Virus record (IMG/VR): IMGVR_UViG_3300042934_000433
Location: 1-27,268 of that record
Direction: 5' to 3' (one strand)
Length of the DNA stretch: 27,268 nt
Origin: a virus
The position numbers and the translations under genes are program-made. The notes beneath the pieces were generated by a model, which was not told the DNA's origin, made no database searches, and was given only the letters and a program-made list of their open reading frames with translations. The first letter of the stretch is position 1. Each line of letters opens with the position of its first letter. Shown here piece after piece: positions 1-27,268 of the stretch.

Positions 1-2
1 CT

Positions 3-464
3 TCCGCGTACCTTCGGTCGGTTATCGGGCAGGACGTTTACCCGACGACGACTTCGACGTTCACGGCATGGCCGGATGCTGGGCGGGTTGATCTGCCTCA
101 GTATCCGGTCGTGTCCGTGGACGCGGTCGAACGGGATTCGGTTGCTGTGGATTACACGTACCGTCCCGGGTATTTGACGGTGTCGTGTGATGACCCGGTG
201 GATGTGACGTTCACGTGGGGTGTCGCTACGGCGCCGCCTGTGCTGGTTTCGTTCTCCGCTGTTCTCGTGTCGCAGGCGATCCTTGCGGTTGAGACTGGTG
301 CCGGCCTCACGTTTGGTGGGCTGTCGTCGGTGGCGCTGGATGACTTCAAGGCGGCGTTCGCTGATGGTGGCGCACAGTCCGGGATGGTGCTTCCTGAGCC
401 GCAGCAGGCGCTTATTCGGCGGCAGTTTGGGCGTGGGGACGTGACGGTGGTGGAGACCCGGTGA
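3..464 (+). CDS. Head-to-tail adaptor protein (5' partial)
   Basis: The frame is open from the window edge, so the true start lies upstream; 153 residues are visible. It resembles the head-tail connector (gp6/adaptor type) proteins of actinobacterial siphophages: an early conserved segment with Y-L-R-S-V-I-G-Q, a hydrophobic helical middle (residues about 75-100) and a short C-terminal tail. Such proteins sit under the portal and begin the neck. It is first in a run of four overlapping connector and tail-completion genes, in the usual siphophage order, which supports the call more than sequence alone. Its stop overlaps the GTG of the next gene (GTGA at 461-464). A GTG at 111 could be mistaken for the start, but the upstream codons read as the same protein. 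Confidence 0.7.
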   Translation, partial: SAYLRSVIGQDVYPTTTSTFTAWPDAGRVDLPQYPVVSVDAVERDSVAVDYTYRPGYLTVSCDDPVDVTFTWGVATAPPVLVSFSAVLVSQAILAVETGAGLTFGGLSSVALDDFKAAFADGGAQSGMVLPEPQQALIRRQFGRGDVTVVETR

Positions 465-859
465 GCATTCTTAGCGGGGCGCTTGGTATGGGTCGTGCGC
501 AGGCTGAGGCGCGGTTCACGGAGACGTTCAAGGCGTACACGGTCTCTCGCACTGGGCCGGATGCTGATGGGCTGTACACCGACACAGAGGTGACGGTCTA
601 CGCGGATGTTGCGGGTCGGGTGAAGTATCCGACTCTGACGGTGTCTGAGCGTGAGCAGGGGTCACAAGTCCCTGCTGTTCAGGATGTCCAGATTCATGTT
701 GCGGTCGGCTCTACACCGAACGTGGTTGTGGATGTGTTGTGGCGGGTGACTGCATCCACCTCGGATGCCTCGCTCGTCGGTCGCGTGTTCCGCACTAAGG
801 GTGAGGCGCAGGCGGGGCAGGTCACGGCGTCACGGTATCCGGTTGAACGGGTTACCTGA
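461..859 (+). CDS. Head-to-tail stopper (DUF6093-like)
   Basis: A 132-residue protein starting at GTG with a GGTGGAG ribosome site just upstream. The N-terminus (SILSGALGMGRAQAEARF) and the beta-rich body resemble the DUF6093/head-closure proteins of actinophages, which cap the neck after packaging. Position between the adaptor and a gp10-like gene matches the usual order. It overlaps its neighbours by 4 bases upstream and 1 base downstream, so the run is probably translated by coupling. The function is inferred from family resemblance and order; no catalytic motif is expected or seen. Confidence 0.65.
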   Translation: MSILSGALGMGRAQAEARFTETFKAYTVSRTGPDADGLYTDTEVTVYADVAGRVKYPTLTVSEREQGSQVPAVQDVQIHVAVGSTPNVVVDVLWRVTASTSDASLVGRVFRTKGEAQAGQVTASRYPVERVT

Positions 860-1284
860 TGGCTGACGGGATCACGTTCAACTTCGACGACCTGGACCGT
901 CTGGCTGCTGACCTGGAGTCGGTTCCGAAGAACATCGGGCCGTTCCTCGAGTCTGCGATCAAGTTCACGTCGGTGCGTATCAAGCGTGGGGCGGCGCGGA
1001 AGGTTGGTCGGCGTCGGCATTTCAAGCAGGCGGCGGCTGCGATCGATTTCGACGTGAAGCATTTCAAGGGGTTCGGCGCCGAGGTTGTCCAGTCTGAGAT
1101 TGGTTACAACAAGGACAAGGATGTGGGCCAGCTCGGCAACCTTGTGGAGTTTGGTGCCCCCAACTCTCCGAACGCGCTGACGCCGGGTAGCGAGCTCGTA
1201 ACGACCCTCCATGAGGAGGAAGCGGACTTCATTCGCGGTATCGAGCGGGCTGTGGACGACGCGCACAAGAAGGCGGGTCTCTGA
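859..1284 (+). CDS. HK97 gp10-like tail-component protein
   Basis: A 141-residue protein with an N-terminal stretch typical of gp10-family proteins (a short F-x-F-D-D-L strand, then a long amphipathic helix), basic residues around 45-55, and the segment GNLVEFGAPNSPNALTPG near residues 92-109. That last segment is a familiar feature of this tail-completion family. These proteins act at the head-tail joint or in tail completion. The ATG shares one base with the stop of the stopper gene; no strong Shine-Dalgarno is visible, consistent with translational coupling. Confidence 0.65.
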   Translation: MADGITFNFDDLDRLAADLESVPKNIGPFLESAIKFTSVRIKRGAARKVGRRRHFKQAAAAIDFDVKHFKGFGAEVVQSEIGYNKDKDVGQLGNLVEFGAPNSPNALTPGSELVTTLHEEEADFIRGIERAVDDAHKKAGL

Positions 1285-1712
1285 TGTCGAAGAAGCACAC
1301 TGACGCGTTGAAGGCGAAGACGCAGGAGATCACCGCGTTCGCCACGAAGACGTTCATCACGATCGCGAAGTATCCGGCTCCGAGCACTGTGAAGCCGGCA
1401 CTGCCGTACATCGTGTGGCATCCGGCGCAGGGTGAGAACGAGCAGACGGGTGTGACTGGCCCGCGTGTGCGGAAGTCTCCCCGTTTCACGGGGCACATCG
1501 TGGGCGAGGACGCCGATCAGGTTCAGGTTCTTCTGGATCTGCTCGAGGCGAAGCTGTTCCCGGACGGTCGGGGTATCACTCTGACTGTGACGGGGGAGCG
1601 GTCGAAGCCGCTCTGGTTCTCGTCGCCGCTGCCCATTCAGGTGCAGACGGACCCGCAGCCAACGATCGTGTACGCGGTTGTTGAGGTAGGTTGGTCGGCC
1701 GACCCCGAATAG
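1284..1712 (+). CDS. Tail terminator protein
   Basis: A 142-residue protein at the position always held by the tail terminator: after the gp10-like gene and before the major tail protein. The sequence has alpha-beta character. It includes the segment LPYIVWHP near residue 40 and a C-terminal beta strand pair (TIVYAVVEVGW) like gp17/lambda U-type terminators, which cap the tube when it reaches full length. It overlaps the upstream gene by 1 base. A hairpin follows at 1729-1752. The assignment rests mainly on gene order and size. Confidence 0.6.
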   Translation: MSKKHTDALKAKTQEITAFATKTFITIAKYPAPSTVKPALPYIVWHPAQGENEQTGVTGPRVRKSPRFTGHIVGEDADQVQVLLDLLEAKLFPDGRGITLTVTGERSKPLWFSSPLPIQVQTDPQPTIVYAVVEVGWSADPE

Positions 1713-1728
1713 CCCACTCGTTTCTAGG

Positions 1729-1752
1729 AGCCCTCGCCATGTGCGGGGGCTT
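1729..1752 (+). terminator. Hairpin between tail terminator and major tail genes
   Basis: GCCCTCGC (1730-1737) pairs with GCGGGGGC (1743-1750) over 8 bp with one G-U pair; A1729/T1751 extends it. The loop is 5 nt. Only a short T/C stretch follows, so it may be a weak terminator or processing site that separates the connector block from the major-tail block. Confidence 0.4.
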
Positions 1753-1772
1753 CGCCAGTTAAGGGGGTCCGC

Positions 1773-1979
1773 ATGGCGAAGCGAAAGCAGCCCGCGAAAC
1801 CGATCGACCCGAGCCACATCGAGCTTGAGGACGCGAACGGGAACCGGGTCACGGTAACCGCCGCACATTGGCGCCGCTGGAAGGCGTCGCTTTCACAGAC
1901 CTTCCGCCCCGTGGCGGAGACACCGGACACGACCGTGTCCATTGAGCCGCCCACGGGCGACAAGACAGAGGAGAACTGA
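1773..1979 (+). CDS. Small protein preceding the major tail gene
   Basis: A 68-residue, highly charged protein with a good ribosome site (AAGGGGGT) 5-6 bases before ATG. The N-terminus is lysine-rich (MAKRKQPAKP) and the C-terminus acidic. No domain is recognised. It sits 2 bases before the major tail gene, so it is likely co-expressed with it. It could be a tail-tube accessory or an ordinary small phage protein. Codon usage matches its neighbours, which favours a real gene. Confidence 0.6.
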   Translation: MAKRKQPAKPIDPSHIELEDANGNRVTVTAAHWRRWKASLSQTFRPVAETPDTTVSIEPPTGDKTEEN

Positions 1980-1981
1980 CT

Positions 1982-2464
1982 ATGGCTCTTGAAGCCGTTC
2001 CCCAGTCCGTGAACTGGGACGACAACCTGCGCATCACCTGGACTGCGGAGGCTGACGACCCGAAGTCCGCCGCGGACCTCATTGCGGGCGTCGACCTGAC
2101 GTACTCGCTGAAGACCCTTACCCGCACGATCAACGAGGCCCGCATCGAGGACCCGCGTCTGACGCTGAAGCAGATCCTTGAGCGTCCGGGCAAGGTCACT
2201 GAGCAGGTTGAGGTGCAGTACGTGTTCGGTGACGACGCGGATGTGGCTGCGGCAACGCTGATTCAGGGGACGAAGGGTCACCTGACGCTCCGTTACTCGA
2301 TCCCCAACTCGACGGTGTGGGCGGCGGCGCAGGTTGTCGACGTCATCACTGTTGAGTGCGGCAAGCAGCGTAAGGACTCGCCCGTTGAGAACGGTGTTCA
2401 GACCCTCACGCAGACGCTGTTCGTGATCGACATCACTGAGGACGACGTCGCGATCGCTGCGTAA
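1982..2464 (+). CDS. Major tail (tube) protein
   Basis: A 160-residue protein with ribosome site GAGGAGA 7 bases before ATG. It is placed directly before the frameshifting tail chaperones and the tape measure, which is the canonical place for the tube subunit. It is beta-rich, with a conserved-looking central region (LTLKQILERPGKVTEQVEVQY, residues about 60-80) and the G-T-K-G-x-L-T-L-R-Y strand typical of tube subunits of actinophages. It would polymerise around the tape measure. A strong hairpin follows at 2472-2509 and may lower read-through into the chaperones, which are needed in smaller amounts. Confidence 0.75.
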   Translation: MALEAVPQSVNWDDNLRITWTAEADDPKSAADLIAGVDLTYSLKTLTRTINEARIEDPRLTLKQILERPGKVTEQVEVQYVFGDDADVAAATLIQGTKGHLTLRYSIPNSTVWAAAQVVDVITVECGKQRKDSPVENGVQTLTQTLFVIDITEDDVAIAA

Positions 2465-2471
2465 CAAAGCC

Positions 2472-2509
2472 CCGGGCTGGGTGGTTCCTCCACCGTCCAT
2501 CCAGCCCGG
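2472..2509 (+). terminator. Hairpin after major tail gene (partial terminator?)
   Basis: CCGGGCTGG (2472-2480) pairs perfectly with CCAGCCCGG (2501-2509). Inside, GTGG (2481-2484) can pair with CCAC (2490-2493). No T-run follows (TTCCCTCC), so full termination is unlikely; attenuation or mRNA protection of the abundant tail transcript is more plausible. Confidence 0.5.
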
Positions 2510-2539
2510 TTCCCTCCACGGTGGAGACAGGTGGAGAAC

Positions 2540-2956
2540 ATGAGCATTCAGGATCTGATTGAGAAGGCCCGGGCGGAGGCGGCTACACCCGTCACTGACT
2601 CGGCGAACGTGGTTGTTGGTGGCGAGATGGTCGCGCTGACGTTCACGAAACTGCTGGGTGCGGAGTGGTCAGCGATCACCGCTATCAACCCGCCCCGTAA
2701 GGGTGCGCAACTGGACTCGAATCTGGGTTACAACCTGGATGCTGCGGCTGGGGCATACCCGGTCGACAGGCTGACGGTTGCCGGTGAGCACCCGACCGCC
2801 CCGGAGTGGGTTGAGCTGTATGGGCTGCTGGATTCCCCTTGGCGGGAGACGATCGCCCTGAAACTGTGGGGGCTGAACCAGCAGGGACCAGCGTCGAGGA
2901 TTCTCACACTGGGAAAAGCTTCCTCGGGGGCCGGTTCCAGGAAGAAGCGGAACTAG
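2540..2956 (+). CDS. Tail assembly chaperone, short (G-type) product
   Basis: The non-shifted product is 138 residues. ATG 2540 is preferred over the in-frame GTG at 2531 because AGGTGGAG (2529-2536) forms its ribosome site and would otherwise lie inside the gene. The protein is mostly helical, with the segment GAEWSAITAINPP characteristic of actinophage G-type chaperones. It would coat the tape measure during tail assembly. A slippery heptamer at 2911-2917 lets part of the ribosomes produce the longer protein. Confidence 0.8.
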   Translation: MSIQDLIEKARAEAATPVTDSANVVVGGEMVALTFTKLLGAEWSAITAINPPRKGAQLDSNLGYNLDAAAGAYPVDRLTVAGEHPTAPEWVELYGLLDSPWRETIALKLWGLNQQGPASRILTLGKASSGAGSRKKRN

Positions 2957-3315
2957 CCCTCGAGATAGGTGTCTCGCCGCGTCGGCTCTCTGGTTGGGAG
3001 CCGGCTGAGGTGACGACTTACGAGTATGACGGCGATCGTCTGGTTAGTTCGGTGACGATCCGGGAGGCGGAGTTCTCGCCGTTGGATGTTGCGGCCATGT
3101 TGGAGGCTCGTCGTCGTGCACGGGTTCGGCGTGGCCCGCATGGGTACACGGTCGCAGAGGCGACTGACCCGGACAACCAGTTCGCTTTCGTGGCGAAGCC
3201 GCGTCAGGACTGGGCTATGCGGGCGCTGAATCAGGCGCAGGAGGCGTACCGGGCCGAGAACCCGAAGGCTACCGATCTGGGGTCTCTGGTGTGGGACGTG
3301 CAGAAACGATCGTGA
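2540..3315 (+). CDS. Tail assembly chaperone, long (GT-type) product by -1 frameshift
   Basis: Reading starts at 2540 and slips one base back at G GGA AAA (2911-2917), then continues in the -1 frame to the stop at 3313-3315, giving about 258 residues. The downstream frame has no start of its own that makes sense, shares the 2839-2956 overlap, and contains a plausible T-type domain (residues EEAELALEIGVSPRRLSGWEP and a C-terminal helix rich in Ala and Glu). The G/GT pair is expected immediately before a tape measure gene. The 3' end overlaps the opposite-strand gene 3269-3463 by 47 bases. Confidence 0.8.
2911..2917 (+). other. Programmed -1 ribosomal frameshift site
   Basis: The heptamer GGGAAAA lies in register X XXY YYZ: upstream codons are CTG-GGA-AAA, re-pairing to GGG-AAA. 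It lies inside the only stretch where the two chaperone frames are both open. The same heptamer type is well known in lambda-like and actinophage tail chaperone genes. Confidence 0.85.
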
Positions 3316-3463
3316 ACACCCCAACGGTCAGCAGCACCAACGAGGGCATGTAGAGCCACAGGGTGCGGAGCAGATCCAACCCGAGGGTCATGTAGACCGT
3401 CACGCCGGCGAGCAGCACAGAAACCGCTATTAGTGCTGCCCCGGTGACGGTCTTTGCCCTCAT
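3269..3463 (-). CDS. Small two-TM membrane protein, opposite strand
   Basis: A 64-residue protein with two clear hydrophobic segments: about residues 7-25 (starting TGAALIAVSVLL) and 36-54 (starting WLYMPSLVLLTVG), linked by a short polar turn, with charged ends. It fills the gap between the chaperone and tape measure genes on the strand opposite to all late genes, and its end overlaps the chaperone 3' end by 47 bases. No clear Shine-Dalgarno precedes the ATG. A TACTGT hexamer on the minus strand (3472-3477) lies 8 bases upstream, so a leaderless start is possible. The role is unknown; lysogenic expression (for example superinfection exclusion) is speculation. Confidence 0.5.
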   Translation of the reverse strand: MRAKTVTGAALIAVSVLLAGVTVYMTLGLDLLRTLWLYMPSLVLLTVGVFTIVSARPTPETPDR

Positions 3464-3513
3464 GCAACCGAACAGTACCGGACTGCCGGTCGAGATACAT
3501 CCCTGGAGGGTGC

Positions 3514-6261
3514 ATGACTAGGCAGGTCAAGGCTGAACTGGCCATCGGGTACCAGCAGTACGTCGATGGGATGAAGAAGGCTGCTGCGGCTACGCGGGAG
3601 ACGGCTACTGAGGCGCAGAAGCTTGCGGAGCAGCGGGAAGCGTTCACGCTCCTTGGTCGCACGGCGCTTGCGTCGGGTGCTGTCATTGCTGCCGGGCTTG
3701 GTGTGGCTGTCGCGAAGTTTGCGGAGTTCGATCAGGCAATGTCGAACGTTTCGGCGACCGGTGAGGATGCGCGCGACAACATTGAGGCGTTGCGTGATGC
3801 GGCGCTCGAGGCGGGCGCCACCACGGTCTTTTCTGCCACCGAGTCGGCTAACGCGATCGAGGAACTGGCGAAGGCTGGGCTGGACGCGTCGGAGATCCTG
3901 GGCGGTGCACTCGCGGGTTCCCTGGACCTCGCCGCGGCGGCAGGTATCGGCGTCGCGGAGGCCGCGGCGATCGCTGCCACAACACTCCAGCAGTTCAACC
4001 TGGAGGGCAGTGACGCCACGCATGTGGCTGACCTGCTGGCCGCGGGTGCGGGCAAGGCGATGGGTGACGTGGGTGACATGTCGCAGGCGCTTGCTCAGGC
4101 CGGTCTCGTCTCGGATCAGTTCGGCGTCTCCGTTGAGGAGACGGTGGGTTCTCTGGCGGCGTTCGCGTCGGCTGGTCTGCTCGGTTCGGACGCGGGTACG
4201 TCGTTCCGGACGATGCTCCTGCGTCTCGCGAACCCCACGGGTGAAGTCCGGGATCTCATGAAAGAGATCGGGTTCGAGGCGTACAACGCTCAGGGCCAGT
4301 TCATTGGTCTGTCTGGTCTGGCCGGCGAGCTCGAAACATCCCTTGCCGGGATGACGGATGAGCAGAAGCAGACGACTCTGGCGATGATCTTCGGTCAGGA
4401 TGCGATCCGTGGCGCGACGGTCCTCTACGAAGAGGGCGCGGCCGGTATCGAGGACTGGACGAACAAGGTTGATGACGCAGGGTATGCGGCTGAGACCGCG
4501 GCGACGAAGCTCGACAACCTGAAGGGTGACTGGGAGGCGCTGTCGGGTGCCGTTGACACTGCCCTCATCTCTATGGGTGAGGCGGCGGATGGTCCTCTGC
4601 GGTTCTTCACGCAGGGTCTCACTACCCTCGTCGACAAGTTCAACGAGATTCCGGCTGCCGGTCAGCAGGCCGTGTTCTGGATCGGCGCCGTGGCGAGTGC
4701 CACAGGTCTGGCGTATGGCGCGTACCTGCTTCTGATCCCGAAGGTGGCCGAGTTCAATGCGGCGCTCGAGTTGATGAGCCCGCGCACTCAGTCTGTCGCC
4801 AAGGGTCTCGGCATGATCGCCAAGATTGGTGGCGGTGCTATTGCCGGCCTGGCGGTCGGTGTTGTCGCGCTCGACGCGCTCACGCAGGCGCTCAAGGACA
4901 TTGGTCCCGGGGCTGAGGTCGTTGCGAACAAGGTGACGACGGCGCGGAGCGCTGTTGACCTGCTGGCTTCTTCTGCTGGCAAGTTCGGCGGCACCGACAT
5001 CAAGCTTGCGACCGAACAGCTCAAGCAACTCGGCGACATCCTTGAGAAGGGCCCCGATTCCGGTGCGGGCATCATCGGTGCTTCGACGATCACCAACCTG
5101 GAGTTGCTTGGAAACGAGCTCGCGAAGGTTGCGGAGTCGGACCTTCCCGCCGCGCAGAGGCAGTTCCGGCTATTGGCTGAAGAGGCTGGGCTGTCTGAGA
5201 AGCAGCAGAAGCTACTCCTCGACCAGATGCCGGCGTACAAGTCGGCTCTTACTGAGCAGGCGACCGCTTCGGGCGTCGCTGCTGATGGTCAGGAACTCCT
5301 GGACCTCGCTTTCGGCAAGACCGAGGAGTCCACTGAGGACAACGAAGATGCGCTGAGGGCGTTGTCGGGTCAGGCGTCGGTGACCGGTGACGATATTGAC
5401 GCGCTGGCGGACCAGATCCGCAACTTCGGCTCGGCGACTCTGAACGTTCGTGACGCGCAGCGTCAGTTCGAGCAGGCCACCGACGACGTGTCTGACGCGG
5501 TCCAGCGGCAGATCGAGGAGTTCATCAAGCCGCAGGAGGACGCGTACCTGGCGGCGAACGGAACCCTGGATGGGTTTGTGGCTTCGATGGAGGGTTTCAT
5601 CCCGACGTTGGACACCACGACACAGTTGGGGCGTGACGCTGAGGCGTCGCTGGATGACCTCGCTGAGTCGACCCTGGAGTTGTCAGCGGCGACGCTGGAG
5701 CAGACGGGTTCACAGGAGGACGCGAACGGGATCATCGCGGACGGGCGTCAGCGTCTTATCGAGATGCTGGAGCAGTTCGGGATTACCGGGCAGGCTGCGG
5801 AGGATTACGCGGACGACCTTGGGTTGATCCCGGGGAACGTTGAGACTGCGGTCGAACTGACCGGTGTCGAGACTGCTGAGAAGGATCTCGCGTGGCTGAC
5901 TCGTCGGCGTGAGGCGCAGATCGCGGTCACGACGTCGGAGCCGCGGCTGCGTGACGGTGCGGCGTCGGGCGGTCGCGCCTACGGTGGCGAGATCACTGGC
6001 CCGGGTGGGCCGACTGATGACTCTGCTGGCCTGTACCGCCTGTCTGACGGTGAGCATGTGCTTACCGCGGCTGATGTGGACGCGATGGGTGGTCAGCACT
6101 CCGTGTACGCGTTCCGTGATGCCCTGCACTCCGGTGGGGGCGGGGGTGGCGGACGTCAGCCTGTGCAGATCAACCAGACGATCAATCCGGCGCCGGGTAT
6201 GAGCGAAGAACACATCGCGCGTGTGGCGGCTGAGCAGATGAACTTTGCGTTGAGGGGGTAG
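3514..6261 (+). CDS. Tape measure protein
   Basis: The largest gene here, 915 residues. ATG 3514 is chosen because GGAGGG lies 5-6 bases before it; an in-frame GTG at 3454 lacks this. Residues about 45-270 match the TP901/PhageMin_tail core (AEFDQAMSNVSATGEDARDN, then alanine-rich helices including TTLQQFNLEGSDA and GTSFRTMLLRL). Hydrophobic stretches occur near residues 50-68, 388-412 and 428-450. The middle is coiled-coil-like, and a Gly-rich linker precedes the C-terminal segment QPVQINQTINPAPG. The protein sets tail length; at about 0.15 nm per residue it predicts a tail near 135 nm. Confidence 0.93.
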   Translation: MTRQVKAELAIGYQQYVDGMKKAAAATRETATEAQKLAEQREAFTLLGRTALASGAVIAAGLGVAVAKFAEFDQAMSNVSATGEDARDNIEALRDAALEAGATTVFSATESANAIEELAKAGLDASEILGGALAGSLDLAAAAGIGVAEAAAIAATTLQQFNLEGSDATHVADLLAAGAGKAMGDVGDMSQALAQAGLVSDQFGVSVEETVGSLAAFASAGLLGSDAGTSFRTMLLRLANPTGEVRDLMKEIGFEAYNAQGQFIGLSGLAGELETSLAGMTDEQKQTTLAMIFGQDAIRGATVLYEEGAAGIEDWTNKVDDAGYAAETAATKLDNLKGDWEALSGAVDTALISMGEAADGPLRFFTQGLTTLVDKFNEIPAAGQQAVFWIGAVASATGLAYGAYLLLIPKVAEFNAALELMSPRTQSVAKGLGMIAKIGGGAIAGLAVGVVALDALTQALKDIGPGAEVVANKVTTARSAVDLLASSAGKFGGTDIKLATEQLKQLGDILEKGPDSGAGIIGASTITNLELLGNELAKVAESDLPAAQRQFRLLAEEAGLSEKQQKLLLDQMPAYKSALTEQATASGVAADGQELLDLAFGKTEESTEDNEDALRALSGQASVTGDDIDALADQIRNFGSATLNVRDAQRQFEQATDDVSDAVQRQIEEFIKPQEDAYLAANGTLDGFVASMEGFIPTLDTTTQLGRDAEASLDDLAESTLELSAATLEQTGSQEDANGIIADGRQRLIEMLEQFGITGQAAEDYADDLGLIPGNVETAVELTGVETAEKDLAWLTRRREAQIAVTTSEPRLRDGAASGGRAYGGEITGPGGPTDDSAGLYRLSDGEHVLTAADVDAMGGQHSVYAFRDALHSGGGGGGGRQPVQINQTINPAPGMSEEHIARVAAEQMNFALRG

Positions 6262-6263
6262 TG

Positions 6264-6680
6264 ATGCTCGCGACCGTAGATGGGTTGGATTTCGTGGGTG
6301 ACGGTTCGGCCGCGACGTACACGCTCCGTGAACTTGTCGGCTGGTTCGAGGGCGTGGGGGTTCGTAACGAACGAATCCCCCGCCCGACCGGGGATGGGGA
6401 GTTCGATTCACCCGGTTACCTCTCCGGCCGGCTCATCACCCTTGAGGGGTCGGTTGAGACGTCGTCGGAGGCTGCGTTTGAGGCGGCGCTTGAGGCGTTG
6501 TCGGACATTCCTGTGCGTGACCTTGTGGAGTTCACGGTGACGACCTCGGTGGGGACGAAGGCGGCGATGGTTCGCCGGGCGGATAAGCCGGATGTGTCCG
6601 TGAACGTGTGGGGTCAGTCCGCCGCTTACCGGTTGGTGTTGTTCGCCCCGGACCCTGTTCTGTACGTCCCAACCCCCTAG
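6264..6680 (+). CDS. Distal tail-like minor tail protein
   Basis: A 138-residue protein directly after the tape measure. ATG 6264 is favoured over the adjacent GTG 6261 because of spacing from GAGGGGG. The beta-rich sequence, with a central G-Y-L-S-G-R-L-I-T-L-E-G-S-V strand motif, resembles the N-terminal half of Dit-type distal tail proteins, which join the tube to the tip. It is shorter than two-domain Dit proteins, so only the core ring domain would be present. The next gene begins 8 bases later. Confidence 0.6.
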   Translation: MLATVDGLDFVGDGSAATYTLRELVGWFEGVGVRNERIPRPTGDGEFDSPGYLSGRLITLEGSVETSSEAAFEAALEALSDIPVRDLVEFTVTTSVGTKAAMVRRADKPDVSVNVWGQSAAYRLVLFAPDPVLYVPTP

Positions 6681-6688
6681 GAGGCCCC

Positions 6689-7747
6689 ATGTGGGAGGTA
6701 GGGATCTTCAACACTCAGACCGGTTCTCCCGAGTTGGTGGTGGATTGTTCGGCGGGGTCGTGGGATTCGCGGGTCACCGGTAGGGGGCGTGGGACGCATT
6801 CTGTGCCGTTGTTCAACGCTGGTATCTCGCAGTCGTTGATTGCGGAGCTGTCGCAGGGGAACAAGTACACGGTCGCTCACATGTGGGATACGCACGTCGC
6901 GTTCGCGGGTGTGATCGGTCGGCGTGAGCTCGACAACGACTCGCGTGTGTTGCGGATCGATTCGCAGGAGATCCGGGGCGCGTACTTCAATGCACGACTG
7001 CTGGACGGTGTCGTGAACTTCTTCGAGGGTGAGACGTTGCTGGGGGTGTCGTCGAAGTCTCGTTCGGGTGCTGTGCGGGCGACGATCGCGCTGTCTATTG
7101 ATGCGAAGGATGCGTCGTGGGGATTGCCGCTAGATAAGCCGGCTGACGGGTCGGGGTCGTTCAGTGCTGACTGGTTGTATGACGACCGGTTGAACTGGGA
7201 GGACTACATCGCACAGATTGAGGCTGACGGGTGTGAGGTGTTCTTCCGCCCGTACCTTGACGGTTCCGGGAACCTGCGGTGGGCGACTGAGGTTGCGGCG
7301 AAGATCACCACTGGGACGGCAACCGAATACACGCCTGGCGCTTCCGATTCTCCGATCTTCGGGTTGAAGACGGCGGATGACTACACCGAGCAGGTGACCG
7401 GTATTCAGGGGTTCGGTGCGGAAGGGTCTCGTGCGTTCGCTGCATACCCGGGGACGACGCCGATCTCCGTTCGGGACACATGGTTGAACTTCAACGACAT
7501 CGATGGTGCCAGGTTGCAGGCGGCCGTGGATGCCGCGTTTGCGAACCACATTGGTCCGACGTCGCAATGGTCGTTTGGGGCGCACATCTACCCGGATGGG
7601 CCTGAAGCGTTTGAGGTGGGCCGGCTTGTGGACTTGGCGTTCACGGGGCACGAGTTCTTCCCCGATGGGGTTCAGGAGAAACGGGTTGTCGCGGTTCGCG
7701 GCGATCTGGGGTTCCAGGTTGGGGTGGAGGTGCAGGATGCCGCTTGA
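6689..7747 (+). CDS. Minor tail protein (tail-tip / Tal-like)
   Basis: 352 residues from ATG 6689, which has TAGGAGG 4-5 bases upstream; longer in-frame starts overlap the preceding gene and are unlikely. The N-terminus (MWEVGIFNTQTG) and the alternating beta regions, followed by a segment with YDDRLNWEDYIAQIEADGCEVFF near residues 165-187, resemble the gp27-like tail hub proteins that follow Dit in actinophages. No peptidase or lysozyme motif is seen. It overlaps the next gene by 11 bases. Confidence 0.6.
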   Translation: MWEVGIFNTQTGSPELVVDCSAGSWDSRVTGRGRGTHSVPLFNAGISQSLIAELSQGNKYTVAHMWDTHVAFAGVIGRRELDNDSRVLRIDSQEIRGAYFNARLLDGVVNFFEGETLLGVSSKSRSGAVRATIALSIDAKDASWGLPLDKPADGSGSFSADWLYDDRLNWEDYIAQIEADGCEVFFRPYLDGSGNLRWATEVAAKITTGTATEYTPGASDSPIFGLKTADDYTEQVTGIQGFGAEGSRAFAAYPGTTPISVRDTWLNFNDIDGARLQAAVDAAFANHIGPTSQWSFGAHIYPDGPEAFEVGRLVDLAFTGHEFFPDGVQEKRVVAVRGDLGFQVGVEVQDAA

Positions 7748-8492
7748 CGACCTCGGTGACGGTAGCGCTCAGCTCCGTGGGATGAAGAAGGACATTGAGC
7801 GGTTGCAGCGTGCGACTGGGGCTAGTGGGGACAGTTCTCACGCCGGGTCTGCTGCTGATACGACCCAGGTTGGTGATGATGCGGATGCGTCGGGGGTTGG
7901 GGCGAGCGCATACGGGTTCCATGCCACAGCATCCGGGGTCGACTCGACTGGTCTGGGCAACTTCACGAACGCTGAGGGTGATAACTCGGTAGCGGTTGGT
8001 AAGTCGGCTACGGCGCTCGAGTCCGGTGGTGTCGCGGTTGGTTGGGGCGCGTATGCGCAGAATGCTTCGGCGACGTCGTTGGGTGCGTTTGCGAACGCGC
8101 TTCACGATGACAGCACCGCCATTGGTACGGGTGCGGATACGACCGCTTCAGATCAGATCATGTTGGGCACGTCGGGTATGACTGTGGTGGTTCCGGGGAC
8201 GTTCTCGAACCCGTCTGCTCGCCGGCTGAAGCAGAACATCAAACCCGTGCCGGTGATGCGTGATGTGTTCCCCGTTCTCTACGAGTGGGAGTACATCGTC
8301 GGTGACGGTCGTCGGCGTGTGGGTCCGATGGCGGATGACCTTGTGGGGACGGACGCTGAACGGTTCCTAGTCGTGGACGACGACGGTGAGCCTGCGGGGA
8401 TCGACACGCCAGGGCTGCACACGGCACAGATCGCCGTGCTGCTTGCCCGCATTGAACGTCTGGAAGAGGAACTGAGGGGTCGTAATGGCTGA
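7737..8492 (+). CDS. Tail fibre with head repeats and self-cleaving S74 chaperone
   Basis: 251 residues from ATG 7737 (ribosome site GGTGGAGG). A short coiled coil (residues 10-30) is followed by YadA-like head repeats (about 52-146: repeats of the type A-x-G-x-x-S-x-A-x-G). The C-terminal intramolecular chaperone of endosialidases (Peptidase S74) begins around 157. In the segment SARRLKQNI, Ser160 and Lys165 keep the five-residue spacing of the known Ser/Lys cleavage dyad. A final coiled coil (IERLEEEL) fits trimerisation. The expected product is a trimeric beta-fibre whose chaperone is cut off after folding, probably in host binding. Confidence 0.85.
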   Translation: MPLDDLGDGSAQLRGMKKDIERLQRATGASGDSSHAGSAADTTQVGDDADASGVGASAYGFHATASGVDSTGLGNFTNAEGDNSVAVGKSATALESGGVAVGWGAYAQNASATSLGAFANALHDDSTAIGTGADTTASDQIMLGTSGMTVVVPGTFSNPSARRLKQNIKPVPVMRDVFPVLYEWEYIVGDGRRRVGPMADDLVGTDAERFLVVDDDGEPAGIDTPGLHTAQIAVLLARIERLEEELRGRNG

Positions 8493-8838
8493 GCTGGCTC
8501 AACTGCCTGGGGTGCTGGATCTCCGCATCTACCGTGGCGATGACTCGAACTTTCAGGTCACGATGACGGACACCGAGTCGGGTGACCCGTTGGTGTTGCC
8601 GACGACGGGGTGGCGGGCGCAGGTGCGTCTCGACACTGCTGCTACCAGCGAGATTCTGTTCTCGTTGACGGTGGACGCGTCGGATGCTGCGACGGGTGTC
8701 ATCTCCCTGTCGGTCGTGGGGACTGATACGGCGGAGCTCGAGGGTCCGGTGTTCTGGGATCTGGAGAACACGGACCTGGACCGCACGTACCTTGCGGGGA
8801 AGATTCGGTTGTCTGGGCAGGTGAGCCGCGATGAGTGA
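8485..8838 (+). CDS. Small baseplate/fibre-anchor protein (BppU N-domain-like)
   Basis: 117 residues; the ATG overlaps the fibre gene by 8 bases. The pattern P-G-V-L-D-L-R-I-Y-R-G-D-D-S-N-F followed by a second beta sheet (GWRAQVRLD) is typical of the immunoglobulin-like N-terminal domain seen in BppU-type baseplate proteins and many actinophage minor tail proteins. It probably attaches or orders the neighbouring fibres. No enzymatic motif is seen. Confidence 0.55.
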   Translation: MAELAQLPGVLDLRIYRGDDSNFQVTMTDTESGDPLVLPTTGWRAQVRLDTAATSEILFSLTVDASDAATGVISLSVVGTDTAELEGPVFWDLENTDLDRTYLAGKIRLSGQVSRDE

Positions 8839-9457
8839 TATCACCGTTTCGGTTACCGCACAGCCGGCCATCGAGGTAGGGGTTACACCTGCTGGCGCTA
8901 CGGGGCCGCAGGGTCCGGTCGGTCCTGTCGCGGTTTCTGCGGACGAGGGCAACGTCGCGATCCTCGGTTCCGACGACCTCATCTACGTTCCCGAGTCGAG
9001 TGGTGGCGGGGCTGTTGATTCCGTCGCAGGCAAGACCGGGGTTGTGGTTCTCGAGAAGGCTGATGTTGGTCTCGCCAATGTGGACAACACGGCGGATGCG
9101 GACAAGCCTGTCAGCACGGCCACGGCGTCCGCACTGGCGGATAAGGCGGGCCTGGCATCGCCCACATTCACGGGCAACCCGACAGCCCCGACCGCAGCGC
9201 CTGGCGACAATGACACGACGATCGCGACCACGGCATTCGTAACGGCGGCTGTCGCTGCTGGTGGCGGTGGCGGTGGTGCGGCCCAGGAGGTTCGCCACTC
9301 GAACGAGGGCACCTACGACTACACCGGCACCGCCCCGAACGGGACAGCCGAGGGTTCGTCCGGGTGGACCGTGACCCGCATCACTCTGACCTCCCCGCCT
9401 GTCGTGATGACGGGCTCTGGAACGTGGACCGGTCGCGCCGGTCTCAGCTACTCGTAG
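8831..9457 (+). CDS. Tail fibre with collagen-like and T-loop motifs
   Basis: 208 residues, overlapping the upstream gene by 8 bases. It has a short collagen-like run (GATGPQGPVGP, residues 22-32). The phage fibre motif around 63-93 (AGKTGVVVLEKADVGLANVD) follows, then a second fibre motif at 110-137 (SPTFTGNPTAPT and TTIATTAFV). A six-glycine hinge near 144 leads to a compact C-terminal domain that could touch the receptor. These motifs are common in trimeric fibres. The poly-Gly hinge makes the tip a candidate for exchange between phages. Confidence 0.75.
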   Translation: MSDITVSVTAQPAIEVGVTPAGATGPQGPVGPVAVSADEGNVAILGSDDLIYVPESSGGGAVDSVAGKTGVVVLEKADVGLANVDNTADADKPVSTATASALADKAGLASPTFTGNPTAPTAAPGDNDTTIATTAFVTAAVAAGGGGGGAAQEVRHSNEGTYDYTGTAPNGTAEGSSGWTVTRITLTSPPVVMTGSGTWTGRAGLSYS

Positions 9458-9465
9458 GAGCATCC

Positions 9466-10662
9466 GTGGCAATCCGATATGCAGTAGCCAACGGCGACTG
9501 GTCCAGCACCTCGACGTGGAACGGCGGGACGCTTCCAGCCTCCGGCGACGACGTATACGCCAACAACTTCACCGTCAACATCGACCAGTCCATCACGGTC
9601 AACAAATTGCGGAAGGTGAGCAACGGGTCGCCCTCGATCGCTGCGGGTGGCGTTTTCGACATCACCGCCGCCGCGACGGTGAACATCACTTCCGGCATCA
9701 TCTCGGACGACAACACCAGCGGCACATATATGCTGCGAGTGAATGCCGGGGCTGCGACGGTAGCGATCAACGCGCCGAGCATATCCGGTGGCGGCGGGAG
9801 CCTGACCGCCTCCGGCGTCCACGTCGCGACCGGATACACAGGCGCGCTCACCATCACAGCCACGATCCTTTGTGGTGTGGCCGGGTCAGGAGTTTACGTA
9901 GAAGGCGCCTCAACTCAAATTTCTATCGTCGGAAACGTCTCTCCTTCGGCCGGGGCGTGGGGGGTTCGGGTTCGAGACTCAGCACAGGTCGCGATCACTG
10001 GCGACATAACCCCCACATCCTCGAGCGTGGGCGTTCTTGTAGAAGGCGACACCTCCCGACTCGTCGTCACGGGCGACGTGGCGGCTTCCACTGGCGTCTA
10101 CGGTGTTCAGGTATCTGGCTCAACAGCACAGGTCGCGATCAATGGTGACGTCCTGGGTGGAAACTCCACGGGGTACGGCGTCTATCTCCCGGCCGCATCG
10201 GCGGAACTTACGGTGATCGGTTCCGTTCGTGGGGGCTCCGGTTCAACGGGGTATGGGGTTTACGCAACCGCGGGGTATATGCGTCTCGACGCGCTCCTCA
10301 AGTACGGCTCCGCGGGGTGTGCTCCAATCCATTGCACGAACTGCATCCCGCAGTTTAAGCGATCTGGAACCGTGCTGGGGATCGAGGCTCCATCGGACGA
10401 CAACTGGCCCGATCCGACTGGTGCGGTCATCACGGTCCAGGGTGGTTCCGGTGGCGACCCTGGTAGCCCTGACGCTGCGGACGTGAGATTGGGTACGCTG
10501 TACGGCCCGGACGGAGACCTTGAGGGAGCGCTTGCTGTCCCGCCGCCCAGCTTGGTCTCCGCTGGCGTCCCTACCGACGACACGGTAGGCACCGCGGCTC
10601 TCTCGCTCTCGGACGTGCTCGCCGGTACGGGCGCGCAGATCGCGGCGGCGACGTCGGGTTGA
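9466..10662 (+). CDS. Repetitive beta-solenoid-like tail spike/fibre
   Basis: 398 residues from GTG 9466 with TAGGAG just upstream. The N-terminal domain (YAVANGDWSSTSTWNGG) matches a motif common in phage and adhesin proteins that start a beta-helix. Residues about 60-290 carry repeated rungs of the type V-x-I-x-G-D-V-x-x-x-x-x-x-G-V-x-V, with T/S/G-rich turns, as in right-handed beta-helices. A Cys cluster (C-A-P-I-H-C-T-N-C) lies near 285-292. No catalytic residues can be assigned, so depolymerase activity is possible but not shown. It is the last structural gene, and its less extreme codon bias may mark a swapped module. Confidence 0.7.
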   Translation: MAIRYAVANGDWSSTSTWNGGTLPASGDDVYANNFTVNIDQSITVNKLRKVSNGSPSIAAGGVFDITAAATVNITSGIISDDNTSGTYMLRVNAGAATVAINAPSISGGGGSLTASGVHVATGYTGALTITATILCGVAGSGVYVEGASTQISIVGNVSPSAGAWGVRVRDSAQVAITGDITPTSSSVGVLVEGDTSRLVVTGDVAASTGVYGVQVSGSTAQVAINGDVLGGNSTGYGVYLPAASAELTVIGSVRGGSGSTGYGVYATAGYMRLDALLKYGSAGCAPIHCTNCIPQFKRSGTVLGIEAPSDDNWPDPTGAVITVQGGSGGDPGSPDAADVRLGTLYGPDGDLEGALAVPPPSLVSAGVPTDDTVGTAALSLSDVLAGTGAQIAAATSG

Positions 10663-10726
10663 ATTTCTTCGAGCCCGCTGTATCAGCGGCTGCTGTACGT
10701 GCTCGTAGTGGACATGGGCGAACCTA

Positions 10727-10755
10727 TTGTCAACCGTAACGACTACCAGTACACT
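10727..10755 (+). promoter_or_regulatory. Promoter with leaderless start
   Basis: TTGTCA (10727-10732), a 17-bp spacer and TACACT (10750-10755) form a near-consensus sigma-70 type promoter. The ATG at 10762 lies 6 bases after the -10, where transcription should begin, so the mRNA would be leaderless. The sequence lies in the only gap of the late region before lysis. Confidence 0.7.
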
Positions 10756-10761
10756 TCACGC

Positions 10762-10914
10762 ATGGAGACCACCATGGACGTCGACACAACCATCTTCCCC
10801 GCACACTGGCGGCACATGGATGACGACACCACCTGCGACAGCCACGAAGTCTGCGCACGCGACACATACGTGCGTGGAGGCCGACCCAGCTTCGGGTCTA
10901 CCCTGGCCGAGTGA
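10762..10914 (+). CDS. Small protein of unknown function (leaderless)
   Basis: 50 residues, acidic, starting METTMDVDTT. It has no recognisable domain; two Cys and several His residues (W-R-H-M, C-D-S-H, C-A-R) could bind a metal. ATG 10762 is selected by the promoter geometry, since no Shine-Dalgarno is present. It overlaps the following HTH gene by GTGA, so the two form an independently promoted pair in the late region. It could be a lysogenically expressed moron or a regulator of late or lysis genes. Confidence 0.55.
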   Translation: METTMDVDTTIFPAHWRHMDDDTTCDSHEVCARDTYVRGGRPSFGSTLAE

Positions 10915-11105
10915 ACCCACGCGGCACCGTGACAACCGAAGACGCCGACCTGATCCAGGTGGCACGTGCACAGAAAGCCGCGGCGGACGCGAACTGGCGA
11001 CGCGTGGTAGTCGAGGTAGCCGAACGATCCCGCAGTGTCCGCGAGACAGCGAAGGTAGCCGGGATCAGCCCGGACACCATCACCCAGTGGAAGAAAACCA
11101 CATAG
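10911..11105 (+). CDS. Small HTH DNA-binding protein
   Basis: 64 residues from GTG. The second half (residues about 36-62, RSVRETAKVAGISPDTITQW) is a clear helix-turn-helix of the homeodomain-like/MerR-N type. The first half is a basic helix. It is translated from the leaderless message of the upstream gene, and a strong terminator follows 15 bases after its stop. The autonomous promoter-gene-gene-terminator unit inside the late operon suggests expression independent of late transcription. Target DNA is unknown. Confidence 0.65.
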   Translation: MNPRGTVTTEDADLIQVARAQKAAADANWRRVVVEVAERSRSVRETAKVAGISPDTITQWKKTT

Positions 11106-11120
11106 GTTCATAACCCGACG

Positions 11121-11160
11121 AAGGCCCCGGAATCCCCTCCCAAGGACCCGGGGCCTTTGT
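11121..11160 (+). terminator. Intrinsic terminator
   Basis: AAGGCCCCGG (11121-11130) pairs perfectly with CCGGGGCCTT (11148-11157), loop 17 nt, followed by TGT and a weak T stretch. It closes the two-gene unit 10762-11105 and precedes the endolysin ribosome site. Confidence 0.75.
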
Positions 11161-11179
11161 CATGCCCGGAGGTAACCCG

Positions 11180-12019
11180 ATGCCGACCTACCGCAACGGG
11201 TATATCCCGGAATCCTTGCTCGTCACGTTCGCCACTGGGTGGAGTAAGACGGACGGCGACTGGAAGCACCAGTTGTCTCCGGGGACGTACGCGAAGCACG
11301 CGGCGTTGGTGAAGCGCAGCCCGGGCGGGAAGCTTCAGATCACGCAGGGGTGGGGTGCGTACCGGCCCTACTCTGCGCAGGTCATCGCGCGCCGCCTGTA
11401 CGGCAACGGTGCAGCACTCCCGGGGACGTCGTCACACGGCGGGTTCTGGGAAAGCCGTCAAACACTCGCCATCGACTATCACAACTGGGGTGCCATCTAC
11501 GGGTGGGATCAGGGCCGGTGGTTCGCTGACTGCCGGGCAGTGGGTCTCACCCCGGGAATGATTATGCGGTCCCGGGGGTACCCGGATGAGCCGTGGCACG
11601 TGATTGACCTTGACCCTTGGGCGCCAGCGCCCGCCAGTATCGGCGCTACCCCGTTCGAGGAGGACGACTTGGACAGCACACAGAACTTCAAACTCGACGC
11701 AATCTTCCGGGCACTGGTGAAGGACGCGAACGGTGGCCAGTACTTCATGACCGACCACATCGCTGGGCGTCTGGCGAACATCGAACCCCTCGTCGCGGAT
11801 GTGCAGGGGCGTGTGCGCGGGCAGGACCCGCGCGGCGACATGCTCCAACTCATCATGGAGAAGCTGGGCCTGCCGATCACGGTTGACGTGGACGAGGTTT
11901 CGTTGGCGAAGGAGCTGGCGCCGCTGATCCCGGCCCATGTGGCGTCGTTCTCAGATGAGGACATTGCACGGATCTCGGAGGCTGTGGCCGACGAGCAAGC
12001 GAGACGACAGGCGTCATGA
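11180..12019 (+). CDS. Endolysin, M15-family peptidase
   Basis: 279 residues from ATG 11180 (GGAGGT, 6-base spacing). Residues about 40-150 form a VanY/D-Ala-D-Ala carboxypeptidase-type M15 domain: S-S-H-G-G-F-W (His86), A-I-D-Y (Asp99) and E-P-W-H (Glu137, His140). Together they supply the three zinc ligands and the catalytic base. It should cut peptide links of the host cell wall. The C-terminal part (about 160-279) is acidic and helical and does not match a known wall-binding repeat. It starts the lysis cassette and overlaps the next membrane protein by 4 bases. Confidence 0.85.
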   Translation: MPTYRNGYIPESLLVTFATGWSKTDGDWKHQLSPGTYAKHAALVKRSPGGKLQITQGWGAYRPYSAQVIARRLYGNGAALPGTSSHGGFWESRQTLAIDYHNWGAIYGWDQGRWFADCRAVGLTPGMIMRSRGYPDEPWHVIDLDPWAPAPASIGATPFEEDDLDSTQNFKLDAIFRALVKDANGGQYFMTDHIAGRLANIEPLVADVQGRVRGQDPRGDMLQLIMEKLGLPITVDVDEVSLAKELAPLIPAHVASFSDEDIARISEAVADEQARRQAS

Positions 12020-12357
12020 TCATCGCTGCCGCGGACCCTGGGCTTTGGGCGTCGGTTCCGCCAGCAGTGTGGGGAACGCTTGGCATTCTCGGCGCCGCAC
12101 TCCTAACAGCCGGTGGTGCCGTCCTCGGTACGTGGCTGACGAACCGGCGCAACGCGAAGGTCGACGCCGGCCAACTGGCACTCACCTACGCCCAAGGTTT
12201 GCGGGATGACGTGAAGAAGCTTGAGGACCGCGTCACGACTCTCGAGAACGAGCGGAACGCATATCGGTCTCACGCGCACGTCCTTCACGAGTGGGGCGGG
12301 TATGTGGAGACCCCCGATCGCCCCCGCCCGATCTGGCCGGTGAACCTTCCCCGATGA
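12016..12357 (+). CDS. Membrane protein with coiled coil (holin-like)
   Basis: 113 residues; ATG overlaps the endolysin stop (ATGA). One hydrophobic segment (residues about 17-42, from AVWGTLGILGAALL) is followed by a basic stop (NRRNAK), then a coiled coil (VKKLEDRVTTLENERN, residues 65-80). A proline-rich tail ends it. This single-TM plus coiled-coil layout is common next to actinophage endolysins and may act as a holin or holin regulator. A small terminator-like hairpin separates it from the second membrane gene. Confidence 0.65.
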   Translation: MIIAAADPGLWASVPPAVWGTLGILGAALLTAGGAVLGTWLTNRRNAKVDAGQLALTYAQGLRDDVKKLEDRVTTLENERNAYRSHAHVLHEWGGYVETPDRPRPIWPVNLPR

Positions 12358-12378
12358 GTCCACACGGTATGACCAATC

Positions 12379-12410
12379 GCACCGCCTTGATGGGCGGTGT
12401 TTCTGTTTCT
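12379..12410 (+). terminator. Terminator-like hairpin between lysis genes
   Basis: ACCGCC (12381-12386) pairs with GGCGGT (12393-12398), with C12380-G12399 extending it; loop 6 nt; followed by a T-rich stretch (TTTCTGTTTCT). It sits just before the ribosome site of the second membrane gene, so it may attenuate holin expression. Confidence 0.5.
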
Positions 12411-12419
12411 GGAGGAACC

Positions 12420-12659
12420 ATGTCTGACATTCCCAACCCGTCGCAGCTCGGCGTGATCGTGAAGAACGCGAAGGCCCGCGCCATCATCTACGGCACCTAC
12501 GTGGTGGCGATCATCGTGGCCGGCGCTGCACAGGTCTGGTTCGCGTCGCTCGAGCTCGGACAGCCCGACATCCTCGTCGGCATTGTCGCGGTACTCGCCT
12601 ACCTGGGTGTCCCTGTGGGCACGCTCGCGGTCGCAAACACGAATAGCGGTGCTGCTTGA
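12420..12659 (+). CDS. Holin (two-TM)
   Basis: 79 residues from ATG 12420 with a strong GGAGGA site. Two hydrophobic segments are visible (residues about 20-40, IIYGTYVVAIIVAG; and 50-70, ILVGIVAVLAYLGVPVG) with a short acidic loop between. Size and topology fit a class II holin or the phage r1t-type holins found after actinophage endolysins. It would time release of the endolysin. It is the last late gene; a strong terminator follows about 100 bases downstream. The 104 bases between hold no credible gene. Confidence 0.7.
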   Translation: MSDIPNPSQLGVIVKNAKARAIIYGTYVVAIIVAGAAQVWFASLELGQPDILVGIVAVLAYLGVPVGTLAVANTNSGAA

Positions 12660-12763
12660 TCCGCCCGGCCCCGCATAGTGTCACCAACGGGCTCCGGTTC
12701 ATGCCCCACGGCATGACCAACATGTTCCGCACCTTCTTCGGCTGGTTCTGACCAACACTGATT

Positions 12764-12805
12764 GCCCCGCATCTCACCTTCCCGGTGGGATGCGGGGCGT
12801 CTTTT
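12764..12805 (+). terminator. Bidirectional terminator of late genes
   Basis: GCCCCGCATC (12764-12773) pairs perfectly with GATGCGGGGC (12789-12798); inner CACC/GGTG adds pairs. It is followed by GTCTTTTGT on the + strand. The convergent - strand gene ends at 12774 inside the hairpin, so the structure probably stops both transcripts. Confidence 0.8.
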
Positions 12806-13082
12806 GTCGTTGGTGGCCGGTCTTCTCACCCCAGTCCGCGATGGCGCCACCACCGGGACCGTGCGCGGCGAGGAAGGCCATGTGTACCCGGTAGCAGGCA
12901 TCCCGCAACGTCGTCGACCAGCCGATCACATCACCGTGCCGCATGACTTTGTAGCGGAGTTCGGTGCCGTTCATCACCCGGCGTAGTTCGATACGCCCGT
13001 ACTCGAGCCCTTGAGGGTCGACCATCCGCCACACACCGGTCGGACCCTCGACTGCCGCTTCGATAGGGCTCCAGTCCGCCAT
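12774..13082 (-). CDS. Conserved phage protein of unknown function
   Basis: 102 residues, start MADWSPIEAAVEGPTGVW. The residues are well mixed, with alternating strands (GRIELRRVMNGTELRYKVM) and a helix (DACYRVHMAFLAAHG); no known domain is recognised. It is convergent with the late genes and downstream of the integrase, at the edge of the lysogeny block. No Shine-Dalgarno is seen; TAGTCT on the - strand (13089-13094) ends 6 bases before the ATG, so leaderless expression from a prophage promoter is possible. The stop lies in the shared terminator. Confidence 0.65.
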   Translation of the reverse strand: MADWSPIEAAVEGPTGVWRMVDPQGLEYGRIELRRVMNGTELRYKVMRHGDVIGWSTTLRDACYRVHMAFLAAHGPGGGAIADWGEKTGHQRQKTPRIPPGR

Positions 13083-13125
13083 GAAGTGAGACTACGCGCG
13101 CGCCCTGGTATCGGCTGCGGTAACC

Positions 13126-13236
13126 CAGTGGCGGTTTAGTGGCTGTTTTCAGGGCTTACTTGAGACTCCCTACAGCTACTCGCCCGCAGAATCACGGCAA
13201 ACGGTAGGCCGAAGTAGGCCCAGGTAACCGCCACTG
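13126..13236. repeat. Inverted and direct repeats downstream of integrase
   Basis: CAGTGGCGGTT (13126-13136) and its exact reverse complement AACCGCCACTG (13226-13236) bracket about 90 bp. Inside, GTAGGCC occurs twice 10 bp apart (13204-13210, 13214-13220), one helical turn. The stretch 13083-13256 has no gene. It may bind the integrase or a regulator, or hold the promoter of the small - strand gene. Confidence 0.45.
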
Positions 13237-13256
13237 CATACCAGACTGCTCAGACG

Positions 13257-14450
13257 TCAGGTGAGTTGCTTCAACGATCGAACGTTGGCGAGGGTGCCAC
13301 CGATGACGTCAGCCATCTGGATGTGCGCTTCGGGGACAAGATGCCCGTACACGTTCACCGTCGTTTGGATGGACTCGTGGCCGAGGCGTGACTGAACGTA
13401 GGGGAGTGGTGTCCCGGCTGCGATGAGCCAGGAGGCGTGTGAGTGGCGTAGGTCGTGTGGCGTTGGCCGGCGCGTCAACGGGACAAGCCCCGCAGCGTCG
13501 CACAGGTCTGCGTCCATCGCTTTCTCGACGGCAGGGTTCCATACTCGGTCGCGGAACATCTGGTTGCTGATGCGCCGCTTGAGGACTCGGGTTGCGAATA
13601 CGAGCTCGTTGGTTGCACCCTTGTCACCCATCGCGGCTACCGCGTCAGGTGGAATACTGATCGTCCGGCGTGCCTTCGTTGACTTCGGGTGCTTGAGGAC
13701 GGGAGTGTTCGTCTCTGACTTCTTCCACGCCTTGTCGATGCGAAACACGGCGGGGGTTGCTCGAGTGTTCACGTCACCCCACGTGAGAGCTGTTGCTTCA
13801 CCCCAACGGCATCCGGTGGACGCGAGGAACAACACGAACCCTTGGTAGTGGTCCTGTGTGAAGTAGAGAAGTGTGGTGAACTCCTCGGGGGACAGGAACA
13901 CGCCCTCCCGTTTCACACCCTTCGAGAGTCGGGTTTTGTGTGCGGGGTTGTCTTCCCGGATCTTCTCGGAAACTGCGGAGCTGAGGACTGCGGAGAGGAT
14001 GCCGTGGTAGTTGCGGATCGTCTTCGCCGCCACAGCCCTACCGCCACCACGGCGGGAGGGTTGCGCTTCCTGCCAGGCAAGCCAACGCCCGACGTCGGCT
14101 CGTTGGATCGCGTCTACGGGGAAGTCTCCGAGGATGCGGAGGAACGAGTTGTTCGCAGCCCGTTCGTATCCTTTCCTAGTGCCGGGTTCCACACCGGTCA
14201 GGAGGCCACTGGCGGGGTCGAGGTAGCGGGCGGTCCAGGCTCGGAGTGTTACCGCGTCAGCCTCGCCCTGACGGCGTCGGGAGAGCACGTCCCGGGCTGC
14301 TCTTCCGCCGGCTGTCTCGACGAGGCGGGCGAACTCTGCGGCGCCCTTCTCTGTCTCGAACGTTTCTTGGACGACCTTGTCGCCGATGCGGAACTGAACC
14401 CGCCAGGAGACTGTGCCGTCCTTGTTCCTCCGCGCAGACGGCCTAGGCAT
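13257..14450 (-). CDS. int: Tyrosine integrase
   Basis: 397 residues. An N-terminal AP2-like arm-binding domain (residues about 8-55) is followed by a SAM-like core-binding domain (65-165) and the catalytic domain (185-385). All catalytic residues are present: Arg215 in TGCRWGEA, Lys256/259 in KSTKARRT, His332 and Arg335 in HDLRHSHAS, His358 in LGHES and Tyr368 in VNVYGH. It catalyses recombination between phage attP and host attB. It is the last gene of a three-gene - strand operon and overlaps the small gene upstream by 8 bases. The candidate attP lies about 0.5 kb upstream of its start. Confidence 0.96.
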   Translation of the reverse strand: MPRPSARRNKDGTVSWRVQFRIGDKVVQETFETEKGAAEFARLVETAGGRAARDVLSRRRQGEADAVTLRAWTARYLDPASGLLTGVEPGTRKGYERAANNSFLRILGDFPVDAIQRADVGRWLAWQEAQPSRRGGGRAVAAKTIRNYHGILSAVLSSAVSEKIREDNPAHKTRLSKGVKREGVFLSPEEFTTLLYFTQDHYQGFVLFLASTGCRWGEATALTWGDVNTRATPAVFRIDKAWKKSETNTPVLKHPKSTKARRTISIPPDAVAAMGDKGATNELVFATRVLKRRISNQMFRDRVWNPAVEKAMDADLCDAAGLVPLTRRPTPHDLRHSHASWLIAAGTPLPYVQSRLGHESIQTTVNVYGHLVPEAHIQMADVIGGTLANVRSLKQLT

Positions 14451-14619
14451 CGGGGTATACGTAGTCGACGAGCTTGCGGATTCGGGTTTGGTCGTCGTCG
14501 CCCGGTTCCACGCCGATGAGGCGCCCCACGTGACGACGGGAGCGGTTCTGAAGAGACTCCCCCCACCATGTCAGTTGGTCACCCATCATTCCGACGATCT
14601 GCCACCACGCGAACCTCAT
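14443..14619 (-). CDS. 58-residue protein in the integrase operon
   Basis: Starts MRFAWWQIVGMMGDQLTWW and ends just inside the integrase start (8-base overlap); its ATG overlaps the stop of the gene before it. Tryptophan-rich N-terminus, basic middle (RSRRH) and acidic C-terminal half. No family is recognised. Coupling to int makes a role in integration or in setting integrase translation possible, but this is inference from position. It is too short for many gene finders. Confidence 0.55.
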   Translation of the reverse strand: MRFAWWQIVGMMGDQLTWWGESLQNRSRRHVGRLIGVEPGDDDQTRIRKLVDYVYPDA

Positions 14620-14786
14620 CACTCACTCCTATCGGCGGCGATCGACGGCTTCCGGTGGAAGCCGGCCGCGAGGATCGCATCAGCCAAAGAGTTGGCAATG
14701 TCTGCGCGAGGCCACTCCACCCCGGCGTCATGGAGCACTCGTACCGCGAGGATGGCGAGCGCCTCGCGTTCAGTAAGATCTGTCAT
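14619..14786 (-). CDS. 55-residue protein, first gene of the integrase operon
   Basis: Starts MTDLTEREALAILAVRVL, with a clear AGGAG ribosome site 6-7 bases upstream on the - strand (within 14787-14800). Largely helical with a well-balanced composition, including DAGVEWPRADIANSLADAIL. No known family. Its stop and the next ATG overlap (TGATG), so this gene, the 58-residue gene and int form a coupled operon. Confidence 0.6.
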   Translation of the reverse strand: MTDLTEREALAILAVRVLHDAGVEWPRADIANSLADAILAAGFHRKPSIAADRSE

Positions 14787-14812
14787 GTCGAACTCCTGTC
14801 AGTTCGTCCATC

Positions 14813-14849
14813 GCCCCGGCCTGTCGCAAGCAGGTGCGGGGCTCTTTTG
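14813..14849 (+). terminator. Terminator-like hairpin upstream of the integrase operon
   Basis: GCCCCG (14813-14818) pairs with CGGGGC (14837-14842), followed by TCTTTTGT on the + strand. On the - strand it would form a hairpin in the 5' leader of the integrase operon; on the + strand it would stop any antisense transcript entering the operon from the left. Confidence 0.5.
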
Positions 14850-14909
14850 TGGGTGGTACTCACCTACAGATTAACAGGGATGTAGGCGTAGATGTAGGCA
14901 TGGAACGGA

Positions 14910-14944
14910 AAAACCCCCGAAATCCGCGGAATCTCGGGGGTTTT
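14910..14944. terminator. Perfect terminator next to the tRNA-like core
   Basis: AAAACCCCCGA (14910-14920) and TCGGGGGTTTT (14934-14944) form an 11-bp perfect stem with flanking A and T runs, active in either direction. In the - direction it follows the tRNA 3' end immediately, as in a complete tRNA gene with its terminator. Integration would thus hand a terminator to the repaired host tRNA. Confidence 0.75.
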
Positions 14945-14946
14945 AC

Positions 14947-14974
14947 TGGGGTGAGTAACGGGACTCGAACCAGT
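14947..14974 (-). other. tRNA-His 3'-end fragment (att core)
   Basis: Read on the - strand, this gives the T arm (TTCGAGT loop, 3' stem CCCGT), the acceptor strand TACTCAC, then C and CCA. A C at discriminator position 73 before CCA is the hallmark of histidine tRNA. The 5' T-stem strand (ACTGG) has one mismatch, so the copy is not a working tRNA; no anticodon or D arm is upstream. This is what phages carry when they integrate into a tRNA gene. Confidence 0.65.
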
Positions 14975-15091
14975 TACGCACCGAGTCGGGAAACTGGCAA
15001 GATCCGCGGAATTACGCGGGAGTTCGGGGGTTCGGGTCCTCACTCGCCTAGGCAGAAATATGCAGGTTTCAGGGGTCATATGTAGGCACGC

Positions 15092-15307
15092 CTACGTCTC
15101 GCCGGCCTTCTCCTGCTTCCGCCGATGCTCAGCCACACGCCGCTCGAGACAATCCCGGACCATCTCACTAGCACTCGCAAACCCCTCGTCCTGCGCGATG
15201 GCCTTAGCCTCTTCCCACAGCTCGTCGGGTATGCGGATGCCGCGGATCGTCGTAGCGGGCTGATTCGGCATACGCGACAGTCTGCCACCGCTGGGCTCAC
15301 TGTTCAT
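15092..15307 (-). CDS. Ribbon-helix-helix regulator
   Basis: 71 residues from the ATG at 15307 (GGAGGAGGT site 6-7 bases upstream); longer in-frame starts would run through its promoter. Residues about 20-60 form an Arc/CopG-type ribbon-helix-helix: strand TTIRGIRIP, helix DELWEEAKAIAQDEG, turn FASASEMV, and a second helix (RDCLERRVAEH). Such proteins bind short palindromes as dimers. Three copies of TGTATGAACA lie over its start, its promoter and just upstream, so it most likely represses itself. Being next to attP, it could also influence integration. Confidence 0.75.
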   Translation of the reverse strand: MNSEPSGGRLSRMPNQPATTIRGIRIPDELWEEAKAIAQDEGFASASEMVRDCLERRVAEHRRKQEKAGET

Positions 15308-15398
15308 ACAGATACCTCCTCCCCATTCAGACAGGGTAGCCCCGGTGTATGAACACCTCAACTTCGACTCCAAATACCACACATCTGTATGAACAGAT
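15300..15398. promoter_or_regulatory. Three operator copies (TGTATGAACA)
   Basis: Identical 10-mers lie at 15301-15310 (reverse orientation, over the RHH start), 15346-15355 (in GGTGTATGAACACC) and 15386-15395 (in ATCTGTATGAACAGAT). Each has inverted arms around a 4-base ATGA centre. Spacings of 45 and 40 bp put them at roughly four helical turns from each other. Confidence 0.7.
15333..15361 (-). promoter_or_regulatory. Promoter of the RHH gene
   Basis: On the - strand, TTGAGG (15361-15356), a 17-bp spacer and TACCCT (15338-15333). The middle operator copy fills part of the spacer, so binding would block RNA polymerase. Transcription would start about 20 bases before the RHH start codon, leaving room for its Shine-Dalgarno. 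Confidence 0.5.
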
Positions 15399-15447
15399 CG
15401 CCAATGTCGTACAACCCCTCTAGCGAGTTGCGAGATCGTTACCATTT

Positions 15448-15467
15448 TGTCCCCCAAAAGGGGGACA
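15448..15467. repeat. Perfect 8-bp inverted repeat
   Basis: TGTCCCCC (15448-15455), AAAA loop, GGGGGACA (15460-15467). No T-run follows on either strand, so it is more likely a protein-binding dyad or RNA hairpin than a terminator. It lies in the 371-base stretch between the RHH and repressor genes, which otherwise holds the operators and one doubtful ORF. Confidence 0.45.
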
Positions 15468-15582
15468 GCGCTATCCGAGTTCACCGCCCGCATGTCGGAC
15501 AGGCGGGTTAGCCTCAGAGTGCTCCCCGGGACGCACCGTGCGCCGTCCAGGCAAACGGGGAAGCGTCATCCTGGGGGACCAC

Positions 15583-15747
15583 ATGGGCGTATGCGGTATC
15601 GGACTTACCTGTGAGCTGATCTGTCCGGCCAAAAAGCCGGGCCACGAATGCACGCTGAGCATGCTCGAGTTCGCGGAGCTACTTGATACGCGCCTCAACG
15701 TCGCGCCACAGGGCAGCGAAGCTTTGATGCCCGTAGGTGTTGTGTAG
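15583..15747 (+). CDS. Doubtful 54-residue Cys-rich ORF
   Basis: Starts MGVCGIGLTCELICPAKK with a TGGGGGA ribosome-like site 5-6 bases upstream. Four Cys and a His (C-x5-C-x3-C-x7-H-x-C) could bind zinc. Its last 69 bases lie antisense to the repressor gene, and no promoter is visible, so it may be chance. A - strand frame in the same place is Ser/Pro-rich and looks no better. Confidence 0.2.
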   Translation: MGVCGIGLTCELICPAKKPGHECTLSMLEFAELLDTRLNVAPQGSEALMPVGVV

Positions 15748-16011
15748 GTAGTCCGCGAGCGTCGCCACCTGAATGATGTCCAACTTCTGTGGCGGCGTTT
15801 TCAACCACCTATAGAACGTCTTGGAAGACATGCCGGCCTCTTCGGCAGCGCTCGTGACGTTCACTTGATCGTCGTTGGCGATGTTCTCGCGAATCACCCG
15901 CATCAACTCGATTGCGCGCGCGCGCGCCAATTCTCGGCCTCCAGCGGTCGCCATAGCGGTTGAGTCTAGCGTCACGGTCCCTAAGAGTTCCCACTTCTGA
16001 GGCTGATACAT
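15679..16011 (-). CDS. HTH repressor (candidate immunity repressor)
   Basis: 110 residues, ATG 16011 with AGGA 6 bases upstream. Residues about 50-85 form a helix-turn-helix (VTSAAEEAGMSSKTFYRWLK), followed by a short helical tail; there is no RecA-cleavable or metallopeptidase domain. It is transcribed away from the early genes, with an 18-bp dyad (16034-16051) 23 bases before its start and a near-identical dyad over the start of the divergent early gene. That layout is the classical cI-like position. The small size resembles the compact repressors of several actinophages. The repressor function is inferred from layout. Confidence 0.65.
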   Translation of the reverse strand: MYQPQKWELLGTVTLDSTAMATAGGRELARARAIELMRVIRENIANDDQVNVTSAAEEAGMSSKTFYRWLKTPPQKLDIIQVATLADYLHNTYGHQSFAALWRDVEARIK

Positions 16012-16033
16012 AGCGGATCCTACAACGATTCAC

Positions 16034-16051
16034 ATTCTCAGTTGTGAGAAT
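16034..16051. promoter_or_regulatory. Switch operator 1
   Basis: ATTCTCAGTTGTGAGAAT: 7-bp arms around GTTG. It lies in the upstream region of the repressor gene, 76 bp from operator 2, which differs at only two positions. Confidence 0.7.
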
Positions 16052-16083
16052 CCGAAGTTCCGCAAATCTGCCGTATCAGGCTG

Positions 16084-16112
16084 TAGACAGCGACCTCGGT
16101 GCGGCGTACATT
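16084..16112 (+). promoter_or_regulatory. Early promoter with leaderless start
   Basis: TAGACA (16084-16089), a 17-bp spacer and TACATT (16107-16112). The ATG of the first early gene (16120) is 7 bases after the -10, at the expected transcription start, so the mRNA would have no leader. Operator 2 overlaps the -10 and start codon. Confidence 0.7.
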
Positions 16113-16127
16113 CTCAGTTATGAGAAC
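16110..16127. promoter_or_regulatory. Switch operator 2 over the early start codon
   Basis: ATTCTCAGTTATGAGAAC: TTCTCA and TGAGAA arms around GTTA; 16 of 18 bases match operator 1. The ATG of the early gene is inside the dyad, so a bound repressor would block initiation directly. Confidence 0.7.
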
Positions 16128-16545
16128 TCCCGCACTCCCGGCTCAGCAGATCAGCCGGCTCCTAGCCACCCAGGGTCGTGACTACGACTGGTTGGCTGAG
16201 GCGTCGGGAATCCATGCTGACAAGCTCCACGCCGTCATTGTTGACGGCACCCAGCCCCTCACCTTCGAGGACGCTGCGGTCATCGCAGACACTCTCGGAT
16301 GTGACCTTCCGTTTCTCATTCATGGGACAGAGGAAGTCGCGGTGGGTATCCCGCAGATCGCCTCAATGCTGGGAGTTTCGACCGACACCATCTATCGGAT
16401 GGTTCGGGGCGGGGACATCCCCGGTTTCAAGATGAAAGGCGTCTGGCGCTTCTTCCCCTCCGAGGTGAAGGAACACGTCAAGGCTCCGAAGGTCGACCCG
16501 TGGGCTCAGTCCGCGCGGTCCCGTTCCCGGAAGCGGGTGGCCTAA
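16120..16545 (+). CDS. Two-domain Cro-like / excisionase-like regulator
   Basis: 141 residues from the leaderless ATG 16120. Residues about 8-67 resemble an Xre/Cro-type HTH (ISRLLATQGRDYDWLAEASG, then a second helix pair ending DLPFLIHG). Residues 76-112 form an excisionase/MerR-type winged helix (IPQIASMLGVSTDTIYRMV, then GVWRFFPSEV). The tail is strongly basic. As the first gene of the early operon, controlled by operator 2, it is placed like Cro; the second domain is typical of Xis. One protein may do both jobs. The stop shares one base with the next ATG. Confidence 0.75.
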   Translation: MRTPALPAQQISRLLATQGRDYDWLAEASGIHADKLHAVIVDGTQPLTFEDAAVIADTLGCDLPFLIHGTEEVAVGIPQIASMLGVSTDTIYRMVRGGDIPGFKMKGVWRFFPSEVKEHVKAPKVDPWAQSARSRSRKRVA

Positions 16546-17018
16546 TGGACATCGTTCGGTTCTTCTCCCGGACCCTCGCCACCCAGACGGGGTGCGTCGA
16601 GTGGCAGGGCGCCTCCTCGCCGACCGGGTACGGGAAGGTCAAGTTCGACGGGAAGGCGCGTGACACTCACCGCGTGTCGTGGATGCTGACACACGGCGAG
16701 ATCCCGCCGGCTACTGATGTGTGCCACCGATGCGACAACCGGATCTGTGTGAACCCGCGGCATCTGTTCCTCGGATCGCGCGCTGACAACATGCGTGACG
16801 CTCAGAGCAAGGGGCGGTTGAATCTCGCCGCTGCGCGGGCTGCACATCCGAAGGCCCTGAGTGACGCCGACGTGCGGGAGATCGACCGACTCGTAGCGAC
16901 GGGACTCTACTCGCAGGAGCGCATCGCTACCCGGTTTGGTGTGCATCGCCAGACGGTGTCGAAGATCAAGCACCGCCAGCTTCCTCGCTACCGCGCGTTG
17001 CTGGGAGGTGGTCGCTGA
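16545..17018 (+). CDS. HNH_3-type endonuclease with C-terminal HTH
   Basis: 157 residues. The nuclease part begins at C-V-E-W-Q-G and W-M-L-T-H-G. Its core V-C-H-R-C-D-N-R-I-C-V-N-P-R-H-L-F-L-G (residues 59-77) has the Cys/His zinc ligands and catalytic His61/His73 with Asn70, followed by the usual S-R-A-D-N-M-R-D-A segment. Residues 105-142 add a resolvase-like HTH (YSQERIATRFGVHRQTVSKIK). This is the layout of free-standing homing endonucleases of phages. It overlaps both neighbours by one base, so it is set in the early operon instead of inside an intron. Confidence 0.85.
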   Translation: MDIVRFFSRTLATQTGCVEWQGASSPTGYGKVKFDGKARDTHRVSWMLTHGEIPPATDVCHRCDNRICVNPRHLFLGSRADNMRDAQSKGRLNLAAARAAHPKALSDADVREIDRLVATGLYSQERIATRFGVHRQTVSKIKHRQLPRYRALLGGGR

Positions 17019-17170
17019 TGTCTGATCGTGAGTTTGCGTTCGGTCAGTACCTGTCGCGTATTGGCGGCACGGATTGGACAGATACCCAGGTCGAGTCGGC
17101 TCAGGCTGACTTCAACGCCGGCGCTGACTGGATGCGCGCGTTCATGAGCGCAAACGGGGAGGCGTCGTGA
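17018..17170 (+). CDS. 50-residue protein of unknown function
   Basis: Starts MSDREFAFGQYLSRIGG; the ATG overlaps the HNH stop, with GGGAGGTGG about 7 bases upstream as ribosome site. Helical, with F-A-F-G-Q-Y and an A-D-F-N-A-G-A-D-W segment; soluble, acidic. No family recognised. Good ribosome site and coupling argue that it is real. Confidence 0.6.
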   Translation: MSDREFAFGQYLSRIGGTDWTDTQVESAQADFNAGADWMRAFMSANGEAS

Positions 17171-17244
17171 TCGTGTCTCGTCCTGTTCCGGACATCCTCA
17201 CGGAAGACCCTCCACTCCCCACGGACATCCCCGAACTCGAGTAG
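17167..17244 (+). CDS. 25-residue ORF
   Basis: GTG start overlapping the previous stop (GTGA); encodes MIVSRPVPDILTEDPPLPTD plus five residues, proline- and acid-rich. It is the last reading frame before the structured non-coding block. It may be a remnant of a longer gene or chance coupling. Confidence 0.3.
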   Translation: MIVSRPVPDILTEDPPLPTDIPELE

Positions 17245-17330
17245 CACCCGCTACACCGGCCCCCGTCGCAGTCACATGCGACCCGGGCACTAATCGTCGC
17301 GCCGTCGTGCGGGCGATTCCACAACTGAAT

Positions 17331-17637
17331 CCCGCTCTATCCCGGATACCACCGGCAGAACATGAGGCGGGCTAACTCAATAGCTGAACTAACTCGGAAG
17401 TTTTCTGTTAGCGGTGACGCGGAACGTGTGCCGATCGCAGTAGCCGGGGAGACCCCGCAGTAGGCGGAGTCGAAGGGAATCAATGACTGGGAACTTGAAG
17501 CGTTCGCCAGTCCAGAGTCAGGCGCTAGACGCCTGATACATCGATTTTCGGATTGGTAGCTACGGGGACCACACCACCTCATGCCCGCAAGGGACGGTGT
17601 GGTCGCTACACGAACGGTAGGGGCGTAGAGGCGTCCC
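17331..17637 (+). ncRNA. Candidate structured non-coding RNA
   Basis: No convincing protein is encoded between 17245 and 17707, yet at least six hairpins line up. GCTAAC/GTTAGC (17371/17407) encloses AACT-CGGA-AGTT; CGGGG-AGA-CCCCG is at 17445-17457. GACTGG/CCAGTC (17485/17507) encloses GAAC/GTTC. TCAGGCG/CGCCTGA (17518-17536) follows. GTAGC + GACCACACC (17556, 17567) pair with GGTGTGGTC + GCTAC (17596-17609), topped by CCC-GCAA-GGG. Last is GGGGCG/CGTCCC (17620/17632). The GNRA tetraloop favours the + strand. Group I intron core motifs are not recognised. It precedes an HNH gene, so a mobile ribozyme or a novel regulatory RNA are both possible. Confidence 0.5.
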
Positions 17638-17707
17638 GTTGATCGTTCAGGAACGGACCAGTCCAGCGCTGCCGGCAGGCATCCACGTTCGAGCCGTGGA
17701 AGCGCAC

Positions 17708-18118
17708 ATGGAACTAGCAGAGCGCTTGAAAGCCCGGGTCTCCATCAGCGCCTCGGGCTGCTGGGAATGGACCGGGTCGCGCAACCTCAAGGGGTACGGA
17801 CACATGAGGGTCGGTGGCCAGATTCGCACCGTGCACCGACTGTCGTACCTGACTTTCGTCGGGCCGATCCCTGACGGGTACTTCATCTGCCATCGCTGCG
17901 ACAACCGGTGCTGCCTCAACCCCGAACACCTCTTCGCGGGCACGCCGGCAGACAACACCCGCGACGCCATCGCAAAGGGGCGCTTGCCTCAGTCCCAGCG
18001 TAAATGCGTCGGTCGCCATAGCGAGAGCGAGTACCGGCTGATATCAGGCAAGGTTCGCTGCCAGGCATGCGAGCGCGAGCGCGGGAGCCGACGTCGGGCC
18101 AGAGCTCGAGCCGCGTAA
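17708..18118 (+). CDS. HNH_3-type endonuclease with C-terminal zinc ribbon
   Basis: 136 residues from ATG 17708 (GGAAG upstream); a longer TTG start at 17639 would run into the structured block. The core [19 protein letters not shown] (residues 60-78) matches the first HNH gene, with His62, Asn71 and His74 as active-site residues. The C-terminus differs: instead of an HTH it has Cys100, His104, Cys118 and Cys121, a likely zinc ribbon. It stands alone between the structured block and a 14-bp hairpin, not coupled to its neighbours, which suggests a separate insertion. Confidence 0.85.
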
Positions 18119-18122
18119 CGAC

Positions 18123-18164
18123 TTGTGGGGTTCGGTTCGGCATTGGGGGGACCGAACCCCACAA
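18123..18164. repeat. Perfect 14-bp inverted repeat after the HNH gene
   Basis: TTGTGGGGTTCGGT (18123-18136) and ACCGAACCCCACAA (18151-18164), loop 14 nt. No T-run follows on the + strand, so it is not a typical terminator; it could stabilise the mRNA end or mark the boundary of the HNH-RNA unit. Confidence 0.6.
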
Positions 18165-18188
18165 CACACAAACGAATGGGGAGGGGCG

Positions 18189-18353
18189 ATGCTGCTCAAC
18201 CAGCGCACGTGGAACGTCTCGAAGACTCGCGACGGCAAGCCGAAGGTCACCCTGTACGAGAACGGCCGGCCGTTGCTGTCCCGCCCCGTCGACACGGTCG
18301 TCAAGGGCAACCAGTTCGGGCGACTCTGGTCCGAGAGCAACGCGGGCGAATGA
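18189..18353 (+). CDS. 54-residue protein of unknown function
   Basis: Starts MLLNQRTWNVSKTRDGKPKV with GGGGAGGGG about 4 bases before the ATG. Beta-rich and basic (KVTLYENGRPLLSRPVD), like a small SH3-type or hairpin fold; no family is recognised. It begins a tightly packed run of small early genes reaching to 20.7 kb. A frame extended upstream of 18189 would read through the 14-bp hairpin and is rejected. Confidence 0.6.
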   Translation: MLLNQRTWNVSKTRDGKPKVTLYENGRPLLSRPVDTVVKGNQFGRLWSESNAGE

Positions 18354-18604
18354 TGACTCAGGACTACAGGCGGACGGCGAAACGGTACCGCCACCTCACA
18401 ACCGCAACCAGCATCCTCACCGGACTCACCACCGGCCTCGGGTTCACTGTCATGTTCACCAACCTGTGGGCGGGACTGTTCATCCTCGGGTGTTCGACGG
18501 TGCTGGTTCTTGTGGGTTTGTGTGTCCGTTCCGAGGCGGTTGAGGTGGGGCGGTTGGCGGCGTCTCAGTCCCGCATGACCACATGGAACCGGAGGGCGTC
18601 ATGA
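18353..18604 (+). CDS. Two-TM membrane protein
   Basis: 83 residues from ATG 18353 (the ATG at 18350 is an equal alternative, overlapping the previous stop). A basic N-terminus (RRTAKRYRH) is followed by two hydrophobic segments, residues about 16-36 (ATSILTGLTTGLGFTVMF) and 39-60 (WAGLFILGCSTVLVLVGLC), then a polar tail. The topology suggests both ends in the cytoplasm. Early-expressed membrane proteins of phages often alter host membrane or exclusion functions; nothing more specific can be said. Confidence 0.6.
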   Translation: MTQDYRRTAKRYRHLTTATSILTGLTTGLGFTVMFTNLWAGLFILGCSTVLVLVGLCVRSEAVEVGRLAASQSRMTTWNRRAS

Positions 18605-18987
18605 CCGCTATCGAAGATGCCCGCGCCGCACTTGTCTACTACGAGAGCGGGATCGACCACTCCGGCGAGAGTCTGACCGGCGAGGGTCCGTTGAAGTTTC
18701 CGGCGCCTGACCCTGTGGAGCGTGATGCGGGCCGTCGGTTGGCAACCGCGATCCGCACGTTGATCGCCGAGCACGACCGTCTGACCGCCGACTTGGCTCT
18801 GTACCAGGAGCACGCAGGTCTCACGTTTCCCCGGCCCCTGAAGTTCGCCCCGACCACCGACGCGCAGGTCGACGCCGCGTACGACGCGTTCTACGAGTCG
18901 ATCCACAGCGCGGGTGTTTACGGGCAATGGCGGACCGGCATCCGGGCCGCTCTCGAGGCCGCAAGGGACGCGGGCGATGCGTCGTGA
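18601..18987 (+). CDS. Small helical protein, paralogue A
   Basis: 128 residues, ATG overlapping the previous stop, with GGAGGG upstream. Begins MTAIEDARAALVYYESG, continues with a helix A-I-R-T-L-I-A-E-H-D-R, and ends T-D-A-Q-V-D-A-A ... R-A-A-L-E-A-A-R-D-A. The same order of motifs recurs in the gene at 19132, so the two are duplicates. Fully soluble, probably alpha-helical. Function unknown; similar small proteins are common in actinophage early regions. Confidence 0.6.
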   Translation: MTAIEDARAALVYYESGIDHSGESLTGEGPLKFPAPDPVERDAGRRLATAIRTLIAEHDRLTADLALYQEHAGLTFPRPLKFAPTTDAQVDAAYDAFYESIHSAGVYGQWRTGIRAALEAARDAGDAS

Positions 18988-19135
18988 CCACCTTGCGTGG
19001 GTGAACGGTCGCCCCGGATGGACCCGCCACGAACGCAACCACACCCTCCACGACGCCATCCTCTACGGGCTCATAACAGCCCTCACCCTCCACGCCATCC
19101 TCACGATCGCATTCAGCCCACGGAGGCAGAAATGA
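18977..19135 (+). CDS. 52-residue single-TM protein
   Basis: ATG 18977 overlaps paralogue A by 11 bases. His/Arg-rich start (MRRDHLAWVNGRPGW), then one hydrophobic segment (residues about 28-47, AILYGLITALTLHAILTIAF), then SPRRQK. Probably a small inner membrane protein with the basic tail inside. It separates the two paralogues 18601 and 19132. Confidence 0.55.
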   Translation: MRRDHLAWVNGRPGWTRHERNHTLHDAILYGLITALTLHAILTIAFSPRRQK

Positions 19136-19434
19136 CCGCTCTCGACGACGCCCTCGCCGCACTGGCGGAACAGCAGCAGTGGATGGATACCCACCGCCAT
19201 CACCACAGCGCGCGCAAGTCTGACGTGAAGGCGTTGGCATCCGCTCTCCGTGCCCTCATTGTCGAGCACGAGTGCCCGATCACCGACGCACAGGTTGAGG
19301 CGGCGGCGAAGGCCCTGGCTGAGACGTTCGGGGAAGAGCCGCATCTTCCGTGGGACCGCTGGGGCGAACTATCCCGGGACGAGTTCCGGGCCGACGCTCG
19401 CGCCGCTCTGGAAGCCGCGAGGGACGCGTCATGA
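19132..19434 (+). CDS. Small helical protein, paralogue B
   Basis: 100 residues; ATG overlaps the previous stop. Begins MTALDDALAALAEQQQ, has A-L-R-A-L-I-V-E-H-E-C in the middle, and ends T-D-A-Q-V-E-A-A ... R-A-A-L-E-A-A-R-D-A-S, the same three blocks as paralogue A. It lacks the P-A-P-D-P-V-E region of A and has an extra H-H-H-S-A-R-K segment. A likely tandem duplicate that diverged. Confidence 0.6.
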   Translation: MTALDDALAALAEQQQWMDTHRHHHSARKSDVKALASALRALIVEHECPITDAQVEAAAKALAETFGEEPHLPWDRWGELSRDEFRADARAALEAARDAS

Positions 19435-19685
19435 ACGCTGCTGATGCTGACGACGCACTCACCGAAGCCATCGGCTACCGGGACGAAGCACTCCGAATCC
19501 TCGAACAAGCGCAGGCAGGCGTTGAACACGCCGAGTCCGCAATGTACGTCGCCAGGTCGAACCGTGACTCCGCTGAACGCCACCTTGAGGCGATGGAGAA
19601 GTGGGTTGCATCACGGGAACGGGTGCTGCGGGAGTTGACCATCGCCAACGACGGCGGGTATCAGCCGGAGGGAAGCGCGACGTGA
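19431..19685 (+). CDS. 84-residue coiled-coil protein
   Basis: ATG overlaps paralogue B. Residues about 5-70 are one long amphipathic helix (EAIGYRDEALRILEQAQAG, EHAESAMYVARSNRDSAERH) likely to form a coiled coil, ending in a short polar tail. No family recognised; structural or adaptor role possible. Confidence 0.55.
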   Translation: MNAADADDALTEAIGYRDEALRILEQAQAGVEHAESAMYVARSNRDSAERHLEAMEKWVASRERVLRELTIANDGGYQPEGSAT

Positions 19686-19855
19686 GCGAATACACAGACG
19701 CGATGGACGACAAGTACGGCGACTGCCGAGATTGCCACGGCTTTGGAGTCGCGTACATCGGGGAGAACGGCGGGCGCGGGAAGGCAGGCGTGCTGTGCCC
19801 CGTCTGCGACGGGACCGGCAAAGCCCACCAATCGACCGATTCGGTGTCGTCGTGA
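19682..19855 (+). CDS. Small zinc-finger protein with two CxxCxGxG motifs
   Basis: 57 residues from GTG, overlapping the previous stop by GTGA. Two motifs, C-R-D-C-H-G-F-G (residues 15-22) and C-P-V-C-D-G-T-G (39-46), are those of the DnaJ cysteine-rich zinc finger; a full DnaJ has four. The pair is sufficient for one zinc centre. It may bind unfolded host protein or a partner such as DnaK, or simply be a small zinc-binding phage protein. Confidence 0.65.
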   Translation: MSEYTDAMDDKYGDCRDCHGFGVAYIGENGGRGKAGVLCPVCDGTGKAHQSTDSVSS

Positions 19856-20001
19856 ACCGTCCCACTGATCTTGGCCCTATGGGTGAAGCCGCCCCCGTGA
19901 AGGGTGTGCGCAGGAACCACGGCCCGAACCTGTTCGCCATTGTCGGGCTGCTGTTCGCGGCCGTCACCATCTGTCTTCTCATCGTGGAGGTAACCCTGTG
20001 A
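19852..20001 (+). CDS. 49-residue single-TM protein
   Basis: GTG start overlapping the zinc-finger gene. A polar N-terminal half (PVKGVRRNHGPN) is followed by one TM segment (residues about 27-46, LFAIVGLLFAAVTICLLIV) and a very short C-terminus, so the bulk is probably cytoplasmic. Its stop overlaps the next start (GTGA at 19998). Confidence 0.5.
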   Translation: MNRPTDLGPMGEAAPVKGVRRNHGPNLFAIVGLLFAAVTICLLIVEVTL

Positions 20002-20534
20002 ACGAATACACCGCAAGCAACGGCGTGATCGTGAAGCTCGACGAGCATAACCAACTGGTCATAACTCAGCCGGGCAGCTACTACAGCACCCGCGACGATG
20101 GGACCACTGAAGCGCTGCGCGAGTTCTTCCGGTTCGAGGAAGATGAACGCTTCCTGCGGTGGCGTTGGCCCGAGAACCCTGAGTTCATCGTGTTCCCATC
20201 CGTGGTGTTCCAGCACCCGGCCGACGCCGCGGTAGTTCAGGTGGTGAACGAGGCGAACGGACAATCCCGTCGCGTCCGTCGCGATGACCCAGACCGGTCG
20301 TTGTACGGATACTTCTCCGAGGCCGCTGAGGCGTACTTCGATGCTCACCCTGAACCGAAACCCGCATGGCACGCCGCCAAAGAGGGTGAGGTGTGGCTGG
20401 TGGAAGAAACCGAAGCGCCCGCGATCGTCGCACGCGCTGACACCGGCCACCTCATGTTCTACGGGACGAACTGGCAGCACGCAGTTGAGCACGCTCGCAT
20501 CGCTCGCCGCATCTACCCCGAGGACGACTCATGA
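19998..20534 (+). CDS. Conserved phage protein, TASNG family, long form
   Basis: 178 residues. The N-terminus EYTASNGVIVKL and the block T-E-A-L-R-E-F-F-R-F-E-E-D-E-R-F-L-R-W-R are a pattern common in small early proteins of actinophages, of unknown function. The middle (RWPENPEFIVFPS) and C-terminal domain (EAEAPAIVARADT-like region and HAVEHARIARRIYP) are mixed alpha/beta. It is followed by a 51-residue gene repeating its N-terminal motifs. Confidence 0.6.
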   Translation: MNEYTASNGVIVKLDEHNQLVITQPGSYYSTRDDGTTEALREFFRFEEDERFLRWRWPENPEFIVFPSVVFQHPADAAVVQVVNEANGQSRRVRRDDPDRSLYGYFSEAAEAYFDAHPEPKPAWHAAKEGEVWLVEETEAPAIVARADTGHLMFYGTNWQHAVEHARIARRIYPEDDS

Positions 20535-20686
20535 CCCGTTTCACCGCGTCGAACGGGGTGACGGTCATCGAAACCCCCACATACATCACCTACCAGTACC
20601 CGGACGACCCGTACCCCACGATTCACCTGTCCCGGGAAACCACTGACGCACTCCGCGAATACTTCACCACCCAGGAGACGACATGA
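20531..20686 (+). CDS. Short TASNG paralogue (51 residues)
   Basis: ATG overlaps the long form's stop and its own stop overlaps the RecE-like start. It keeps F-T-A-S-N-G-V-T-V near the N-terminus and T-D-A-L-R-E-Y-F near the C-terminus, the two marks of the preceding gene, but nothing of the remaining 110 residues. It is therefore a partial duplicate, likely a real small protein because coupling is kept on both sides. Confidence 0.6.
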   Translation: MTRFTASNGVTVIETPTYITYQYPDDPYPTIHLSRETTDALREYFTTQETT

Positions 20687-21528
20687 CCATTCAGTACGAC
20701 ATGTCCGACCTGGACTATCACGGCCGAAACGAGCTCTCGAGTACGGGGGCTCGTCTTCTTTTGCCCGAGTTCGGTGGGTCGCCGGCGAAGTTCAAGTACC
20801 GGCAAGGACGCGAATACCACTCGGCTGCGTTCGACGTCGGCAAGGCAGTCCACGCACAAGTCCTCGGGGTTGGTGCACAAGCCATCGCATACCCGGACGA
20901 TGTGCTCGCGTCGAACGGCGCCGCATCGACGAAAGCCGCCAAAGAGTGGGCGGACAGTGTGCGGTTCGAGGGGAAGATCCCCATGAAAGCCGCCGACATG
21001 CGACCCATCGCCGGCATGTCCGAAGCCGTGTTGAAGCATCCGACCGCGCGGGCGTTGTTCGAGCTTCCCGGGCATCGGGAGGTGTCCGTGTTCAGTGAGG
21101 TTGACGGGGTGAAGGTTCGGGCACGGTTCGACGCGCTCACCGATGAGACACCGCAGGGTGTGTTCGGCATCGACCTGAAGACCACCAGCGAATCGGCCGC
21201 AGCGGACTCGTTCACCAAGACGGTCGTCAAGTACGGCTACCACGTTCAGGAGCAGTGGTACCGCGAAACCCTCGGCCAGGACATCCGCTTCGCCTTTGTA
21301 GTCGTCGAGTCCACCGCCCCCTACCTCGTCGCAGTCCACGAACTCGGACTCGCCTACAAGGACATGGGGAAGACGCTCGCAAAGGTCGCCCGCACCCTCT
21401 ACGCGGCCTGTGAAGCGACCAACACGTGGCCCGGACACCCCGAAGACGTGCAAACCCTCGAGCCTCCCGTGTGGGCGGCAATGGCACACGAAGAACGCTA
21501 CGCACTCAGCTCAGAAATCAGGATCTGA
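20683..21528 (+). CDS. RecE-like PD-(D/E)XK exonuclease
   Basis: 281 residues. The layout matches phage RecE/exonuclease VIII-type nucleases (DUF3799-like): N-terminal Y-H-G-R-N-E-L-S-S-T, H-A-Q-V-L-G (His57), catalytic Asp150 in V-R-A-R-F-D, Asp164 and Lys166 in I-D-L-K-T-T, and a late Gln-Tyr helix (H-V-Q-E-Q-W-Y-R-E). It would degrade one strand of linear double-stranded DNA to start recombination. The usual RecT annealase is not recognisable next to it; the following gene takes that place. Confidence 0.85.
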   Translation: MTIQYDMSDLDYHGRNELSSTGARLLLPEFGGSPAKFKYRQGREYHSAAFDVGKAVHAQVLGVGAQAIAYPDDVLASNGAASTKAAKEWADSVRFEGKIPMKAADMRPIAGMSEAVLKHPTARALFELPGHREVSVFSEVDGVKVRARFDALTDETPQGVFGIDLKTTSESAAADSFTKTVVKYGYHVQEQWYRETLGQDIRFAFVVVESTAPYLVAVHELGLAYKDMGKTLAKVARTLYAACEATNTWPGHPEDVQTLEPPVWAAMAHEERYALSSEIRI

Positions 21529-21529
21529 C

Positions 21530-22081
21530 ATGGACATCTCAGACACGATCATCGCCAACAGTGAGCAAATCAATGCCGACGATCTGCTGGGCGGACCCGT
21601 CACCGCAACCATCACCGGTGTTGAGAAGGGAACCGCGGATCAGCCGGTTTTCATCCACCTCGCGGAGTTCCCGGGCCGCACGTTCCGCCCCGCAAAGAGC
21701 GTGCGGAGAGTGCTGGTGGCGGGGTGGGGTGCAGAGGCGTCCGCGTATGTGGGACGTCGACTCACGATCTACAACGACCAGACCGTGAAGTGGGCAGGCC
21801 AGGAGATCGGCGGGGTTCGCGTTTCGGCGCTGTCACACATCGACAAGCCGATGACCGTCGCCCTCACAGTCTCTCGAGGCAAGAGAACGCCCATCACGAT
21901 CCAGCCGCTCCCGTCCGATACGGGCGCGCTCGAGGCTGCACTGGCCGACATCGCAAAGGCCGACTCCATCCCGACGCTCAAGGCGGCATGGGATCTCGCC
22001 GGCACACGCGGCATCCAGAACCACCCCGACGTCGTCGCCTTGAAGGAACGACGCAAAACCGAGCTCGCTAAGGAATCGTGA
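21530..22081 (+). CDS. RecE-associated protein, possible ssDNA-binding partner
   Basis: 183 residues, 1 base after the nuclease gene. Residues about 20-115 are beta-rich (TATITGVEKGTADQPVFIHL, then R-R-L-T-I-Y-N-D, then R-V-S-A-L-S-H-I-D), like an OB-type fold; residues 130-180 are helical and basic. Tight pairing with a RecE-like nuclease suggests binding or annealing of single-stranded DNA, but the sequence is not RecT, Erf, Sak or Red-beta as I know them. The function is inferred only. Confidence 0.55.
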   Translation: MDISDTIIANSEQINADDLLGGPVTATITGVEKGTADQPVFIHLAEFPGRTFRPAKSVRRVLVAGWGAEASAYVGRRLTIYNDQTVKWAGQEIGGVRVSALSHIDKPMTVALTVSRGKRTPITIQPLPSDTGALEAALADIAKADSIPTLKAAWDLAGTRGIQNHPDVVALKERRKTELAKES

Positions 22082-22266
22082 TGCCCAAGCCGACGAAGTA
22101 CCCCCACGTCTTCCACTCCCGCTACAGGGAACACCACCCGTGGGCAGTCGTCTACAAGCCGGGACACGTCGACTGGCTCCCCACATGGCGTGAAGCGTTC
22201 GACAAGGCGTTCGCCTGGGCGCGAGTGTCACACGTCGCCACCCAGGTCATGCGGGAACTGCCGTGA
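22081..22266 (+). CDS. 61-residue protein of unknown function
   Basis: ATG 22081 (or GTG 22078) with AAGGAA upstream. Starts MPKPTKYPHVFHSRYREHHP: aromatic and His-rich, basic. No domain recognised. Stop overlaps the next GTG. It might bind nucleic acid, given its place among recombination genes. Confidence 0.5.
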   Translation: MPKPTKYPHVFHSRYREHHPWAVVYKPGHVDWLPTWREAFDKAFAWARVSHVATQVMRELP

Positions 22267-22517
22267 ACGTCCTCGAGCCCGACATCATCGTCCTCGACGA
22301 AACAATCCTGGACGAACACCTCGGCTGCGAGTTCCGGCACCGCACATCCCCATGCTCCGACGACGTCACCCACGTCCTTACCGCTTTCTGCGCCGGCCAC
22401 GTCCTCGTGTGCACCAACGCTGCGGAACGAAAGGTGAAGGAGATCGGTGACGGGCGCACGGTGTGCAGTGGGTGTGCGAAGTTCGCTTCCGAGTGTTGGC
22501 GAGTCGTCCCCATATGA
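22263..22517 (+). CDS. 84-residue Cys-rich protein
   Basis: GTG start overlapping the previous gene. Seven Cys and several His (C-E-F-R-H-R-T-S-P-C, F-C-A-G-H-V-L-V-C, V-C-S-G-C) suggest one or two zinc sites, one ending in C-x2-C. Similar cysteine-rich small genes occur beside HNH genes in actinophages. Role unknown. Confidence 0.5.
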   Translation: MNVLEPDIIVLDETILDEHLGCEFRHRTSPCSDDVTHVLTAFCAGHVLVCTNAAERKVKEIGDGRTVCSGCAKFASECWRVVPI

Positions 22518-22858
22518 CCCGCGCGAAACCCATTCCCCCGAAGAACCGCCGCCTCGTTGAACAACGAAGCGGTTTTTCATGCGAGGGCTGCGGGGAACAC
22601 GAAGCAACCGAGATCCACCATCGCAAGTACCGGTCACGTGGAGGCGGGAACGAAGTCGCCAACCTCATCCACCTGTGCGGATGGGGAAACCACACCGGAT
22701 GCCACGGGGTCGCGCACTCCGCTGAAGGCGGCGAGCTCGGATGGTCCTGCAACTCCTGGACTGACCCCGCCCTCACGCCGGCCCTGTACCGGGGTGTCAT
22801 GTGTTGGCTCACCCCGGACGGGCGAGTCGTAGACGTCAAACCTGATCCGATGTTCTGA
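22514..22858 (+). CDS. HNH endonuclease
   Basis: 114 residues from ATG 22514. C-E-G-C (Cys23, Cys26), I-H-H-R (His35, His36), N-x-x-N-L-I-H-L-C (Asn50, Cys55) and C-H-G-V-A-H (Cys63, His64, His68) form a classical HNH with a zinc knot. Unlike the two HNH_3 genes, it is a McrA-type domain and is compact. It lies in the recombination/replication block; it might act in DNA processing or be a homing enzyme. Confidence 0.8.
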   Translation: MTRAKPIPPKNRRLVEQRSGFSCEGCGEHEATEIHHRKYRSRGGGNEVANLIHLCGWGNHTGCHGVAHSAEGGELGWSCNSWTDPALTPALYRGVMCWLTPDGRVVDVKPDPMF

Positions 22859-22869
22859 GGAGGCCGATT

Positions 22870-23091
22870 ATGTCGTCAGAGTCATATCCCGGCCGTGACG
22901 ACCCGTGGGTAGAAACCCTCATCGAGTACGCGTCAGGCCCATCCCGCCCGCAGAGGGTCGTCGCGATCCGCGCCCTGTGGATCCAACACGGGTGGACCGT
23001 CGAAGAGATCAATGAGGTGTGTTCGGTTGACCTTGCCGTGGTGCGTTTCGCGTTGCTGCATTACCCCGTCACCCCGGCGACAGACGACTGA
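22870..23091 (+). CDS. 73-residue protein of unknown function
   Basis: ATG with GAGGAGG 6-7 bases upstream. Acidic; W-V-E-T-L-I-E-Y and R-A-L-W-I-Q-H-G-W-T-V-E-E-I-N-E-V-C suggest a helical fold, possibly an HTH. It is the last gene before the promoter and leader of the replication block. Confidence 0.55.
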   Translation: MSSESYPGRDDPWVETLIEYASGPSRPQRVVAIRALWIQHGWTVEEINEVCSVDLAVVRFALLHYPVTPATDD

Positions 23092-23111
23092 GAAAGTCCC
23101 CAGATTAGTCC

Positions 23112-23138
23112 CCGTTTCGAACGGATTTTCGATAGAAT
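23112..23138 (+). promoter_or_regulatory. Candidate promoter and dyad of the replication block
   Basis: TAGAAT (23133-23138) is a good -10; no clear -35 stands at 16-18 bp, so an activator may be needed. CCGTTTCGAACGG (23112-23124), a 5-bp inverted repeat around TCG, lies where -35 contacts would be and could be its binding site. Local AT content rises here. Confidence 0.45.
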
Positions 23139-23144
23139 GGGAAC

Positions 23145-23180
23145 GGCCCCAAACCGAGTGGTGGAACACTCGCCGGGGCC
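23145..23180 (+). promoter_or_regulatory. Structured 5' leader hairpin
   Basis: GGCCCC (23145-23150) pairs with GGGGCC (23175-23180), and inside CGAGTG (23155-23160) pairs with CACTCG (23167-23172), loop GTGGAA. No T-run follows, so it is a leader structure and not a terminator. It lies between the -10 and the AAGGAGG ribosome site of the leader ORF. Confidence 0.6.
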
Positions 23181-23218
23181 TGACCCTGATATCGGTACTA
23201 GCGATAAGGAGGGCTGCT

Positions 23219-23260
23219 ATGCAGTCTACCAACCCCAAGCCAACGCCCGGGAACGAGTGA
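23219..23260 (+). CDS. 13-residue leader peptide
   Basis: MQSTNPKPTPGNE, with the strongest ribosome site in the region (AAGGAGG, about 6 bases before the ATG). Its TGA overlaps the ATG of the initiator gene (TGATG at 23258-23262), and the initiator has no good site of its own. Translation of this peptide probably feeds ribosomes into the initiator gene, so it acts as a coupling or control device. Confidence 0.55.
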   Translation: MQSTNPKPTPGNE

Positions 23261-24069
23261 TGCCTCGCCCGAAGACCAACGGGCCATACGCGAAGCTCTC
23301 CGCCACCTACTACCTGGACGACGCCATTCTGGACGCCGGCCCCGAGGCGGAGTTGTTGTTCGCCCGGTGTCTCGCGTTCACCGCCGCTTCGAGTTCGGAT
23401 GGATTTATCACCGAACGTCAGATGAAGACGGTGGGTATCGGACTCCGAAACGTGCCTCGACGTGTCGAGTCTCTGCTCAGAGTCGGCATCCTCACGCACG
23501 GGGATGGTGGGTATCTGATTCGGAGTTGGCTCAGGTGGAACAAGAGCGCGACAGAAATCGGACGGGAACTTCGCCGCGACCGTGAGCGTAAGGCGCAGAA
23601 ACACGCGGAAGAACAGGCTCATTCCGCGCGGAATCCGGGTGGAGTCGGGGCGGATTCCAGCCCCCAAGTCAAGTCAAGTCAAGGACAAGGCAAGGCAATA
23701 ACAAGTCACGCGAACGAGGTCGCACCTTCGGTGCTGGCGAATGGGTTCGAGGCTGCATGGTCTCACTGGCCGAAGAAGGTCGAACGCAAGCAGGCCGAAG
23801 AACGATTCAAGGTCGCTGTCAAACGCATCGACATCACCGAACTCGTCAACGCGATCATCCGCTTCGGTGACGCCTACGCAGCCACAACGGAACGGAAGTT
23901 CGTCCCGGCGCTTGGCGTGTGGCTGAAGAACGAGCGGTGGACGGACGAACTGCCGACGTCGGCGAAGCGTACAACACGCACGGAACAGAACCTCGACTTC
24001 GTGGCTCAGCTCGCGAGGGAAGAACAGCAGAACGCCCAGTGGGCGGGGCAGAAGGAGATCGGCGCATGA
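23260..24069 (+). CDS. Replication initiator / replisome organiser
   Basis: 269 residues from ATG 23260; an ATG at 23137 in frame sits on the promoter and is rejected. The N-terminal domain (residues about 5-100) is a winged-helix-like replication domain (FARCLAFTAASSSDGFITER, S-W-L-R-W-N-K). A Gln/Ser-rich linker (115-150) leads to a C-terminal helical domain with W-P-K-K-V-E-R-K-Q-A-E-E-R-F and F-V-P-A-L-G-V-W-L-K-N-E-R-W-T-D, common in phage O/DnaD-like organisers. The linker DNA holds a repeat array that may be the origin, as in lambda O. Confidence 0.75.
   Translation: MPRPKTNGPYAKLSATYYLDDAILDAGPEAELLFARCLAFTAASSSDGFITERQMKTVGIGLRNVPRRVESLLRVGILTHGDGGYLIRSWLRWNKSATEIGRELRRDRERKAQKHAEEQAHSARNPGGVGADSSPQVKSSQGQGKAITSHANEVAPSVLANGFEAAWSHWPKKVERKQAEERFKVAVKRIDITELVNAIIRFGDAYAATTERKFVPALGVWLKNERWTDELPTSAKRTTRTEQNLDFVAQLAREEQQNAQWAGQKEIGA
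23665..23706 (+). repeat. CAAGN pentamer array, candidate origin
   Basis: CAAGT three times (23665-23679), CAAGG (23680), CAAGG (23686, 23691), then CAATA and CAAGT (23702): eight units of the type CAAGN/CAATA in 42 bp, unusually A-rich for this genome. It lies in the linker of the initiator gene, the place of the iterons in lambda-type origins. Confidence 0.5.
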
Positions 24070-24455
24070 ACAAGGTTGAGGTTGGACAGTTGCTGACGAT
24101 CGCGTCCGGGTTTGACCGGTTCGTGACGGTTGACCGGGTGACGACGGAGGCGTGGTTCCTCGCTCTGGGGGATGTGGACTACGCGGAGGCTCAGGCTGTC
24201 GTGATCGCGCACTTCACCGGGCCGAAGGCTAAGGAGACGTTCTCCGTTCGTCATGTGCTCGAGGGGGTTCGGGATGCGGGGCGGTCGACCCCGGAGGCGA
24301 TTGAAGCCGACGTCCGTTCCGCTAAGGCACGGGGACTGCTCGAGCCGACGTATCCGCCGCGTGAACCGTTGCCCGCGGACGTGAAGGTGTTGCTGTTTCA
24401 GGCGCGGGAACGGGATCGGGAGACCGCGCGACTCATGTTCGAGGTGGAGTCATGA
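24066..24455 (+). CDS. Possible helicase loader
   Basis: 129 residues; ATG overlaps the initiator stop. The N-terminal helical part (QLLTIASGFDRFVTVDRVTTE, W-F-L-A-L-G-D-V-D-Y-A-E-A) resembles the small G39P-type loader/inhibitor proteins that follow replication initiators in phages. The C-terminal third is charged and ends L-M-F-E-V-E-S, repeated exactly at the end of the next gene. No ATPase motif is present, so a DnaC-type loader is excluded. Confidence 0.5.
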   Translation: MNKVEVGQLLTIASGFDRFVTVDRVTTEAWFLALGDVDYAEAQAVVIAHFTGPKAKETFSVRHVLEGVRDAGRSTPEAIEADVRSAKARGLLEPTYPPREPLPADVKVLLFQARERDRETARLMFEVES

Positions 24456-24865
24456 GCGCAACGCGGCGCATCCAACTGTCGCGGCGCGCGGGCTGGACGA
24501 TGCCCGAGGATGCCGTGAAGGTCAGCCGTGGCACATGGCTCGGTAACCCTTTCCGTGTCTACGAGCACTGCAAGGGGCGCGACGGTGATTGGGGCGTCGA
24601 AGACACTGGCCGCTTCAATACGAACATTGCCCACGGGTGGACGAAGCGCGGCGCCGTCAACTTCGCAATCGACTGCTACAAGCAGCAGTTCGACAAGCAC
24701 TTCCCGCCCGGTTCCACCATCCGAGCGCACGTCGGGGTCTCGCTCTACGGCAAGAAACTTGCATGCTGGTGTGCGCCGAGCGAACCGTGCCACGCCGACT
24801 TCCTGGTGAGCGTCGCAGAGGAGTACCGCGATCTTGCCCTCATGTTCGAGGTGGAGTCATGAGCG
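24432..24865 (+). repeat. 27-bp perfect direct repeats flanking the DUF4326 gene
   Basis: Copies at 24432-24458 and 24839-24865, 407 bp apart and identical over 27 bases. Each covers the end of one gene (residues L-M-F-E-V-E-S), a GAGGTGGAG ribosome site, and the ATGAGC start of the next gene. The block between holds precisely one gene. Slippage, duplication or insertion by recombination explains it; single recombination would delete the gene and leave a clean junction. Confidence 0.9.
24452..24862 (+). CDS. DUF4326 protein
   Basis: 136 residues. It has S-R-R-A-G-W-T-M-P, the signature W-L-G-N-P-F (29-34), and A-C-W-C-A-P-S-E-P-C-H-A-D (104-116) with Cys105, Cys107, Cys113 and His114, typical of this family. 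DUF4326 proteins are frequent in phages; no biochemical role is known to me. It is enclosed by perfect 27-bp repeats, so it was probably gained as a single-gene unit in front of the methyltransferase, and its C-terminal MFEVES comes from the repeat. Confidence 0.85.
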   Translation: MSATRRIQLSRRAGWTMPEDAVKVSRGTWLGNPFRVYEHCKGRDGDWGVEDTGRFNTNIAHGWTKRGAVNFAIDCYKQQFDKHFPPGSTIRAHVGVSLYGKKLACWCAPSEPCHADFLVSVAEEYRDLALMFEVES

Positions 24866-25539
24866 TCTACTACGAAGACGAGTACGTGCAGCTTCACCAC
24901 GGAGACTGCCGCGCGATCCGAGGATGGACGACCGCGGATGTACTTGTAACCGACCCGCCCTACGGCGTGGCGTGGAAGCGTGGAGCCACCACTTGGTACG
25001 GCAAGAACGGTGCTGTAGTCCCGCAGGATATCGAGACGGTGGCGGGGGACCATAGCCCAGAGGTTCGCGACCTTGCCCTCGACCTCTGGGGCGACCGGCC
25101 GGCGATCGTATTTGGATCCTGGCGCGTACCGCGCCCCGCGGGCGTCCGCCATCGGCTGGTGTGGCACAAGCAAGGCAGGAACCCCGGCCCATCCAATGCG
25201 CCCTGGTTCAGTGTCGATGAGGAAATCTACATCCTCGGTAGCGGCTTCCACGGGAAGCCGAACCCGAGCGTCTACCCGACGACCGAGAATCGCGCGACGG
25301 AACCGGGACGCATCGGGCACCCCACTCCGAAGCCCGTGGCACTTATGGAGGCACTTATCGCCAAGTGCCCTCCCGGTGTGATCGCTGACCCGTTCGCCGG
25401 TTCTGGTGCGACCCTCATCGCCGCCCGCAACCTCGGGCGAAAGGCAATCGGCGTGGAGCTCGAGGAGAAGTACTGCGAACTGATCGTGAAGCGTCTGTCG
25501 CAGCAGGCGTTTGACTTCTCAAATCTGGAGGAGTCGTGA
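24859..25539 (+). CDS. DNA methyltransferase (beta class, N4/N6)
   Basis: 226 residues from ATG 24859. The catalytic motif D-P-P-Y is at 32-35, before the SAM-binding D-P-F-A-G-S-G at 177-183, which is beta-class order. H-P-T-P-K-P-V (154-160) and E-L-E-E-K-Y-C-type motif X are also present. It adds a methyl group to adenine N6 or cytosine N4. No restriction enzyme gene is adjacent, so it is an orphan enzyme, perhaps protecting phage DNA from host restriction. It is about 226 residues, near the small end of the family, with little room for a target domain. Confidence 0.9.
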   Translation: MSVYYEDEYVQLHHGDCRAIRGWTTADVLVTDPPYGVAWKRGATTWYGKNGAVVPQDIETVAGDHSPEVRDLALDLWGDRPAIVFGSWRVPRPAGVRHRLVWHKQGRNPGPSNAPWFSVDEEIYILGSGFHGKPNPSVYPTTENRATEPGRIGHPTPKPVALMEALIAKCPPGVIADPFAGSGATLIAARNLGRKAIGVELEEKYCELIVKRLSQQAFDFSNLEES

Positions 25540-25781
25540 GGCGTTTGTCTGAGGCTGTGATGACTGCCCGCGGTGTGCTGTTGGAACAGTACGGTCACCC
25601 CCACACGTGGATCAGGTTCGATACCCCGGTGCGGATTGTGGACGCGAGACCACGGAGGAACACGCCGAATTATTTGGGGTGGGCGCGTGTCGACGCAGAA
25701 CCCGGGGCGAACGGGCGTGTCCCGGTGAGGTGGATCAACGAAACCAACTTCAACCGGTTTTACCGAAAGGTGCAGAAATGA
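25536..25781 (+). CDS. 81-residue protein of unknown function
   Basis: GTG start overlapping the methyltransferase stop. Beta-rich centre (TWIRFDTPVRIVDARPRR, R-V-P-V-R-W-I-N-E) and basic C-terminus. No family recognised. Translational coupling and normal codon use argue for a real gene, possibly an accessory of the methyltransferase. Confidence 0.55.
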   Translation: MRRLSEAVMTARGVLLEQYGHPHTWIRFDTPVRIVDARPRRNTPNYLGWARVDAEPGANGRVPVRWINETNFNRFYRKVQK

Positions 25782-25981
25782 GCAACAACGATACGACGAT
25801 CCATATCCCGGTTGGACTGGACGCGCAGCGGAAGGTGATTGACGCGACGCTCTACCTCCCCGCGCCGATGACACGGAGCCAGTGGTCGCAGATGCTGGCG
25901 GTGCTCGATGCGATGAAGCCCGTCCTCGTTGAGGATTCCATCGGGATTCCATGGTCTAGCACTCAGCCGCTCGTGCCGTGA
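25778..25981 (+). CDS. 67-residue protein of unknown function
   Basis: ATG overlapping the previous stop, with GAAAGG 7-8 bases upstream. Begins MSNNDTTIHIPVGLDAQ; a P-A-P-M-T-R-S-Q-W-S-Q-M-L-A-V-L-D-A-M-K helix follows. This P-x-M-T-x-x-x-W-x-x-M pattern is familiar from small actinophage proteins of unknown role. Confidence 0.55.
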   Translation: MSNNDTTIHIPVGLDAQRKVIDATLYLPAPMTRSQWSQMLAVLDAMKPVLVEDSIGIPWSSTQPLVP

Positions 25982-26112
25982 ACACTCCTCGTGTTCGTGT
26001 CCCTATGACCATGTCCGGGTACTGCGCCCACCCATCCACCCCAGGACACGACGGCTGCCGGCGGGTCACGTGTGCCTGCAACTGCCACCGAGCCGATAGG
26101 AATGAGAAATGA
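25978..26112 (+). CDS. 44-residue Cys/His zinc-binding peptide
   Basis: GTG start overlapping the previous stop; its own stop overlaps the next ATG. Contains C-A-H-P, H-D-G-C, T-C-A-C-N-C-H: five Cys and three His over 25 residues, a compact zinc knot. Coupling on both sides supports it despite the size. Confidence 0.5.
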   Translation: MNTPRVRVPMTMSGYCAHPSTPGHDGCRRVTCACNCHRADRNEK

Positions 26113-26411
26113 CCGAGCCGACGATTACGCAGACGTCCGAGGGCTACCCGATCGAGGTTGGCCGGTGGGAGAAGCGCACCGTGAAGGTGGGCCGCGAGTG
26201 GCGCGTGGAGGTCGACGGTGTCCACGTAGGCGACGTCCGCTACGCCCTCATCACCCGCGAGCGGCGCACCCCTGGAAAGCGATACGTCAACGCGCGGTGG
26301 CAATCCCCGGGCTGGCAGTACCGCGGCGCTGGCGGGCACTACGGCCACTGGTTCGAGGGCTACACCAAGAAGGAATGCGTCGAACGGCTAGTCCGAGACG
26401 CGCGCGCCTAA
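26109..26411 (+). CDS. 100-residue protein of unknown function
   Basis: Starts MTEPTITQTSEGYPIEVGRW. Two beta blocks (RTVKVGREWRVEVDGVHVGD and Y-V-N-A-R-W-Q-S-P-G-W) and a C-terminal helix (YTKKECVERLVRDAR). Basic, possibly nucleic-acid binding (an AP2-like beta-beta-beta-alpha order is conceivable). It closes a coupled run of genes; a terminator follows. Confidence 0.55.
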   Translation: MTEPTITQTSEGYPIEVGRWEKRTVKVGREWRVEVDGVHVGDVRYALITRERRTPGKRYVNARWQSPGWQYRGAGGHYGHWFEGYTKKECVERLVRDARA

Positions 26412-26431
26412 ACCACAAGCCTCCACCTTTG

Positions 26432-26466
26432 ACGGTCCTCTTTCCTTCGGGTAGGGGGCCGTTTCT
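26432..26466 (+). terminator. Intrinsic terminator
   Basis: ACGGTCCTC (26432-26440) pairs with GGGGGCCGT (26454-26462) over 9 bp including two G-T pairs, loop 13 nt, followed by TTTCTC. It separates the methyltransferase run from the WhiB run. Confidence 0.65.
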
Positions 26467-26487
26467 CATACCCCCAAGGAACCAAAC

Positions 26488-26763
26488 GTGAAGATCCAGG
26501 TTGATCTTGACCCGCGTGACGTGTGGCGAATCCAGGAAACCGCGGAGCGTCGAGGCATCACCCCCGGGCAAGTCCTCCGCGAAGAACTCCTGCGCCAACG
26601 CCACGGCCGCGACTACCGAGAAGCCGTCCGCTCGAGGGTCACCGCAGGCATGTGTGACGCCGACATTGCCGCCGAGCTCGTATGGCCCACGGTCGGCACC
26701 ATCGCCGGCACACGTAGGTCCCTCGGCCTTAAAGCAAACCCCAGATACAGGAGAACCACATGA
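26488..26763 (+). CDS. RHH-like/HTH DNA-binding protein
   Basis: 91 residues from GTG with AAGGAA upstream. A possible ribbon-helix-helix lies at residues 2-37 (KIQVDLDPRDVWRIQETAER, G-I-T-P-G-Q-V-L-R-E-E-L). A second HTH-like segment is at 50-80 (TAGMCDADIAAELVWPTVGT). Likely a transcription regulator; it shares 4 bases with the WhiB gene and should be made with it. Confidence 0.55.
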   Translation: MKIQVDLDPRDVWRIQETAERRGITPGQVLREELLRQRHGRDYREAVRSRVTAGMCDADIAAELVWPTVGTIAGTRRSLGLKANPRYRRTT

Positions 26764-27095
26764 GTGGTGACGTGATCGTCCCTTGCCCCCGATGCGGGGT
26801 TGCACGGCAGGTGAAGACCGGTGCTGCCGGGAAACACTGCCAGGACTGCAAGACGCTGCGGGGTACACCGACCGTGTCGCGGACGTGGATGGATGACGCC
26901 GCGTGTGCGACCACAGATCCGGAACTGTTCTTCCCCAGCGAGGACGACACGTGGCGTCCCACCCGGGCGGCGAAAGAGATTTGCGCGTCCTGCCCGGTAC
27001 GTGACCTGTGCCTCGCTGACGCACCCGCATGGGACCGGTGGTCGATCCGGGGTGGGCAGACCGCTACTGAACGCCGACGAAAGGCAGTCGCATGA
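26760..27095 (+). CDS. WhiB-family protein with N-terminal zinc ribbon
   Basis: 111 residues. The WhiB domain has Cys49, Cys75, Cys78 and Cys84 (C-x25-C-x2-C-x5-C) for a [4Fe-4S] cluster, then R-W-S-I-R-G-G-Q-T in place of the usual G-V/I-W-G-G turn, and a basic tail (ERRRKA) for DNA. Residues 9-30 add C-x2-C-x14-C-x2-C, a zinc ribbon not usual in WhiB proteins. Phage WhiB proteins can block host WhiB2 and cause septation arrest; a similar role or regulation of phage genes is possible. Confidence 0.85.
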   Translation: MSGDVIVPCPRCGVARQVKTGAAGKHCQDCKTLRGTPTVSRTWMDDAACATTDPELFFPSEDDTWRPTRAAKEICASCPVRDLCLADAPAWDRWSIRGGQTATERRRKAVA

Positions 27096-27268
27096 CCAGA
27101 TCACATCGCACCGCCCGTCAAGCCGGAACCAGCTTCGAAACGTGGCTCGTCGACTACTGGCGGGAAGCATTCGGAACCCGCACCATCGAACGCCGCGCTA
27201 GGAAAGGCGCCCGCGACGAAGGCGACATCGCCGGACTCAACAGTCACGCCGGCCCCATCGTCGTCGAA
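27092..27268 (+). CDS. PD-(D/E)XK resolvase-like nuclease (3' partial)
   Basis: 59 residues visible, open at the window end. R-Q-A-G-T-S-F-E-T-W-L (Glu16), R-D-E-G-D-I-A-G (Asp45) and V-V-E at the cut match the start of Holliday-junction-resolvase-type phage nucleases, where a Lys should follow two residues later. The ATG overlaps the WhiB stop. The missing part would confirm the catalytic E-x-K. Confidence 0.7.
   Translation, partial: MTRSHRTARQAGTSFETWLVDYWREAFGTRTIERRARKGARDEGDIAGLNSHAGPIVVE

Follow-up and report, generated by a model that had tools for sequence, protein, structure and literature searches.

The window analysed here is the whole of a virus record of 27,268 bases carrying tape-measure-like, integrase, RecE-like (DUF3799) and HNH_3 genes; at the nucleotide level it comes closest to Arthrobacter phage tape-measure genes, over a piece of 200 nt. 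The non-coding block under study is located between a 25-aa ORF, the stop codon of which is at 17244, and an HNH_3 gene. Upstream of the block, at 16500-17018, lies another HNH_3 gene, whose product bears a helix-turn-helix at its C terminus. The initial annotation had drawn the block at 17331-17637, which proved too narrow: the conserved element extends from ~17259 to 17707 and consists of a body of ~420 nt (17259 to about 17665) and a tRNA-like 3′ end (17666-17707), the latter having been missed (Table 1).

Table 1. Features of the RNA locus in the window and element arrays in known phages
Feature	Position	Strand	Remarks
25-aa ORF (MIVSRPVPDILTEDPPLPTDIPELE)	17167..17244	+	directly 5′ of the RNA and outside it; DNA conserved in the clade; used as anchor
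5′ hairpin A, GCCC-CC-GTCGCA / TGCGAC-CC-GGGC	17259..17288	+	replaced in relatives by other hairpins with a CUCACA-type loop
Hairpin B, AATCGTC / GGGCGATT	17292..17318	+	pairing survives changes in L022 and L020 (by eye)
Central domain	17331..17469	+	CCCGC/GCGGG stem, AACT/AGTT hairpin, CGGGG-AGA-CCCCG hairpin
Core	17470..17543	+	invariant UCGAAGGG, hairpins GACUGG/CCAGUC and UCAGGCG/CGCCUGA, then GAUACAUC
Long hairpin with GCAA tetraloop (17587-17590)	17567..17604	+	four doubly changed pairs; 100% paired cells in homologues
Hairpin GAACG..CGUUC, inner GGGGCG/CGUCCC	17612..17648	+	double changes preserve pairs
tRNA-like structure	17666..17707	+	acceptor GCGCU/AGCGC, D-loop GGCAGG, T-arm CCACG-UUCGAGC-CGUGG, 3′ AC
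HNH_3 endonuclease gene	17708..18118	+	ATG 2 nt past the acceptor stem and lacking a Shine-Dalgarno; most relatives have another gene here or none
12-bp perfect hairpin GTGGGGTTCGGT/ACCGAACCCCAC and ACAACACACAA tail	18125..18171 (hairpin 18125-18162)	+	far boundary of the cargo slot
Element arrays in known phages	Joe L248 43054-47675; Indlulamithi L250 35034-42375; Morgana L249; Hydra W10	nearly all sense	

Relatives of the element

Direct nucleotide searches of INPHARED and PLSDB with the block returned nothing useful among named phages and plasmids, and a search with the HNH protein retrieved only the mobile domain and not the RNA. After direct nucleotide searches had given none, relatives were reached through synteny. 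A search with the RecE-like protein (20683-21525) yielded 15 metagenomic contigs of related phages, one with the DNA of the 25-aa ORF six further ones, and one with the RNA core motif more contigs as well as the RNA in contigs already found. Homologous RNA is present at the same place and on the + strand (window ~17259-17707) in ~20 related phage contigs. In L022 the block is 93% identical to that of the window, while the remaining relatives are diverged or have whole domains exchanged. The 21 RNA records in all come from three metagenomes and the window itself, probably from one study, and the carriers are a family of actinobacteria-type viruses.

Several candidates outside the family were set aside as chance matches. 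They include L007, where a 17-nt pattern match falls inside a terminase gene, and 71 matches in a core-motif scan of genome contigs, none of which is followed by a T-arm. When 396 genomes of a single order were screened with the core model, five weak matches emerged (per-genome E 0.003-0.008), as expected by chance, and a DNA search of the same genomes found no copy of the RNA.

A modular body with covarying helices

The layout is common to ~20 phages. Starting just past the upstream stop codon it comprises variable 5′ hairpins, an ACAACT-type single strand (in the window a conserved unpaired ACAACT directly after hairpin B), one of three main central domains, a near-universal core, more hairpins and the tRNA-like tail. 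The central domain (17331..17469 in the window) is the part exchanged among the three RNA types, whereas the core, UCGAAGGG...hairpin...GAUACA(U), keeps both UCGAAGGG and GAUACA invariant in 19 aligned copies with a hairpin between them. The distance from the core to the T-arm is nearly fixed within a type, at about 213, 127 or 172 nt. A core model derived from the type 2 and type 3 copies matches the window type weakly (E 0.01-0.36), so it is synteny, together with the invariant motifs held in common, that places the window in the family. E-values obtained with a shortened calibration are approximate.

The hairpins described initially are present, including the GCAA tetraloop closed by CCC/GGG, although the description of several arms as having 7-14 bp was somewhat generous. 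Just two perfect arms reach 7 bp, namely GACCACACC/GGTGTGGTC with 9 bp (17567-17575 with 17596-17604) and TCAGGCG/CGCCTGA with 7 bp (17518-17536), and the perfect arms GACTGG/CCAGTC and CGGGG/CCCCG have 6 and 5 bp, respectively. Folding of the block from the window as a single sequence gives a marginal z of -1.96, with 5 of 100 shuffles as good, and the case therefore rests on the relatives, the window alone being no proof.

For homologues of the window type, 60 pairs were predicted in the 3′ half, and 16 of these carry double changes that leave the pairing intact. The covariation score is 0.272 against 0.145 for shuffled alignments, a value reached in none of 500 shuffles, and slid controls score at most 0.094. 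For type 3, 20 of 72 pairs are doubly changed and the score is 0.304 against 0.141 for shuffled, again reached by none of 500 shuffles. Kinship can lift covariation above shuffles without any structure, but the slid controls keep the relatedness and still score far lower. Both types score above all 500 shuffles and all slid controls, the latter at most 0.094.

As first read, there is no believable frame: the frames are unconserved in the relatives, and the sole long one (108 codons on the - strand) is broken in L022 despite its 93% identity. No Rfam family matches the RNA at the gathering score, nor was there any match up to E 10 in the window region 16950-17900, L043 and L025. With covariation in homologues, no Rfam match and no conserved frame, the early suggestion of a new phage RNA is supported.

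It is very improbable that the block is a DNA-level element built of inverted repeats, such as a replication origin or a recombination or packaging site. The modular exchange between phages could reflect recombination at such a site, and the slot downstream is bounded by a conserved hairpin. Against this, there are no iterons, and the G-U pairs on the + strand point to RNA, as does the strand bias of the window type, for which the consensus fold has a z of -4.7 on the + strand versus -2.6 on the - strand; types 2 and 3 do not show this preference.

That the block is a ribozyme able to splice or cleave itself, belonging to a new or very diverged class (group I-like or lariat-capping-like) and sitting, as is common for such ribozymes, ahead of an HNH gene, is also improbable, if less so. 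It would agree with the HNH neighbour, with the strongly conserved unpaired core and with the invariant UCGAAG, which by eye could pair in a pseudoknot-like manner with a downstream CUUYGA. Nevertheless, no group I, group II or self-cleaving family matches at E 10. The Intron_gpI covariance model with its P3-P7 core found nothing, whether at the gathering score or, for positions 16950-17900 of the window and the contigs L043 and L025, with the threshold relaxed to E 10. No exon is split, as the RNA lies between complete genes in the relatives compared, and there is no invariant P3-P7-like helix set across the types. A group I P7-like pairing in the core, sought by eye, showed no consistent covariation. 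The first impression that the block is neither a recognisable group I intron nor a HEARO element agrees with the Rfam search, which was negative up to E 10.

The tRNA-like tail and its counterparts in known phages

The tail of the window reads GCGCU-GCCGGCAGGCAU-CCACG-UUCGAGC-CGUGG-A-AGCGC-ACA (17666-17708) and, when folded alone, forms the acceptor, a short D-arm and the T-arm. Across the RNA copies the tails measure 43-50 nt and possess an acceptor stem, a GG-bearing D-loop and a T-arm but no anticodon arm. In most copies the acceptor is separated from the T-arm by 10-20 nt, so that a canonical cloverleaf with an anticodon arm is not formed, and ARAGORN reported no tRNA at the tails of the window and its relatives. 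Over 49 distinct copies the covariation is 0.682 versus 0.156 for shuffled and at most 0.207 for slid alignments, with 90.9% of cells paired.

BLAST of the relatives' RNAs matched their tails to sites in phages of Gordonia, Mycobacterium and Streptomyces, most of them between genes and without annotation. A structural scan found nine elements on one strand of Streptomyces phage Joe. The 50 kb covered in Gordonia phage Morgana and in Mycobacterium phage Indlulamithi contained seven and 11, respectively, compared with 0-0.1 elements in shuffled sequence, and Streptomyces phage Hydra has ten (W10 42119-49370). The covariance model R2, built from 13 elements of Joe, Indlulamithi and Morgana only and thus containing no member of the window's clade, gives a single match in the window, at 17666-17708 (31.9 bits, E 8.6e-5). 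In most of the examined members of the clade it places the tail where the RNA ends on its 3′ side, and elsewhere in 296 kb it matches essentially nothing. Among the best 150 candidates per genome in five bacterial genomes R2 found nothing at E 0.001, and at the same threshold none were detected in RadFad, Forrest, Holliday, Walrus, Totinger, BeeGee and three enterobacterial phages.

The elements of the arrays are 43-50 nt long, lie between early genes and are unannotated where inspected. Those of Joe and Indlulamithi are mostly 6-15 nt past a stop codon and 30-48 nt ahead of the next start, with the exception of two located ~135 nt past the stop and one in Indlulamithi overlapping the annotated start of the next gene. 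Such placement suggests a processing signal. The window tail thus belongs to an intergenic tRNA-like class defined by an acceptor stem, a GG D-loop and a T-arm and supported by covariation. The core model found no match in nine known actinophages, which confines the RNA body, as known, to the clade and leaves the tail the wider distribution. A search of an open-access library brought up no description of intergenic tRNA-like elements in phages, which is weak evidence of novelty. Computation thus establishes the element as an RNA encoded on the + strand, with modular helices and a tRNA-like tail related to the elements of other phages.

The tail can hardly be the remnant of a host tRNA gene (an attP site or a decayed tRNA) following an unselected spacer. 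What look like tRNA 3′ halves of the ordinary attP type, unlike the mini-tRNA tails, do occur near integrases in the relatives L014 (2572), L019 (4252) and L015 (1698). The tail, however, includes a D-loop and a nearby acceptor 5′ strand of its own, neither of which would be part of an attP 3′ half; ARAGORN is negative and the integrase is 3 kb away. The covariation of helices in both body and tail already largely refutes this explanation.

There is also variation among the tails. The T-loops are degenerate in L020, L010 and L016/L037, and in L024 there is a 35-nt insertion between the D-loop and the T-arm, so the tRNA-like function may be dispensable in some phages. Directly after the first tail, extra tRNA-like or tRNA-derived T-arms stand in series in L008 (6704-6810), L018 (2426-2590) and L013 (6145-6270), and some of these resemble tRNAs with odd insertions.

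The following gene, a proposed processing model and known systems

The HNH gene most likely starts at the ATG at 17708 and not at an upstream TTG. In five phages (the window, L024, L028, L017/L043 and L050) the HNH ATG is exactly 2 nt past the acceptor stem with no Shine-Dalgarno (SD) sequence, even though the genes, of the HNH_3 or NUMOD4+HNH_3 type, are dissimilar. This abutment is a real and specific link and offers a concrete way for a homing gene to settle beside the RNA without breaking it. The non-HNH cargo genes inspected have an SD sequence and a leader of 20-40 nt. Nor are HNH genes the only ones to abut a mini-tRNA, since in four viral contigs (L126, L137, L141 and L202) the ATG directly after it belongs to a gene for a small CxxC protein.

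A definition of the RNA as a homing-linked element, one of the options initially offered, had to be abandoned: the RNA occurs in ~20 related phages, and the next gene is mostly not an HNH gene. In L022, L020, L008, L025, L030, L035, L018 and others the tail is followed by different genes or by none of size, and in L012 nothing of size follows the RNA. The slot after the RNA takes several cargoes, of which the HNH gene is one. The hairpin closing the slot has a conserved ACAACACACAAACG tail and is present in one copy each in many clade contigs. In L010 (2040-3115) the cargo encodes a protein in which ten-residue repeats of the GYYGAATASG/GDSGAATASG type, nearly identical to each other, follow in a long series.

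The block might instead be a cis-acting leader of the next gene (a riboswitch, an antitermination element or a device of translational control) with the tail as its sensor or output domain, but we regard this as unlikely. It is located directly 5′ of a gene in the sense orientation, the HNH start codons abut the tail, and tRNA-like mimics do occur in leaders. On the other hand, a gene that varies from phage to phage (HNH, unrelated small genes or, in L012, nothing of size) fits a dedicated leader poorly, and neither a terminator-like nor an SD-sequestering switch was seen. The constant core, the free exchange of the other modules and the changing neighbours favour a trans-acting RNA over a leader of a single gene.

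The reading we lean towards, with some reserve, is that of a phage noncoding RNA released at its mini-tRNA tail by host RNase P and RNase Z, the body acting in trans and the HNH mRNA being left almost leaderless. The structured ~420-nt RNA would be transcribed on the + strand as part of an early operon, its 3′ end being marked by the mini-tRNA at 17666-17707. Host RNase P would most likely cut on the 5′ side of the mini-tRNA, so that the body ends at a fixed 3′ position; the cut after the discriminator base would fall to RNase Z or another 3′ tRNA nuclease. After this second cut the downstream message would begin with C-AUG, and HNH would be translated from an almost leaderless mRNA, while the released body may act in trans, being a large ornate RNA comparable to GOLLD and ROOL. 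Transcription, both cuts, leaderless translation and action in trans are steps that we infer.

The minimal substrate of RNase P is a coaxial acceptor and T-stem, and both are present in the tail. With a coaxial acceptor/T-stem of about 12 bp and a 3′ NCCA-like end taken as the criterion for an RNase P substrate, the tails have a stack of 11-12 bp and end in ACCA in L035, L025 and L022 and in ACA(UG) in the HNH copies. Leaderless mRNAs are common in actinobacteria. Those of M. smegmatis are treated in PMC5741613, and RNase P is listed as cutting the C4 RNA precursor of phages P1 and P7, polycistronic mRNAs and viral tRNA-like structures (PMC11143913). The processing model explains why such an element sits where it does, in this RNA as well as in the gaps between ordinary early genes of other phages; it gives no account of the job of the body.

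Among structured RNAs 5′ of an HNH-containing gene, HEARO and the IscB omega RNA are similar in arrangement. The RNA described here differs in having no Rfam match and in being followed by a gene of the small HNH_3 or NUMOD4 type, not IscB, which is missing in most relatives. The tail resembles that of tmRNA, where an acceptor stem, a D-loop without an anticodon arm and a T-arm stand at the 3′ end of a pseudoknot-rich RNA. In tmRNA, however, the whole RNA begins with the 5′ strand of the acceptor, whereas here this strand is only 10-20 nt before the T-arm; there is no tag frame, and ARAGORN and Rfam are negative.

The closest kind is that of GOLLD and ROOL, though without homology, and the RNA is a member of neither. 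These are large ornate phage RNAs, often near tRNA islands, with unknown function (PMC12286853). The likeness lies in a large, elaborately folded, phage-encoded RNA. Neither Rfam model matches, and the RNA here is smaller, at about 420 nt compared to 659 for ROOL env-120 and >800 for many GOLLD RNAs. It ends in a mini-tRNA without an anticodon arm, whereas GOLLD and ROOL lie beside complete tRNAs; a homo-oligomeric RNA cage is a further mark of GOLLD and ROOL. The analysis adds a covariation-supported large phage RNA without an Rfam relative, together with a class of tRNA-like elements found regularly between early genes of sequenced phages such as Joe and Indlulamithi.

With the C4 antisense RNA of P1 and P7, which is short, unlike the large RNA here, the likeness lies in the proposed processing, since maturation by host RNase P, for which C4 is the precedent (PMC11143913), would apply here as well. 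As a tentative generalisation, for which the odds seem to us slightly unfavourable, several actinophage lineages may punctuate their early messages with armless mini-tRNAs cut by host RNase P and RNase Z, and one clade may thereby release a new large RNA and give a homing endonuclease gene a leaderless start. In the 3′ ends of the mascRNA/MALAT1 type and in mitochondrial tRNA punctuation, a tRNA-like element in a long transcript marks the cuts of RNase P and RNase Z. In the present case the putative marks are in bacterial viruses, are 43-50 nt long and without an anticodon arm, and recur between early genes of unrelated actinophages. As phages such as Joe and Indlulamithi grow on ordinary laboratory hosts, tRNA punctuation of phage messages by host enzymes is directly testable, and if the cleavage proves true the idea would go beyond the known kinds of RNA.
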